Positions 1-64,000 of a DNA stretch of 64,000 nt are shown here, piece by piece. Source of the stretch: Bacteroidales bacterium OttesenSCG-928-M11 (GTDB lineage Bacteria; Bacteroidota; Bacteroidia; Bacteroidales; Azobacteroidaceae); the NCBI GenBank assembly GCA_030265685.1, contig JAJDGO010000001.1, positions 18,256 through 82,255 of the forward strand, given 5' to 3'. Both the position numbers and the translations under genes were made by a program. The notes under the pieces are model-generated. The model was not told the origin of the DNA. It saw only the letters and a program-made list of their open reading frames with translations, and made no database searches. Numbering within the stretch: the stretch's first letter is position 1; each line of letters starts with the position of its first letter.

Positions 1-1
1 A

Positions 2-79
2 TGGGAAGATGAAGTGGAGTCGGAAAACGAATTCGAAAAAGACGAGACTGAAGAAGAATTGAAAGAAAATAAAGAATGA
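2..79 (+). CDS. 3' end of an upstream CDS with an acidic C-terminal tail (WEDEVESENEFEKDETEEELKENKE*), truncated by the window start
   Basis: Open frame from base 2 to TGA at 77-79, overlapping the next ATG at 76 (ATGA overlap). Product unknown. Confidence 0.45.
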   Translation, partial: WEDEVESENEFEKDETEEELKENKE

Positions 80-2504
80 TAACTAAAGAACTTGATTTAG
101 TTCGAATAAATAAAGAACAACCATTACTCCTTACCGATAGTCGATCTTTGACTGATCCGGACAGATCTTTATTTTTTGCTTTAGTAACTGCACACAACGA
201 TGGGCACAGATATATAACTGACTTATATAATAAAGGTGTCAGGCAGTTTGTTATTCAACACGATTTTGTCGGGATGGATGTAATTCCCGACGCCATTTGC
301 TATCGAGTTGAAAATACACTCAAAGCATTACAGGAGATTGCGGCTTATCATCGCCAACTATTCAATATTCCAATTATAGGTATTACGGGAAGTAACGGCA
401 AAACAATTGTTAAAGAATGGCTTTATCAGTTACTTCACGACAGGAAATCAATAGTTCGTTCTCCAAGAAGTTATAATTCTCAAACAGGAGTACCGCTTTC
501 TGTTTGGCAGTTAAACAAAGAAACCGAATTAGGAATCTTTGAAGCCGGCATATCTCTTCCCGGAGAAATGGAAAGATTGCAAAAGATCGTCCAACCTACC
601 ATTGGAATTTTCACAACTTTAGGAGAAGCTCATCAAGAAAACTTTCTTTCGCGCGAAGAAAAGTGCTTAGAAAAGCTATCTCTCTTCGAATCGTCGGATA
701 CAATTATTTATAATGAAGATCAAGACTTGGTTAAATACTGTATTGAAAAGAATGGCTGGACAAATAAAGCCTTTTCTTGGTCTCAAAAAAACACGGAAGC
801 TAACATTTATATTTCTCAAATAGAAAAAAACGTTGATCATACGCTGATTTCTTTGGAGAAAAATAACGTCCGGATCAAGATCCCTTTTACCGACGAAGCT
901 TCTATTGAAGATGCTATACACTGTTTAGTCCTACTTCTATACCTATTTCCCGAAGAACAATTCGAACATCGCTTCGAGAAGTTAGATCCTGTGGCAATGC
1001 GCTTAGATGTCAGCAAAGGAGTACTTAATAATATGTTGATTAACGATACATATAATTCAGACATTAACTCTCTTTCTATTGCTCTCGACTTTATGTCGCG
1101 CCGTTCGGTAGACAAATCTCAAAAACAAGTATTGATTCTTTCCGACATATTACAATCAGGTATGGTTCCTGCTGCTTTTTATCGGAAAGTAGCCGAATTA
1201 GTAACACAAAAAGGAGTGGAACACATTATCGGTATTGGGCCTAACTTGATGTCACATTCCAATCTTTTTGCGATGGAGAAGGAATTTTATCCCAATACGG
1301 AAAGTTATTTACAATCGGGACGTTGGCGCAACTTGAAAGATTCGATTATTTTAATAAAAGGATCACGTAAGTTTCGGTTCGAACAAATTTCGGAACGATT
1401 AGAAGAAAAAGCACATCAAACCGTTTTAGAAGTCGATCTTGATGCAGTAATATACAATCTAAAACATTTCAAATCATTACTCCGCCCGGAAACCAAAATC
1501 ATTTGCATGGTAAAAGCCTTTGGCTATGGAGTTGGGTCGTATGAATTAGCCAAAACATTACAAGAAAGAGGCGCAGATTATTTGGCAGTAGCCTTAGTTG
1601 ACGAAGGAGTTGAGTTGCGTCGTGAAGGAATTACGATGCCTATTATGATTATGAATTTGGAAGAACACGCTTTCAATTTATTATTCGAATATAACTTGGA
1701 ACCAGAGATTTACAACATGAAAATGTTGGAAGCAATTATCCGCGAAACAGAACGGCGTGGTATCCTAAATTATCCTATTCATATCAAATTAGACACAGGA
1801 ATGAACCGTTTAGGTTTTTCCAAAGAAGAAATAATAAACTTAGCACAGACGATAAATAGTCAGACCGGAGTAAGTGTCAAGTCTGTTTTTCGCATTTAGC
1901 AGGAAGCGATTCGGAGTTATTAGACACATTCACTCAAGAACAAATTACTCTTTTCGAAGAAGAAACAAAAAAATTGAAAGATTTATTAGGAACATCCTTT
2001 CAACAACACATACTAAATTCGGCAGGAATTGAACGATTCCCCAAAGCACAGTTCGACATGGTTCGTCTTGGAATAGGACTTTACGGAATATCAACTATCG
2101 ACAGCCAATCATTAAAACCAGTTGCTTCACTTAAAACACGTATTTTACAGATTCGGCAAGTAAAACAAGGAGAAACAATTGGATACAATCGCAACGGAAC
2201 TCTATCAAGAGACTCAATTATAGCTTGTATTCCAATCGGATATGCTGATGGTTTGGATAGAAGATTAGGAAACAAAGTTGGACAAGTATTTATCAACGGG
2301 CAGCTTTGCCCTATTATCGGAAATATTTGTATGGATACTTGCATGATCGACATTACAGACATTTCAGCTTCGGAGGGAGATAAAGTAATTGTATTTGGCG
2401 AAGGGATCAGTATTACCGAAATAGCCGATCAACTCGGAACTATACCTTACGAAATCTTAACTTCAATTTCGCCCCGAGTCAAACGGATTTATTTCAAAGA
2501 ATAA
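76..2504 (+). CDS. murF-alr: Bifunctional MurF (UDP-MurNAc-tripeptide:D-Ala-D-Ala ligase) / alanine racemase fusion, interrupted by a -1 frameshift at about 1886-1890
   Basis: ORF 76-1899 has the MurF P-loop (GITGSNGKT) and the Alr PLP-lysine region (MVKAFGYG). ORF 1974-2504 has the Alr C-terminus (GYADG, GNICMDTCMIDIT). The reading frame is restored if TTTTT at 1886-1890 is read with one extra T (VKSVF-SHLAGSDSELLDTFTQEQ...). Confidence 0.85.
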
Positions 2505-2505
2505 T

Positions 2506-3339
2506 ATGTTTATCCGATTTATCATTTGTTTATTTCTCTTTCCGCTTGCAGCTTCTTGCCAAACAAGCATTGATCAAGAAATACTTAATCAATATTTCCA
2601 GGATTCTGAGGAATGCAATTGTAGTCCTATAATAAAAACAGCCTTGTATTTTGTTAATACGCCTTATGTTGCCGGAACATTAGAAAAAAACGAAGGGAAA
2701 GAAGAAAAGTTAATTATTAATCTTCGGGAAATGGACTGTACAACTTTTGTCGAATACTGTTTAGCCATTTCGCAAATAGAGTCTGCGCATGAAAACCCCA
2801 CCTATGAGTTATTCTCAAAACAATTGCAAAAGATTCGTTATCGCAACGGAATTATCGAAGATTATTCTTCTCGTCTTCATTATATAAGCGATTGGTTGAT
2901 AAACAATGAAGAAATGGGACTCATAATTAATGAAACTAATCTAATCAGCGACAAGCTTTTGCATATCAATGTAAATTACATGTCGTCTCATCCTCAATAT
3001 TATCCGGCACTTAAAAGTAATCCGGGATTAATTGCAAAAATAAAAAAACAGGAAGAAGCTATTAACCAAGCTCTCTCTTCCTATTTTTTCATTCCCAAAG
3101 AAGATATTAATCAAAAATCAACCGAAATAAATAGCGGAGATATTGTTTTTTTCACAACAGCAATACAAGGACTTGATGTTCAACATGCCGGAATTGCCTA
3201 TCACCATAACGGAATAGTGGGATTTATTCACGCCTCTTCTAAAGCCGGAAATGTAATTATCGAACCAGTATCCATTGCTGATTATTGTGCGAAACAAAAA
3301 AACATCACAGGTATCCTTATTGCTACACCGGTTTATTGA
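2506..3339 (+). CDS. Secreted DUF1460 / N-acetylmuramoyl-L-alanine amidase-like protein
   Basis: N-terminal signal peptide; MDCTTFVEYCLAIS catalytic Cys motif; HAGIAYHHNG His region; starts immediately after alr. Confidence 0.75.
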   Translation: MFIRFIICLFLFPLAASCQTSIDQEILNQYFQDSEECNCSPIIKTALYFVNTPYVAGTLEKNEGKEEKLIINLREMDCTTFVEYCLAISQIESAHENPTYELFSKQLQKIRYRNGIIEDYSSRLHYISDWLINNEEMGLIINETNLISDKLLHINVNYMSSHPQYYPALKSNPGLIAKIKKQEEAINQALSSYFFIPKEDINQKSTEINSGDIVFFTTAIQGLDVQHAGIAYHHNGIVGFIHASSKAGNVIIEPVSIADYCAKQKNITGILIATPVY

Positions 3340-3380
3340 ATTTCTTTAATCGAATTGAATATCAATTTCGATTATAGGAT

Positions 3381-6077
3381 TCATTCATGATGTCCCCGAT
3401 CAAAAAACTTACCATTTTTATCAAACAAACGAATGATCAACTTTGCACTTTCAATAATCGGAAGCGGCGCAATAGACAAAAGAACTACCCAAAGCCACTG
3501 AGAAGAAGAAAGATTTGCGATATGGAAAAGATCATGTAGATAAGGAATCTCAATTACCATCATCATTAAACCGGCAGATATGGCAATCGCCAACAATAAG
3601 ACTTTATTTGTAAAGATATTTGTTATTGCAGACTTTGATGCAGATCGAATATTAAATACATGAATCAATTGAGCAAAAGCAAGAACAGCAAAACACATAG
3701 CGCGTCCGGACTCGATTGCATCAAATCCTGCCGGCGTAGTTCTTAAACCTATCTGATAAGCCGACAAAGCTAAAGCGCCAATCATAAAACCTTGCAGTAA
3801 GATCAGAATCGAAAAATTCTTATTTAATATGGCTTTCTTGGTATTGGTTGGCTTTCTCTTCATAATATCTTTGTCGGCCGGATCAACCGCCAAAGCTAAA
3901 GCCGGCAAAGAATCGGTAACAAGATTAATCCATAAAATATGAATCGGCAACAAAGGAGTAGCCCAATTGGCAATTACTGCAATAAAGAGGACAAACAATT
4001 CGCCAATATTGGTAGAAAGAAGAAACTCAATGGCTTTCATAATATTATCATAAATCCGACGACCTTCTCCAACTGCGGTAACAATAGTGGAAAAATTATC
4101 ATCAGTCAAAACAATATCGGCAGCATCTTTTGAAACATCGGTCCCCGTAATTCCCATTGCGGTTCCAATATCAGCTAACTTTAACGCCGGAGCATCATTT
4201 ACTCCATCACCTGTCATTGCAACTATATCGCCATTGACTTGAAAAGCCTTCACTATCCTTACTTTTAATTCAGGAGAAACTCTCGCGTAGACCGAAATAG
4301 AGTGTATCTTTTCCCGTAACTCTTCATCTGATAGTTTTTCTACTTCCAAACCTGTCAAAGCTAAATCACCTTCTTGCATAATGTTTAGCTCTTTAGCGAT
4401 AGCCATAGCCGTTATTTTATGATCTCCGGTAATCATTACCGGCTTAATACCTGCTTGTCGGCAAGTTTTTACCGCATCATATATCTCAGGTCTGGGCGGA
4501 TCAATCATACCAACCATCCCGACAAAGATCAAGTTCTTTTCCAAATCGTTTACCATTGGCTTTGAGTCTACCGGTTTATATGCCATTGCTAAAACGCGAA
4601 GAGCTTCTTTTGCCAAATTATTATTGATTTGTTTAATCTGTTCTTTGTGTTGGCTTGTCAGAGTCTTAATATCTCCCCTATCCAATATCCTATCACAGCA
4701 GTCCAATAATTCATCTAATCCTCCCTTTGTGCAAACTTCATAGGTATTGTTTCCGTTATCAATCACCGAAGTCATAAGCTTTCGTTCCGAATCAAAAGGG
4801 ATTTCGTCTACACGAGGAAAGTCATGATACAGATCATTCTTATTGATCTTAAATTTCAAGCCAAGATCGATCAAGGAAGTTTCCGTAGGATCTCCATTAA
4901 CAATCGGTTTTCCATCGGTAATAGATAATGTGGCATCGTTTGCAAAAATAGAAACTTGAATCAATTTCTTTTGAGTTTCCGAAAGTATTAACTCTTCCTT
5001 TGATGATAAAGCAATTACTTGGTCGTCTGCAAACAACTTAACTACCGTCATCTTATTTTGAGTTAGCGTTCCCGTCTTATCAGAACAAATAACTGTAACA
5101 CTTCCTAAGGTTTCTACAGAAGGTAAAGTTTTCACAATAGCGTGATTCTTTGCCAATTTTTGCACTCCCATCGCCAAAACAATAGTAGATACCGCCGGAA
5201 GACCTTCGGGAATAGCTGCAGCAGCTAAACTAACTGCGATCATAAACATAGTAAGAAGATCGTTCCCATACAATAACCCGACAACAAATATCAACAAACA
5301 AATAATAATTGCCGCTAAACCTAAGTGCTTTCCTAATTTATCTAACTTCTTTTGAAGGGGAGTTTTTTGATTTGGAACCGACTGAATCATCGAAGCTATT
5401 TTACCAACTTCGGTATGTATCCCTGTTGCTGTCACAATTCCGGCTCCTCTTCCATAAACAACTATGCCGGAAGAGTAGACCATATTGTTTCTATCGCCCA
5501 AAGAAACTTCATCTTTTCGAATCGTTTCGATTGTTTTTTCCGAAGGTAAGGATTCTCCTGTAAGCGCTGCTTCTTGAACTTTCAGATTAACTGCTTCGAT
5601 TAGCCGGGCATCAGCCGGTAACAAGTCTCCGGTTTCCAAAATAATTACATCTCCCGGAACTAATAATCTCGATTCTATTACTACTACTTGCCCGTCGCGT
5701 AGTACTTTACACTTTGGAGCCGACATCTTTACCAAAGATTCTAAAGATTGTTCTGCTTTATTCTCTTGAATTAATCCTATAATAGCGTTTAATAAAACAA
5801 TTGCTAATATAATTATGGCATCGGCAAAACCTTCTCCTTGCAAATAACCGGTTATTCCCGATATAAATGCAGCGATTAAAAGAATCACAATCATAAAACT
5901 CTTGAACTGATCGCCAAACTTCGCCAACAAACTTCGCCCTTTCTTTTTCGGAAATTCATTGTATCCGAATTGTGTTATACGAGAAGTTGCCTCTTGGCTG
6001 GTCAAACCGTCATAGGAAGTTTTTAGTTCTTCAATCACCTCATCGAGAGATTGGTTATAAAAAAGCACGTTCTTCAT
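3381..6077 (-). CDS. Calcium-translocating P-type ATPase (PMCA/SERCA-like cation ATPase)
   Basis: DKTGTLTQNKMTV phosphorylation motif, TGES, MTGDGVNDAPALKLADIG, multiple TM segments. Confidence 0.92.
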   Translation of the reverse strand: MKNVLFYNQSLDEVIEELKTSYDGLTSQEATSRITQFGYNEFPKKKGRSLLAKFGDQFKSFMIVILLIAAFISGITGYLQGEGFADAIIILAIVLLNAIIGLIQENKAEQSLESLVKMSAPKCKVLRDGQVVVIESRLLVPGDVIILETGDLLPADARLIEAVNLKVQEAALTGESLPSEKTIETIRKDEVSLGDRNNMVYSSGIVVYGRGAGIVTATGIHTEVGKIASMIQSVPNQKTPLQKKLDKLGKHLGLAAIIICLLIFVVGLLYGNDLLTMFMIAVSLAAAAIPEGLPAVSTIVLAMGVQKLAKNHAIVKTLPSVETLGSVTVICSDKTGTLTQNKMTVVKLFADDQVIALSSKEELILSETQKKLIQVSIFANDATLSITDGKPIVNGDPTETSLIDLGLKFKINKNDLYHDFPRVDEIPFDSERKLMTSVIDNGNNTYEVCTKGGLDELLDCCDRILDRGDIKTLTSQHKEQIKQINNNLAKEALRVLAMAYKPVDSKPMVNDLEKNLIFVGMVGMIDPPRPEIYDAVKTCRQAGIKPVMITGDHKITAMAIAKELNIMQEGDLALTGLEVEKLSDEELREKIHSISVYARVSPELKVRIVKAFQVNGDIVAMTGDGVNDAPALKLADIGTAMGITGTDVSKDAADIVLTDDNFSTIVTAVGEGRRIYDNIMKAIEFLLSTNIGELFVLFIAVIANWATPLLPIHILWINLVTDSLPALALAVDPADKDIMKRKPTNTKKAILNKNFSILILLQGFMIGALALSAYQIGLRTTPAGFDAIESGRAMCFAVLAFAQLIHVFNIRSASKSAITNIFTNKVLLLAIAISAGLMMMVIEIPYLHDLFHIANLSSSQWLWVVLLSIAPLPIIESAKLIIRLFDKNGKFFDRGHHE

Positions 6078-6167
6078 CCTTAATCAATATAAAATATCAT
6101 CAATATTCAAATAATATCTATATTAACGGGGAAATATCGCTTTTGTTTTTCATTAACCTCAATAAAG

Positions 6168-6728
6168 TTATTGATTCATTGCCCTATACTTGGCGGGAGA
6201 AATTTCGTACTTCTTTTTATAGAGGCGATAAAAGTTTCTAAGTGTTGTAAATCCGGAATCTGCCGCCACCTGTTCAATAGTATAATCCGGGTAGTCTACT
6301 AATAGTTTTTTAGCGTGCTCGAGCCTTTGGTTGTTAATATATTCGTGCGGCGTCATATCGGCACCGTATCTAATAGCCATCGCCAAGTAAGTTTCGTTCG
6401 TATTTACATCTCGAACCAAATTTTTCCTATTATATTCACAATTCAAATAAGCTTTGGTTTCCTCCATGTGTGCTTTCACCCGGATAAATATATCCTGGTT
6501 CTGTTTCTCTTTTTCCGAAAGAACTTTTTCTTGTTCTTGTTTGTTCGTTTCATGTGATTTGACCAACTCGTTTACTTCGTCGGTATAAAGATATTTAGAA
6601 ACGAGATTCATGTTTTGTTTTTTCATCGATTTGTCTATCCGGTAAATAATAAAACAGATTATAACAGCTAAAAGGACCAATAGTAACAACAGTACTAACA
6701 TAATAACATATATTTGAGCTGAGAACAA
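6168..6728 (-). CDS. Membrane-anchored AraC-family HTH protein (one N-terminal TM helix plus C-terminal AraC DNA-binding domain)
   Basis: N-terminal hydrophobic stretch (VIMLVLLLLLVLLAVIICFIIY), then an AraC signature (YTIEQVAADSGFTTLRNFYRLYKKKYEISPAKYR). Confidence 0.8.
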   Translation of the reverse strand: MFSAQIYVIMLVLLLLLVLLAVIICFIIYRIDKSMKKQNMNLVSKYLYTDEVNELVKSHETNKQEQEKVLSEKEKQNQDIFIRVKAHMEETKAYLNCEYNRKNLVRDVNTNETYLAMAIRYGADMTPHEYINNQRLEHAKKLLVDYPDYTIEQVAADSGFTTLRNFYRLYKKKYEISPAKYRAMNQ

Positions 6729-6915
6729 TCCTTACTTAATTAACGGGATAAAAGAAATTTAGTTTATCTTGGAATTAGAGATCGGGTTGATTTTTGAAAT
6801 ATGTCATGTTTTTTTTGATAAATATGGCTCATTTTCACATAATTAGCTAATTAACCTATACTATATTCGTCATCTATTTTCTTAAATATGGCAGTTTATC
6901 TTATTCGATGTAGAG

Positions 6916-6923
6916 TAACTTTG
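6916..6923 (+). promoter_or_regulatory. Bacteroidetes -7 element TAACTTTG (TAnnTTTG) upstream of the candidate ncRNA
   Basis: Exact match to TAnnTTTG; a TTTA about 20 bp upstream may be a weak -33 element. Confidence 0.55.
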
Positions 6924-6928
6924 CACTG

Positions 6929-7032
6929 CAATTAAACAGGTACTATAGACTATACTGAATAGTTTCTATAAGTATTGTTAAGTGTGTAATGTTTGGAATG
7001 GTTTTCTCGTGAGAGACGACCATTCTTTTTTT
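6929..7032 (+). ncRNA. Candidate structured small RNA, possibly Bacteroidales 6S / Bacteroidales-1 RNA
   Basis: TAnnTTTG promoter, then a long imperfect hairpin (6935-6979: AAC-a-GGTACT-ATAG-a-CTAT-ACTGA-ATAG-ttt-CTAT-a-AGTATT-GTT), then an intrinsic terminator hairpin (GAATGGT..TCTC-GTGA-GAGA..ACCATTC + T7). No ORF. About 100 nt. Confidence 0.6.
6996..7032 (+). terminator. Intrinsic terminator of the candidate ncRNA
   Basis: GAATGGT (6996-7002) / ACCATTC (7019-7025), inner TCTC-GTGA-GAGA, followed by TTTTTTTC. Confidence 0.75.
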
Positions 7033-7193
7033 CTTTTTATACAGAAAAACATAAACTCACTCAAAAAAGCTTCTCAATATCCTCAAAAGAAAAAAAGTCA
7101 GGATTCGAGAAATATCTCAACCTAAAACAATAAATTTAAGACTTAGTGAGAGTTATAATTGATCTTTTGCCAAAAGATTAAATCTTTTTTTAA

Positions 7194-7231
7194 TTTTCTG
7201 TACAGATAATTAAACTTTTCTGTACAGAAAA
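7194..7231. repeat. Family A array, 2 units of TTTTCTGTACAGA... at 22-bp spacing
   Basis: CTGTACAG at 7198 and 7220 (period 22). Confidence 0.85.
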
Positions 7232-7480
7232 TATATCAAGTCTTAGTATCTTTTTAATCAACAGATTCTGATACTCTAAAAAAAACAATAAGTATTTTTT
7301 AGAAAATAATACTCTTTTTTATATTTGACACCTAAAAAAAATAAATTTAGCACATAAAACAGGCGTCATATATATACTTTTGTCTGGTCTTTTCTATGAA
7401 TTAACGATGGATAACTAAAATCTTTAAATGAGCAAAAAACAACCCTTTTCATCAATAAATAGAGAAAGGCTATTAAAGTA

Positions 7481-7513
7481 AGAGGCTATCTGAAAAGTCA
7501 GACAGCCTCTTTA
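7481..7513 (-). terminator. Terminator hairpin downstream of the S9 peptidase gene
   Basis: AGAGGCTaTCTGA-AAAG-TCAGAcAGCCTCT. Confidence 0.75.
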
Positions 7514-7531
7514 TGATAAGTATAAATATTA

Positions 7532-10084
7532 TTATTTGGAGGGATACAATTCATCCCACCATTCCGGTTGATCTTTTAGCCAGCGAGCAAACCAAGCTTG
7601 AATAGACTTAACCCATTCCATCCGTCTTTTAGGATCAGCTATTCCATGATTCTCATCTTTTAGTTGAACAAACTCAACTTCTTTTCCTAAAATGCGTAAA
7701 GCATTAAACATTTGAATACTTTCTCCGATAGGAACATTTGTGTCTACGGTTCCGTGAAGAAGTAAAAGCGGCGTGTTAACTTTATCCGCACTGAAGAGAG
7801 GACTTTGCCCGACATAAAGATCTTGGTTGTTCCAGGGATAACTATCTGCACTTGCTATCGAACCATAAGAATATCCCCAAAATCCTTCGCCCCAATAACT
7901 TGCAATATTACTTATCCCGGCATGTGATACTGCTGCTGCAAAAACATCGGTTCGCGTAATTAAATATTGAGTCATAAATCCGCCATAAGATGCACCCATA
8001 CAACCGATCTTCTTTGAGTTAACGAACGGATGTTCTTCGCAGAATTTTTTTGTTCCCTCTATTATTTCATCTGCAGTATATTTTCCCCAAGCATTAACAT
8101 GACGAGCCGAAAATTCTTGACCCCAACCTGTAGTTCCGGAAGGATTTAATACTAAAACAACATAGCCGGACGAAGCATATACTTGTAAAGGATAAGACGA
8201 TTCGAAAACTCGGGAGGTCGGATTTGTTCCTCCATAATAATAAACAATCATCGGATATTGTTTAGTTATATCATAATCGTATGGAAGACAATAGAATCCT
8301 TCGATAGTCATTCCTGTAGAAGAATCAAAAGACCAAGGAGTTACGTCGCTAATATTCAACTGGTTCAATTGATCTGCAAAAGGATCTGCAATTAATGTTG
8401 ACTTTTGCGACTTAGTATCATACGAATATAAGCGATATGCATTGGTTGAACTTTCGCCTCTGAATAAAGCTACCTTACCATCGTTTGACAATTGGAAAGA
8501 AGAAATAATATATTCCGGCAAAGGCAACAAAGAAAAAGTCGAAGTCTTTAAATCATAACGATATACTTGCATCTTATCTTTGACTTGAGCTTTGAAATAA
8601 ATGCTATTATCAGACTCCATCCATTGATAAGAATCTATCGACGGATCAAAATCAATTGTTATAGGTGTAACTTCTCGGCTCTGAAGATCGTAAATATAGG
8701 CCTGTTTGTCGAAATAATTAGATATTTGTCCTTCTTTAATTTTTAGACCTATACCATCAAAAGCCTCTGCCCCACCTGTGATTAATAATTTTTTTCCATC
8801 CGGAGAATATTTTCCTCCCGAGATAAAATTACTTTTAGCAAGCGTATCAATATTAAGCGTTGATAAATCAAGCTCCATCAACGTTGTTGAAGAGAAAGGC
8901 CGGTCATTAACAAAATCAGAAGAAGAAATAAGAGCTTTTTTTCCATCTTTAGCAATATCATTTACTCGAATACTTGTTTTTCCAAAAGTAAGTCGTTGTG
9001 TTATACTCTCATCATCAAGCCTTAATAAATAAATAGAAGAGCGTCCTCTGAATGCACCGGAACGATCGCTTGGATCAAGAAGTCTTTTCAAATCGCCTTT
9101 ATCTGCTGGAATTTCTTCACGTTGCGAAAGAATTAAAAAATCATTCGTTGGAGAAATGGTGAAATAATCGAACTTAATATCCTTAGCTATTTGTTTTTCT
9201 TCTAACGTATTTACGTCAAAAACAAATAAGTCTCGATTGGTAATGCCGGATTTAGAATAAATAAATTTGTCTTCTTTGTGAAACCAGCTTGGATTGATAG
9301 CAGTAGAGAAGCGATAAACCAATCGATTTGTTTTAAGTTCTCTTAGTTGAATTTCATCACGTCCTTTTCCTCCCGGCCAAACATCCTTTGTATGAATAAT
9401 ATAAAACTTACCGGATGGAGATAAAGAACCCGAACGCAGACGATTTCCTTCTATTATATCATTAATCGTAACACGTCTTTTGCTGTCTGAAGAAATAATA
9501 AACTCGACATCTTCAAAGCCTTTCTTCGGTTCTAAAGATATTTTCATCGAAGCTTCATCTTCTTTTTGTTGCTGAGCCAAACGTTTGATAATAACTTCGT
9601 GTCGTTTTGGCTCTAATGTCAAATCAATTGTTATCTTTTTCGCATTGGATAAGCTGTCTTGTTTTTCTTCTTTACTTTTTTCTTTTTTCCCATTAACATA
9701 AAGTTCAAAACAATCGGTTGCAGTTACGTTCAAAGTTGCTTTACAAAGACGGTCGGCGTCGATAGTAAACGACATTAATTGAAGAGCATTTGCTTGATTA
9801 TTGTCTTGTTTTTCTTCTGCAAAAGGCAAAGAAAATATACCTTCCTGATCCGAGATCAAACTAGAAGCCGATTCTCTTACTAAAGAAAAGTCGATAGAAG
9901 TTTGAAGCAAACTCTTTTTATCGTAAGCCTTTTTATTAACATCCAAGCTGTCAATAATAATAGGCTCGAAAAGAGGCTTCAAGTTAGTCACTTTTAATTC
10001 TTTGATTTTAATTTCGCTCTCCGCGAACAAGGAAGTTGCAACAAAAAGGAATATTGCAACAAGGATAAATTCTGTTTTTTTCAT
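7532..10084 (-). CDS. Secreted S9-family prolyl oligopeptidase / dipeptidyl peptidase-like hydrolase
   Basis: Signal peptide; beta-propeller; catalytic GASYGG; HGTVDTNVP (Asp) and ENHGIADP (His). Confidence 0.88.
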   Translation of the reverse strand: MKKTEFILVAIFLFVATSLFAESEIKIKELKVTNLKPLFEPIIIDSLDVNKKAYDKKSLLQTSIDFSLVRESASSLISDQEGIFSLPFAEEKQDNNQANALQLMSFTIDADRLCKATLNVTATDCFELYVNGKKEKSKEEKQDSLSNAKKITIDLTLEPKRHEVIIKRLAQQQKEDEASMKISLEPKKGFEDVEFIISSDSKRRVTINDIIEGNRLRSGSLSPSGKFYIIHTKDVWPGGKGRDEIQLRELKTNRLVYRFSTAINPSWFHKEDKFIYSKSGITNRDLFVFDVNTLEEKQIAKDIKFDYFTISPTNDFLILSQREEIPADKGDLKRLLDPSDRSGAFRGRSSIYLLRLDDESITQRLTFGKTSIRVNDIAKDGKKALISSSDFVNDRPFSSTTLMELDLSTLNIDTLAKSNFISGGKYSPDGKKLLITGGAEAFDGIGLKIKEGQISNYFDKQAYIYDLQSREVTPITIDFDPSIDSYQWMESDNSIYFKAQVKDKMQVYRYDLKTSTFSLLPLPEYIISSFQLSNDGKVALFRGESSTNAYRLYSYDTKSQKSTLIADPFADQLNQLNISDVTPWSFDSSTGMTIEGFYCLPYDYDITKQYPMIVYYYGGTNPTSRVFESSYPLQVYASSGYVVLVLNPSGTTGWGQEFSARHVNAWGKYTADEIIEGTKKFCEEHPFVNSKKIGCMGASYGGFMTQYLITRTDVFAAAVSHAGISNIASYWGEGFWGYSYGSIASADSYPWNNQDLYVGQSPLFSADKVNTPLLLLHGTVDTNVPIGESIQMFNALRILGKEVEFVQLKDENHGIADPKRRMEWVKSIQAWFARWLKDQPEWWDELYPSK

Positions 10085-10147
10085 GATTTTTTATTATTAC
10101 CTCAAAGGTAAAACAAAAAACAAAAACAGCAAAGAATATTAAATGGA

Positions 10148-10594
10148 TTAATTAACTACCCGATAGGTATTGTTTCCGGCATAGGTTACCGAATAGGTTT
10201 TCAAACCTAAGGAGGTTCCGGATATAGGATTGCCTAATCCACTTGATATATTAAATTTGGCTCCGCATCTTTCGCAACAAGCTTCACCATAATCATTCGG
10301 AACTACTCTTATATTTCGCATCGCTTCTACCGGACAAGATAAATCATAAGCGTATAAGTTTAGCACTCCAGTACCAATACCATTGGTAACTAATATCCCG
10401 CCATAACCAATACGGTCTGTATCATATCTCCTTTGAGTAAATGTTTTATAAGATAAGATAGGAATCAAATCATAATCTTGTGTAAGAGTATTTAATTCAA
10501 GATTAACTTTTGCATAGGGAATATTGGAAACATATTCCTCTTCGCAAGAAGAATAAAAACAAACCAACAACAAGAGTATCCAAACCTTTTTCAT
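10148..10594 (-). CDS. Small lipoprotein with a Rieske-like fold signature
   Basis: Lipobox-like LLVCFYSSC; SCPVEA ... CERCGAKFNISSGLGNPISG resembles Rieske motifs with altered ligands. Confidence 0.55.
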   Translation of the reverse strand: MKKVWILLLLVCFYSSCEEEYVSNIPYAKVNLELNTLTQDYDLIPILSYKTFTQRRYDTDRIGYGGILVTNGIGTGVLNLYAYDLSCPVEAMRNIRVVPNDYGEACCERCGAKFNISSGLGNPISGTSLGLKTYSVTYAGNNTYRVVN

Positions 10595-10654
10595 ATCTAT
10601 AATAACGAACCGGGAAAGTATATATTATATAGCCTCTTGAGAAAAAACACTCAA

Positions 10655-11467
10655 TTAATCATTGCATTGATCAATATCTATTGATTCATGAACAGGCTCT
10701 TCTTCCCGAACACTAAGTATCTGTTCTTCAAAGCCTTTTTCATATTTAATCTTCTTCATCGCAAGTCGGGAAGCATGTTGTTGCGATTCTTTCTTCGAGT
10801 ATCCTATTCCGACTCCGGATATAACTCCATTCAGTAAAACTTGACTTTGAAACACCGTATTGTGATCTTGATCTTGGAAAGAGTCTAATAGTTCATAATC
10901 TAAATTAACTTTGTATTTCTGAGACCATTCCAAAAGCTTCGATTTGAAATTAACTTCCTGCTTAACCAAAGTCTCTATATCAATATGATTTTCTATTATC
11001 TTCTTCTTGATAAATTTATAGGTTTTATCATAACCTTTATCTAAATAAACTGCCCCGATAAATGCTTCGAGTGCATTACCTAGTATATGATTCTTCTGAG
11101 AATGTAAACGAGTAGAAGAAGTTATAAGGTCTTTTAATCCAAGTTCGGTAGCTACTTTGTCAAGAGTTTCACGTTTTACAATTTTAGATCGTGTATTAGT
11201 AAGAAAACCTTCGCTCCTACTGGGATATTTCTTGTATAAAATATCCGCAACAACAGTATCTAATACTGCATCGCCCAAAAATTCCAAGCGTTCATTATTA
11301 GTATATCGTCCATCTGCGTTTTCGCGAGAGGAGGATTTATGAATCAAAGCCTCTTCATAAAGGACAATATTTCCCGGAAAAAAGCCGAGTATATTTTTTA
11401 AAGAAAAACAAAACTCCCTCTTTGAGCCAAGAGAGAGTTTTATTCTATTGCTTATTACACGAATCAC
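10655..11467 (-). CDS. rnc: Ribonuclease III
   Basis: NERLEFLGDAVLD signature; C-terminal dsRBD; next to fabF-acpP. Confidence 0.95.
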   Translation of the reverse strand: MIRVISNRIKLSLGSKREFCFSLKNILGFFPGNIVLYEEALIHKSSSRENADGRYTNNERLEFLGDAVLDTVVADILYKKYPSRSEGFLTNTRSKIVKRETLDKVATELGLKDLITSSTRLHSQKNHILGNALEAFIGAVYLDKGYDKTYKFIKKKIIENHIDIETLVKQEVNFKSKLLEWSQKYKVNLDYELLDSFQDQDHNTVFQSQVLLNGVISGVGIGYSKKESQQHASRLAMKKIKYEKGFEEQILSVREEEPVHESIDIDQCND

Positions 11468-12732
11468 TTATTGTCTTCAAATTTCTTTACAATAATACAT
11501 GCATTGTGACCTCCAAAACCAAACGTGTTAGACAAAGCTGCTCTAACTAAACGTTTTTGAGCTTTATTAAATGTAAAATTTAATTTACTATCAAGTTCTG
11601 GATCATCATCACCTTCTTCATGATTAATTGTCGGAGGAACAATATCATTTTTCACAGACAAAACACAAGCCAACGCTTCTACCGCTCCGGTAGCTCCTAA
11701 CATATGACCTGTCATCGATTTAGTAGAACTAATATTTAATTTATATGCATGATCTCCAAATATTTCTTTGATAGCTTTTACCTCCGAAGGGTCACCTACA
11801 GGAGTAGAAGTACCATGAACATTTATATAATCAATCATATCCGGTTCCATATTAGCATCTTCCAATGCATTTTGCATTACTAATTTTGCACCTAAGCCTT
11901 CCGGATGAGAAGCTGTTAAATGATAAGCATCTCCAGAACCTCCTCCTCCAACTACTTCTGCGTATATTTTGGCTCCACGAGCACGTGCATGTTCTAATTC
12001 TTCAAAAATCAAACAAGCAGCTCCTTCGCCCATTACAAAACCATCACGGCTTGCGCTGAACGGTCTTGAAGCAGTTTCCGGCGAATCATTACGAGTAGAT
12101 AGTGCATTCATTGAATTAAATCCTCCAACTCCTGCTATTGTAATAGCAGCTTCAGCGCCTCCGGTAACAACAGCATTGGCTTTTCCTAGACGAATTAAGT
12201 CAAAAGCATTAACAGCTCCTGTTGTAGATGAAGCACAAGCTGAAACAGTTCCGTAATTAGGACCTCTGAATCCGTAAAGTATCGAAATATGTCCGGCTGC
12301 TATATCGCTAATCATTTTAGGAATAAAGAATGGGTTAAATTTAGGACCCAAATCTTCATGTTTAAAGTAAGAACCTACTTCCTGATCGAAAGTATCAATA
12401 CCTCCGATACCTGAAGAAAATACAACTCCTACTTTGTCCCGATTGATTGATTCATTGTCTAAACCGGCATCAACGATTGCTTCTTTCGCAGCAACTACTG
12501 CCAACTGTGAATATCTATCCAGTTTTCTTGCTTCCTTTCTATCAAAATGATCGGTAGGTACAAAATTCTTTACTTCGCAAGCAAACTTTGTCTTGAATTT
12601 TTCTGCGTCAAATAAAGTAATAGGCCCAGCCCCACTTACTCCGTTAAGCATGTTATTCCATGTAGTTTCTACATCATTTCCTAACGGCGTAATGGCACCT
12701 AGGCCTGTTACTACAACTCTTTTTAATTCCAT
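11464..12732 (-). CDS. fabF: 3-oxoacyl-[acyl-carrier-protein] synthase II
   Basis: VVVTGLGAITPLG; SACASSTTGAVNAFDLI active-site Cys; NTFGFGGHNA. Confidence 0.97.
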   Translation of the reverse strand: MELKRVVVTGLGAITPLGNDVETTWNNMLNGVSGAGPITLFDAEKFKTKFACEVKNFVPTDHFDRKEARKLDRYSQLAVVAAKEAIVDAGLDNESINRDKVGVVFSSGIGGIDTFDQEVGSYFKHEDLGPKFNPFFIPKMISDIAAGHISILYGFRGPNYGTVSACASSTTGAVNAFDLIRLGKANAVVTGGAEAAITIAGVGGFNSMNALSTRNDSPETASRPFSASRDGFVMGEGAACLIFEELEHARARGAKIYAEVVGGGGSGDAYHLTASHPEGLGAKLVMQNALEDANMEPDMIDYINVHGTSTPVGDPSEVKAIKEIFGDHAYKLNISSTKSMTGHMLGATGAVEALACVLSVKNDIVPPTINHEEGDDDPELDSKLNFTFNKAQKRLVRAALSNTFGFGGHNACIIVKKFEDNK

Positions 12733-12750
12733 ATAAAGGAAAAATTAAGT

Positions 12751-12987
12751 TTAAGCTTGATTAGCTTCAATGTAAGTGACTGCGTCACCAACTGTTGTGA
12801 TTTTTTCTGCTTGATCATCAGGAATAGACATTCCGAATTCTTTTTCAAATTCCATGATCAATTCAACTGTATCTAAAGAGTCTGCACCTAAATCGTTAGT
12901 AAAACTAGCTTCATTGGTAACTTCAGATTTTTCTACGCTTAATTTATCAGCGATAATATCTTTAACTCTTTCTGCAATTTCTGACAT
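12751..12987 (-). CDS. acpP: Acyl carrier protein
   Basis: [19 protein letters not shown] phosphopantetheine Ser motif; 78 aa. Confidence 0.98.
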
Positions 12988-13026
12988 AACTTTAATCTTT
13001 TAAGTTAATAATATAAATATAAGTTT

Positions 13027-13047
13027 TATTTTTGCAGTGCAAAGTAA
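13027..13047. promoter_or_regulatory. Overlapping divergent promoter candidates for purN (+) and acpP (-)
   Basis: TATTTTTG on + (13027-13034) next to TTACTTTG on - (13040-13047); core TTTGCAGTGCAAA is a 13-bp near-perfect palindrome. Confidence 0.4.
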
Positions 13048-13129
13048 ATCATTTTTATTGAAACCAACAAAGAATTTAGTAAAAAACTGCACAAATCAAC
13101 AAATATTGTGCACAAACATATATAATAAG

Positions 13130-13705
13130 ATGGGAAGAATAGCAATATTAGCTTCGGGATCAGGTTCTAATGCCGAAAACATTATCAAATATTTCAGGGA
13201 AAATAATAGTGAAACTGAGTTTCCTATTATCTTAAGTAATAAAAAAGATGCCTATGTACATGAACGAGCCGCGAAGTTAGGAATCCCTTCTTATACTATT
13301 AATAAAGTCGGGTTTGAGAGTGGAGACGCCTTAGAAATACTAAAAGAACATCAAATTGATTTTATTGTCTTAGCCGGGTTCTTGCTTAAAGTGCCGGAAA
13401 ATATATTAAAATCGTATCCGAACCGTATTATTAATATACATCCAGCCTTATTACCCAAATATGGAGGCAAAGGAATGTACGGATTACACGTTCACGAAGC
13501 GGTAGTTGCCGCTAAAGAAAAAGAATCCGGAATTACTGTACATTATGTTAATGAACATTATGATGAGGGAGAAGTTATTTTTCAAGCTAAGTGCGACGTA
13601 TTGCCTTCCGACTCGCCGGAAGATGTGGCCAACAAAGTTCACGACTTGGAATATAAACATTTCCCAAAAGTAATTTCCGACATATTAAATACAAACATTA
13701 AATAA
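13130..13705 (+). CDS. purN: Phosphoribosylglycinamide formyltransferase
   Basis: RIAILASGSGSNAENI; NIHPALLPKYGGKGMYG; HYVNEHYDEGEVI. Start moved to the internal Met at 13130 (track ORF begins 13037). Confidence 0.93.
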   Translation: MGRIAILASGSGSNAENIIKYFRENNSETEFPIILSNKKDAYVHERAAKLGIPSYTINKVGFESGDALEILKEHQIDFIVLAGFLLKVPENILKSYPNRIINIHPALLPKYGGKGMYGLHVHEAVVAAKEKESGITVHYVNEHYDEGEVIFQAKCDVLPSDSPEDVANKVHDLEYKHFPKVISDILNTNIK

Positions 13706-13718
13706 ATACATTTATCAC

Positions 13719-14918
13719 ATGGAGTCAATAAAACAAATATTTCGTATCGGACATGGTCCTTCAAGTAGTCATACTATGGGACCGAGAAGGGCTGCGCTTA
13801 TGTTCTTGGAGCGTAACAAAGAGGCCGCCCGGTTTCAAGTCACATTATACGGAAGTTTAGCGGCAACGGGAAAAGGACACATGACCGACATTGCCATATT
13901 AGAAATATTAGAACAAGTGGCTCCTACTACTATTCTTTGGGAACCTAAGATCACTCTTCCTTTTCATCCGAACGGAATGTTTTTCAAAGCGTTTGATAAA
14001 ACGGATGAAGAACTGGAATCATGGTATGTTTACAGTATAGGAGGAGGAACTTTAGCCAACGAAGAGTTCAATGAGCAACAAACCGAAAAGATATATGACA
14101 AGCATACCATACGAGATATACAACAATGGTGTGAAAAATCCGGATATTCTTATTGGGAATACGTACAAGAATGCGAGGGAAATTCCATCTGGGAGTATCT
14201 GGCCGAAGTATGGAAAACTATGCAGGAGGCAATTGAACGCGGATTAGAGTCGGAAGGTATTATTCCCGGAGGATTAGGTATTCGCCGAAAGTCGTCAGAT
14301 TATTTGATTCGAGCCAAAGGATACGAAGGAAGCGTTCAAGGAAGAGGGAAAGTCTATGCCTACGCCTTAGCAGTTTCGGAAGAAAATGCTTGCGGTGGAA
14401 AGATTGTAACAGCACCTACATGCGGTTCTTGTGGTGTATTGCCTGCGGTGTTGTATCACTTGAGAGAAAGCAGGGATTTTACCGACTCCCGTATTCTTCG
14501 CGCGTTAGCAACAGCAGGACTTTTTGGTAATGTTGTACGAACAAATGCATCAGTTTCAGGCGCTGAAGTTGGATGTCAAGGCGAAATTGGAGTCGCTTGT
14601 GCAATGTCTGCTGCCGCTGCGAACCAACTTTTTGGAGGAAGTCCGGCTCAAATCGAATACGCTGCCGAAATGGGATTAGAACATCACTTGGGTCTTACCT
14701 GCGATCCTGTTTGCGGATTAGTTCAAATACCTTGCATCGAACGGAATGCATTCGCAGCAGCTCGAGCCTTAGATGCTAATACTTTCTCCACTTTCTCGGA
14801 TGGAAGACACCGAGTTAGTTTCGATCAAGTGGTAGAAGTAATGAGACAAACGGGGAAAGATTTGCCCAGCCTGTACAAAGAAACGTCCGAAGGAGGCTTG
14901 GCAAAGCATTATGAATAA
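13719..14918 (+). CDS. sdaA: L-serine ammonia-lyase (iron-sulfur serine dehydratase)
   Basis: IGHGPSSSHTMGPRRA; TAPTCGSCGVLPAV; LGLTCDPVCGLVQIPCIERNA. Confidence 0.95.
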   Translation: MESIKQIFRIGHGPSSSHTMGPRRAALMFLERNKEAARFQVTLYGSLAATGKGHMTDIAILEILEQVAPTTILWEPKITLPFHPNGMFFKAFDKTDEELESWYVYSIGGGTLANEEFNEQQTEKIYDKHTIRDIQQWCEKSGYSYWEYVQECEGNSIWEYLAEVWKTMQEAIERGLESEGIIPGGLGIRRKSSDYLIRAKGYEGSVQGRGKVYAYALAVSEENACGGKIVTAPTCGSCGVLPAVLYHLRESRDFTDSRILRALATAGLFGNVVRTNASVSGAEVGCQGEIGVACAMSAAAANQLFGGSPAQIEYAAEMGLEHHLGLTCDPVCGLVQIPCIERNAFAAARALDANTFSTFSDGRHRVSFDQVVEVMRQTGKDLPSLYKETSEGGLAKHYE

Positions 14919-14984
14919 AACCCGAACAAGGAACCGGAGCAACAAAATAAATCTTTGTCTCAAAAAGATTTTATAATTTAAATA

Positions 14985-15022
14985 TTTTCTGTACAGAGAA
15001 TAAAAGTTTTCTGTACAGAAAA
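14985..15022. repeat. Family A array, 2 units at 22-bp spacing
   Basis: CTGTACAG at 14989 and 15011; last unit is a full TTTTCTGTACAGAAAA palindrome. Confidence 0.85.
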
Positions 15023-15092
15023 CTTCAAAAAGATAAAATAACTTGCGCCAAGTATTTGTATTAATCGAATAAAGAGATATTATCAATCGGCA

Positions 15093-16310
15093 TTAAAGCC
15101 ATTTACGGGAAAGATACCTTACGGGATAGAGAACAGCTAAGAGTCCGATCAATAATACAGAGAAAAGAACTATGACCAAATCACTAAAGCTGACGAGGAC
15201 AGGATAAGACTCGATAGCAAAAGCTCCGGCTGTTCCTAACTTTAACCAACCGAAATATTGTTGACCGAGACAAATCAATACACCAACAACAATTCCGAAA
15301 ATGGCACCAAAAGCGGAGATCATCCATCCTTCTAACAAAAAGATACGGGATATAACTTTATTATCCGCCCCCAAATTACGTAAAGTTATGATGTCTTTTT
15401 GTTTATCTACGATCAACATCGAAAGAGATCCGATAACATTAAAGATAGCAATCAGAATAATAAAGCACAAGATAAGAAAAGCAACCCACTTTTCGATCGC
15501 AACCATTTTAAGAGCTGCCTCTTGTTGTTCGTAACGATTTTTGACAGAATAGTTATCTCCTAATATTTGTTTGATTTTCTTTTGTACGGTTTTAATATTT
15601 GTTTCGTCAACCAGCTTTATTTCCAGAGCGGATACTTCGTTCGAATATTGGAAAAGTTCACGAGCAAGGGAGATTGGAACAAGAAGATAGTTCTCGTCAT
15701 AAATTGCCTGACCCACCATAAAAGCTCCTCCTACGTAAGTATATTCAGAAATGAGTGAAGAAGAAGGGTTAACTAAGTTGACAGGAGTATTTCTTTTCGG
15801 AACATTAATTTCGATCGGGAAACGTTGATTGGGATATATGCCCAAATTACTCATCAACCCAACCCCCATAACCGCATAATTATTTACTTCATCGCGAAGA
15901 ATATAATCACCTGCATATATAATACTCTCTATCGGAACTATTTGGCTGAAATTGTCTTCAACTCCTTTCATCACTGCAGGAGCTTGTCTGTCGCTATTTA
16001 ATATCCAAACATTATCTTCCAAAACCTCTACTATGGAAATAACATCTTCCATTTCGTAGAGTTCTCGAAAATCATCGGTCGTAGGATCAAAGACTTTGCC
16101 TTGAGTTGTTGTTATTTTTAGTTCGGGATCAAAGTGACTGAACATATCAGTTACTAAATCTTGAAACCCATTAAGCACCGAAAGGACACAAATTGTAGCC
16201 ATTGTAGCCACAGCAATACCACAAACAGCAATCATTGATATTATATTGATGGCATTGTGCGACTTTTTAGAGAATAAATATCGCCGAGCTATATAGAAAG
16301 AGAAGTTCAC
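15093..16310 (-). CDS. FtsX-like / LolCE-type lipoprotein-releasing ABC permease
   Basis: MNFSFYIARRYLFSKKSHNAINIISMIAVCGIAVATMATI; four TM segments with a periplasmic MacB-like domain. Confidence 0.88.
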   Translation of the reverse strand: MNFSFYIARRYLFSKKSHNAINIISMIAVCGIAVATMATICVLSVLNGFQDLVTDMFSHFDPELKITTTQGKVFDPTTDDFRELYEMEDVISIVEVLEDNVWILNSDRQAPAVMKGVEDNFSQIVPIESIIYAGDYILRDEVNNYAVMGVGLMSNLGIYPNQRFPIEINVPKRNTPVNLVNPSSSLISEYTYVGGAFMVGQAIYDENYLLVPISLARELFQYSNEVSALEIKLVDETNIKTVQKKIKQILGDNYSVKNRYEQQEAALKMVAIEKWVAFLILCFIILIAIFNVIGSLSMLIVDKQKDIITLRNLGADNKVISRIFLLEGWMISAFGAIFGIVVGVLICLGQQYFGWLKLGTAGAFAIESYPVLVSFSDLVIVLFSVLLIGLLAVLYPVRYLSRKWL

Positions 16311-16645
16311 CCTTGATTGAGTAGCTTATCTATATTATCCAAATAATCGAGCGAATCGTCCAAAAAGAATGTTAGTTCCGGAACGCGACGAAGTTGTTTT
16401 CCCACTCGTTCGCCCAATTCCCAGCGAATAGATTTAACATTTGTGTTGACATTGCTTATAATCTCTTCTGCTTTTTCCGAAGGAAATATACTAAGGTATC
16501 CTTTTGCTAAACTTAAATCCGGACTTACTCTCACTCTTGTTACCGAAACCATTACACCTTGCATCTTTTTTGTTTCGAGTAAGAATATTTCACCCAAGTC
16601 TTTTTGTATTTGTCGTTCTATCTTTTGTAATCTTTTTCCTTCCAT
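16307..16645 (-). CDS. rbfA: Ribosome-binding factor A
   Basis: RLQKIERQIQKDLGEIFLLE...VSVTRVRVSPDLSLAKGYLSIFP...LRRVPELTFFLDDSLDY. Confidence 0.93.
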   Translation of the reverse strand: MEGKRLQKIERQIQKDLGEIFLLETKKMQGVMVSVTRVRVSPDLSLAKGYLSIFPSEKAEEIISNVNTNVKSIRWELGERVGKQLRRVPELTFFLDDSLDYLDNIDKLLNQG

Positions 16646-16648
16646 ATT

Positions 16649-17278
16649 TTATTTTTTATATATGATAGTCAAACCATCGCGCAAAGGTACAATAACTTTT
16701 TCGATTCGGGAGTCTTGCTTTATCATTTCGTTAAACCTTAAGATGCCAATTGTTTGTTTATCATTCGGATGAACTTCTTCAATTACCTTTCCATCCCAAA
16801 GTGTATTATCGGCAATAATAATTCCTCCCTTCTTTGTTTTATCAAATATCAGATCGTAATACTCGCAATACAAACGCTTATCTGCATCTATAAAAACCAT
16901 ATCAAATTCTTCTTCAAGACGAGGAATAATCTCCATTGCATCTCCAATATGAAGTTTTATCCTTTCGTTTAACAAGGAAGTGTTGATTTGCTTTTGAATA
17001 AAGTCTTCTAATTCGTCATTTATTTCAATAGTATGTACTTTTCCTCCCTCAGGAAGAGCTTCTGCCAAGCAAAGAGTAGCATATCCTGTGTAAGTTCCTA
17101 TTTCTAAAATGCGTTTTGGTTGACACATTCTAACAAACATCTTTAATATACGTCCCTGTAAATGCCCCGAAAGCATTCGAGGTCTAAGAAGATTTACGTG
17201 AGCTTCTCGGTCGAGATTTGCCAATTGTTGTGGTTCGTCATCAATGTGCGACAAGATATATTCTTCGAGATTTATCAT
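16649..17278 (-). CDS. SAM-dependent O-methyltransferase (class I)
   Basis: ILEIGTYTGYATLCLAEALPEGGKVHTIEIN; FDMVFIDADKRLYCEYYD. Confidence 0.9.
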   Translation of the reverse strand: MINLEEYILSHIDDEPQQLANLDREAHVNLLRPRMLSGHLQGRILKMFVRMCQPKRILEIGTYTGYATLCLAEALPEGGKVHTIEINDELEDFIQKQINTSLLNERIKLHIGDAMEIIPRLEEEFDMVFIDADKRLYCEYYDLIFDKTKKGGIIIADNTLWDGKVIEEVHPNDKQTIGILRFNEMIKQDSRIEKVIVPLRDGLTIIYKK

Positions 17279-17691
17279 TTCAAAAAAGCTTCGATACCCA
17301 AACGATAAGAATCTAATCCGAATCCGGCAATTACGCCTTTACATGCGGAAGTTATCAAAGAAGTATGCCTAAATTCTTCCCGAGCATGAACATTAGATAT
17401 ATGAATTTCGATCACAGGAGTTAAGATCGCTTTAATTGCGTCATGAATAGCAACCGAAGTATGAGTATATCCTCCGGCATTTAACAATACGCCATCGAAA
17501 CCAGCATTTGTTTCGTGCAGACAATTAATAATCTCTCCTTCTACATTCGACTGATAGTAACTGATTATTAGTTCCGGATATTGTTTTTTAAGTATATCTA
17601 AGTAGTCATCAAATGAGGCATATCCATAGACATCCGGCTCTCTCGATCCTAACAAATTCAGATTTGGGCCATTAATAATTTGAATCTTCAT
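17275..17691 (-). CDS. aroQ: 3-dehydroquinate dehydratase type II
   Basis: MKIQIINGPNLNLLGSREPDVYG; LNAGGYTHTSVAIHDAI; EIHISNVHAREEFRH. Confidence 0.96.
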   Translation of the reverse strand: MKIQIINGPNLNLLGSREPDVYGYASFDDYLDILKKQYPELIISYYQSNVEGEIINCLHETNAGFDGVLLNAGGYTHTSVAIHDAIKAILTPVIEIHISNVHAREEFRHTSLITSACKGVIAGFGLDSYRLGIEAFLK

Positions 17692-17802
17692 ATCGGAATA
17701 ATTATGTATCTTTGTATGGAATAGTAATATTTCGCAATTTCATACACATTCGATTGCGTTTCGTCTTACTATCTTGACACAAAAGTAATAATAATAATCC
17801 AA

Positions 17803-18708
17803 ATGCAATCCGACACTCCTCATTTATTATCCGGATTCCGGACATATTTACGTCTCGAAAAGTCGCTTTCTGATAATTCGGTAAAAGCATATATAGAAGA
17901 TGCAAAAAAATTGACCGATTATTTGGAAAGTAACAACATTAACCCCGTCGATGCCGAATTGCAAGATCTACAAAACTTTCTTATTTCTTTGCATGATCTA
18001 AGTATAAGTCCTCGTTCTCAATCTCGTATTTTATCCGGAATCCGGTCTTTTTTTCATTACTTAGAATTAGAAAAATACATAACTAAAGATCCAACCGAGT
18101 TACTTGAATCACCTAAAATAGGATTAAAACTTCCCGAATTTTTATCATTAGACGAGATCGATCGAATTATAGGAAGTATTGATCTTTCACATCCACAAGG
18201 ACAACGGAACAAAGCTATACTCGAAACTCTATATAGTTGTGGTTTGCGAGTATCAGAGCTTATTGGTTTGAAATTTTCGGATTTATATTTAGACGAAGGA
18301 TTTATTAAAGTTGACGGCAAAGGAGGAAAACAACGCTTAGTTCCAATTTCATCCACAGCCATCAAGGAGATTAATCTATATCTTCTTGACAGAAATTTGA
18401 TTCCTGTAAAAAAAGAATTCGAAGATGTTTTATTTCTCAGTCGAAGAGGAAGTGCTTTATCTCGAATAATGATTTTTCACATGATTAAGGAACAAGCAGA
18501 AATTGCAGGAATATCAAAAAACATCAGTCCACATACATTCCGACATTCTTTTGCCACGCACTTATTAGAAGGAGGAGCCAACCTTCGTGCAATACAACAA
18601 ATGCTTGGTCATGAAAAAATAACAACAACTGAAATATATACGCACTTAGACAGACAATTTTTGCGTTCGGAGATACAAGAACATCATCCTCGCAATAAAA
18701 AGAATTAG
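17803..18708 (+). CDS. xerD: Site-specific tyrosine recombinase XerD
   Basis: LYSCGLRVSELIGL; HTFRHSFATHLLEGGANLRAIQQMLGHEKITTTEIYTHLD. Confidence 0.93.
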   Translation: MQSDTPHLLSGFRTYLRLEKSLSDNSVKAYIEDAKKLTDYLESNNINPVDAELQDLQNFLISLHDLSISPRSQSRILSGIRSFFHYLELEKYITKDPTELLESPKIGLKLPEFLSLDEIDRIIGSIDLSHPQGQRNKAILETLYSCGLRVSELIGLKFSDLYLDEGFIKVDGKGGKQRLVPISSTAIKEINLYLLDRNLIPVKKEFEDVLFLSRRGSALSRIMIFHMIKEQAEIAGISKNISPHTFRHSFATHLLEGGANLRAIQQMLGHEKITTTEIYTHLDRQFLRSEIQEHHPRNKKN

Positions 18709-19379
18709 AATTTCCGTCTAAAACCTACACCAAAGGAGATCACGCGAGGATCATCGTCTACCAAGTATTCGTCCCAACGCATGTAAAAGTCAAGATAGTC
18801 GGTTCTATTTAAGCGCCAACTGGTTCCGCCTTGAAAACGAACTCGAGTAAGATCATTTCCCATAGGGTCGTTTAATTCCGTAGAAAAATCACAAGAGAAA
18901 TAAGGTTTCCAAGGTCTTCCCCAAATAGAGTATTCAACTTCGAACTTATTTTTCATTATGTATTTAGGATTAATTTTGTATCGACCTCTATTTTCGTCAC
19001 GAGTTGTACCTTGTACGCGTCCTCTCCAAGAAAGAGTAAATTGATCAATAGTTTCTTTATACGACAAATTAAAATAATAACGATGCCTAAACTCATATAG
19101 ATTATCGTTATTATAGTTATAAATCAAAGCATAATACAAGCCTATTTTAATCTTTTTTTCCCAAAAAGGATAATCCAAGCCAAGAGAAGTAACACTTCTA
19201 TCAAAAATATTCGAACTTGTAATAAAACGAACCTCTTCTTCAAATGAAAGGCTTAAATCCCTATATACGCTTTTTTCGCCTTCTAAAGAAAGTATCGCAC
19301 CAACGTCTGTTTCTCTTTCCTGCGCATAAGAAAAGGCAGGAAAAAGAAGCAGTAAGCATAATATTTTAATTCCTTTCAT
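18705..19379 (-). CDS. DUF2490-type outer-membrane beta-barrel protein
   Basis: Signal peptide; alternating beta pattern (YRDLSLSFEEEVRFI..FRHRYYFNLSYK..); C-terminal aromatic/basic end GVGFRRKF. Confidence 0.7.
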   Translation of the reverse strand: MKGIKILCLLLLFPAFSYAQERETDVGAILSLEGEKSVYRDLSLSFEEEVRFITSSNIFDRSVTSLGLDYPFWEKKIKIGLYYALIYNYNNDNLYEFRHRYYFNLSYKETIDQFTLSWRGRVQGTTRDENRGRYKINPKYIMKNKFEVEYSIWGRPWKPYFSCDFSTELNDPMGNDLTRVRFQGGTSWRLNRTDYLDFYMRWDEYLVDDDPRVISFGVGFRRKF

Positions 19380-19400
19380 AAAAAAAATCGTATCAATTCA

Positions 19401-20108
19401 TTACGAGAATTTTGTTATATGATCAATTGTATTGATTTGATCTGAAGTAGCTCTATAATATACTTTCAAGAAAGCAACGTCTCTAAGAAAATCAATATGA
19501 CCAACTTCTACTTTTTGAATATCCAAACCGGTTCGATCTTTCAAGTCTGCTAACAAATCATCGTAGCGTTCCGGTTTAATCAAGGCTATTTTTTCATAAA
19601 GAACAATTTTAGTCGATGCAGATTTAAGGAATTGATTGCTTTCTAATACCCATATAATAGCAACAAATAAAAGATTTGCAGCCAAGAGTGTAATATAATC
19701 AACATCCATAGACAATCCGTTAACCGCCGAGATACCAATAATCACAAACAAATAAGTCATTTCTCTAATCTGGACAGTCTCCGTTCGATAACGAATCATT
19801 CCGAAAATACAGAATAACCCAAGAGCGAATCCAAATTCCATCGATAAGTTTTGAAGAATAAACAACAATAAGAAAATGGTTACGCTAAATAGAACAAAAG
19901 TAAAGTAGTAATCTTTACGTTTACTTTTCTTGTAATAGAAAATATGGATAATAATCCAACAAACTAAAAAATTAGCTGCGAATCGGATTAAAAGCATTAA
20001 TAGCATATTAGGATCAAATACGGTAACTCCCATGAAAGAAGGTCCTTTTTCTGCCAGGTTTTGTGCAAACTCTTGCGCAATAGCTGTATCAATAGTTGAC
20101 TGAATCAT
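19401..20108 (-). CDS. DUF4956 membrane protein
   Basis: Multiple TM helices; FGLFCIFGMIRYRTETVQIREMTYLFVIIGISAVNGL is typical of DUF4956; next to the VTC gene. Confidence 0.8.
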   Translation of the reverse strand: MIQSTIDTAIAQEFAQNLAEKGPSFMGVTVFDPNMLLMLLIRFAANFLVCWIIIHIFYYKKSKRKDYYFTFVLFSVTIFLLLFILQNLSMEFGFALGLFCIFGMIRYRTETVQIREMTYLFVIIGISAVNGLSMDVDYITLLAANLLFVAIIWVLESNQFLKSASTKIVLYEKIALIKPERYDDLLADLKDRTGLDIQKVEVGHIDFLRDVAFLKVYYRATSDQINTIDHITKFS

Positions 20109-20115
20109 TGTTTAG

Positions 20116-20901
20116 TTATTTATTGTTAGTTAATAATAGTATCTGCTTATTAATCAGCGCCCAGCGCCTCTTAAATCGATTGTATTTAATTTGCGGATTC
20201 GTTACTACGGTACCCATACAATATTTACTGAATGACATTTTCTTTATTCTGAAATTCATTAATATATCCAAGAAATCAGAATGTTGCATTCCATCTTGTT
20301 TCAATTCTATTATGACTAAATCGCCCAACGAACGAGTTTCGTTGGTTAGATAGTTATGAAAAGAAAGATCAAGGTCGATTGTTATCCGCTCAGTAGCACG
20401 ATTATTAACCAAAGTAATTCGTTTAAATTCGTTTGCTAAAGAGGGCACCAAAGTATTAGAATTAAATAAGGAATGTTCGTCAAGAAAAGATTTTTTTTCT
20501 TTTAGATCTTGAACCGATTTCACATGAGAATCATCAATCGAGACTCTCACTTTTTTTGTTCGCCCTTTATTATTCTTATTTTTAACCTCCAGATGCGACT
20601 GACTTACATCAATATAAGTTCGGATCCTTATTTTCTGACGATTTAGTTTGCCATTTTGGTGCATTACAAACATTCCTAAATCCGGCGTATCAAAATATTG
20701 AGTCGAATAAGGAGCAATTCTGTTGCCTATATCGTTTATCTGAACTTTAAAAAAAGGAGACATTTCTTTTAATAGTTCCGGCAATATAGAGACAGGAGCT
20801 ACAAATTTAGAGTCAATACGATCCATTAGACGAATACATTTCATCTCCTGCAAAGTGATTGGCTTCATTGTATCTATTATCGGGCGTATTGTGCTTTCCA
20901 T
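20116..20901 (-). CDS. VTC-domain (CYTH-like polyphosphate polymerase) protein
   Basis: MDRIDSKFVAP; QKIRIRTYIDVSQSHLEVKNKNNKGRTKKVRV; LVIIELKQDG; FSKYCMG match VTC catalytic-tunnel basic/acidic residues. Confidence 0.8.
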   Translation of the reverse strand: MESTIRPIIDTMKPITLQEMKCIRLMDRIDSKFVAPVSILPELLKEMSPFFKVQINDIGNRIAPYSTQYFDTPDLGMFVMHQNGKLNRQKIRIRTYIDVSQSHLEVKNKNNKGRTKKVRVSIDDSHVKSVQDLKEKKSFLDEHSLFNSNTLVPSLANEFKRITLVNNRATERITIDLDLSFHNYLTNETRSLGDLVIIELKQDGMQHSDFLDILMNFRIKKMSFSKYCMGTVVTNPQIKYNRFKRRWALINKQILLLTNNK

Positions 20902-20929
20902 TGAACTATTAAAGTGTCAAATTAAAGAA

Positions 20930-21763
20930 TTAATCTTTGAACGAATAATCGTATACCTTAGTCGAATATAATTTTCCGTCGGGATTATAGTTATATTGAA
21001 CTTTCTTTTTCCCTTCGGTATTATAATCGAATTTGCGGATACGGTAAAGTTTGTTTTTATCATTATAAACATTCTCGCGAACACATACCCAATTCTCGTC
21101 GTATTCGTAAGTAGTTCTTTCTTTTTGTCCGTAAACGGCGTATTCAATGTCTTCGATCTTATAACCTTGTTCGTTCCAAACAGTTAAATGATCCATCCAT
21201 TGTCTTTTTCCTTTAGCATCCGTATTGATTTCTTTGATCACTAAATTCTTCCGAATCTCGCGTCTTTCTTGATCGTTGCGAGGAGGATTTTTCAACTGGG
21301 CTGAAGGCGAGTCCGAAGAGTAAGAATATTCAAATATTTTTGTAGAAAACAATTTCCCGTCGGGATTATAATTATATTGAATTTTCTTTCTTCCGTCTTC
21401 ATTGTATTCGAATTTACGGATACGGTAACGTTTATTCTTGTCGTTATAAACATCTTCACGAATACATTTCCAATTTTCATCGTATTCGAAAGTTACTCGC
21501 TCCTTTTGTCCGTATACGGCATATTCGATTTCTTCTATCTTATATCCATACTCGTTCCAAACAGTCAAATGATCCATCCATTGCCTTTTTCCTTTGGCAT
21601 CGGTATTGACTTCTTTTACAACTAAATTCTTCTTTTCATCTCGCCGTTCTTGTTCCGTACGAGGAGGAGCTTGATATTCCGGAGGAAGAGTTTCGGCAAA
21701 TGCTAACATTCCTCCCAGTATCATAAAAACCAGGACAAACAATTTGTCTTTTATTAACTTCAC
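20930..21763 (-). CDS. Secreted protein with two tandem repeats of about 118 aa (YNxDGK-type)
   Basis: Signal peptide; both halves contain KNLVxKExNTDAKGKRQWMDHLTVWNExGYKIExIEYAVYGQKER. Confidence 0.8.
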   Translation of the reverse strand: MKLIKDKLFVLVFMILGGMLAFAETLPPEYQAPPRTEQERRDEKKNLVVKEVNTDAKGKRQWMDHLTVWNEYGYKIEEIEYAVYGQKERVTFEYDENWKCIREDVYNDKNKRYRIRKFEYNEDGRKKIQYNYNPDGKLFSTKIFEYSYSSDSPSAQLKNPPRNDQERREIRKNLVIKEINTDAKGKRQWMDHLTVWNEQGYKIEDIEYAVYGQKERTTYEYDENWVCVRENVYNDKNKLYRIRKFDYNTEGKKKVQYNYNPDGKLYSTKVYDYSFKD

Positions 21764-21767
21764 AATC

Positions 21768-22499
21768 TTATATATTTATAGAGATGTAAAAAACTTCGCC
21801 CAAATCATATATCTTTTGATCTTCTACAACTTCTATAAATTGAGATTCTGAGGGGAAGAGTATATTCTTATAATTATCACCCTGTTTTTCTGTTTCGGTA
21901 TATATTTCATATACTCCGGGACGAAGTCTTTCGAAAACAAAAACGCCATGATTATCTGTACGAACATCATCCGTAACAATATCCTGATCTTTGTGTTTTA
22001 GATAAACGCGCTGCCCAATAGCCGGGAATAAGTTTTGTCCGCTAATAGTAACTAAGCGGTCGTTATCGTAGTAATTAACTGCTACCGAACCTCTAATCAT
22101 AGATGTTCCGTTTGCTTTCCCCGTATGGATAAAGATTGTATCTGCTTTGTTTGTATTTCCGCTTACTTTAACTTTTTGAGAAACGCTTTCTCTTGTTCCG
22201 TCATCATAAGTAGTGTAAGCATAAACGGTATAATTTCCTTTCCGTAGATAATCGAATTTGTAAAATCCATTGTCATTCGTTTCAATATCATCTCCGAAAT
22301 AGTCGTCATCTCCGTAAACAATATATACATCATGCTTTACTGCAGGAAAAGTATCTGCTGGAAAAAGAGAATTTCCACTCGGATGACGAACTTCATATAC
22401 ATAACCTTCTAAAGAAGAAGAACCTCCTGGACCCTCTCCGTCGTTACAAGAAAAAAGGGCAAGGGATAGCAGCACAAATAAAATTTGATATGTTTTCAT
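21768..22499 (-). CDS. Lipoprotein with Cna-B / carboxypeptidase-regulatory-like beta-sandwich repeats
   Basis: Lipobox LALFSC; YDDGTRESV..., TDNHGVFVFERLRPGVYEIYTETE pattern. Confidence 0.7.
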   Translation of the reverse strand: MKTYQILFVLLSLALFSCNDGEGPGGSSSLEGYVYEVRHPSGNSLFPADTFPAVKHDVYIVYGDDDYFGDDIETNDNGFYKFDYLRKGNYTVYAYTTYDDGTRESVSQKVKVSGNTNKADTIFIHTGKANGTSMIRGSVAVNYYDNDRLVTISGQNLFPAIGQRVYLKHKDQDIVTDDVRTDNHGVFVFERLRPGVYEIYTETEKQGDNYKNILFPSESQFIEVVEDQKIYDLGEVFYISINI

Positions 22500-22553
22500 G
22501 GGTTACATTTGTTTCTAACGGATGCAAAGATAAAACTATATTTTATATATTAC

Positions 22554-22594
22554 TAAAAAAGCATCCCTCTTTTATCAAGAAGGATGCTTTTTAA
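22554..22594 (-). terminator. Terminator downstream of enolase
   Basis: AAAAAAGCATCC...GGATGCTTTTT hairpin. Confidence 0.8.
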
Positions 22595-22611
22595 TATTTT
22601 TTATTCTATTG

Positions 22612-23952
<1,341 letters not shown>

Positions 23953-24087
23953 TCAAACAAGACTAATAAATCGAACGCAAAATTACAAAAAATAAATGAT
24001 TTACTATCTTATTTGGTGCTTAAATATAGGATGAATTTAACTTTTAAAGTTTAATAAAAAACATAATATTCGTTTCGAAAAAAGCAA

Positions 24088-24095
24088 TACCTTTG
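24088..24095 (+). promoter_or_regulatory. Bacteroidetes -7 element TACCTTTG upstream of the S41 peptidase
   Basis: TAnnTTTG match 80 bp before the start codon. Confidence 0.45.
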
Positions 24096-24174
24096 CGACT
24101 GGGTAGAAAAACGGATGTAAATTTACCTATCAGAAGTTATTTAATAGAGTTGATCGATTCAAAAAAACGAGAAA

Positions 24175-25428
24175 ATGATAAAACTAAATTTATTAATTAT
24201 CGGAATTTTATTGTCCTTGACGGTACATTCACAAACTAAAAACATCGATTGGGATGCTGATTTGGATTATTTAGCGAATGAATTACCCCAAAAACACTAC
24301 AATTTTTTCACTCTAAAAAGCAAAAATGATTTCCTATCAGGTATAGATGCAATTAAAGAAGAGAATATAGGCGTGAGTGATTTTCAGGTTGCCTTGAAAA
24401 CTCAACAATTAATTGCAAAATTTGGCGATTCTCACACAATGCTGAATTTTAGTCAGCTACTAAATCCCAATCAAATACTTCCAATTCATTTATTTTGGGC
24501 AAGCGATGGGCTTTATATTTTGCGAACAACAAAAGAAAATGAAAAAATATTGGGTTGCCAATTGCTATCAATCAATAACATTCCGATAGCTACGGTAATA
24601 GATAGTTTGAGCACACTATTTGCTGTCGACAATCAAGCTATGATAAAAACACTTGTCCCTCAAACATTTCCTTCTTTGCAAATCTTAGAATATTTTGGCT
24701 TTGCAAATACAGAGCAAGTAGTACTTGGTTTAAAGACAGAAACAATGCAAAACCAGGAATATACATTAAAATCATCGCTGGCAAAACGGGAGGATCTAGT
24801 TTTTTTCAAGCCCGATTCTATTGCTTTTTGCCTAAAAAATGAAAAACAAATTTTTACGGATCATTATTACAATGAGGAAAAAATTTATCATATACTATAT
24901 AATAAATGCTTTAGTAAAGAAATTGCGTTGGAGTATGGAAATAAAGAACTGGCCGAAACCCTACCATCATTCAAAGAATTTGAAGAGAAAATATTGAATA
25001 CTTTAGCCTCTGAACCTGTTACTAAAATAATATTCGACATGAGATTTAATGGCGGGGGAAATTCTGCGCAAGGTACAAGATTCATAGAAAAGTTGGCCGA
25101 ATTTTTAGAATCGAATCCCACGATTAAGACCTATGTTGTTATTGGCAGATCTACTTTTTCTTCAGCCATATTGAACACTATGGATTTCAAACGATTAACT
25201 AATGCTATATTTATAGGGGAAGAAACCTCCGGCAAACCCAATCATTTTGGAGAAATAAAAAAACTCCAACTACCTTCTTCTAAAATATCTATCAACTATT
25301 CCACCAAATATTTCAAAGTAACAGAAACAGATGTGAACACCATCACTCCCGACATTACAATAGAAATGAGTTTTTCTGATCTAAAAAAAGGTATTGATCC
25401 TATTTTTGAATGGGTAAAAGAACAGTAA
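24175..25428 (+). CDS. S41-family peptidase-like secreted protein
   Basis: Signal peptide; IIFDMRFNGGGNSAQG; GRSTFSSAILNTMDF (catalytic Ser region). Confidence 0.75.
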   Translation: MIKLNLLIIGILLSLTVHSQTKNIDWDADLDYLANELPQKHYNFFTLKSKNDFLSGIDAIKEENIGVSDFQVALKTQQLIAKFGDSHTMLNFSQLLNPNQILPIHLFWASDGLYILRTTKENEKILGCQLLSINNIPIATVIDSLSTLFAVDNQAMIKTLVPQTFPSLQILEYFGFANTEQVVLGLKTETMQNQEYTLKSSLAKREDLVFFKPDSIAFCLKNEKQIFTDHYYNEEKIYHILYNKCFSKEIALEYGNKELAETLPSFKEFEEKILNTLASEPVTKIIFDMRFNGGGNSAQGTRFIEKLAEFLESNPTIKTYVVIGRSTFSSAILNTMDFKRLTNAIFIGEETSGKPNHFGEIKKLQLPSSKISINYSTKYFKVTETDVNTITPDITIEMSFSDLKKGIDPIFEWVKEQ

Positions 25429-25473
25429 ACGACAACCAGTCAAACACAAATCAATACAACTCACCTAAAAAAA

Positions 25474-25567
25474 TACTATAACTTGTGATAAGTTATTGTA
25501 GAACTTCGATCAAGTTATACTAAAACTTGAAGCAAGTTATACTAAAACTTGGGGAAAGCTATACTAT
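25474..25567. repeat. Family B array, 4 units, 22-bp period
   Basis: ACTT at 25481, 25503, 25525, 25547; pentamers gtgat, cgatc, gaagc, gggga. Confidence 0.9.
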
Positions 25568-25661
25568 CTTGGCGGCAATACAAAAAAATGGCTGATGAAG
25601 TTATCTAATTAACCGGTTGAGTCATTTCCAAAGTTAGATATTTTCTAAAAAATTGGCATAC

Positions 25662-25697
25662 AAAAAACCGATGAATATAAATCCATCGGTTTTTTAT
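25662..25697 (-). terminator. Terminator of the ribosomal super-operon (downstream of rplQ)
   Basis: AAAAAACCGATGaatataaatCCATCGGTTTTTT perfect hairpin. Confidence 0.85.
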
Positions 25698-25746
25698 TTG
25701 TAAAATAAATCTCATCATCACTCTGACGAGATATTATTCTATCAGA

Positions 25747-26274
25747 TTATTCTTCTGTTTTTTCCTCAGCTGGAGTTTCTTCAACTACAGGAGCTACAAC
25801 TTCTTCAACTTTTGCAGCTGGAGTTTCAACCGCAGCAGCTTTCTCTGTAGCACCCGAGCGACGAGAACGACGAGTTTTTGTTGATTTTTTAGAAGTTTTT
25901 TCTTTCAACATTAACTCATTATAGTCAACCAACTCGATAAAACACATAGATGCATTATCACCTAAACGGTTTCCTGTTTTGATGATACGAGTATAACCTC
26001 CCGGACGATCTGCTATTTTTTGAGAAATCTCTTGGAATAACTCCGTAACTGCATATTTGTTATGCAATTGTTGGAATACCAAACGTCTTGAATGAGTTGT
26101 ATCTGTTTTTGACTTATTAATGATCGGCTCCACATAAACACGAAGCTCCTTAGCTTTAGCTACAGTCGTAAAAATTCGTTTGTGCATAATCAAAGAAGTA
26201 GCCATATTTGAAAGCATGGCAGCTCTATGAGAATATGTACGACCTAAATGATTTACTTTTTTATTATGTCTCAT
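25747..26274 (-). CDS. rplQ: 50S ribosomal protein L17 with Ala/Glu-rich C-terminal extension
   Basis: [29 protein letters not shown]. Confidence 0.98.
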
Positions 26275-26280
26275 CGTTAA

Positions 26281-27273
26281 TTATTCTTTATCTAATTTAT
26301 ACTTAGAAATATCCATTCCGAAAGTTAAATTGAGATGCTCAAGCAAATCGTCTAATTCGGTCAATGATTTTTTACCGAAGTTTCGGAATTTCAATAAATC
26401 ATTTTTATGATATTTCACTAACTCACCTAAAGTTTCTACGTCTGCAGCCTTCAAACAATTCAAAGCACGTACCGAAAGATTCATTTCCGATAATCTAGTC
26501 TTTAGAAGTTGTCTCATATGCAATAACTCTTCATCAAATTCTTCTTCCATATGATTATCAACCGGTTCAAAGTTGATTTTTTCATCAGAAAATAACATAA
26601 AATGATAAATAAGGATGCGAGCTGCTTCTTTCAAAGCTTCTTTCGGGTGAATAGATCCATCTGTAGTAATTTCGAAAACCAACTTTTCATAGTCAGTTTT
26701 TTGTTCTACACGAAATGGTTCTACTTGATATTTTACGTTCCTAATCGGAGTAAATATTGAATCAATAGCAATTTGATTGATATCATCATTTTCTGTTCGA
26801 TTTTCTTCAGCCGGAACATATCCTCTACCCTTTCCGATTGTTAATTCAATACGTAGATTCGCAGATTTATCCAAGTTACAAATTACAAATTCCGGGTTAA
26901 GAACTTCAAATCCGGCAGTTTGCTTTTCAATTGCTTCTGCCTTAAATTCAGTAGTTCCCGAAACGTTAATAGTTACTTTCTCTGTTTCAATATCTTTCAC
27001 TATTTGTTTAAATCTTACTTGCTTCAGATTAAGGATAATATTGGTTACATCTTCCATAACACCGGGAACAGAAGAAAACTCATGATCCACGCCATCAATC
27101 TTGACAGATGTAATAGCAAATCCTTCTAGTGAAGATAAAAGAATACGGCGAAGAGAATTACCAATAGTAATTCCATACCCGGGCTCTAACGGACGGAATT
27201 CGAATTTACCGAACTTGTTGTCCGCTTCCAACATAATTACTTTATCGGGTTTTTGAAATGCTAATATCGCCAT
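26281..27273 (-). CDS. rpoA: RNA polymerase alpha subunit
   Basis: [20 protein letters not shown]; alpha-[24 protein letters not shown]. Confidence 0.99.
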
Positions 27274-27283
27274 AGTAACTTTA

Positions 27284-27889
27284 TTATTTAGAATATAATT
27301 CTACGATTAATTGTTCTTTGATATTTTCCGGAATATCTTCTCTTGTCGGAATATGCAAAAATTTTGCACTCATAGAAGCGTTATCATATTCAATCCAAGA
27401 ATATTTACTGTGATTAAATCCTGATACGCTATCCAAGATTACTTCCATTGATTTATCTTTCTCACGAACAGAAATAATCTGTCCTGGTTTAACACTGTAA
27501 GATGGAATGTTTACAACTTTTCCGTCTACAACGATGTGACAGTGATTCACTAATTGACGAGCACCTGCACGTGTTTTAGCTAATCCCATACGATAAACAA
27601 TATTATCCAAACGGCATTCTAACAATTGAAGTAGTACTTCCCCTGTAATACCTTTTGAACGTTGTGCTTTTTCAAACAAATTACGGAATTGTTTTTCTAA
27701 TACACCGTATGTATATTTTGCTTTTTGTTTTTCACGTAACTGAATACCGTACTCAGAAGTTTTTTTCTTTCTTCCGTTACCATGTTGTCCCGGAGGATAA
27801 TTCTTTTTAGAAAGAACTTTATCCGGTCCAAATATGGCTTCGCCAAACTTACGGGCGATTCTTGTTTTAGGTCCTGTATATCTAGCCAT
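27284..27889 (-). CDS. rpsD: 30S ribosomal protein S4
   Basis: [18 protein letters not shown]4 domain [22 protein letters not shown]. Confidence 0.99.
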
Positions 27890-27908
27890 TTTACTTTTAA
27901 TTTAATTA

Positions 27909-28298
27909 TTATACTCTTCTTCTCTTTGGAGGACGACAACCATTGTGTGGCAATGGAGTAACATCAATAATTTCTGTTACTTCAATACCAGCTCCATGTA
28001 CTGTACGGATAGCTGATTCGCGACCGTTACCTGGTCCTTTTACATAAGCTTTTACTTTTCTCAATCCAAGATCATAAGCAACTTTAGCACAATCTTGAGC
28101 AGCCATTTGTGCTGCATAAGGAGTGTTCTTTTTAGAACTTCTAAAGCCCATCTTACCAGCAGAAGACCAAGATATTACTTGTCCTTCGCTGTTTGCAAGA
28201 GATATAATAATGTTATTAAATGAAGAGTGAACGTGTAATTGGCCATTTGCGTCCACTTTCACGACTCTTTTCTTTGCTGCGACTTGTTTTTTTGCCAT
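27909..28298 (-). CDS. rpsK: 30S ribosomal protein S11
   Basis: [44 protein letters not shown]. Confidence 0.99.
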
Positions 28299-28311
28299 AA
28301 TCTAATTTTTA

Positions 28312-28692
28312 TTACTTAGTAGCTTTTTTCTTGTTAGCAACTGTTTTCTTGCGACCTTTACGGGTACGCGCATTGTTTTTTGTACTTTGACCTCTTACGG
28401 GGAGTCCGATACGGTGACGCACGCCGCGGTAGCATCCTATATCCATCAAACGTTTGATATTCAACTGAACCTCAGAACGAAGATCCCCTTCTACTTTGAA
28501 AGTAGTACCAATAACCTCACGTACTTTAGCAGCTTGGTCATCTGTCCAATCTTTCACTTTAATATCTCGATCAATACCTGCTTCTAACAGGATTTTATTG
28601 GCAGCGCTGCGACCAATTCCATAAATATAAGTCAACGCTATCTCGCCTCTTTTATTTTGAGGTAAATCTACCCCTACTATTCTTATAGCCAT
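28312..28692 (-). CDS. rpsM: 30S ribosomal protein S13
   Basis: [45 protein letters not shown]. Confidence 0.99.
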
Positions 28693-28722
28693 TCGATTAA
28701 AAATTTCGCAAAGATAATAAAA

Positions 28723-28839
28723 TTATCCTTGACGTTGTTTAAATTTAGGATTCTTTTTATTGATCACATACAAACGACCTTTTCTGCGAACGATTTTGCA
28801 ATCTGCAGTACGTTTTTTCAATGAAGCTCTTACTTTCAT
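28723..28839 (-). CDS. rpmJ: 50S ribosomal protein L36 (38 aa, absent from the ORF track)
   Basis: Reverse-strand reading [38 protein letters not shown]. Confidence 0.97.
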
Positions 28840-28854
28840 ATTTTTATTATTTAT

Positions 28855-29073
28855 TTATTTGTATCTGAAAGATATGCGCCCTTTAGTCAAATCATAAGGA
28901 GACATTTCTACCTTAACCTTATCTCCTGGCAAAATACGGATATAATGCATTCTCATTTTACCGGAAATATGAGCAGTTATTTCATGTCCATTCTCCAACT
29001 CGACCCGAAACATTGCATTAGACAATGCTTCGATAATGGTTCCATCTTGTTCTATTGCTGACTGTTTAGCCAT
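28855..29073 (-). CDS. infA: Translation initiation factor IF-1
   Basis: [41 protein letters not shown]. Confidence 0.99.
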
Positions 29074-29085
29074 AAATTTAACTTA

Positions 29086-29859
29086 CTAATTATTTAAAAC
29101 TTTTTCAATCAATTCAAACGATGATAAAATATCGGCCTTTCCTTTACGGATGGCAACAGTATGTTCAAAATGAGCAGATGGTTTCCGATCAGCTGTTCTA
29201 ATAGTCCAAGCATCTTTTTCCATTACTACATTTTTAGTACCCATGTTAATCATAGGTTCAATAGCAATACACATACCATCTTTTAATAATGGTCCAGCTC
29301 CTTTTTTACCATAATTAGGTACTTCTGGAGCCTCATGCATTTCTCGCCCTATTCCATGACCAACCAATTCTCTCACTACGCTATATCCTCTTTCTTGACA
29401 ATAAGTCTGAATAGCGTTTCCAATATCTCCTATTCTCTTTCCATCAACAGCCATCGCTATTCCATGATATAAAGACTCTTTTGTCGTTTCCAACAATTGC
29501 TTTGTTTTAGGATCAACTTCTCCAACTTGAAAAGTATAAGCAGAATCTCCACAAAAACCATTTATTTTTGTTCCGCAATCAACAGAAACGATGTCTCCAT
29601 TTTGAAGACGATAATCTCCTGGAATACCATGAACCACTTGTTCATTAACAGAAATACAGAGAGATGAAGGAAAGCCGTTATATCCTTTGAAAAGAGGGAT
29701 AGCCCCGTGATCGCGAATAAACTCCTCTGCTATTTTATCTAATTGAAGCGTAGCAACGCCCGGTGTAATATGTTTCGCAACTTCAGCCAAAGTTGCACCT
29801 ACCAACAGGTTCGCTGCTCGCATCAATTCTATTTCTTCGTCTGTTTTGAGATAAATCAT
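29086..29859 (-). CDS. map: Methionine aminopeptidase type I
   Basis: SVDCGTKINGFCGDSAYTF; GHGIGREMHEAPEVPNYG. Confidence 0.98.
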   Translation of the reverse strand: MIYLKTDEEIELMRAANLLVGATLAEVAKHITPGVATLQLDKIAEEFIRDHGAIPLFKGYNGFPSSLCISVNEQVVHGIPGDYRLQNGDIVSVDCGTKINGFCGDSAYTFQVGEVDPKTKQLLETTKESLYHGIAMAVDGKRIGDIGNAIQTYCQERGYSVVRELVGHGIGREMHEAPEVPNYGKKGAGPLLKDGMCIAIEPMINMGTKNVVMEKDAWTIRTADRKPSAHFEHTVAIRKGKADILSSFELIEKVLNN

Positions 29860-29860
29860 T

Positions 29861-31213
29861 TTATCTGTAAGCTGTGCCTTGTCTTCCTTTTATTCTTCCT
29901 GATTTCAAAAGACCATCATAATGACGCATCAACAAATGACTTTCCACTTGTTGTAAAGTATCTAATACGACACCTACGAGAATTAATAATGATGTTCCTC
30001 CAAAAAACTGAGCAAAACCTTGAGATATTCCTAATAAACTAGCAAAAGCAGGTAATATAGCTACAATTGCAAGGAAGAAAGATCCAGGTAACGTAATCCG
30101 AGACATTACATCATCTATGTAATCAGCCGTTTTCTTTCCTGGCTTAACTCCCGGTATAAATCCATTATTACGTTTCAAGTCTTCAGCCATTTGCTTTGGA
30201 TTGATTGTAATTGCAGTATAAAAATAAGTAAACGCAATAATTAGAACAGCGAATACAAAGTTATACCAGAATCCATTCGAGTCGGCAAGAGGAGAAAGGA
30301 GTTTGAACCAAAAACCACCACCACCTTCTGGATTCATATCAAAACCAATCAAAGAAATAGGAATGAACATAATTGCTTGAGCAAATATGATAGGCATTAC
30401 GTTTGCAGCATTTACTTTCAACGGAATGTATTGACGAGCTCCACCATACTGACGGTTTCCAACCATTTGTTTTGCATATTGAACCGGGATTCGTCTTGTT
30501 CCTTGAACTAAAAGAATTGCACCCGCAATAACTAGAAGAAGGAAGATGATTTCCAATAAAAGCATGATCAAACCTCCAGAAGCTTCACTTATCTTAGATA
30601 CAAATTCTTGAACGAAAGATTCCGGGAAGCGAGCCAAAATACCGACCATAATGATAAATGAGATACCATTGCCAATACCTTTATCTGTTATTCTTTCTCC
30701 CAGCCATAATACAAACATAGAGCCAGCAGATAAAATAATGGTAGAGGAAATTGTGAACCACAATCCACCCGTCATTTCAGCACCAGCTTGTGCCATTTGT
30801 ACATTTAGGTTTACTAAGTAAGCCGGAGCTTGGAAGATCAAAATAGCTACTGTCAAATAACGAGTATACTGATTTATTTTTCTTCTTCCACTCTCACCTT
30901 CTCTTTGTAATTTCTGAAAATAAGGAATAGCAATAGACAACAACTGAATTACGATAGACGCCGAGATATAAGGCATGATCCCTAAAGCCACAATAGAAGC
31001 ATTAGAAAATGCACCTCCCGAAAACATATCCAACAAGGACATCAAACCACCTGCAGTTTGAGCCTGCAAATGGGTTAGAGCCTCAGGATTTATTCCAGGC
31101 AAAATTATGACTGATAGAAATCTATATACCGTAATCAAAAGAAGAGTAACAAGGATTCTGTTTTTCAGATCCTCAATCTTCCATATATTTTTAATTGTTT
31201 GTATAGCTCTCAT
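29861..31213 (-). CDS. secY: Preprotein translocase subunit SecY
   Basis: Ten TM segments; GIMPYISASIVIQLL; GNGISFIIMVGI. Confidence 0.99.
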   Translation of the reverse strand: MRAIQTIKNIWKIEDLKNRILVTLLLITVYRFLSVIILPGINPEALTHLQAQTAGGLMSLLDMFSGGAFSNASIVALGIMPYISASIVIQLLSIAIPYFQKLQREGESGRRKINQYTRYLTVAILIFQAPAYLVNLNVQMAQAGAEMTGGLWFTISSTIILSAGSMFVLWLGERITDKGIGNGISFIIMVGILARFPESFVQEFVSKISEASGGLIMLLLEIIFLLLVIAGAILLVQGTRRIPVQYAKQMVGNRQYGGARQYIPLKVNAANVMPIIFAQAIMFIPISLIGFDMNPEGGGGFWFKLLSPLADSNGFWYNFVFAVLIIAFTYFYTAITINPKQMAEDLKRNNGFIPGVKPGKKTADYIDDVMSRITLPGSFFLAIVAILPAFASLLGISQGFAQFFGGTSLLILVGVVLDTLQQVESHLLMRHYDGLLKSGRIKGRQGTAYR

Positions 31214-31219
31214 TATTCA

Positions 31220-31666
31220 TTATAGTTTTACTACAGTTCCTCCTGCTTTTGTTATAGCTTCCTCTGCTGTTTTAGAGAATGCATGCGCTGAGACTTCCAA
31301 AGCCGAAGTAACATTACCTTTTGCAAGAACTTTAACTAAATGCTTTGCAGAAACAAATCCAGCATCAATTAACTCTTGAACTCCTATTTTGGTCATTTGT
31401 TGAGCATCGGCTAATTGTTGGATCGTATCAAGATTTATCGCTTTATATTCAACTCGATTAATATTCTTGAATCCAAACTTAGGCAAACGTCTTTGAATAG
31501 GCATCTGACCTCCTTCAAAACCGATTTTTTTAGAATAGCCGGATCTTGATTTCTGACCTTTATGACCTCTTGTTGAAGTTCCTCCCAATCCAGAACCAGA
31601 ACCACGTCCTATTCTTTTGCGAGTTTTTACGGAACCTTCAGCAGGCTTTAAATTTGACAAATTCAT
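31220..31666 (-). CDS. rplO: 50S ribosomal protein L15
   Basis: GRGSGSGLGGTSTRGHKGQKSRSG. Confidence 0.99.
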   Translation of the reverse strand: MNLSNLKPAEGSVKTRKRIGRGSGSGLGGTSTRGHKGQKSRSGYSKKIGFEGGQMPIQRRLPKFGFKNINRVEYKAINLDTIQQLADAQQMTKIGVQELIDAGFVSAKHLVKVLAKGNVTSALEVSAHAFSKTAEEAITKAGGTVVKL

Positions 31667-31697
31667 ATTTTTATGTTTTTTTTATTTACAAAATGAA

Positions 31698-31874
31698 TTA
31701 TTCTACTACGGTTACCAAGTGTTTTACTTTAGCGACCATACCTCTAACAGCTGGAGTATCTTGTAACTCTACAACTTTATTTAATTTTCTCAAGCCTAAA
31801 GCATCTAAAGTTCTTTTTTGATCAATTGGAGACCCGATGCGGCTCTTAACTTGTTTAATTTTAATAGTTGCCAT
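31698..31874 (-). CDS. rpmD: 50S ribosomal protein L30 (58 aa, absent from the ORF track)
   Basis: Reverse-strand reading MATIKIKQVKSRIGSPIDQKRTLDALGLRKLNKVVELQDTPAVRGMVAKVKHLVTVVE*. Confidence 0.97.
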   Translation of the reverse strand: MATIKIKQVKSRIGSPIDQKRTLDALGLRKLNKVVELQDTPAVRGMVAKVKHLVTVVE

Positions 31875-31891
31875 ATTATAGTTCCTCCTTT

Positions 31892-32407
31892 TTATCCTTT
31901 AAAAACTTTTTCTACAGACACTCCTCTGTTTTGAGCCACCATAGCTGGATCTCTCAATTCTCCTAAAGCAACGATTGTTGCTTTTACTAAGTTATGAGGG
32001 TTAGACGAGCCTTTTGACTTAGCCAAAACATCAGTAATTCCAACACTTTCTAAAACAGCACGCATAGCACCACCAGCTTTTACTCCGGTACCTGTAGTTG
32101 CAGGTTTTAAGAAAACTTGAGCTCCTCCAAATTTAGCAACTTGTTCGTGAGGAATAGTTCCTTTATATACAGGAACTTTTATCAAATTTTTCTTTGCTGC
32201 TTCAACTCCCTTTGCAATAGCTGCTGTAACTTCACCGGCTTTTCCAAGTCCCCAGCCAATGATTCCATCTTCATTTCCAACAACCACGATAGCCGCAAAG
32301 CTGAAGGTACGCCCCCCTTTGGTAACTTTCGTTACTCGGTTGATGGCAACCAATCTGTCTTTTAATTCCAAGTCGTTAGTCGACTTAACTTTATTATTTA
32401 TTGCCAT
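31892..32407 (-). CDS. rpsE: 30S ribosomal protein S5
   Basis: [34 protein letters not shown]. Confidence 0.99.
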
Positions 32408-32412
32408 TTCTC

Positions 32413-32757
32413 TTAAAATTTAAGTCCACCTTTACGGGCAGCATCTGCCAATTCCTTTACTCTACCATGATATAGATAGCCGTTACGATCAAAAACAACA
32501 GTATCAATACCTGCTTCTTTTGACTTTTGAGCTATCAATTCTCCAACTTTAGAAGCTATTTCTTTTTTAGGAGCAGTTTCTTTGATTGCTAAAGACGATA
32601 CTGCGGCAAGAGTTTTTCCTGTCAAATCATCAATAACTTGTGCATAAATCTGCTTATTACTTCTAAACACAGTCAAACGAGGACGTTGAGCAGTTCCAGA
32701 GATATGCTTACGTACCCGTTGTTTTATTTTGATTCTTCTTAATTCCTTTATTGTCAT
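32413..32757 (-). CDS. rplR: 50S ribosomal protein L18
   Basis: [40 protein letters not shown]. Confidence 0.99.
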
Positions 32758-32775
32758 GATAATTCTTTTTAGAGA

Positions 32776-33327
32776 TTATTTACTTGCTGACTTTCCAGAC
32801 TTGCGACGAACAACCTCTCCAACAAAACGAATACCTTTTCCTTTGTAAGGTTCAACCTTGCGGAAAGAACGGATTTTCGCACAAATTTGTCCTAGTAATT
32901 GTTTATCAGCCGATTCTAAGATAATAAGAGGGTTTTTATTACGCTCCGACTTAGTCTCAACTTTAATCTCCGGTGGCAATTGCATATATATATTGTGGGT
33001 ATATCCTAATGCAAAATCTAAAAGATTTCCTTGATTTGAAACGCGGTATCCAACCCCAACCAATTCAAGTTCCTTTTTATATCCTTCAGATACACCTACA
33101 ACCATATTATTAAGTAAAGAACGATATAAACCGTGAAAAGCACGATTCTGACGTTCATCATTCGGTCTGCTCACAGTTAATTCATTACCATTGATTTCAA
33201 TAGTGATGGCAGGATCAACATTTTGAGTTAATTCACCTTTAGGCCCTTTTACTGTAATCACATTATCATTGTTTGTTACAGTAACACCAGCTGGAATTGT
33301 TATGGGTAATTTTCCTATTCTAGACAT
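32776..33327 (-). CDS. rplF: 50S ribosomal protein L6
   Basis: MSRIGKLPITIPAGV; PYKGKGIRFVGE. Confidence 0.99.
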   Translation of the reverse strand: MSRIGKLPITIPAGVTVTNNDNVITVKGPKGELTQNVDPAITIEINGNELTVSRPNDERQNRAFHGLYRSLLNNMVVGVSEGYKKELELVGVGYRVSNQGNLLDFALGYTHNIYMQLPPEIKVETKSERNKNPLIILESADKQLLGQICAKIRSFRKVEPYKGKGIRFVGEVVRRKSGKSASK

Positions 33328-33343
33328 ACTTCTTCCTCCTTAA

Positions 33344-33739
33344 TTAATAAACATAACATACTACCTCTCCGCCAATCTTAAGATCGCGAGCTTCTTTGTC
33401 AGTTATAACACCTTTAGAAGTAGAGAGTACGGCTATACCCAAACCATTCAAAACTCGTGGCATATCTTTATATCCCACATATTTACGCAAACCTGGAGTA
33501 GATACTCTCTTTAGGCATTTAATTGCGTTTACTTTATTAACAGGGTCATATTTCAAGGCTATTTTAATAGTGCCTTGTGGACCCTCTTCTACAAACTTGT
33601 AATTCAAGATGTAGCCCTTGTCAAAAAGGATTTTAGTAATTTCCTTTTTTAAATTTGACGCAGGAACCTCTACCACTCTATGCTGAGCTTTAATAGCGTT
33701 CCTTAATCTCGTCAGATAATCTGCAATTGGATCTGTCAT
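33344..33739 (-). CDS. rpsH: 30S ribosomal protein S8
   Basis: MTDPIADYLTRLRNAIKAQH; GLGIAVLSTSKGVITDKEAR. Confidence 0.99.
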   Translation of the reverse strand: MTDPIADYLTRLRNAIKAQHRVVEVPASNLKKEITKILFDKGYILNYKFVEEGPQGTIKIALKYDPVNKVNAIKCLKRVSTPGLRKYVGYKDMPRVLNGLGIAVLSTSKGVITDKEARDLKIGGEVVCYVY

Positions 33740-33832
33740 TTTTTAATTAAAATTAAATTGATCCTCACTACGAGGACAATATTTAAAACTCTATGATTTT
33801 AACACGATAATACGAATATCATCGATCGTTAT

Positions 33833-34102
33833 TTACCAGCTAGCTTTTTTTACTCCTGGAATTAATCCATTAGATGCCATTTCTCTAAATTGAATACGAG
33901 AAATACCAAACTGACGAATATATCCTTTAGGACGGCCTGTTATTTTACAACGATTATGCAAACGAACAGGAGAAGCATTTTTCGGCAAAGCTTGTAAAGC
34001 GTCATAGTTGCCTTCTTTTTTCAACTGTGCTCTTTTCTCTGCATACTTTACAACCATTTTAGCACGCTTTACCTCACGGGCTTTCATTGATTCTTTAGCC
34101 AT
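33833..34102 (-). CDS. rpsN: 30S ribosomal protein S14
   Basis: [17 protein letters not shown]...[28 protein letters not shown]; start moved from 34141 to 34102. Confidence 0.98.
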
Positions 34103-34103
34103 A

Positions 34104-34664
34104 TTATTGTTCTTTTTTTGCGTTTTTAAAAGGTAAGCCAAATTCTCTTAGAAGAGCATAACCTTCCTCATCTGTTTTCGCAGAAGTTACAAAGGTAATA
34201 TTCATTCCCAAAATTTTAGTAATATTATCAATATTTATTTCAGGAAAAATGATTTGCTCTTGAATTCCAAGAGTATAGTTACCTCTTCCATCTAATTTAC
34301 TTTCAATCCCTTTGAAGTCACGAATACGAGGTAAAGCTACACGTACCAATCTTTCTAGAAATTCGTACATTTGCTCTCTACGCAATGTTACCATAACTCC
34401 AATAGGCATTTTCTTTCTCAACTTAAAATTAGAGATATCTTTTTTAGAAATAGTTGCAACCGCTTTTTGTCCAGTGATTGTTGACAATTCTTGAATTGCG
34501 ACATCAATGATTTTCTTATCTGCCACTGCCGAACCAATTCCTTGATTTAAGACTATTTTTTTCAATACAGGCACTTGCATTATTGAAGAATAATTAAATT
34601 CCTTCATTAAAGCAGGAACAATCCTTTCCTGATAGTCTTTCTTAAGATTTGCTGTATTACTCAT
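34104..34664 (-). CDS. rplE: 50S ribosomal protein L5
   Basis: [34 protein letters not shown]. Confidence 0.99.
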
Positions 34665-34984
34665 TACTTGATCTCCTCTCCTGATTTTTTAGATACACGA
34701 ACTAATACTCCTTTCGCATTCAACTGACGACCAATACGAGTTGGTTTACCTGTTTTAGGATCTAAAACATTCAAATTAGAAATATGAATGGGAGCTTCTT
34801 TTTTAACGATACCTCCTTGAGGGGTCTTAGCTGTTGGCTTTGAACTTTTAGAAACCATATTAACACCTTCAACAAGTGCTCTTTGTTTATCAATATAAAC
34901 TCTTAGGACTCTACCTGTCTTACCTTTATCTTCTCCGGCATTAACATAAACTGTATCGCCTTTTTTAATATGTAATTTACTCAT
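34664..34984 (-). CDS. rplX: 50S ribosomal protein L24
   Basis: [29 protein letters not shown]. Confidence 0.99.
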
Positions 34985-35002
34985 TTCCTATAGTTATTAT
35001 AA

Positions 35003-35368
35003 TTATAGTACTTCCGGTGCTAAAGAAACGATTTTCATATTAACTGCACGAAGTTCACGAGCAACTGGCCCAAAGATACGACTAGCACGGATTTCTCCGG
35101 CATTATTTAATAACACACACGCATTATCGTCAAATCTAATATAAGATCCATCTTGACGACGGATTTCTTTCTTCGTACGTACAATAATCGCTTTTGATAC
35201 TGCACCTTTTTTAACATCACTAGAAGGGATCGTATCTTTAACTGCTACCACAATTACATCCCCAACAGAAGCATAACGTCTTCTTGTTCCACCTAATACT
35301 CTAATACAAAGAACTTCCTTTGCTCCAGAATTATCGGCTACTTTCAGTCTTGATTCTTGTTGTATCAT
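35003..35368 (-). CDS. rplN: 50S ribosomal protein L14
   Basis: [27 protein letters not shown]. Confidence 0.99.
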
Positions 35369-35370
35369 AA

Positions 35371-35628
35371 TTATTTAGCTTTTTCTACGATTTCAACCAA
35401 TCTCCATCTCTTTGTTTTGCTCAATGGGCGAGTTTCCATAATTTTTACAGTATCGCCAATATTGCATTCATTTTTCTCATCATGAGCATGGAATTTTTTC
35501 GTTTTATTCACGAATTTTCCATATATGGGGTGTTTTTCTTTCCATTTCACAGCAACTGTAATAGATTTGTCCATCTTGTTACTGAAAACAACACCAATTC
35601 TTTCTTTTCTTAAATTTCTAGCTTCCAT
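35371..35628 (-). CDS. rpsQ: 30S ribosomal protein S17
   Basis: [33 protein letters not shown]. Confidence 0.99.
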
Positions 35629-35637
35629 TGTTGCTGA

Positions 35638-35835
35638 TTATTTCTGATTAAGTACCCGACTACGTAATTCTGTTTTAATACGCGCGATCTCTTTTCTCGA
35701 TTTAGTAATCTCTGCAGGACTATCCAATGGAGAAATACTATGATTGATTTTCTTTTGCTCGAAAGCTTTCACTTCAGCGTCCAATCTTTCTTTCAAATCA
35801 GGAGTAGCTAAATCTCTAATTTCTGCAATTTTCAT
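35638..35835 (-). CDS. rpmC: 50S ribosomal protein L29
   Basis: MKIAEIRDLATPDLKERL...ARIKTELRSR. Confidence 0.98.
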   Translation of the reverse strand: MKIAEIRDLATPDLKERLDAEVKAFEQKKINHSISPLDSPAEITKSRKEIARIKTELRSRVLNQK

Positions 35836-35840
35836 AACGA

Positions 35841-36275
35841 TTACATATTTTGGTTATTAAGATCATAATCACGTCTTACGACGAACTTAGTAGTCACAGG
35901 AAGTTTTTGAGCAGCTAATCTCAAAGCTTCTTTTGCAACATCAAAAGGAACACCTTCTATTTCAAAGATGATTCTTCCAGGAGTAACAGGAGCGACAAAT
36001 CCTTCCGGAGCACCCTTTCCCTTACCCATACGTACTTCTGCAGGTTTCTTAGTAATTGGTTTGTCTGGGAAAATACGCACCCAAACTTGTCCTTGACGTT
36101 GCATGTGGCGAGTTACAGCGATACGAGCAGCTTCAATCTGACGACCTGTAATCCACTTATTTTCAAGCGTCTTTATACCAAAAGAACCGAAGGCCAATTG
36201 ACTACCCCTTTGGGCATTCCCTTTCATACGACCTTTTTGCGATCTTCTGTATCTAGTTTTTTTCGGTTGTAACAT
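35841..36275 (-). CDS. rplP: 50S ribosomal protein L16
   Basis: [35 protein letters not shown]. Confidence 0.99.
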
Positions 36276-36343
36276 TTTTTCTTTGAATTAATAACGATAC
36301 TTTAATAACAAATGTCATTTTAGTATTCGTTATTCATTAAATT

Positions 36344-37093
36344 TTAATTACTTCTCTCTCTTGGAGCTCTACGATTGCGTCTATCTCCTCTATCGCCACG
36401 AGGGCCTCTATCATGTCCAGATCGTCCAGTTTCTTTTTGTTGAGCAAAGTTAGGAGCAAGATCTCTCTTTCCGTAAACTTCACCACGACAAATCCAAACT
36501 TTCACTCCTAACAAACCTACTTTAGTTAAAGCTTCAGCCAAAGCATAATCAATGTCAGCACGAAGAGTATGTAACGGTGTTCTTCCTTCTTTGTACATCT
36601 CAGAACGAGCCATTTCAGCACCGTTTAGACGTCCGGATATTTGCACCTTTATACCTTCAGCTCCCATTCTCATTGTTGAAGCTATCGCAGTTTTGATAGC
36701 ACGACGATAGGCCATTTTTCCTTCCAATTGACGCGCAATCGTATTTGCGACAATAGTAGCGTCTAATTCAGGTCTTTTTACTTCAAAGATATTGATTTGA
36801 ATTTCCTTATCGGTAATTTTCTTCAATTCTTCTTTCAATTTATCAACTTCTTGACCACCTTTACCTATAATAATACCCGGACGGGCAGTACATACAGTAA
36901 TTGTAACCAATTTTAATGTACGTTCAATAACAATGCGAGATACACTTGCTTTGGCGAGACGGGCATTCAAATATTTACGGATCTTGCTGTCTTCATACAA
37001 TGTATCACCATAATTATTGCCACCATACCAATTGGAATCCCATCCTCGGATGATTCCTAAACGATTACTTATTGGATTTACTTTTTGTCCCAT
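36344..37093 (-). CDS. rpsC: 30S ribosomal protein S3
   Basis: [25 protein letters not shown]; basic C-terminal tail; start at 37093. Confidence 0.99.
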
Positions 37094-37099
37094 TAGCAA

Positions 37100-37504
37100 T
37101 TAATTTTCTACTTCGTTTTTTGTATCTACAAACAATGTTACGTGATTTGAACGTTTACGAACTCTATATCCTCTACCTTGAGGAGCAGGGCGTAAACGCT
37201 TCAGCATTGTTGCCGAATCTACGTTTATTGATGTTACATATAATTCACCATGTTCTGCTTTTCTTTCGTTCTTTTCTTCCCAATTGGCAATAGCTGAACG
37301 AAGCAGTTTTTCGACTTTTGCAGCAGCTTCTTTGTTTGAAAACTTCAAAACACCAAGAGCCCGAAAAGCTTCCATTCCTCTAATCATATCTGCTACCAAA
37401 CGCATTTTACGAGGAGATGTTGGTACATTTCGCAATTTAGCGAAATACATGGTCTTTTGTGCTTCTTTTCTTTGCTCTGCTGATATTCTTTTTCTAGCAC
37501 CCAT
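37100..37504 (-). CDS. rplV: 50S ribosomal protein L22
   Basis: [42 protein letters not shown]-like C-terminus. Confidence 0.98.
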
Positions 37505-37541
37505 TGTTTATTTTTTTATTTCAATTTGCTTGAATATCCTG

Positions 37542-37811
37542 TTATTTTTTCTTATTCCCAGCATGACCACGGAACTGACGAGTAGGAGAAAATTCACCTA
37601 ACTTATGTCCTACCATGTTTTCGGTAACGTAAACAGGAATAAATTTATTTCCATTGTGAACTGCAATTGTATGCCCAACAAAGTCAGGCGAAATCATTGA
37701 AGCTCTAGCCCATGTTTTCACGACAGTTTTCTTGCCGCTCTCATTCATATCGAGAATTTTTTTCTCCAATTTGATATTAATATAAGGGCCTTTTTTTAAT
37801 GAACGACTCAT
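37542..37811 (-). CDS. rpsS: 30S ribosomal protein S19
   Basis: [40 protein letters not shown]. Confidence 0.99.
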
Positions 37812-37833
37812 AATTTACTCTTAATTAATCAGG

Positions 37834-38658
37834 TTATTTTTTTCTTCTCTCAATAATATACTTAGAAGAATGTTTCTTCGGAGCTCTTGTTTTCAAGCCC
37901 TTAGCATACAATCCTTTTCGAGACCGTGGGTGTCCTCCAGAGGCACGTCCTTCTCCACCACCCATAGGGTGATCAACAGGGTTCATTACAACTCCCCGAA
38001 CGCGAGGACGACGTCCTAACCAACGAGTTCTACCCGCTTTACCTGATCTTTCCAAAGCATGATCCGAGTTACCGACACTACCAACTGTAGCTTTACAAGC
38101 TGATAATATCTTACGAGTTTCACCTGATGGCATTTTGATAATTGCATAATCACCTTCACGTGAAACGATCTGAGCAAAAGCTCCAGCAGAGCGAACCATT
38201 TTAGCCCCTTGTCCTGGACGTAATTCTATATTATGAATTACAGTACCTAAAGGAATGTTCGCTAAAGGAAGAGCATTACCTATTTCCGGAGCAGCATCTT
38301 TTCCTGACATCACTGTTTGGTTTACTTCCAAACCGTTTGGAGCAATAATATACGCTTTTTCTCCATCGGCATAAAACAATAAAGCAATACGAGCAGAACG
38401 ATTAGGATCATACTCAATTGTTTTAACTGTTGCAGGAATACCATCTTTCTTTCTCTTGAAGTCTATAATACGATATTTGCGTTTGTGTCCACCGCCAATA
38501 TATCGCATAGTCATGTGTCCTTCAGCATTACGTCCTCCGGACTTACGTTTACCGTAAACAAGAGATTTTTCCGGAACACTAGCAGTGATTTCACTAAATG
38601 TCCCGATAATTTTGTGTCTTTGCCCCGGTGTTGTGGGGTTTAATTTACGAATTCCCAT
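37834..38658 (-). CDS. rplB: 50S ribosomal protein L2
   Basis: [35 protein letters not shown]. Confidence 0.99.
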
Positions 38659-38666
38659 TGTATCTA

Positions 38667-38960
38667 TTATATATTACTAAAGAAATCAATCGTTTCGCCT
38701 TCTTTCAAAGTAACTATTGCTTTTTTGAAAGCGGCTTCTTTTCCTGTTACTACTCCAGACTTTGTATATCTTGATTTTCTTTTGCCACTGTAATTCATTG
38801 TATTAACACTTACTACAGTAACGCCATAAAGATCTTCAATAGCCTTTTTTATTTCAATTTTATTAGCATCCGGAGATACCCGAAAACCTACACGATTCGG
38901 TTTCTTATCCGTAATCATCGTTTGTTTTTCTGTCACGATAGGTTTAATAATAATTCCCAT
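38667..38960 (-). CDS. rplW: 50S ribosomal protein L23
   Basis: [45 protein letters not shown]. Confidence 0.98.
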
Positions 38961-38977
38961 GTCTAATCCTCCTTCTG

Positions 38978-39598
38978 TTAAAAGTTATTCATCATTGCAA
39001 CAGAACTTTCCAAAATCACAACGTGACCAGCATTCATAACTTTATATGTATTAAGTTCTGAAATTGTCACGATAGTTGCTTTTTGCAAGTTACGCGCAGA
39101 TAAGAAAATATTTTCATTATTTTCAGGTAGTACAACTAAGACTTTTTTGTCTTCGATCTTAAGATTTTTAGTCATTGCTAAAAAATCTTTAGTTCTTGGA
39201 GTCTCAAATGTAAAATCTTCAACTACAGTTATTGCATCTTCTTGAATTTTATAAGACAATGCAGATTTACGAGCCAAAGCTTTTTCCTTTTTATTCAATT
39301 TAAACTCATAATCTCTTGGCTTAGGTCCAAATACTCTTGCACCACCAACCAAAACAGGAGAGTTTATATCGCCACGACGAGCACCACCTCCACCTTTTTG
39401 ACGGCCAAGTTTACGTGTTGATCCTGACATTTCACTTCTTTCTTTGGATTTTGCAGTTCCCTGACGACGATTAGCCAAGTGTTGTTTTACATCTAAGTAA
39501 ATCACATGGTCGTTCGGCTCAATTCCAAATACTCCATCTTTAAGAGTTACCTTTTTACCGGTATCTTCCCCTTTAATGTTATATACGTTTTTTTCCAT
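38978..39598 (-). CDS. rplD: 50S ribosomal protein L4
   Basis: [53 protein letters not shown]. Confidence 0.99.
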
Positions 39599-40212
39599 TA
39601 CTTTTGAACGATTACAATTGAACCTTTTGCTCCGGGAACAGAACCTTTTACTAAAAGAAGGTTATGTTCTGGAATTAACTTAATAATTTCCAAGTTTTGA
39701 GTAGTTACTCTTTGATCACCCATTTGTCCACCCATACGTGTTCCTTTGAATACTTTCGCAGGATATGAACAGGCTCCAATTGATCCCGGGTGACGTTGAC
39801 GGTCACTTTGTCCCAAAGTTGCTTCTCCAACTCCGGCAAAACCGTGACGTTTTACAACTCCTTGAAATCCTTTACCTTTAGAAGTTCCAGTTACATCTAC
39901 ATAAATTTCTCCATCGAAAAAATCGACAGTAATTACATTTCCGGGTTTATAATCACCCTGCTCTTTGAACTCGGCCAAGTGTCTCTTGGGAGTTACACCA
40001 GCTTTTTTGAAGTGTCCTTGCATAGGTTTTGTAGTATGCTTTTCTTTTTTGTCTTCAAAACCTAACTGAACAGCTTCATAACCATCTTTCTCGATAGTTT
40101 TCACTTGAGTAACAACACAAGGACCTACTTCAATAACAGTACATGGAAGATTTTTTCCATCAGCACTGAAAACGGATGTCATTCCGATTTTTTTTCCAAT
40201 TAATCCTGGCAT
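39598..40212 (-). CDS. rplC: 50S ribosomal protein L3
   Basis: [42 protein letters not shown]. Confidence 0.99.
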
Positions 40213-40251
40213 TTCACTTTTATTTATTTATTATTCACTTGAAAAGACTCT

Positions 40252-40282
40252 CCTTACAACCTTGTAACGGTTAGCTATAAGG
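40252..40282 (-). other. Stem-loop in the rpsJ-rplC spacer (candidate translational regulatory structure)
   Basis: mRNA-sense CCTTA-tagct-AACC-gttacaa-GGTT-g-TAAGG. Confidence 0.35.
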
Positions 40283-40289
40283 GTTTTCT

Positions 40290-40595
40290 TTATACTTTAA
40301 TTTCTACTTCAACACCTGATGGTAATTCCAATTTCATCAAAGCATCTACTGTTTTTGCTGTAGAGCTATAAATGTCAATCAATCTCTTATATGAACACAA
40401 TTCAAATTGTTCACGAGATTTTTTATTTACGAATGTTGAACGGTTTACAGTAAAAATTCTCTTATGAGTAGGTAATGGAATAGGTCCACTTACTACGGCA
40501 CCTGTAGCTTTTACTGTTTTTACGATTTTCTCAGCTGATTTATCAACCAAGTTGTAATCGTAAGATTTTAATTTAATTCTAATTTTTTGGCTCAT
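40290..40595 (-). CDS. rpsJ: 30S ribosomal protein S10
   Basis: [47 protein letters not shown]. Confidence 0.99.
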
Positions 40596-40660
40596 GTTGA
40601 TTAATTATATATTATAAATAAAGAATGGAGAAAGAGCCATTCTCTCCTCCATTCATTTTT

Positions 40661-42790
40661 TTATTTTATTAAGTCTACTCTACCTTTAACCTCAGTCAAT
40701 ACACTTTTCGCAACATTAGAAGAAACCTCTTCATAGTGAGAGAAAGTCATTGTGCTTGTAGCACGTCCCGAAGTAATTGTACGTAATGCAGTTACATATC
40801 CAAACATTTCAGAAAGAGGCGCTTTTGCTTTTACAACTCTTGCTCCGGTACGACTTGTATCCATACCTTCTACTTGTCCGCGACGTTTGTTCAAGTCTCC
40901 AATTACATCACCCATACTTTCTTCCGGAGTGATCACTTCAATCTTCATTATTGGTTCTTTCAAAACTGGAGTTGCTTTTTCACAAGCACTCTTGAATGCT
41001 TGAATAGCACATATTTCGAAAGACAATTGGTCAGAGTCAACAGCGTGATAAGAACCATCAATCACTGTTACTTTCAAATTATCTAATGCATAACCTGCCA
41101 ATACACCATTTTTCATAGCGCGTTGGAAACCTTTCTGAATAGAAGGGATATATTCTTTTGGAATGTTACCACCTTTTACTTCATCAACAAATTGCAAATC
41201 GCCTTCAAATTCTGTAGTGATTGGTTCTACACGAACAATCATATCAGCATATTTACCACGACCCCCAGTTTGTTTCTTATATGTCTCACGTAATTCAACA
41301 GCTTGAGTAATAGCTTCCCGGTAAGATACCTGTGGACGACCTTGATTACATTCTACTTTAAACTCACGTTTCAAACGATCAATAATAATTTCCAAGTGAA
41401 GCTCACCCATTCCGGAAATAACTGTTTGACCAGAATCCTCATCTGTTTTTACTGTAAATGTTGGATCCTCTTCGGCCAATTTTGCTAATCCCATACCCAA
41501 ACGATCTAAGTCTTTTTGAGTTTTAGGTTCGATAGCAATACCAATTACTGGTTCTGGGAAATCCATTGATTCCAATACAATAGGATGATCTTCACTACAT
41601 AGAGTATCTCCTGTACGAATATCCTTAAATCCTACACCAGCACCAATATCTCCACAACCGATAAATTCTTTCGGATTTTGTTTATTAGAGTGCATTTGGA
41701 ACAAACGAGAAATACGTTCTTTTTTTCCTGAACGTGCATTGTACACATAAGAACCGGCTTCTAATTCTCCTGAATAAACACGGAAGAAACAAAGACGTCC
41801 TACATATGGGTCTGTTGCAATCTTGAATGCTAAAGCACAAAATGGCTCCGAAGAACTTGGTTTGCGAGTAAGAGTTTTATCAGGATCTGAAGGATCTATA
41901 CCTTCAACAGCATCCGTATCAACCGGACTAGGAAGATAAGCACAAGCTGAATCCAACAAACATTGAACTCCTTTGTTTTTGAAAGAAGAACCACAGATCA
42001 TCGGATTGATTTGCATAGCTAATGTTCCTTTGCGGATAGCCGCTCTGATTTCATCTTCTGAGATAGAAGAAGGATCATCAAAGTATTTTTCCATTAATAC
42101 TTCATCAACTTCAGCTAATGTTTCGAGCATTTTATCTCTCCATTCTTCAGCTTCGCTTAGAAGTTGTGCTGGAATTTCTTCTATTGAGTAATCGGCACCC
42201 ATTGTTTCATCGTGCCAAAAGTAAGCTTTCATCGTAACCAAGTCCACAACTCCACGGAAAGTTTCCTCTGCTCCGATAGGAATTTGAATAGGACAAGGAT
42301 TAGCTCCTAAAACATCCTTTACTTGACGAACTACTTCGAAGAAGTTTGCTCCCGAACGGTCCATTTTGTTTACATAACCGATACGAGGAACTTGATATTT
42401 ATCAGCTTGACGCCAAACAGTCTCAGACTGTGGCTCAACTCCACCTACCGCACAGAATGCAGCAATAGCTCCATCCAAAATACGTAGAGAACGTTCTACT
42501 TCAACAGTAAAGTCAACGTGTCCCGGAGTATCAATCAAGTTAATTTTATATGTTTCGCTATTGTATTTCCAATTAGCAGTTGTTGCAGCTGAGGTAATTG
42601 TAATACCACGTTCTTGCTCTTGTTCCATCCAGTCCATAGTAGCAGCACCATCATGTACCTCCCCTATTTTGTGAGTAAGTCCTGTGTAAAACAAGATACG
42701 TTCCGAAGTTGTGGTTTTACCGGCGTCAATATGAGCCATAATCCCTAAGTTGCGAGTATATTTTAACGTATTATCTGAGCCTTTTGCCAT
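40661..42790 (-). CDS. fusA: Elongation factor G
   Basis: [44 protein letters not shown]. Confidence 0.99.
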
Positions 42791-42812
42791 CTTTCTTTTT
42801 ACCTATTTAATA

Positions 42813-43289
42813 TTAAAATCTGAAATGAGCGAATGCTCTGTTTGCTTCCGCCATTCTGTGCATATCTTCTTTTCTCTTGTATGCACCACCTTGGTTGTTA
42901 AAAGCATCAACAATTTCTGCCGACAACTTATCTGCCATAGATTTACCACCTCTTTTACGAGAGTAACCAATCATATTTTTCATTGATATGGATTCCTTTC
43001 TATCCGGACGAATTTCCGTAGGAACTTGGAATGTAGCACCACCAATACGACGTGATTTTACTTCTACAAGCGGTGTAATGTTATCAAGAGCTTGTTTCCA
43101 AATTTCAAGAACTGATTTTTCTTCGTTAGGTAATTTGGTTTTAACTTTCTCAAGTGCAGTATAAAAGATATCGAAGGCTGTACTTTTTTTGCCATCATAC
43201 ATCAAATGGTTAACAAATCTTGTTACCTTTTGATCACCAAATACAGGATCCGGAAGGATCTGTCTCTTTTTTGGCTTAGTTTTTCTCAT
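42813..43289 (-). CDS. rpsG: 30S ribosomal protein S7
   Basis: [35 protein letters not shown] (158 aa from 43289; the track start at 43361 adds an atypical 24 aa). Confidence 0.98.
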
Positions 43290-43491
43290 TTCTCTTACTA
43301 ATTTGTGTTTTTGTTCTTGGTTGCCATCTTTTGTGTCTTCAATGAATTCCTCCGAATTCATTTACTCAACCTATAATTAATTATAAAATACGAGGAAACT
43401 GATTTGAATCTGAAACTCTCTTTTTATTTATAATTTTAATTTATTCTAGCTTTTCCAAAAACCTCAAACGGGTTTCTAAATAAATTTACTA

Positions 43492-43875
43492 TTATTTCTT
43501 AGCGGCTTTAGGACGCTTTGCTCCATACTTAGAGCGACGTTGGGTACGACCATTTACACCTGCAGTATCTAATGTACCGCGAACGATGTGATAACGAACA
43601 CCCGGAAGATCTTTTACACGACCTCCTCTTACCAATACGATACTATGCTCTTGTAAGTTATGTCCTTCTCCTGGAATGTAAGCATTTACTTCCTTTGAAC
43701 TGGTTAAACGAACACGAGCAACTTTACGCATAGCAGAGTTAGGTTTCTTTGGAGTTGTAGTATATACCCGAACACAAACACCTCTTCTTTGAGGACATGC
43801 ATCTAATGCCGGAGATTTACCTTTTTCAACCAAAGTTGTTCTTCCTTTTCTTACTAATTGCTGAATTGTTGGCAT
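43492..43875 (-). CDS. rpsL: 30S ribosomal protein S12
   Basis: [53 protein letters not shown]. Confidence 0.99.
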
Positions 43876-44027
43876 TTTTTTGTTTTAATTTTAACTATAT
43901 GTTTATTAATATCAAATTCGTTTTAGCTTTTTTCGACTCTATAAAACCAATATAAAAATGAGTCTTAATCTTCGAATAAACAGTAATTTATTCTAAATCA
44001 GACTGGCTTTCAAGCCAAAAAGCGGGG

Positions 44028-44035
44028 CAAAGATA
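44028..44035 (-). promoter_or_regulatory. -7 element TATCTTTG of the str/ribosomal operon
   Basis: Minus-strand TATTTGTATCTTTGCCCC; implies a 5' UTR of about 145 nt before rpsL. Confidence 0.6.
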
Positions 44036-44162
44036 CAAATAATTTATTGAATTACCAATAGATACTGTAAAAAACTTCGTAAAAGATCGAATAATAGAGT
44101 TGCTCGGTTTGTGATTTTTTATTTCGTTATAAAATAAATATTTTAGACCATTACAAAAAAGA

Positions 44163-44262
44163 TACTATAACTTGTCCAAAGTTATTAGGAAACTTGCATC
44201 AAGTTATAGTAGAACTTTATACAAGTTATAGTAATACTTTAGTCAAGTTATACGGAAACTTT
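44163..44262. repeat. Family B array, 5 units, 22-bp period
   Basis: ACTT at 44170, 44192, 44214, 44236, 44258; pentamers gtcca, gcatc, tatac, tagtc, ttcac. Confidence 0.9.
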
Positions 44263-46161
44263 TCACAGAGCTTCTATATTCTTATCGTTAAGAATGTGTT
44301 TTCCCTCCGGAGTATATAAATAATCCAGGCGATCTTTATATTTTTGTTCGATTTTGCCACGTACCATTTTCATCGAAGAATTTAACAATTGGTTTTGTTC
44401 GGTAAATGCTTCCGGAAGAATTGCAATAGAAGCCGGTAACCAACGTTCGGGATATTCGCCGGCATAAATACCTTTTCCTTTGTAATCTGCTATAACTTCT
44501 TGTATTTTCAACAAGGCCATTTCTTTTGCCTCTCGAGTATCCCACAATAAATTAGGATTTGTTTGTTTTACGTAAGCTTTTAGTTGTTCTTTGTTAGGAA
44601 CAATAAGTCCAACCGTATAAGGATCTTGGTTATTGTGTAATAGTATCTGATCAATATATTTGGTTTTATCGGCTATCCCCTCCTCTATTCCTTCCGGACT
44701 ATATTTTTCACCATCGCTACTAATTAATAAACTTTTGAAACGTCCTAAGACATAAAGAAATCCATCCGAATCTACATAACCCATGTCTCCTGTATATAAC
44801 CAGCCGTCTTTAATTGTTTCTGCCGTAGCTTCTTGATTTTTCCAGTAACCTAACATTACATTTTCGCCCTTAACTACAATTTCTCCCCTCTTTCCTAAAG
44901 GAAGTGCATTACCTTCGAGGTCACATATTTTGAGATCGAGGTTTGACACCAATATTCCCGAAGATCCCAGTTTGTGTTTATGTACTGTATTTGCCGAAAT
45001 AATAGGCGTTGCTTCCGATAATCCATAACCTTGAAACATAGGAATCCCTACTGCATAAAAGAAACGTTGTAGTTCAATATCGAGCAAAGCTCCGCCGCCA
45101 ATAAAAAACTTCAATCGGCCACCCAATCCTTCTCTTATTTTAGAAAAGATCAGCTTGTCGTAAATAGAAAGTAATATTTTTTTGTGAAATTGCGAGACAC
45201 CCCCTTTATTGTATCCTTCTTTATTATATTCATAAGCCGTTTTAAGGGCATGGCGAAAAAGCTTTTCTGTTGTTTTTCCTTTCTTTTGAATCGTCGATTC
45301 AATATTTTTACGAAAATTTTTAGCCAAAGCCGGCACACTCATCAGTACCGTAGGCTTAAACTCTTTGATATTCATCGGGATATTCTTCAACGACTCGATA
45401 GGAGTTTTACCAGTTTGCACTGTGGCTACATTGGCTCCGTAAGCCATAAATGAATAAAATCCGGCAACATGTCCAAAACAATGGTCAAGAGGAATTATAA
45501 TCAAGTTGCTATCTTCGGGATCTATTTTGATCAAAGACATGGCTTGTTCTACATTCGCCGTATAGTTTCGATGAGAAAGCATAATTCCTTTTGGGTCGGC
45601 AGTAGTTCCCGATGTATAAGAAATGTTTGCCATATCATTTCCTTTTACTGCTTTGCTTCTTTTTACGACATTATCTAAATTGTTTTCCAGATACTCATCG
45701 CCCATTTTCAAAACCATCTCCAGAGAGATTTCTTTTTCTTCGTAAACTTCTTGTGGATCAAAGACAATTACTTTATCAATCAAAGGCAAGTTGGGCGTTA
45801 ACTGACGGATCTTTTTAAGTTGTCCTCCCGACACCATTATATATTTCGTCTCGGAATGTACTAAACGAAAGAGCAAGTCGTTTGATTCCTCCAGCTTAAT
45901 CGACAAGGGAACATTGACAGCTCCGCTATAAAGCATTCCCAATTCCCCAATAATCCAATCATTTCGACCTTCGGAAAGCAAAGCTATTTTATCTCCCGGC
46001 TGCACTCCTAATGAAATCAGACCTGCCGACAAGCGATAAACTTGTTGTTTTGATTCAAGATAAGTCAGCGGCTCAAATTTATCTTTTTTCTTTTCCCACA
46101 AAAAAGTTTTTTCTGCGTATTTTGCTACGCTTTCTTCAAACAAGTCGATAATTGTTTTCAT
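44263..46161 (-). CDS. AMP-dependent long-chain acyl-CoA synthetase / ligase
   Basis: NISYTSGTTADPKGIMLSHRN; GYGLSEATPIIS; GWLYTGDMGYVDSDGFLYVLGR. Confidence 0.92.
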   Translation of the reverse strand: MKTIIDLFEESVAKYAEKTFLWEKKKDKFEPLTYLESKQQVYRLSAGLISLGVQPGDKIALLSEGRNDWIIGELGMLYSGAVNVPLSIKLEESNDLLFRLVHSETKYIMVSGGQLKKIRQLTPNLPLIDKVIVFDPQEVYEEKEISLEMVLKMGDEYLENNLDNVVKRSKAVKGNDMANISYTSGTTADPKGIMLSHRNYTANVEQAMSLIKIDPEDSNLIIIPLDHCFGHVAGFYSFMAYGANVATVQTGKTPIESLKNIPMNIKEFKPTVLMSVPALAKNFRKNIESTIQKKGKTTEKLFRHALKTAYEYNKEGYNKGGVSQFHKKILLSIYDKLIFSKIREGLGGRLKFFIGGGALLDIELQRFFYAVGIPMFQGYGLSEATPIISANTVHKHKLGSSGILVSNLDLKICDLEGNALPLGKRGEIVVKGENVMLGYWKNQEATAETIKDGWLYTGDMGYVDSDGFLYVLGRFKSLLISSDGEKYSPEGIEEGIADKTKYIDQILLHNNQDPYTVGLIVPNKEQLKAYVKQTNPNLLWDTREAKEMALLKIQEVIADYKGKGIYAGEYPERWLPASIAILPEAFTEQNQLLNSSMKMVRGKIEQKYKDRLDYLYTPEGKHILNDKNIEAL

Positions 46162-46263
46162 ATTATAATCAATAGGATTAGATGGTATGTGAATCGCAAA
46201 GGTACAATAATATCTGATTTCTAAAATAAGAACAAAACTAAATACAATCTTTTCTACACAAAT

Positions 46264-46290
46264 AAGGGTATCCCGGAAAGAATACCCTTA
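46264..46290 (-). terminator. Hairpin downstream of the S41 peptidase gene
   Basis: AAGGGTATcccggaaagaATACCCTT. Confidence 0.6.
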
Positions 46291-46311
46291 CATTATATAT
46301 ATGTATAGATT

Positions 46312-47943
46312 TTACCTCGAAGTGCCAAGAAGTTTATTGTATTCTTCCGGATTACGAATTATTTCTAAAGCTCGTATTACCGATTCGTTTTCTTTATTCA
46401 TTATCTGATAATAATCGGTTGTATCCCATAGATCACGAGCAACCAAAGCTTTTATTTGTGTTTTTACCAACGAGTTTTCTTCTAAAAGAGGAGCTTTAGC
46501 TTCATCTCCGTATTCGGGAAGAGCCTCGTCGCTCAATCTTTCTTTTTCATAAAGTTTAAATAAATCTCGCAACATGGCGTTTGTTACCATAAATTGAACA
46601 TCAAAAGTTTTGACATTTTTGTAACGACTCAGATAAGTTGTACGATTAGCATCAAGCAATTCCAAAATATATTTATTTATTGTTCCGGTTGCTGCTAAAA
46701 CTCGATGATATTCTCCAAAGCGAGTGGTATCGAGAGGAATAAAATAATCGGGCATAATACCACCACCTCCATAAACCGTACGCTGATTAAGCAAAGTATT
46801 ATACTTTAATGAATCCGGGAAATGGATACTGTCTGCATTCATCAGTTCGCCATGATTGTAACGAAGCATTACTTCTTTATTGTAGCTGTCTGCGTCTCCT
46901 TTTTCATAAGGTTTTTGGATCGAACGACCCGAAGGAGTATAATAGCGAGAAACGGTAAGATGAATTTCCGAGCCATCTCCTAAAGGCAATGGACGTTGTA
47001 CTAATCCTTTTCCAAAGGTTCGACGACCAATTACTACTCCCCTATCCCAATCTTGTATTGCTCCGGCTAAAATTTCACTTGCCGAAGCAGATGACTCATC
47101 AACTAAAACGACAATTCTACCGTCTGTTAGGTTACCTTTACGAGACGCTACATAATTTTCTCTTTTCATATGTGCCCCTTCTGTATAAGTAATCAGGTTA
47201 CCTCTTTTTAGAAATTCGTTAGCAGTATAAACAGCTGTATGCATATATCCACCTCCATTACCCTGCAAATCCAAGATTAAATTCTTCATTCCTTGTTTGT
47301 GCAGTTTTTCGTAAGCTTCTTTAAACTCATCATAAGTAGTAGATGCAAACTTATTGATTCGAACATATCCGTTTTCCTTGTCCAACATGTAGGCAGCATC
47401 AATACTAAACGTAGGTATTTTATCCCGAATAATACGGAAAGGTATAAGTTTTTCACTTTTTCCTCTTTTTACTTCAATATTAGCGACTGTACCTTTAGGA
47501 CCTTTTAAGCGAGACATGATCTCAGTTGTTTTCATTTTCACTCCGGCAATCACAGTATCATTTACGGAAATAATTTTATCCCCGGCCATCAAACCTACTT
47601 TTTCGGACGGACCACCCGAAAGAACTTGTACAACATACAATGTATCTGTCAACATATTAAACTGAATCCCGATACCATCGAAGTGTCCTTGAAGAGATTC
47701 TGTTTTATCTTTCACTTCTTCGGCGTTAAAATAAGAAGAATGAGGGTCAAGACGATCCAATAAAGCAATGATAGTTTCCTCCGCCAACTTATCATTATTG
47801 ATCGTATCAACATAAAGTCTCTCGATTAAAGTCATTGTTCGGGCCACTTTCTCAAAGCCCGGATCCATTTTCCTTTGTCCGAAGGTACATGATATAAATA
47901 CAAACGACAAAAAGCATGTTATGATTAAGTGTTTCATTTTCAT
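46312..47943 (-). CDS. S41-family C-terminal processing peptidase (PDZ-containing)
   Basis: PDZ GPSEKVGLMAGDKIISVND; LDLQGNGGGYMHTAV; VDESSASASEILAGAIQDWDRG. Confidence 0.92.
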   Translation of the reverse strand: MKMKHLIITCFLSFVFISCTFGQRKMDPGFEKVARTMTLIERLYVDTINNDKLAEETIIALLDRLDPHSSYFNAEEVKDKTESLQGHFDGIGIQFNMLTDTLYVVQVLSGGPSEKVGLMAGDKIISVNDTVIAGVKMKTTEIMSRLKGPKGTVANIEVKRGKSEKLIPFRIIRDKIPTFSIDAAYMLDKENGYVRINKFASTTYDEFKEAYEKLHKQGMKNLILDLQGNGGGYMHTAVYTANEFLKRGNLITYTEGAHMKRENYVASRKGNLTDGRIVVLVDESSASASEILAGAIQDWDRGVVIGRRTFGKGLVQRPLPLGDGSEIHLTVSRYYTPSGRSIQKPYEKGDADSYNKEVMLRYNHGELMNADSIHFPDSLKYNTLLNQRTVYGGGGIMPDYFIPLDTTRFGEYHRVLAATGTINKYILELLDANRTTYLSRYKNVKTFDVQFMVTNAMLRDLFKLYEKERLSDEALPEYGDEAKAPLLEENSLVKTQIKALVARDLWDTTDYYQIMNKENESVIRALEIIRNPEEYNKLLGTSR

Positions 47944-47945
47944 CT

Positions 47946-48413
47946 CTATTTAATATATTTTTTAATTAGCAAACCTGCAGGAACAAATCCATCGATCTCC
48001 TTTTTATACTCTAATAATTCCCGCACTATCGAAGAGCTGATATGAGTATGACGTGGTTCTGTAAAAAGGACAAAGGTTTCTATTTTTGCTATTTCACGAT
48101 TTACATCAGCAATATTCTTTTCGTATTCGAAGTCATTAACAGAACGAATACCTCGCAAAATAAACGAAGCATTGACTTCTTTTGCAAAATCAACAGTCAG
48201 ATTCGCATAAGCTTTTACTGTTACTCGCGGGTTGTCTTTAAAAAGCTCCGAGATCATACTTATTCTATCTTCTAACGAAAAGAATGTTTTTTTATTAGGA
48301 TTTACACCTAATGCGATAACAATTTCGTCAACTAAAGCAAGTCCTCTTTCAACTAAAGACAAGTGTCCCAATGTAAAGGGATCAAATGTACCTGGAAATA
48401 TTGCTCTTTTCAT
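47946..48413 (-). CDS. coaD: Phosphopantetheine adenylyltransferase
   Basis: [40 protein letters not shown]. Confidence 0.97.
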   Translation of the reverse strand: MKRAIFPGTFDPFTLGHLSLVERGLALVDEIVIALGVNPNKKTFFSLEDRISMISELFKDNPRVTVKAYANLTVDFAKEVNASFILRGIRSVNDFEYEKNIADVNREIAKIETFVLFTEPRHTHISSSIVRELLEYKKEIDGFVPAGLLIKKYIK

Positions 48414-50299
48414 TAGATATCTTCTTCAACAACAAGATTGTTTATAATGAAGTTTTGACGTTCCATTGTATTTTTACCCATATAGAACTCTAACATTCCT
48501 TTTATTCCATCCGATTTCTTCATTATTACCGGATCTAAACGAATATCTTCACCTATAAAATCCTTAAATTCTTTCGGAGAGATTTCTCCCAAACCTTTGA
48601 ATCGGGTAATTTCCGGATTAGGTCCAAGCTTTTCTATTGCATCAAGACGTTCTTCTTCCGAATAACAATAGATAGTTTCTTCGCCTTTGCTTCCGGTTTT
48701 CTTGGCTCGTCTAACTCGAAACAGAGGTGTTTGTAGAATATAAACGTGTTTATTTTTGATCAAGTCGGGAAAGAACTGAAGAAAAAAAGTAATAAGCAAC
48801 AACCGGATATGCATACCATCAACATCGGCATCTGTTGCAATAATCACTTTGTTGTATCGGAGTCCGTCCAAACCATCTTCTATATTAAGTGCGGCTTGCA
48901 AGAGGTTAAACTCTTCGTTTTCGTAAACTATTTTCTTCGTTAAACCATAAGTATTCAATGGTTTTCCCCGTAAACTAAAGACAGCTTGATAGTTTGGATT
49001 TCGGCTTTGAGTTATAGAACCACTGGCTGAATCTCCCTCCGTAATGAATATACAAGTTTTATCTAAATCATTTCCTTTAGTATCTGTATAATGAAGACGG
49101 CAATCACGAAGCTTTCGGTTGTGTAGATTGGCTTTTTTAGCCATCTCTTTTGCCTTTTTAGTTACTCCGGCAATGGCTTTCCGCTCTTTTTCCGATTCAG
49201 TTATCTTTTTTAGTAAAGCTTCTGATGTTTCCGGATTTTTATGTAAGAAATTATCTAATTCTTTCTTTAAGAAATCACTAATAAATTTATTTACTGTAAC
49301 GCCACCCGGACCCATATCTTTGGATCCTAACTTAGTTTTAGTCTGAGACTCAAACACCGGCTCTTCCACTTTAATTGATATAGCAGCCGTAATACCCATC
49401 CGAATATCGGAATATTCAAAAGGTTTATTGTAATATTCTTTTATTACACGGGAAACAGATTCCTTAAAAGAGGATAAGTGAGTTCCTCCCTGTGTAGTGT
49501 ATTGCCCATTAACAAATGAATAATATTCTTCTCCGTACTGATTAGCATGTGTAATTGCAATCTCAATATCGTCTCCGGTTAAGTGAATGATAGGATAAAT
49601 TGGCTCAGAAGTCATATTTTCGTTCAGCAAATCAACTAAGCCATGACGAGAAAAGAACTTCTTTCCGTTATAGTTAATCACTAATCCGGCATTAAGAAAG
49701 ACATAATTCTTGAGAAGTGTTTCTACAAATTGATCACGAAATTGGTAATTTTTAAATATTTCTTCGTCGGGAATAAAATTAATCAAAGTACCGTTGGGTT
49801 TATCACTCAACACTATTTTTGCATCATCCGTAACTTTTCCCTTACTAAATTCGACAGCTTTCGTTTCTCCTTCTCGAAAACTTTGAACTAACATATAAGA
49901 TGAAAGAGCATTTACGGCTTTTATACCAACTCCATTCATCCCGACAGATTTCTTAAAGGCTTTCGAGTCGTATTTACCTCCCGTATTCATCTGAGAAGCA
50001 ACATCAAGTACTTTACCTAATGGTATTCCTCGTCCATAATCCCTTACGGTAACTACACCTTCGTCGATAGCAATGTCAATTACTTTTCCATAACCCATCA
50101 TGTATTCGTCAAGAGAGTTATCAAGAACTTCTTTTAGTAAAACATATATACCATCATCCGAATATGTACCATCACCTAATTTACCAATATACATACCCGG
50201 ACGAAGACGAATGTGTTCCCACCAATCAAGAGTTTTGATATTATCTTCGCTATATGCTACCTCTTTACCTGCTTCGTTGTTAAGATTAAATTCGTTCAT
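48413..50299 (-). CDS. parE: DNA topoisomerase IV subunit B
   Basis: [67 protein letters not shown]. Confidence 0.95.
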
Positions 50300-51423
50300 A
50301 AATGTTTTATAAAAGCTCTCCTTGTTCTAACATGCTTCGTATCGAAGTATTTCCATTGAGATTGGACTTTTTGGTTGCTTTCTAATTCGATATTGCTTTC
50401 GGCGTACTTGTAACCTATTTTATTAAAAACCGGAATCAAATCATAAAACAAGAGAGCATTAACTCCCTTACTTTGATATTCCGGTAAAACTCCTGCTAAA
50501 TATAAATCTACTACTTCACTTTTTCCATATAATGCACGAAGAAGGTGTATCCAGCCAAACGGGAACATGTGTCCTTTCGCTTTTTTTAGAGCCAAAGACA
50601 AATTAGGCAAACAAATTCCAACTCCTACTATTTCATCATCAGCTTCTCTTATTACAACAGGAACTAATTCTAAGCGTAATAATGGGATATACATGTCTAC
50701 ATAATAATCAATTTGCTTCGCAGTCAAAGATGAATAGCCATATAATGGAGCAAAACTCTCATTCAATAATTCAAAAATCTTACGAGCATAAGGTCTTACT
50801 TCTTTTGCATTCTTAAATTTTAGAATCTTGAGACCGTATTTTTTCAAAACAATTTCTGATATACGTGCATGACGTTCGGGGATTTCTTTCGGTATTTGAA
50901 TATGAAACTCGTTCCAATCTGCGTCTTTTTTATAACCCAAGCGCTCAAGATGCTCCGGATAATACGGATATGTATATGTAGTAGCCATTGTTCCTACCAA
51001 ATCGAAGCCTTCAACTAACATACCTTCGTGATCAAAGTCGGTAAAACCAAGCGGACCATGAATAGCATTCATTCTTTTTTCGGCAGCCCATTTTTCAACG
51101 GCGTCAAATAAAGCGTCAACTACTTCGTTGTCATCAATAAAGTCAACAAATCCAAACCGTGCATATTGTTGATTCCAAATTTCATTTGCCTTATGATTAA
51201 CTATCCCGGCGATACGACCGACTATTTTATTGTCCTTGTATGCCAAGTAATAAATCGAATCACAATGTTCGAAGGCCGGATTTTTATCCCTAGATAAGGT
51301 ATCTACTTCTCCGTCGATTAAATCTGGAACATGATATTTGCAGTCTTTATACAGGTTGTTGTTAAACTTAACAAATTTCTTAAGATCAGATTTGCTAATT
51401 ACCTCTTTTATAGTTACAGTCAT
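50296..51423 (-). CDS. GNAT-like N-acetyltransferase family protein (about 375 aa)
   Basis: [34 protein letters not shown]; start at MTVTIKEV (51423). Confidence 0.7.
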
Positions 51424-51495
51424 TCGTCTATTTTTTCTGAATTCAGAAGCGCAAATGTACAATATTTTTCGTAATATTGCAAAAAACTTAAAAGA

Positions 51496-52455
51496 ATGAA
51501 AGCTGTAATATTAGATGCATACTCCTTGAATCCGGGAGACCTTGACTGGGAAGTCTTCTATAAGATAAAAAGTGACAAAGCAATTGATTGGGAAATATTT
51601 GACAGAACATTGCCAACCGAGACATTATCTCGCGCCAAAGACGCCGAAGTTTTATTCACAAATAAGGTTTTATTATTACGTGATACTTTAGAACAATTAC
51701 CTAATTTAAAATACATTGGCGTACTTGCCACAGGTTACAATGTAGTAGACATTGAAGCTGCCCATAAATTAGGAATCACCGTAACGAATGTTCCCGCTTA
51801 TAGCACTAACTCGGTTGCACAATTAGTATTTGCTCACATACTAAATATTGTCAATCAGGTCGACTATTACTCAAAAGAAGTAAAAGTTGGACGATGGTCT
51901 TCGTGTCAAGATTTTACTTTTCGCGACACAAGTCAAATAGAATTGGCTAATCTAACTATAGGAATTATGGGGTTAGGCAAGATTGGGATGAAAGTTGCCG
52001 AATTATCTAAAGTTTTCGGCATGAAGATTATCGCCTTTACATCTAAAGATAGCTTACCCGATGGTATAGAAAAAGTATCTAAAAGTGATTTATTCCGACA
52101 AAGCGACATTCTTTCCTTACATGTTCCTTTAACAAACGACACGAGTAATATTATCAACCGGGACAGTCTTTCCTTAATGAAATCTTCAGCAATTCTTATT
52201 AATACCGGACGCGGCGGATTAGTTGACGAAAATGCCTTAGCAAATGCCTTAAATAGCGATCAACTTTTCGCTGCCGGAGTAGATGTTCTCTCCACAGAAC
52301 CTCCTTCTTCCGACAATCCTCTTCTAAGTGCAAAAAATTGTTATATAACACCCCACTTAGCTTGGGCTACTATTTCAGCCCGAAAACGTTTAATGCAGAT
52401 TGCAGCAGAAAATCTTCAAGCATTCTTTGATAAAAAAACATTGAATCAGGTTTAA
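51496..52455 (+). CDS. D-2-hydroxyacid dehydrogenase (glycerate dehydrogenase-like)
   Basis: TIGIMGLGKIGMKVAELSKVFGMKIIAF; LINTGRGGLVDENALANAL; TPHLAWAT. Confidence 0.92.
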   Translation: MKAVILDAYSLNPGDLDWEVFYKIKSDKAIDWEIFDRTLPTETLSRAKDAEVLFTNKVLLLRDTLEQLPNLKYIGVLATGYNVVDIEAAHKLGITVTNVPAYSTNSVAQLVFAHILNIVNQVDYYSKEVKVGRWSSCQDFTFRDTSQIELANLTIGIMGLGKIGMKVAELSKVFGMKIIAFTSKDSLPDGIEKVSKSDLFRQSDILSLHVPLTNDTSNIINRDSLSLMKSSAILINTGRGGLVDENALANALNSDQLFAAGVDVLSTEPPSSDNPLLSAKNCYITPHLAWATISARKRLMQIAAENLQAFFDKKTLNQV

Positions 52456-52547
52456 GTTATCGAGAAAATACCATAATTTCTCCTCTTTTGTAATAGAATC
52501 TTTCAAGAAATTCTTTATACAAATGATTAAATTCGCTGACGAATGAT

Positions 52548-52555
52548 TATCTTTG
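52548..52555 (+). promoter_or_regulatory. -7 element TATCTTTG upstream of the S46 peptidase
   Basis: TAnnTTTG match 34 bp before the ATG. Confidence 0.5.
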
Positions 52556-52588
52556 CACCTTAAAATCAATAATAAATAAGAATTTTCT

Positions 52589-54706
52589 ATGAAAAGAATC
52601 TTTACTTACATAATGGCTCTGTTTTGTTGTTTGCCATTAATCGCCGATGAGGGGATGTGGATTCCTAAAACTTTATCGGGAACCAGCTTTCAAAAAATGC
52701 AAGACTTGGGTCTACTTATGACTTTCGAAGAACTCTACGACGAAGATAACTTATCTTTGAAAGATGCCATCGTACAACTAAGCATCGGATGTACGGGTGT
52801 AACCGTATCAAAGGATGGTTTATTTTTCACCAATCACCATTGCGGATACGGAGCAATACAAAAACTCAGTTCTGTAGACCACGACTATTTACGAGATGGC
52901 TTTGTTTCTCATAGTTTCGAAGAAGAACTTCCGGCAGAAGGAATGTGGATTCGTTATCTTATCCGTTCAGAAGACTGCACTAATATTATCTTGGAAGGGA
53001 TTAATGAAAAGATGAGCGAAGGCGATCGAATAAAAGCGATCAATGAAAAGATAGATGCTTTAGAAAAAGAACTATCGAAACAGAATCCAGGTTCTGATAT
53101 TGAGATCAATGCTTACTATGCAAATAATAAATTCTTTGTCAACACCTATAAAAAATTCAGCGATATTCGTTTAGTTTTCGCACCTCCTTCCTCTATCGGG
53201 AAGTTTGGAGCCGAAAGTGATAATTGGATGTGGCCTCGCCAAACGGGAGATTTTTCAGTGTTTCGCATATATGCGAACCAAGATAACGAACCTGCTGCGT
53301 ATTCTCCAGACAATATTCCCTATAATCCACCTTATGTTGCCCCGATTTCTTTGGATGGTTATGAAAACGGATCGTTTGCTATGATCATGGGATTTCCCGG
53401 AAGCACAAACCGTTACCTTTCATCTTGGGGAGTTGAATCCCGAATGAATAGCCAAAACAAACCTCGCATCGAAATGAGAGGAGCAAAACAAGAAATTTGG
53501 ATGAAAGCGATGAAAGAAAGTGATGAAATCCGAATAAAATACTCCTCTAAGTACATGGGTAGTTCTAACTACTGGAAAAATTCCATTGGTATGAACTTAG
53601 GAATCGAGAAATCTAAAGTAATTCCTCGCAAAGAAGTCTTGGAAGCTCGTTTCAAAGGTTGGCTAACTTCTAATCCTAAAATGAATACCAAATACGGAGA
53701 AGTTTTACCTTTATTAAAGAACGGATATACAGAGCTCAACGATTATATCAAACCTATGATCTATATCCAGGAAATGATTTCGGGAGTAGAAGTCATTCAA
53801 TTTGGTTCTATCTTAAATAGATTTTCTGATCCGGCAACAAGCGAAGATTTTTTCGACAACAATCTTGCGAATCGATTTAAAGATTACGAATCAACCTTAG
53901 ACGAAAAAGTATTAGCTAAATTATTAGAAGTAGTTAAAGAAAATGTACCCGCCGATATATTGCCGGACATTTACAAAACCATAGACAAGAAATACAAAGG
54001 CAATTACGAAAAATACGCCGCGGATGTTTTTAAGAAATCATTTGTCCCCTACCCTGAAAAATTAAAAGCTGCGATGTCGGACAAAAACTTCAAAAAGAAA
54101 TTAGAGAAAGATCCGGCTTTCATATTAAGTTCTTCATTCATTAAAACCGGATCAAACTTAGGGACTAAGGCTCGCGAAATAAGAAACGGTATTAGCAGAG
54201 GAGAAAGATTGTTCATGCAAGGGCTAATGGAAATGAACCCGACTCAAGACTATGCATCCGACGCCAATTTCACACTACGTTTAACTTATGGAACAGTAGG
54301 AGGATACAAACCTTACGATGGTACTTGGTACGAACATTATACAACTCCGAAAGGTATCTTTGAAAAATATGTTGAAAATGATTTCGAATTTCATGTTCAA
54401 CCGGAAATATTGGCAATGTTTAAGAAAGGAGACTTCGGACAATATGCCGACAAAGATGGAGTTATGCATGTTTGTTTCCTTTCCAACAATGATATTACCG
54501 GAGGTAATTCGGGAAGTCCAATTTTTGATAGTAAAGGACGTGTTATCGGCTTGGCATTTGATGGAAACTGGGAAGCTATGAGCGGAGACATCGCTTTCAA
54601 ACCAGATGTCCAACGAACTATTAATGTCGATATTCGTTACGTTCTTTATATTATTGAAAAATGGGGTAAGGCACAACGTTTGATTGATGAGCTAACCATT
54701 CAATAA
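52589..54706 (+). CDS. S46-family dipeptidyl-peptidase (DPP7/DPP11 type)
   Basis: DEGMWIPKTLSG; FTNHHCGYGAIQKLSS; NDITGGNSGSPIFDSKGRVIGLAFDGNWEAMSGDI. Confidence 0.93.
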   Translation: MKRIFTYIMALFCCLPLIADEGMWIPKTLSGTSFQKMQDLGLLMTFEELYDEDNLSLKDAIVQLSIGCTGVTVSKDGLFFTNHHCGYGAIQKLSSVDHDYLRDGFVSHSFEEELPAEGMWIRYLIRSEDCTNIILEGINEKMSEGDRIKAINEKIDALEKELSKQNPGSDIEINAYYANNKFFVNTYKKFSDIRLVFAPPSSIGKFGAESDNWMWPRQTGDFSVFRIYANQDNEPAAYSPDNIPYNPPYVAPISLDGYENGSFAMIMGFPGSTNRYLSSWGVESRMNSQNKPRIEMRGAKQEIWMKAMKESDEIRIKYSSKYMGSSNYWKNSIGMNLGIEKSKVIPRKEVLEARFKGWLTSNPKMNTKYGEVLPLLKNGYTELNDYIKPMIYIQEMISGVEVIQFGSILNRFSDPATSEDFFDNNLANRFKDYESTLDEKVLAKLLEVVKENVPADILPDIYKTIDKKYKGNYEKYAADVFKKSFVPYPEKLKAAMSDKNFKKKLEKDPAFILSSSFIKTGSNLGTKAREIRNGISRGERLFMQGLMEMNPTQDYASDANFTLRLTYGTVGGYKPYDGTWYEHYTTPKGIFEKYVENDFEFHVQPEILAMFKKGDFGQYADKDGVMHVCFLSNNDITGGNSGSPIFDSKGRVIGLAFDGNWEAMSGDIAFKPDVQRTINVDIRYVLYIIEKWGKAQRLIDELTIQ

Positions 54707-55566
54707 TGACTAAACGAAAGAAGCAAGCATCCTTTTGGCAAAGAGTCCGATTCAAGTATAAACTATCCTTTGTCAATGAGAATACACTCGAAGAAGTTTT
54801 TTTTATAAAACTCTCTAAGCTGAGAGTATTCTTGCTTGCCTCAATATTAGTCATTTTATTGATGACAATAACAGCCATATTTATCGTAAATACTCCTATT
54901 CGTAATTATTTACCAGGATACCTCGATGCTGAGATACGGAGAGAAATGATAGAGAATGCTTTAAAAACCGATTCTCTCGAACGAGCTTTGAAACAACAAT
55001 CCGGATATATTAATAATATAACGGCAATTATTCGAGGCGATGTTATTCCGGACACAGTTCCACGAGTAGATTCGATTGCTCATAGTTCTGATTTGAACTT
55101 AAAAGCCTCTGACTTTACAGAAGATTTTATTCGCAATTACGAAGAAGAACAACGATTCAATTTAGCAGAAATTACATCAGGGCAAACACTTCCTGAAAAT
55201 TTGATTTTCTATCGACCAGTCAACGGAATAGTTTCTGATCGATTCAATGTTCACGAAAGACATTTCGGGATTGATATTGCCACAAGTCCAAAAGAAAGTA
55301 TTTTAGCTACAATGAAAGGAGTTGTTATCTTCGCGGGATTTGATGCAAACGCCGGATATGTTATACAATTGCAACACGCCAACGGATTTGTTTCCATATA
55401 TAAACACAATGCTGTGTTACTAAAAGAACAAAACGATGAGGTTTTAGCAGGAGAAGCCATCGCAATGGCGGGAAACACGGGAAATTACTCAACCGGTTCT
55501 CATCTTCACTTTGAATTATGGTACAAAGGTTATCCTATTGATCCGGAAGAATTTATTATTTTCTAA
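54706..55566 (+). CDS. M23-family peptidase with N-terminal TM segment
   Basis: HFGIDIATSPKESILATMKGVVIFAGFDANAGYVIQLQHANGFVSIYKHNA...STGSHLHFELW. Confidence 0.92.
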   Translation: MTKRKKQASFWQRVRFKYKLSFVNENTLEEVFFIKLSKLRVFLLASILVILLMTITAIFIVNTPIRNYLPGYLDAEIRREMIENALKTDSLERALKQQSGYINNITAIIRGDVIPDTVPRVDSIAHSSDLNLKASDFTEDFIRNYEEEQRFNLAEITSGQTLPENLIFYRPVNGIVSDRFNVHERHFGIDIATSPKESILATMKGVVIFAGFDANAGYVIQLQHANGFVSIYKHNAVLLKEQNDEVLAGEAIAMAGNTGNYSTGSHLHFELWYKGYPIDPEEFIIF

Positions 55567-56736
55567 ATGCAAAACGAAACAAAAAGACAAATAGCTATAC
55601 TTGGCTCGACAGGTTCTATAGGAACTCAGGCTCTTGATGTTATCCGGCAACATCCGGATAAGTTCGAAGTCTACGCTTTAACCGCAAACAATCAAGTAGA
55701 TTCTTTAATTCTTCAAGCAAGAGAGTTCTTGCCCGACACGGTTGTCATTGCAAACGAGAGCCTTTATCCGTATCTAAAAGAAGCATTAAGCGATCTTCCT
55801 ATCAAAGTATGGGCAGGAAACGATGCCATTGCACAAGTAGTAGAAGCAAGTCCTATTGATATAGTCCTCACAGCTATGGTTGGTTATTCCGGATTAAAGC
55901 CTACAATAAGCGCAATAAAAGCCGGAAAAACAATTGCTTTAGCAAATAAAGAAACCTTAGTTGTAGCAGGCGAGTTAATTGTTGCTTTAGCTCAGAAATA
56001 CCAAACACCTATATTACCCGTCGACTCGGAACACTCCGCCATTTTTCAATGCTTGCAAGGAGAATCAAGAAATAAGATCAAGAGAATTTTACTAACAGCT
56101 TCGGGAGGTCCTTTCAGAAATCACGACTTAAAACAACTAAGTACCGTAACAAAGAAAGAAGCTCTACAACATCCTAATTGGAACATGGGAGCCAAAGTGA
56201 CTATAGATTCTGCTTCAATGATGAACAAAGGATTTGAAATGATAGAAGCGAAGTGGCTTTTTGGTATAAATCCGTCACAGATCGAAGTATTAGTTCATCC
56301 GCAATCTATTATTCACTCGATGGTTGAGTTCGAAGACGCCTCAATCATTGCTCAGTTGGGAATGCCGGACATGCGCTTGCCCATACAATACGCTCTTGCT
56401 TACCCCAATCGACTAATATCCGACTTCCCTTCTATTGATTTTAGCAAAATGCGAGAACTAACTTTCGAAGAAGCCGATACAACTCGTTTCAGGAACTTGG
56501 CTTTTGCTTTCGAAGCAATAAAAAAAGGTGGAAATATGCCTTGTATTCTTAATGCAGCTAATGAAATTGTTGTTGAAGCATTCTTGCATGATAAAGTCGG
56601 ATTCTTGGAGATGAGCGACATAATAGAAAAGATTATGCAACAAATAAGCTTTATTAAAAATCCGAGTTACGACGATTACGTACAAACAGACACAATAACA
56701 CGAACTATAACAAGCGAATTAATAGCAAATAAATAA
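55567..56736 (+). CDS. dxr: 1-deoxy-D-xylulose 5-phosphate reductoisomerase
   Basis: IAILGSTGSIGTQALDVIRQHP; LANKETLVVAGEL; PVDSEHSAIFQCL. Confidence 0.98.
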   Translation: MQNETKRQIAILGSTGSIGTQALDVIRQHPDKFEVYALTANNQVDSLILQAREFLPDTVVIANESLYPYLKEALSDLPIKVWAGNDAIAQVVEASPIDIVLTAMVGYSGLKPTISAIKAGKTIALANKETLVVAGELIVALAQKYQTPILPVDSEHSAIFQCLQGESRNKIKRILLTASGGPFRNHDLKQLSTVTKKEALQHPNWNMGAKVTIDSASMMNKGFEMIEAKWLFGINPSQIEVLVHPQSIIHSMVEFEDASIIAQLGMPDMRLPIQYALAYPNRLISDFPSIDFSKMRELTFEEADTTRFRNLAFAFEAIKKGGNMPCILNAANEIVVEAFLHDKVGFLEMSDIIEKIMQQISFIKNPSYDDYVQTDTITRTITSELIANK

Positions 56737-56746
56737 CAAAAACATA

Positions 56747-58048
56747 ATGGAAGAAATACTAATCAGAGCAGCCCAATTAATACTTAGTTTATCTATCTTA
56801 GTAATCGTGCACGAGATGGGACACTTTTTTGCAGCCAGACTGTTCAAAGTTCGGGTAGAAAAATTTTATCTTTTTTTCAATCCCGGCTTTACCCTTTTCA
56901 AATATAAGCCGAAGAATAGCGAAACCGAATACGGAATTGGCTGGTTACCACTTGGAGGATACGTAAAGATAGCCGGAATGATAGACGAAAGTATGGATAA
57001 AGAAGCAATGGCACAACCGGCAAAACCATATGAGTTTCGTTCTAAGCCCGCTTGGCAGCGTCTTATCATCATGATAGCAGGTGTATTCATGAACTTTGTT
57101 TTAGCTTTTTTCATCTATAGCATGGTAGTTTTCTATTGGGGAAGATCTTATGTCCCATTAGAAACAACTCCTCTGTATTTTAGTTCGGTAGCTAAAGAAG
57201 TTGGTTTTCAAGATGGAGACATATTATTAAGTGCCGATGGTGAAAAACTAACTCGCTACGATGACCTTGATTTATTTAAAATCATAGACGGAAAAGAAGT
57301 GGTAGTGAATCGACAAGGAGTTGAGAAAACTATTTTATTACCCGAAAATTTCAAATCAATTGTCTTATCATCTAAATCACCTATCGTTGACGTTACTCCT
57401 GCAATTATCGACAGCATAGTTCCTAACTCCAATGCAGAAAAAGCAGGAATGCTTCCCGGAGATAAAATATTATCCATCAATGGAAAAGAAACTTCTTCGT
57501 TTAGTATGGTCGGTTCCGAGCTTCGTAAAAACAAAAAAGAAGAAGTGGCCGTTACTGTTTTGCGCGAAAACAAACAAAAAGAATTAATTGTTTCGGTAGA
57601 CGAAGAGGGAATTATTGGTTTTACTTCCAAAATGCCTGATGTTTCGATCAATCAAACGTTCAACTTTTTCGAATCAATTCCTGCCGGCATCGAGTTTGGC
57701 TGGAGAAAACTCTCTTTCTATGTATTACAATTGAAACTTATCTTTACAAAAGAAGGAGTTCAAAGCTTGGGAGGATTCGGAGCTATTGGTTCTCTTTTCC
57801 CGGCAAAGTGGGATTGGTATTCTTTCTGGTCAATGACCGCCTTCATTTCACTTATACTTGGCGTAATGAACCTTTTACCTATACCGGCTTTAGATGGAGG
57901 TCATGTACTTTTCCTTCTTTACGAAGTAATAACACGCCGTACTCCTAACGAAAAGTTTATGGAATATGCACAAATATTCGGTATGGTTCTTTTATTTGGC
58001 CTTCTTATTTACGCAAATGGAATGGATATTATCCGTGCCTTCTTCTAA
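56747..58048 (+). CDS. rseP: RIP metalloprotease (site-2 protease, PDZ-containing)
   Basis: VIVHEMGHFFAARLFKV; PDZ NAEKAGMLPGDKILSING; NLLPIPALDGGHVLF. Confidence 0.95.
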   Translation: MEEILIRAAQLILSLSILVIVHEMGHFFAARLFKVRVEKFYLFFNPGFTLFKYKPKNSETEYGIGWLPLGGYVKIAGMIDESMDKEAMAQPAKPYEFRSKPAWQRLIIMIAGVFMNFVLAFFIYSMVVFYWGRSYVPLETTPLYFSSVAKEVGFQDGDILLSADGEKLTRYDDLDLFKIIDGKEVVVNRQGVEKTILLPENFKSIVLSSKSPIVDVTPAIIDSIVPNSNAEKAGMLPGDKILSINGKETSSFSMVGSELRKNKKEEVAVTVLRENKQKELIVSVDEEGIIGFTSKMPDVSINQTFNFFESIPAGIEFGWRKLSFYVLQLKLIFTKEGVQSLGGFGAIGSLFPAKWDWYSFWSMTAFISLILGVMNLLPIPALDGGHVLFLLYEVITRRTPNEKFMEYAQIFGMVLLFGLLIYANGMDIIRAFF

Positions 58049-58082
58049 CAAAGACCAAGAATCAGTATTTTTTAGTCATTAT

Positions 58083-58138
58083 CTGTACAGAGAATAAATG
58101 TTTTCTGTACAGATAATGAAACTTTTCCGTACAGAAAA
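58083..58138. repeat. Family A array, 3 units, 22-bp period
   Basis: CTGTACAG at 58083 and 58105; CCGTACAG at 58127. Confidence 0.88.
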
Positions 58139-58229
58139 TTGTTTTAAGATATAACCAAAATTACAAAAGATAGTCTTTCCGAGCAAAGAAATACTATCGT
58201 TTAATTAAAAACCTTTTATACAAACAGCT

Positions 58230-58616
58230 ATGATTTATTCAGTTAGAAAAGCCAACAACAACATTAATCCGGAAGCAAAGGAAAAGTATTATCCATATCC
58301 TAAGTATGCCAACCGGGTTACGCTTCAAGAAATCGCACGAGATATTGCATTGGCATCATCTCTTACTCGGGGCGATGTAGAAAATACAATCATCAATCTG
58401 ATCGATACAATGAAGAAGTATCTAAAGATGGGAAATATCATCGACTTGGATGAGTTTTGCACTCTTAAACTAACATTTTCTTCCGAAGGTTCTGATACTC
58501 CTGAGGAAGTAGATCATAATAACATCAAGAAAACAAAGCTCGTTTTTATAGCCGACAAAAAGCTGAAGCAAGAACTACAAGATATAAGTTTCACCCGACT
58601 AAAGAGTCAAGAATAA
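58230..58616 (+). CDS. HU/IHF-like DNA-binding domain protein (Bacteroidetes type)
   Basis: YPKYANRVTLQEIARDIALASSLTRGDVENTIINLIDTMKKYLKMGNIIDLDEFCTLKLTFSS. Confidence 0.75.
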   Translation: MIYSVRKANNNINPEAKEKYYPYPKYANRVTLQEIARDIALASSLTRGDVENTIINLIDTMKKYLKMGNIIDLDEFCTLKLTFSSEGSDTPEEVDHNNIKKTKLVFIADKKLKQELQDISFTRLKSQE

Positions 58617-58625
58617 AAGATACTT

Positions 58626-60113
58626 TCAATAGCTGAAAGTAAGACCCAGATTAAGTGAACTTGTACCAAAATTGCTCTCAACTTTACGGCTTTGTGCATA
58701 AGGCGAGTAATGATATTCGAAGAATAAAGCTACATTCTTATAACGAAGACTGGTTCCGGCATGTATATCCATGCTGGTTATGTAGAGATATTCTTCGTCA
58801 TCGTTTTTATCATACCCTTTTACCAGATCAGTTTGCAAACCTATGCAACCCAATCCGGCATAAGTATTAAGAAAAAGATTATTTCTTAACTTATGTTGAT
58901 GTCTTGCTCGCAGACCAATAAGGGCAACAAAATCGATTTCTGTTCTTTCTGTTTCATTTTTATACGTACAATCGAAATATTCTCTTCCTAAGGGAGCCGA
59001 AAATTGAAACAAAAGATCGACAGCAAAGTTATTTTGCACCGGAATACCCAATGTAAAATGAAAACTTATGCCCGGATTGTACGAATTAGCCAACTTACCG
59101 ATAGGAATCCAAGAACCTACTCCCATTCCAACATAATGAATATCGTCGCGAAATGGGTCAATCTGTTCTTCGTGTACTGCTTCATATACCGGATAATCAA
59201 ATAGGTTGTGAGCAAAATATGGCAATTCGGGTATTTCCATAAATTCTTGCAACAACAAAGATAATTCATAATCGTTCCGGTTATATCCATAGTTGCTCAA
59301 AACACAGCTTATATAGTAGCCATTCAGTTCTATAGCTACATAATAAACAATAAGGGTTCCTTTATAATATCCCATCTCCTTTGGAAGATAAGCAACCCTT
59401 TTTGCAACAGTTTCCTTTCCCCGAAAAAGAATATTTATCTCCTCCTCTTCCAAAACAACCAAATTTTCATTATTTCCCAATATTCGCCTATTCCGATCCA
59501 AGATCGCTTGTTCTTGATTAAGATGTTCTGTCCAACTAACTTGTCCTCCTTGAAAATAAACATTATTAACTCCCCGCCAATGACAAGCATTGCCCAATCT
59601 TATCTCTTCTCCGGCAAAAAGAATTTCGTTTGCTATCCAATCTTCTGATATTTGATCATTTAAATTTCCTTTCATGTATTCCGAAACAAAAGCCTCTTCC
59701 AACAAAGTATCGCGAGGATTGTACGACATAAATAAGACAACTTGTGTATTTTCGCTATCTTTTTCTAAAAAGTAAGCAATTCTATTAAGAAAAACGAGCG
59801 AGTCGGCCAAAGCTTCCGACTCGAATACCCAAACACTATGCTTATAATCTGTGTTCGGTAAAGTATATTTGTGGGCAACATTACCTAATTGTTTTTTCTT
59901 TGCAAAGTCGTACTTTGCTCCGGTATCAGAAAAAGATTTATTTATTGTCGTTATATAAACTTCATATCCTTGTAGGGAAAAATAAATATTTTCTGTCGGC
60001 TTTTTAAGTTCTCCTATATTCTTAAGTCCCTTTAAGTCAGAAAAATCATATTCCTGCGTCCAAACACCGGAACAGGTAAAACAAGCCAATAATAAGAGTA
60101 GTAATTTTTTCAT
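58626..60113 (-). CDS. Secreted protein with unknown N-terminal domain and C-terminal outer-membrane-type beta-barrel
   Basis: Signal peptide; C-terminal third has alternating beta-strand pattern and terminal aromatic (SSLNLGLTFSY). Confidence 0.55.
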   Translation of the reverse strand: MKKLLLLLLACFTCSGVWTQEYDFSDLKGLKNIGELKKPTENIYFSLQGYEVYITTINKSFSDTGAKYDFAKKKQLGNVAHKYTLPNTDYKHSVWVFESEALADSLVFLNRIAYFLEKDSENTQVVLFMSYNPRDTLLEEAFVSEYMKGNLNDQISEDWIANEILFAGEEIRLGNACHWRGVNNVYFQGGQVSWTEHLNQEQAILDRNRRILGNNENLVVLEEEEINILFRGKETVAKRVAYLPKEMGYYKGTLIVYYVAIELNGYYISCVLSNYGYNRNDYELSLLLQEFMEIPELPYFAHNLFDYPVYEAVHEEQIDPFRDDIHYVGMGVGSWIPIGKLANSYNPGISFHFTLGIPVQNNFAVDLLFQFSAPLGREYFDCTYKNETERTEIDFVALIGLRARHQHKLRNNLFLNTYAGLGCIGLQTDLVKGYDKNDDEEYLYITSMDIHAGTSLRYKNVALFFEYHYSPYAQSRKVESNFGTSSLNLGLTFSY

Positions 60114-60277
60114 TTACCTAATATTTATAAACAAAGGTAAGAAAAGATAATTAAATTTTCACAAAAATAGTCAGTGTAAATATAAGCTATGCTTAACAAA
60201 CTAAGTTTTAGAAAACCTTTAGTATCCCTTTCTTGTTTCCAAGAATAGCTATTATAAACAATATAAATTTTTGAAAG

Positions 60278-60706
60278 ATGAAAACCATTTACACGGCTAT
60301 TGCCACATCAAAGGGAGGAAGAGAAGGACATGTTGTATCTTCTGACGGAGTATTAAATTTCGATATAAAAAAGCCCAAAGCAATGGGAGGAAAAGAAGAT
60401 GGATTTACCAATCCCGAGCAACTATTTGCGGCCGGTTATGCGTCTTGTTTTTGCAGCGCATTAAATCATCTTGGCCTATTGAAACGTTTACGTATCGAAT
60501 CTTCTGTAACCGCTAAGGTAAGTTTATTGGAAAGAGAAGATGCTCCGGGCTTTAAGTTGGCCGTCGAATTAGATATTAACATCCCGAAAGTAGAACAAAA
60601 ACAAGCCGAAGAACTAGCAGACGAAGCACATCATTTTTGTCCTTACTCGCTTGCTATACAAAATAATGTAGATGTAAAACTAAATGTAACATCTATAGAC
60701 AAGTAA
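60278..60706 (+). CDS. OsmC/Ohr-family organic hydroperoxide resistance protein
   Basis: YTAIATSKGGREGHVVSSDGVLNFDIKKP; NPEQLFAAGYASCFCSAL; HHFCPYSLAI. Confidence 0.92.
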   Translation: MKTIYTAIATSKGGREGHVVSSDGVLNFDIKKPKAMGGKEDGFTNPEQLFAAGYASCFCSALNHLGLLKRLRIESSVTAKVSLLEREDAPGFKLAVELDINIPKVEQKQAEELADEAHHFCPYSLAIQNNVDVKLNVTSIDK

Positions 60707-60722
60707 ATCGGGAGCAGAAAGC

Positions 60723-61637
60723 CTAAGGCAGAACTATTGGCAAGAAAAAATACCAACAAGCCGAAGTAATAAAGCTTAGAATAATCCCGACTCCGACAAC
60801 TAAAGAGCAATAGCGCGGATTCATATTGTATTGGCTGGCAAGTAAACTTGCTGTTATATGCGAAGACATACCAGCTTCGAACACCGATATCTGCGCTATA
60901 TTTCCAGAAGATCCTAACAATAAGGCAAGTGATAAAACCAAAGCCGGAGCTAATAGTAATTTATAAAATAATCCGGCCGACATTAATCTCCATTCTTGCT
61001 TGATTGCTCCCAATTTTAGTTGAAGTCCTATCGAAAAAAGAGCCATAGGCGATAGAGTTGCAACCATCTTATCGAGAAAAGGATTGGCTGCCGATACATC
61101 TATAAACACCGGAACTATCAAAGCTAACATACAAGCCAGGAAAGGAGGAAAACGAAATATCTTTTTCAAGATATATCCTACTGTAACTTTCCCTGCCATT
61201 TCTTCCGAATTGCGTAAAATACTGATTACTCCTACGGTAGAAAAAAGAATAAAAGTAATCTGGTCGAAAACAACAGCGTGATGTACCTCTCCTTCTCCGT
61301 AGAAAGCTGAAATCATAGGAAATCCGATGAAGGAAGTATTCCCCAAAGCACACGTAATAAACAAAGCAGTTCGAGAACCTTTGGATAATCGCCGCTTCCT
61401 ATCGTATATCTGTACAAAAAAATAAGCACCTAAACAGATAAGTATAGGCCCTAATATGGAGATTAAGATATGGAATCCCCAGTTGATTTCAGGTACAAAA
61501 CGAAAAGCTAAAGCCGGAAGTGCAACATACAATACCCATGCATTTACACTTTTATGCGAATCGGCTGGTAATATTCTTAATTTAGAGAAGATGACTCCTA
61601 CTGAAATACAGAGGAAAATCAAAATAAAGTTGACCAT
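60723..61637 (-). CDS. AEC-family transporter (auxin efflux carrier-like)
   Basis: Ten hydrophobic segments; NTSFIGFPMISAFYGEGEVHHAVVFDQ; likely start MVNFILIFL at 61637 (track start 61781). Confidence 0.85.
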   Translation of the reverse strand: MVNFILIFLCISVGVIFSKLRILPADSHKSVNAWVLYVALPALAFRFVPEINWGFHILISILGPILICLGAYFFVQIYDRKRRLSKGSRTALFITCALGNTSFIGFPMISAFYGEGEVHHAVVFDQITFILFSTVGVISILRNSEEMAGKVTVGYILKKIFRFPPFLACMLALIVPVFIDVSAANPFLDKMVATLSPMALFSIGLQLKLGAIKQEWRLMSAGLFYKLLLAPALVLSLALLLGSSGNIAQISVFEAGMSSHITASLLASQYNMNPRYCSLVVGVGIILSFITSACWYFFLPIVLP

Positions 61638-61728
61638 TTGACCATTAGAATTTGACGACAAAGTTAAGTAAATATAACAAAAAATCGTACTTTTGCGGGA
61701 AATAAGAAAGGAAGCGTAAGACTTATTA

Positions 61729-62304
61729 ATGATACTGCAAAAAATATATCGCAAACTACGGCACAGAAAAGGAGATGGCATCCATTCTCCTTTTGTTTAC
61801 GACCTAATTACACATGTCTTTGAAGAACAACTCCCCTTTTATGCCTTCGAAGAAATAGAAAACAAACAAGCTTCCCGAATTACTTGTACGAAGAACTACG
61901 GACGTTTGTTGTTTCGATTGGTAAACTATTTGCGATGCAAGTCTGTTATCGAGCTGGGAACAAATAAAAACATTTATATAGAAAAAGCTTTGCCCCAAAA
62001 AGGAGCGAGTTATAGTATATCCGAAAAACTTCCCGACGGATTATCGCCTGTTGATATGATCGTAATAAGTCAATATCAAGACGAGTTAAACATTGAAAAG
62101 CTTTTTATGTTAATAGATACAAACAGTGTTATAATAATCGACAACATAGCACAAAAAGGACACAACAAAGAATTATGGGAAAGTTTGCGCACTTGTAAGC
62201 AAGTTAGCGTATCTATTGATTTATATTCGGTTGGTCTTCTGTTTTTCAACAAAAAAATAACAAACAAACATTATAAACTGTATTATAACTATGGCAAAAA
62301 GTAA
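61729..62304 (+). CDS. Class I SAM-methyltransferase-like protein (Bacteroidetes)
   Basis: RHRKGDGIHSPFVYDLITHVFEE; RCKSVIELGTNKNIYIEKALP degenerate SAM motif. Confidence 0.55.
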   Translation: MILQKIYRKLRHRKGDGIHSPFVYDLITHVFEEQLPFYAFEEIENKQASRITCTKNYGRLLFRLVNYLRCKSVIELGTNKNIYIEKALPQKGASYSISEKLPDGLSPVDMIVISQYQDELNIEKLFMLIDTNSVIIIDNIAQKGHNKELWESLRTCKQVSVSIDLYSVGLLFFNKKITNKHYKLYYNYGKK

Positions 62305-62842
62305 AATCTATACACGAAAAGGCGACGAAGGCTATACATCTTTGGTTAGTGGAAACCGTGTTTATAAGTCAAACATCCGGATAGAAGCCTACGGAACGAT
62401 CGACGAATTAAATTCTTTTATTGCAGTATTAAGAAATGATGTCAATGATCCCGAAGATAGAAAATATCTTTCCCAAATACAGAGCAATCTATTCGTCATT
62501 GGCGGCTACTTAGCAAACGATCTTGAGACAAATTCTTGTCAGATCAAACAAGAAGAAGTTTCTATATTGGAACAAGAAATAGATAAGATAGACAACTTAC
62601 TTCCTCCCTTAAAGCACTTTATACTACCGGGCGGAGGAAAAGGAAGTGCCGATGCTCATGTTTGCCGAACAGTTTGCCGGCGCGCCGAACGTTGTATCTA
62701 TTTACTAAAAGAACGCTCCGAAGTTGATTCGGTAGTATTAGAATATATCAATCGTCTTTCCGATTATTTCTTTCTATTTTCAAGAAAAATGAACTTTATT
62801 GAGAATATTGAAGAAATAGTTTGGGAAAACACTTGTAAATAA
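62291..62842 (+). CDS. Cob(I)yrinic acid a,c-diamide adenosyltransferase (PduO type)
   Basis: KIYTRKGDEGYTSLVSGNRVYKSNIRIEAYGTIDELNSFI; FILPGGGKGSADAHVCRTVCRRAER. Confidence 0.93.
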   Translation: MAKSKIYTRKGDEGYTSLVSGNRVYKSNIRIEAYGTIDELNSFIAVLRNDVNDPEDRKYLSQIQSNLFVIGGYLANDLETNSCQIKQEEVSILEQEIDKIDNLLPPLKHFILPGGGKGSADAHVCRTVCRRAERCIYLLKERSEVDSVVLEYINRLSDYFFLFSRKMNFIENIEEIVWENTCK

Positions 62843-62854
62843 TATAGTTTTTTA

Positions 62855-62862
62855 TACTTTTG
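62855..62862 (+). promoter_or_regulatory. -7 element TACTTTTG upstream of the DUF2795 gene
   Basis: TAnnTTTG match 18 bp before the ATG. Confidence 0.45.
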
Positions 62863-62879
62863 CGGAAAATTTATATCGT

Positions 62880-63101
62880 ATGTATTGGACATTAGAATTA
62901 GCTTCGAAATTAGAAGATGCGCCATGGCCTGCATCTAAAGACGAATTAATTGATTTCGCCCTACGTTCTGGAGCTCCACTTGAAGTAATAGAAAATTTAC
63001 AAGAGATGGAAGATGAAGGCGAGGTATACGAAACGATTGAAGATATTTGGCCAGATTACCCAAGTAAAGAAGATTTCTTTTTCAACGAAGAGGAATATTA
63101 G
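62880..63101 (+). CDS. DUF2795 domain protein (73 aa)
   Basis: LASKLEDAPWPASKDELIDFALRSGAPLEVIENLQEMEDEGEVYETIEDIWPDY. Confidence 0.85.
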   Translation: MYWTLELASKLEDAPWPASKDELIDFALRSGAPLEVIENLQEMEDEGEVYETIEDIWPDYPSKEDFFFNEEEY

Positions 63102-63136
63102 TCAACAATAAAAATCAAACGCCTCGAAAAGAGGTC

Positions 63137-63183
63137 GAAACAGGAGTCAATAGCTTACTTTTTGAGTAGGCTATTGCTGTTTC
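63137..63183. terminator. Long stem-loop between convergent genes (possible bidirectional terminator)
   Basis: GAAACAG-gagt-CAATAGCtTACT...AGTAgGCTATTG-CTGTTTC. Confidence 0.5.
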
Positions 63184-63236
63184 CAGACACTTTATTTCCT
63201 TTATTCTCAAGAACAAACAACAATCGAGAAAAAAGA

Positions 63237-63336
63237 TACTATAACTTCGCCTAAGTTATAGTAGAACTTGATCCAAGTTATAGTAAAACTTGACCCAAGT
63301 TGTTGTAGAACTTCAGCTAAGTTATAGTAAAACTTT
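63237..63336. repeat. Family B array, 5 units, 22-bp period
   Basis: ACTT at 63244, 63266, 63288, 63310, 63332; pentamers cgcct, gatcc, gaccc, cagct, tcgcg. Confidence 0.9.
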
Positions 63337-63353
63337 CGCGATGAACAGATGAT

Positions 63354-64000
63354 TTAGATTCCTAACCAACGTTTAGTTTCTTCTATCGGCGTATTTTTCC
63401 GGGAAGCATAGTTGATTAATTGGTCCTCTCCTACTTTCCCGATGTAGAAATAGACTGATTCCGGATGAGCAAAAAAGAATCCGGCAGTTGAAGAAGTAGG
63501 ATAAATAGCCGCATTTGGAGTCAATTTCATACCAATACGTTTCATTTGAAGAAAATCGTCTATTATAAAATTGAGCGAAATATCCGGCAACATGGGGTAA
63601 CCTGCCGCAGGACGTATCCCTTTTGCGCCCGGCCAATAAGATTGTTTTACTATTAGATGGACATATTCGGTTGCTGCTTCGGCCAAACGATCTCTTACTA
63701 TTTGCGCAAGCATTTCTTGATATGCATCTTCCGGCAAACAACAATCGCAATGTTTCTCAAGAGGATGAACAGCAACAGAAAACATTCCGATATAGTCGCC
63801 TTGCGGATTAACAAAATCGGCAACCGACTTGTATTGATTATCCTCTCGTTTTTCTTGTTGACGAAGCACCGGGATCGCTTTTTCTTGTATAAAAAGAGTT
63901 TGTTTGTTTGCTGTTGCAGGGAAAAAGCCAACGATTGCTTCGATCATTCTATGATTATGTTCGACCCAAATATTGAGAAGTTCCTTAGCTTCGTTGATTA
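63354..64000 (-). CDS. metH: B12-dependent methionine synthase, C-terminal activation domain (5' part outside the window)
   Basis: INEAKELLNIWVEHNHRMIEAIVGFFPATA...SVADFVNPQGDYIGMFSVAV...GIRPAAGYPMLPD; frame stays open to base 64000. Confidence 0.9.
   Translation of the reverse strand, partial: INEAKELLNIWVEHNHRMIEAIVGFFPATANKQTLFIQEKAIPVLRQQEKREDNQYKSVADFVNPQGDYIGMFSVAVHPLEKHCDCCLPEDAYQEMLAQIVRDRLAEAATEYVHLIVKQSYWPGAKGIRPAAGYPMLPDISLNFIIDDFLQMKRIGMKLTPNAAIYPTSSTAGFFFAHPESVYFYIGKVGEDQLINYASRKNTPIEETKRWLGI

Follow-up and report, generated by a model that had tools for sequence, protein, structure and literature searches.

REP and BIME elements of enterobacteria, Pseudomonas, and Stenotrophomonas are dispersed extragenic palindromes that form mosaics of several module types with species-specific sequences, and the roles proposed for them include chromosome organisation and the binding of proteins, gyrase among them (PMC2817692; PMC6379681). 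The elements described here are likewise dispersed, high-copy, extragenic palindromes (84 in 1.17 Mb), and two of their module types, A and B, are mixed in one register as a mosaic. They differ from REP/BIME elements in the exact 22- or 23-bp period of the arrays, in complementarity that is not preserved, in even spacing, and in exclusion between unrelated families. A RAYT/Y1 transposase (PF01797) was not found in the genome under study (52% complete) or in the congener G048 (99% complete). We know of no BIME with even genomic spacing and exclusion between families.

Short chromosome-marking sites, several of them palindromic, are represented by matS/MatP, parS/ParB, and KOPS. These are single sites that are confined to a region or polarised, and matS has a purine-N-pyrimidine dyad. 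The elements described here are instead multi-site arrays, present on nearly all long contigs and showing no polarity with GC skew. Strong gyrase sites are approximately 105-130 bp in length, have helically phased AT and GC content, and include BIME-2 elements (PMC6379681). The present arrays share an 11-bp phasing of AA/TT steps, with peak values of 1.40 for B, 0.94 for A, and 0.29 for other intergenic DNA, which is a resemblance and not a full motif score. Their phased AT/GC layout and intergenic placement at gene ends also recall gyrase sites and BIME-2 elements (PMC6379681). The gyrase motif is degenerate (PMC6379681), whereas the arms of the arrays are invariant.

BrickBuilt, a minisatellite/MITE of Porphyromonas gingivalis, occurs in 19 copies that have terminal inverted repeats, and its 23-nt units follow one another without spacers (PMC4596501). 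Intergenic tandem repeats of similar unit length, conserved and variable sites, special end segments, and occurrence in Bacteroidales are common to BrickBuilt and the present elements (PMC4596501). The latter differ in being built of palindromic modules, in numbering at least 84 within 1.17 Mb, and in showing no target duplication. Terminal inverted repeats as in a MITE are absent, the two ends of B arrays being different, and no target-site duplication was seen. By the tests made the elements are not MITEs. They can be described as BIME-like interspersed palindromic mosaics that lack two of the REP/BIME features tested, RAYT and kept complementarity. In CRISPR arrays, repeats of approximately 23-50 bp alternate with unique spacers of about the same length, whereas the spacers here are 5 nt.

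The window is a stretch of 64,000 nucleotides from Bacteroidales bacterium OttesenSCG-928-M11, whose assembly totals 1.48 Mb in 83 unordered contigs and is 52% complete. Judged by one 705-aa protein, the closest named relatives are Candidatus Azobacteroides and Candidatus Symbiothrix MAGs (54-55% identity), which are termite-gut organisms, and the genome is accordingly treated as that of an Azobacteroides-like bacterium of the termite gut. The array under study lies between a DUF2795 gene (PF11387) and the methionine synthase gene metH (PF02965), which converge on this intergenic region. The ORF of metH, encoded on the minus strand, ends in a stop codon at 63354. The array is therefore 3' of the metH stop, and not upstream of it as the initial annotation had placed it.

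The element is composed of AAAAGATACTATAACTT followed by four copies of AAGTT-N7-AACTT, with an exact 22-bp period and 5-nt linkers (Table 1). Direct reading and a mismatch search bore out the 22-bp register and the sequence as first described. The original count of five units was correct for four full 17-mers (63253, 63275, 63297, and 63319), whereas the unit counted first belongs to a specialised end type. The consensus proposed for the unit holds except in the third 17-mer, AAGTTGTTGTAGAACTT, which is off at two positions, and the tcgcg taken as a fifth pentamer lies outside the array. The inverted repeat with 11-bp arms around cgcct is present as annotated, TACTATAACTT-cgcct-AAGTTATAGTA at 63237-63263, and the half-site centres are 10 bp apart across the linker. 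Read on the minus strand from the metH side, the order is AAGTTTTACTATAACTT agctg AAGTTCTACAACAACTT gggtc AAGTTTTACTATAACTT ggatc AAGTTCTACTATAACTT aggcg AAGTTATAGTATCTTTT TT, with the T-tract end last. A chance origin of the array is excluded, because the 17-mer with up to three mismatches has 17 matches in the window against 1.4 expected and a maximum of 6 in 100 shuffles. A module pair at window position 11119, within a gene, was discarded as a chance match. An ordinary-looking hairpin, CAATAGCTTACT-TTTT-GAGTAGGCTATTG (window 63133-63177), is located between the DUF2795 gene and the array and is a candidate terminator.

Table 1. Positions of array elements and their modules. Positions refer to the window unless a stretch (L number) is given.
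Feature	Position	Strand	Remarks
B element, five modules	63231..63335	minus	Direct reading; module parse 'HBBBB'
End module (H), AAAAGATACTATAACTT (+ strand) = AAGTTATAGTATCTTTT (- strand)	63231..63247	minus	
Linker cgcct	63248..63252		Dyad of 11-5-11 inverted repeat; direct reading
B module AAGTTATAGTAGAACTT	63253..63269		Followed by linker gatcc (63270-63274)
B module AAGTTATAGTAAAACTT	63275..63291		Followed by linker gaccc (63292-63296)
B module AAGTTGTTGTAGAACTT	63297..63313		Followed by linker cagct (63314-63318)
B module AAGTTATAGTAAAACTT, last of array	63319..63335		tcgcg (63336-63340) beyond is flank
Second B element of the window, five modules	44157..44261	minus	Includes end-type module AAGTTTCCGTATAACTT
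Third B element of the window	25468..25572	minus	Outer module degenerate
A element 'XAAh'	7172..7254		Two TTTTCTGTACAGAAAA-type palindromes between end-type modules; contig C1 25426 (0-based)
A element 'HAAH'	14963..15045		
A element with CTGTACAG-type palindromes (three, 22-bp period)	58078..58139		One is CCGTACAG
Third 22-bp family, own genome	L062:7693-7854; L101:3252-3356; L117:6370-6511		
G048, 22-bp family of ACGTAC/AATTTATTTTC type	L273:13066-13168; L276:14118-14247; L279:17663-17867; L285:9201-9375		
G048, phased 23-bp arrays	L248:13624-13785; L250:19687-19855; L251:14667-14853		Approximately 16-17 kb apart

The same layout recurs throughout the genome, of which 1.17 Mb was examined in stretches, with the first 0.98 Mb used for step and array counts. 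The 17-mer pattern has 59 forward and 49 reverse matches in the genome, and a backwards control has none. At least 84 intergenic array elements made from modules A and B were identified within the 1.17 Mb. The first 0.98 Mb holds at least 48 B arrays, far from the three loci that the initial annotation had considered might be the only copies. Module-to-module steps in this portion are exactly 22 bp in 264 of 270 cases. A period scan returned 52 arrays at 22 bp and 0-2 at each of the other periods from 10 to 41; further peaks are found at the multiples 44 and 66, with minor ones at 42 and 63.

B arrays vary little in size, with five modules in 23 and four modules in 14 of the 48 arrays, and modules are almost never missing from their interior (one 44-bp step among the 48). 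The two ends of these arrays can be told apart, one carrying a TCCTAAT-core module and the other a T-tract module. The end module AAAAGATACTATAACTT/AAGTTATAGTATCTTTT is present in 12 arrays without mismatch and in 30 with up to three mismatches.

Palindrome A, TTTTCTGTACAGAAAA, is unrelated to B and has 82 copies with up to two mismatches in the genome. All 24 internal spacings of A clusters are 22 bp, and the end modules known from B arrays border the A modules in the same register. Mixed A/B arrays also occur, for example ...TATCTTTT taaac TTTTCTGTACAGAAAAT acatc AAGTTCTACTATAACTT. A third and rarer family, also with a period of 22, contains GTATCA/TTCTCAT-type palindromes around TTAGA. This family (GTATCA-N5-TGAGAC or TTCTCATTAGATGAGAA, with 5-nt linkers) resembles the GTTTCA-N6-TGAAAC arrays of G048.

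Conservation within the B arrays differs between arms and linkers. The AAGTT/AACTT arms are 99-100% identical over 157 modules, and the 5-nt linkers are hypervariable, with 110 distinct sequences among 178. Arm conservation is partly built in because the search began from the arms, and largely real because missing modules inside arrays are almost absent. The pentamers are not the neutral sequence that the initial annotation had allowed for. Purines occupy position 2 in 155 of 178 linkers and pyrimidines position 4 in 153 of 178, and linker G+C is 58% compared with 36.5% genome-wide. The symmetry of this R2/Y4 bias places the dyad in the linker, giving AACTT-NRNYN-AAGTT.

Base pairing is not maintained in the arrays. 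Positions 6 and 12 within a module seldom pair, and pairing across the linker is 3.68 compared with 4.07 in shuffled pairs, a deficit that is due in part to same-orientation neighbouring cores. Stem complementarity is not kept by compensating changes, as pairing is at or below shuffled values throughout this comparison. Single-strand hairpins are thus not what is conserved, and an RNA or single-strand hairpin substrate was rejected on this basis. The absence of both strand polarity and maintained pairing favours binding of a protein to double-stranded DNA over an RNA or terminator function. Gene conversion would homogenise arms and linkers alike, so selection on the arms is the better explanation, and such selection would act most simply through a protein that binds double-stranded DNA. 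Among the three possibilities raised in the initial annotation, a phased protein-binding array fits best, given near-invariant arms, the symmetric R2/Y4 pattern, and a period of about two helical turns. A structured 3' UTR is not supported, given the T-tract polarity, the sites between divergent genes, and base pairing that is not kept. A recombination or transposition substrate retains some probability, yet neither a target-site duplication nor a REP transposase was found in the sequences searched. The second module family, the even spacing along the genome, and the counterpart in another species go beyond what the initial annotation had noticed.

Genes were called with a codon-usage caller written for the purpose, which is crude and gives approximate boundaries. 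By these calls all 84 scored elements are intergenic. Convergent genes flank 28 of 82 elements, compared with 42 of the 252 intergenic regions that measure 130 bp or more, and divergent genes flank 17 of the 82. The median distance is 70 bp to gene ends and 169 bp to gene starts. The T-tract end is oriented with the adjoining gene in 15 elements and against it in 13. No polarity was seen with GC skew (18 of 30) or with the coding strand (16 of 30).

Elements are evenly spaced along the chromosome. Thirteen whole contigs (635 kb) carry 45 elements, and the 33 gaps between them have a mean of 12.8 kb and a minimum of 5.2 kb. The coefficient of variation (CV) of the gaps is 0.41, compared with 0.81 under random placement in the same intergenic regions, and none of 2000 random placements was as even as the observed one. 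There are no gaps below 5 kb, where approximately 11 are expected, and only one below 7 kb. A and B elements exclude each other and share one spacing rule, with a single A-B pair closer than 7 kb against 7.6 expected. This spacing originally came to light on incomplete stretches of this genome, and the out-of-sample test comes from G048 only. Alternation of A and B along the contigs (C1, C5, C11, C45, and others) was seen in an exploratory count, in which 24 of 33 neighbours differ (p 0.009). The only long contig without any element is C34 (47 kb; stretches L111, L226, and L227). It encodes a relaxase, a YWFCY/TraG-type coupling protein, and RteC, and is a conjugative element.

The comparison covered one genome per species, and congeners are approximately 55-60% identical at the protein level. 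In one of them, G048, the same design is present with different modules. Two families have a 23-bp period, GTTTCA-N6-TGAAAC plus N5 and TCTTAGTAGA plus 13 nt. In 495 kb of this genome, 13 of the 16 gaps in these first two families are 12.8-23.9 kb, and gaps below 8 kb number 0 where 4.5 are expected (p 0.004); taken by itself, the CV test gives a weaker result (p 0.04). Held-out contigs, which include C8 with its first 40 kb read earlier, gave 31 gaps with a median of 17.3 kb. Their CV is 0.54 compared with 0.87, and one gap is below 7 kb compared with 8.7 expected, under a uniform null between the first and last element that uses pattern positions only. A further family (F), of ACGTAC/AATTTATTTTC type with a 22-bp period, breaks the distance rule and can adjoin other arrays. 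Elements do not keep their positions from one species to the other, with 4 in common and 3 expected.

The analysis shows how the arrays are built, that arms and linkers are conserved to different degrees, that elements are evenly spaced with A and B keeping apart from each other, and that a second species repeats the design. The elements are best read as multi-site binding arrays for a predicted protein that would organise chromosome domains. We assign this reading a probability of about 0.48. Each element would be a row of four to six double-stranded binding sites, phased at approximately two helical turns (22 bp here and 22-23 bp in G048), and the occupant would probably be a DNA-binding protein that acts as a dimer. 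Its contacts would be the invariant AAGTT/AACTT half-sites. The 5-bp linker at the dyad would not be read base by base, and a purine-N-pyrimidine shape would be preferred there. At about one element per 10-13 kb, intergenic and preferentially behind genes, the elements would mark the chromosome evenly. Their most likely role would be chromosome organisation, for example as boundaries of topological domains, anchors for nucleoid proteins, or wrapping sites of the gyrase type. Protein binding, any assignment of a partner protein, and the domain function are inferences. Standing against the binding-array reading are the position-specific modules (TCCTAAT-core and T-tract), the different positions in the two species, the lack of comparable arrays in the samples of most congeners, and family F of G048. 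Such position-specific modules point to a single composite as the ancestor of the elements, which means that they did disperse.

Bacterial chromosomes are usually pictured as divided into supercoiled domains of approximately 10 kb, with boundaries mostly described as variable and not sequence-defined. For E. coli, 400-500 supercoiled domains are cited (PMC3820752), a scale with which the element spacing agrees. A genome whose elements are evenly spaced on this scale and defined by sequence, as in these two species with their different sequences, would make domain boundaries directly testable. A wider proposal, held more tentatively, is a chromosome-marking system in which unrelated phased palindrome families with a shared 10-16 kb spacing, together with dedicated DNA-binding proteins, would set domains. 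The sequences would be species-specific, with the design and spacing rule kept. A system of that kind would be previously undescribed, and literature searches returned no description of this one. The even-spacing rule would make the elements categorically new, if a dedicated function were shown.

The strongest rival, which we consider unlikely but worth weighing, is a dispersing MITE- or BIME-like element with target immunity near an existing copy. The even spacing would then be a result of packing, and the arms would be transposase-binding sites. Such an origin would account for position-specific end modules common to the elements and for positions that differ between the two species. Packing with an exclusion zone would be expected to give gaps from a minimum d to approximately 2d, as seen, and for related dispersed mosaics, BIMEs among them, mobilisation by a transposase has been proposed (PMC2817692). 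The flanks, however, show no target-site duplication, with a repeat length of 4.3 compared with 4.2 in mispaired flanks, and the missing Y1 transposase in the two genomes, one half complete and the other 99% complete, also argues against this origin. The arms have stayed intact in copies that have otherwise diverged, with linker variation close to saturation, and a single exclusion zone serves two modules of unrelated sequence. If target immunity does hold, the spacing would instead be a clear trace, left in nature, of how a short non-coding element prevents insertion nearby; this too would be unusual. A reading as arm sites of a site-specific recombinase, resembling the 11-5-11 inverted sites with variable core of tyrosine recombinases, is far less probable. 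The 11-bp arms around a variable 5-bp core are suggestive of it. The sites nevertheless overlap by 5 bp and form fixed arrays of four to six, not exchanging single sites, and no cassette or inversion structure was noticed, without a systematic search.

Enrichment at gene ends and between convergent genes, the T-tract end modules, and the good folding of the array strand as RNA (-38.5 kcal/mol, z -6.5) are what a 3'-UTR structure or bidirectional terminator would predict, with the hairpin TACTATAACTT-N5-AAGTTATAGTA followed by TCTTTTTT ending or protecting transcripts. This reading is improbable. T-tract polarity is independent of gene strand (15 vs 13), 17 of 82 elements lie between divergent genes, cross-linker pairing (3.68) is below the shuffled value (4.07), and A modules have no loop. 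The best Rfam match scores 23.7 bits against a gathering threshold of 80, with none above threshold, and the even spacing is left unexplained. An intrinsic terminator in the strict sense was rejected, as hairpin and T-tract do not follow the direction of the upstream gene. Slightly less probable again is a reading of the elements as operators of ordinary transcription regulators, with A and B as two regulons. The palindromic multi-site layout and the 10-bp distance between half-site centres would suit them, but the greater distance from gene starts than from gene ends and the convergent enrichment show no promoter bias, and neither even spacing nor A-B exclusion is expected of regulons. The least probable reading, and one already disfavoured, is a neutral minisatellite formed by replication slippage. 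A few arrays have identical neighbouring linkers (for example, aggtc aggtc and ggact ggact), and identical linkers make up 3.1% within arrays compared with 0.7% between them. Slippage would not explain why invariant and variable blocks alternate, why the number of modules varies so little (mode 5), why two different modules keep to one register, or why spacing along the genome is even.

The A and B sequences themselves were not found in 40 congeners. A relaxed B pattern gave matches in 0 of the 40 congeners and 0 of 397 other Bacteroidota, the strict B pattern had no match in the database genome_contigs, and the plasmid and phage sequences searched had none. Short samples of nine other congeners contained no comparable set of 22-23-bp arrays. 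Since most congeners lack comparable arrays in these samples, any role of the arrays would not be general in the genus. Two congeners without 22-bp arrays (G001 and G012; stretches L123-L132) contain intergenic heptamer repeats of the ATTCTTA/GTTAATT type, with periods of 7, 14, 21, and 28.
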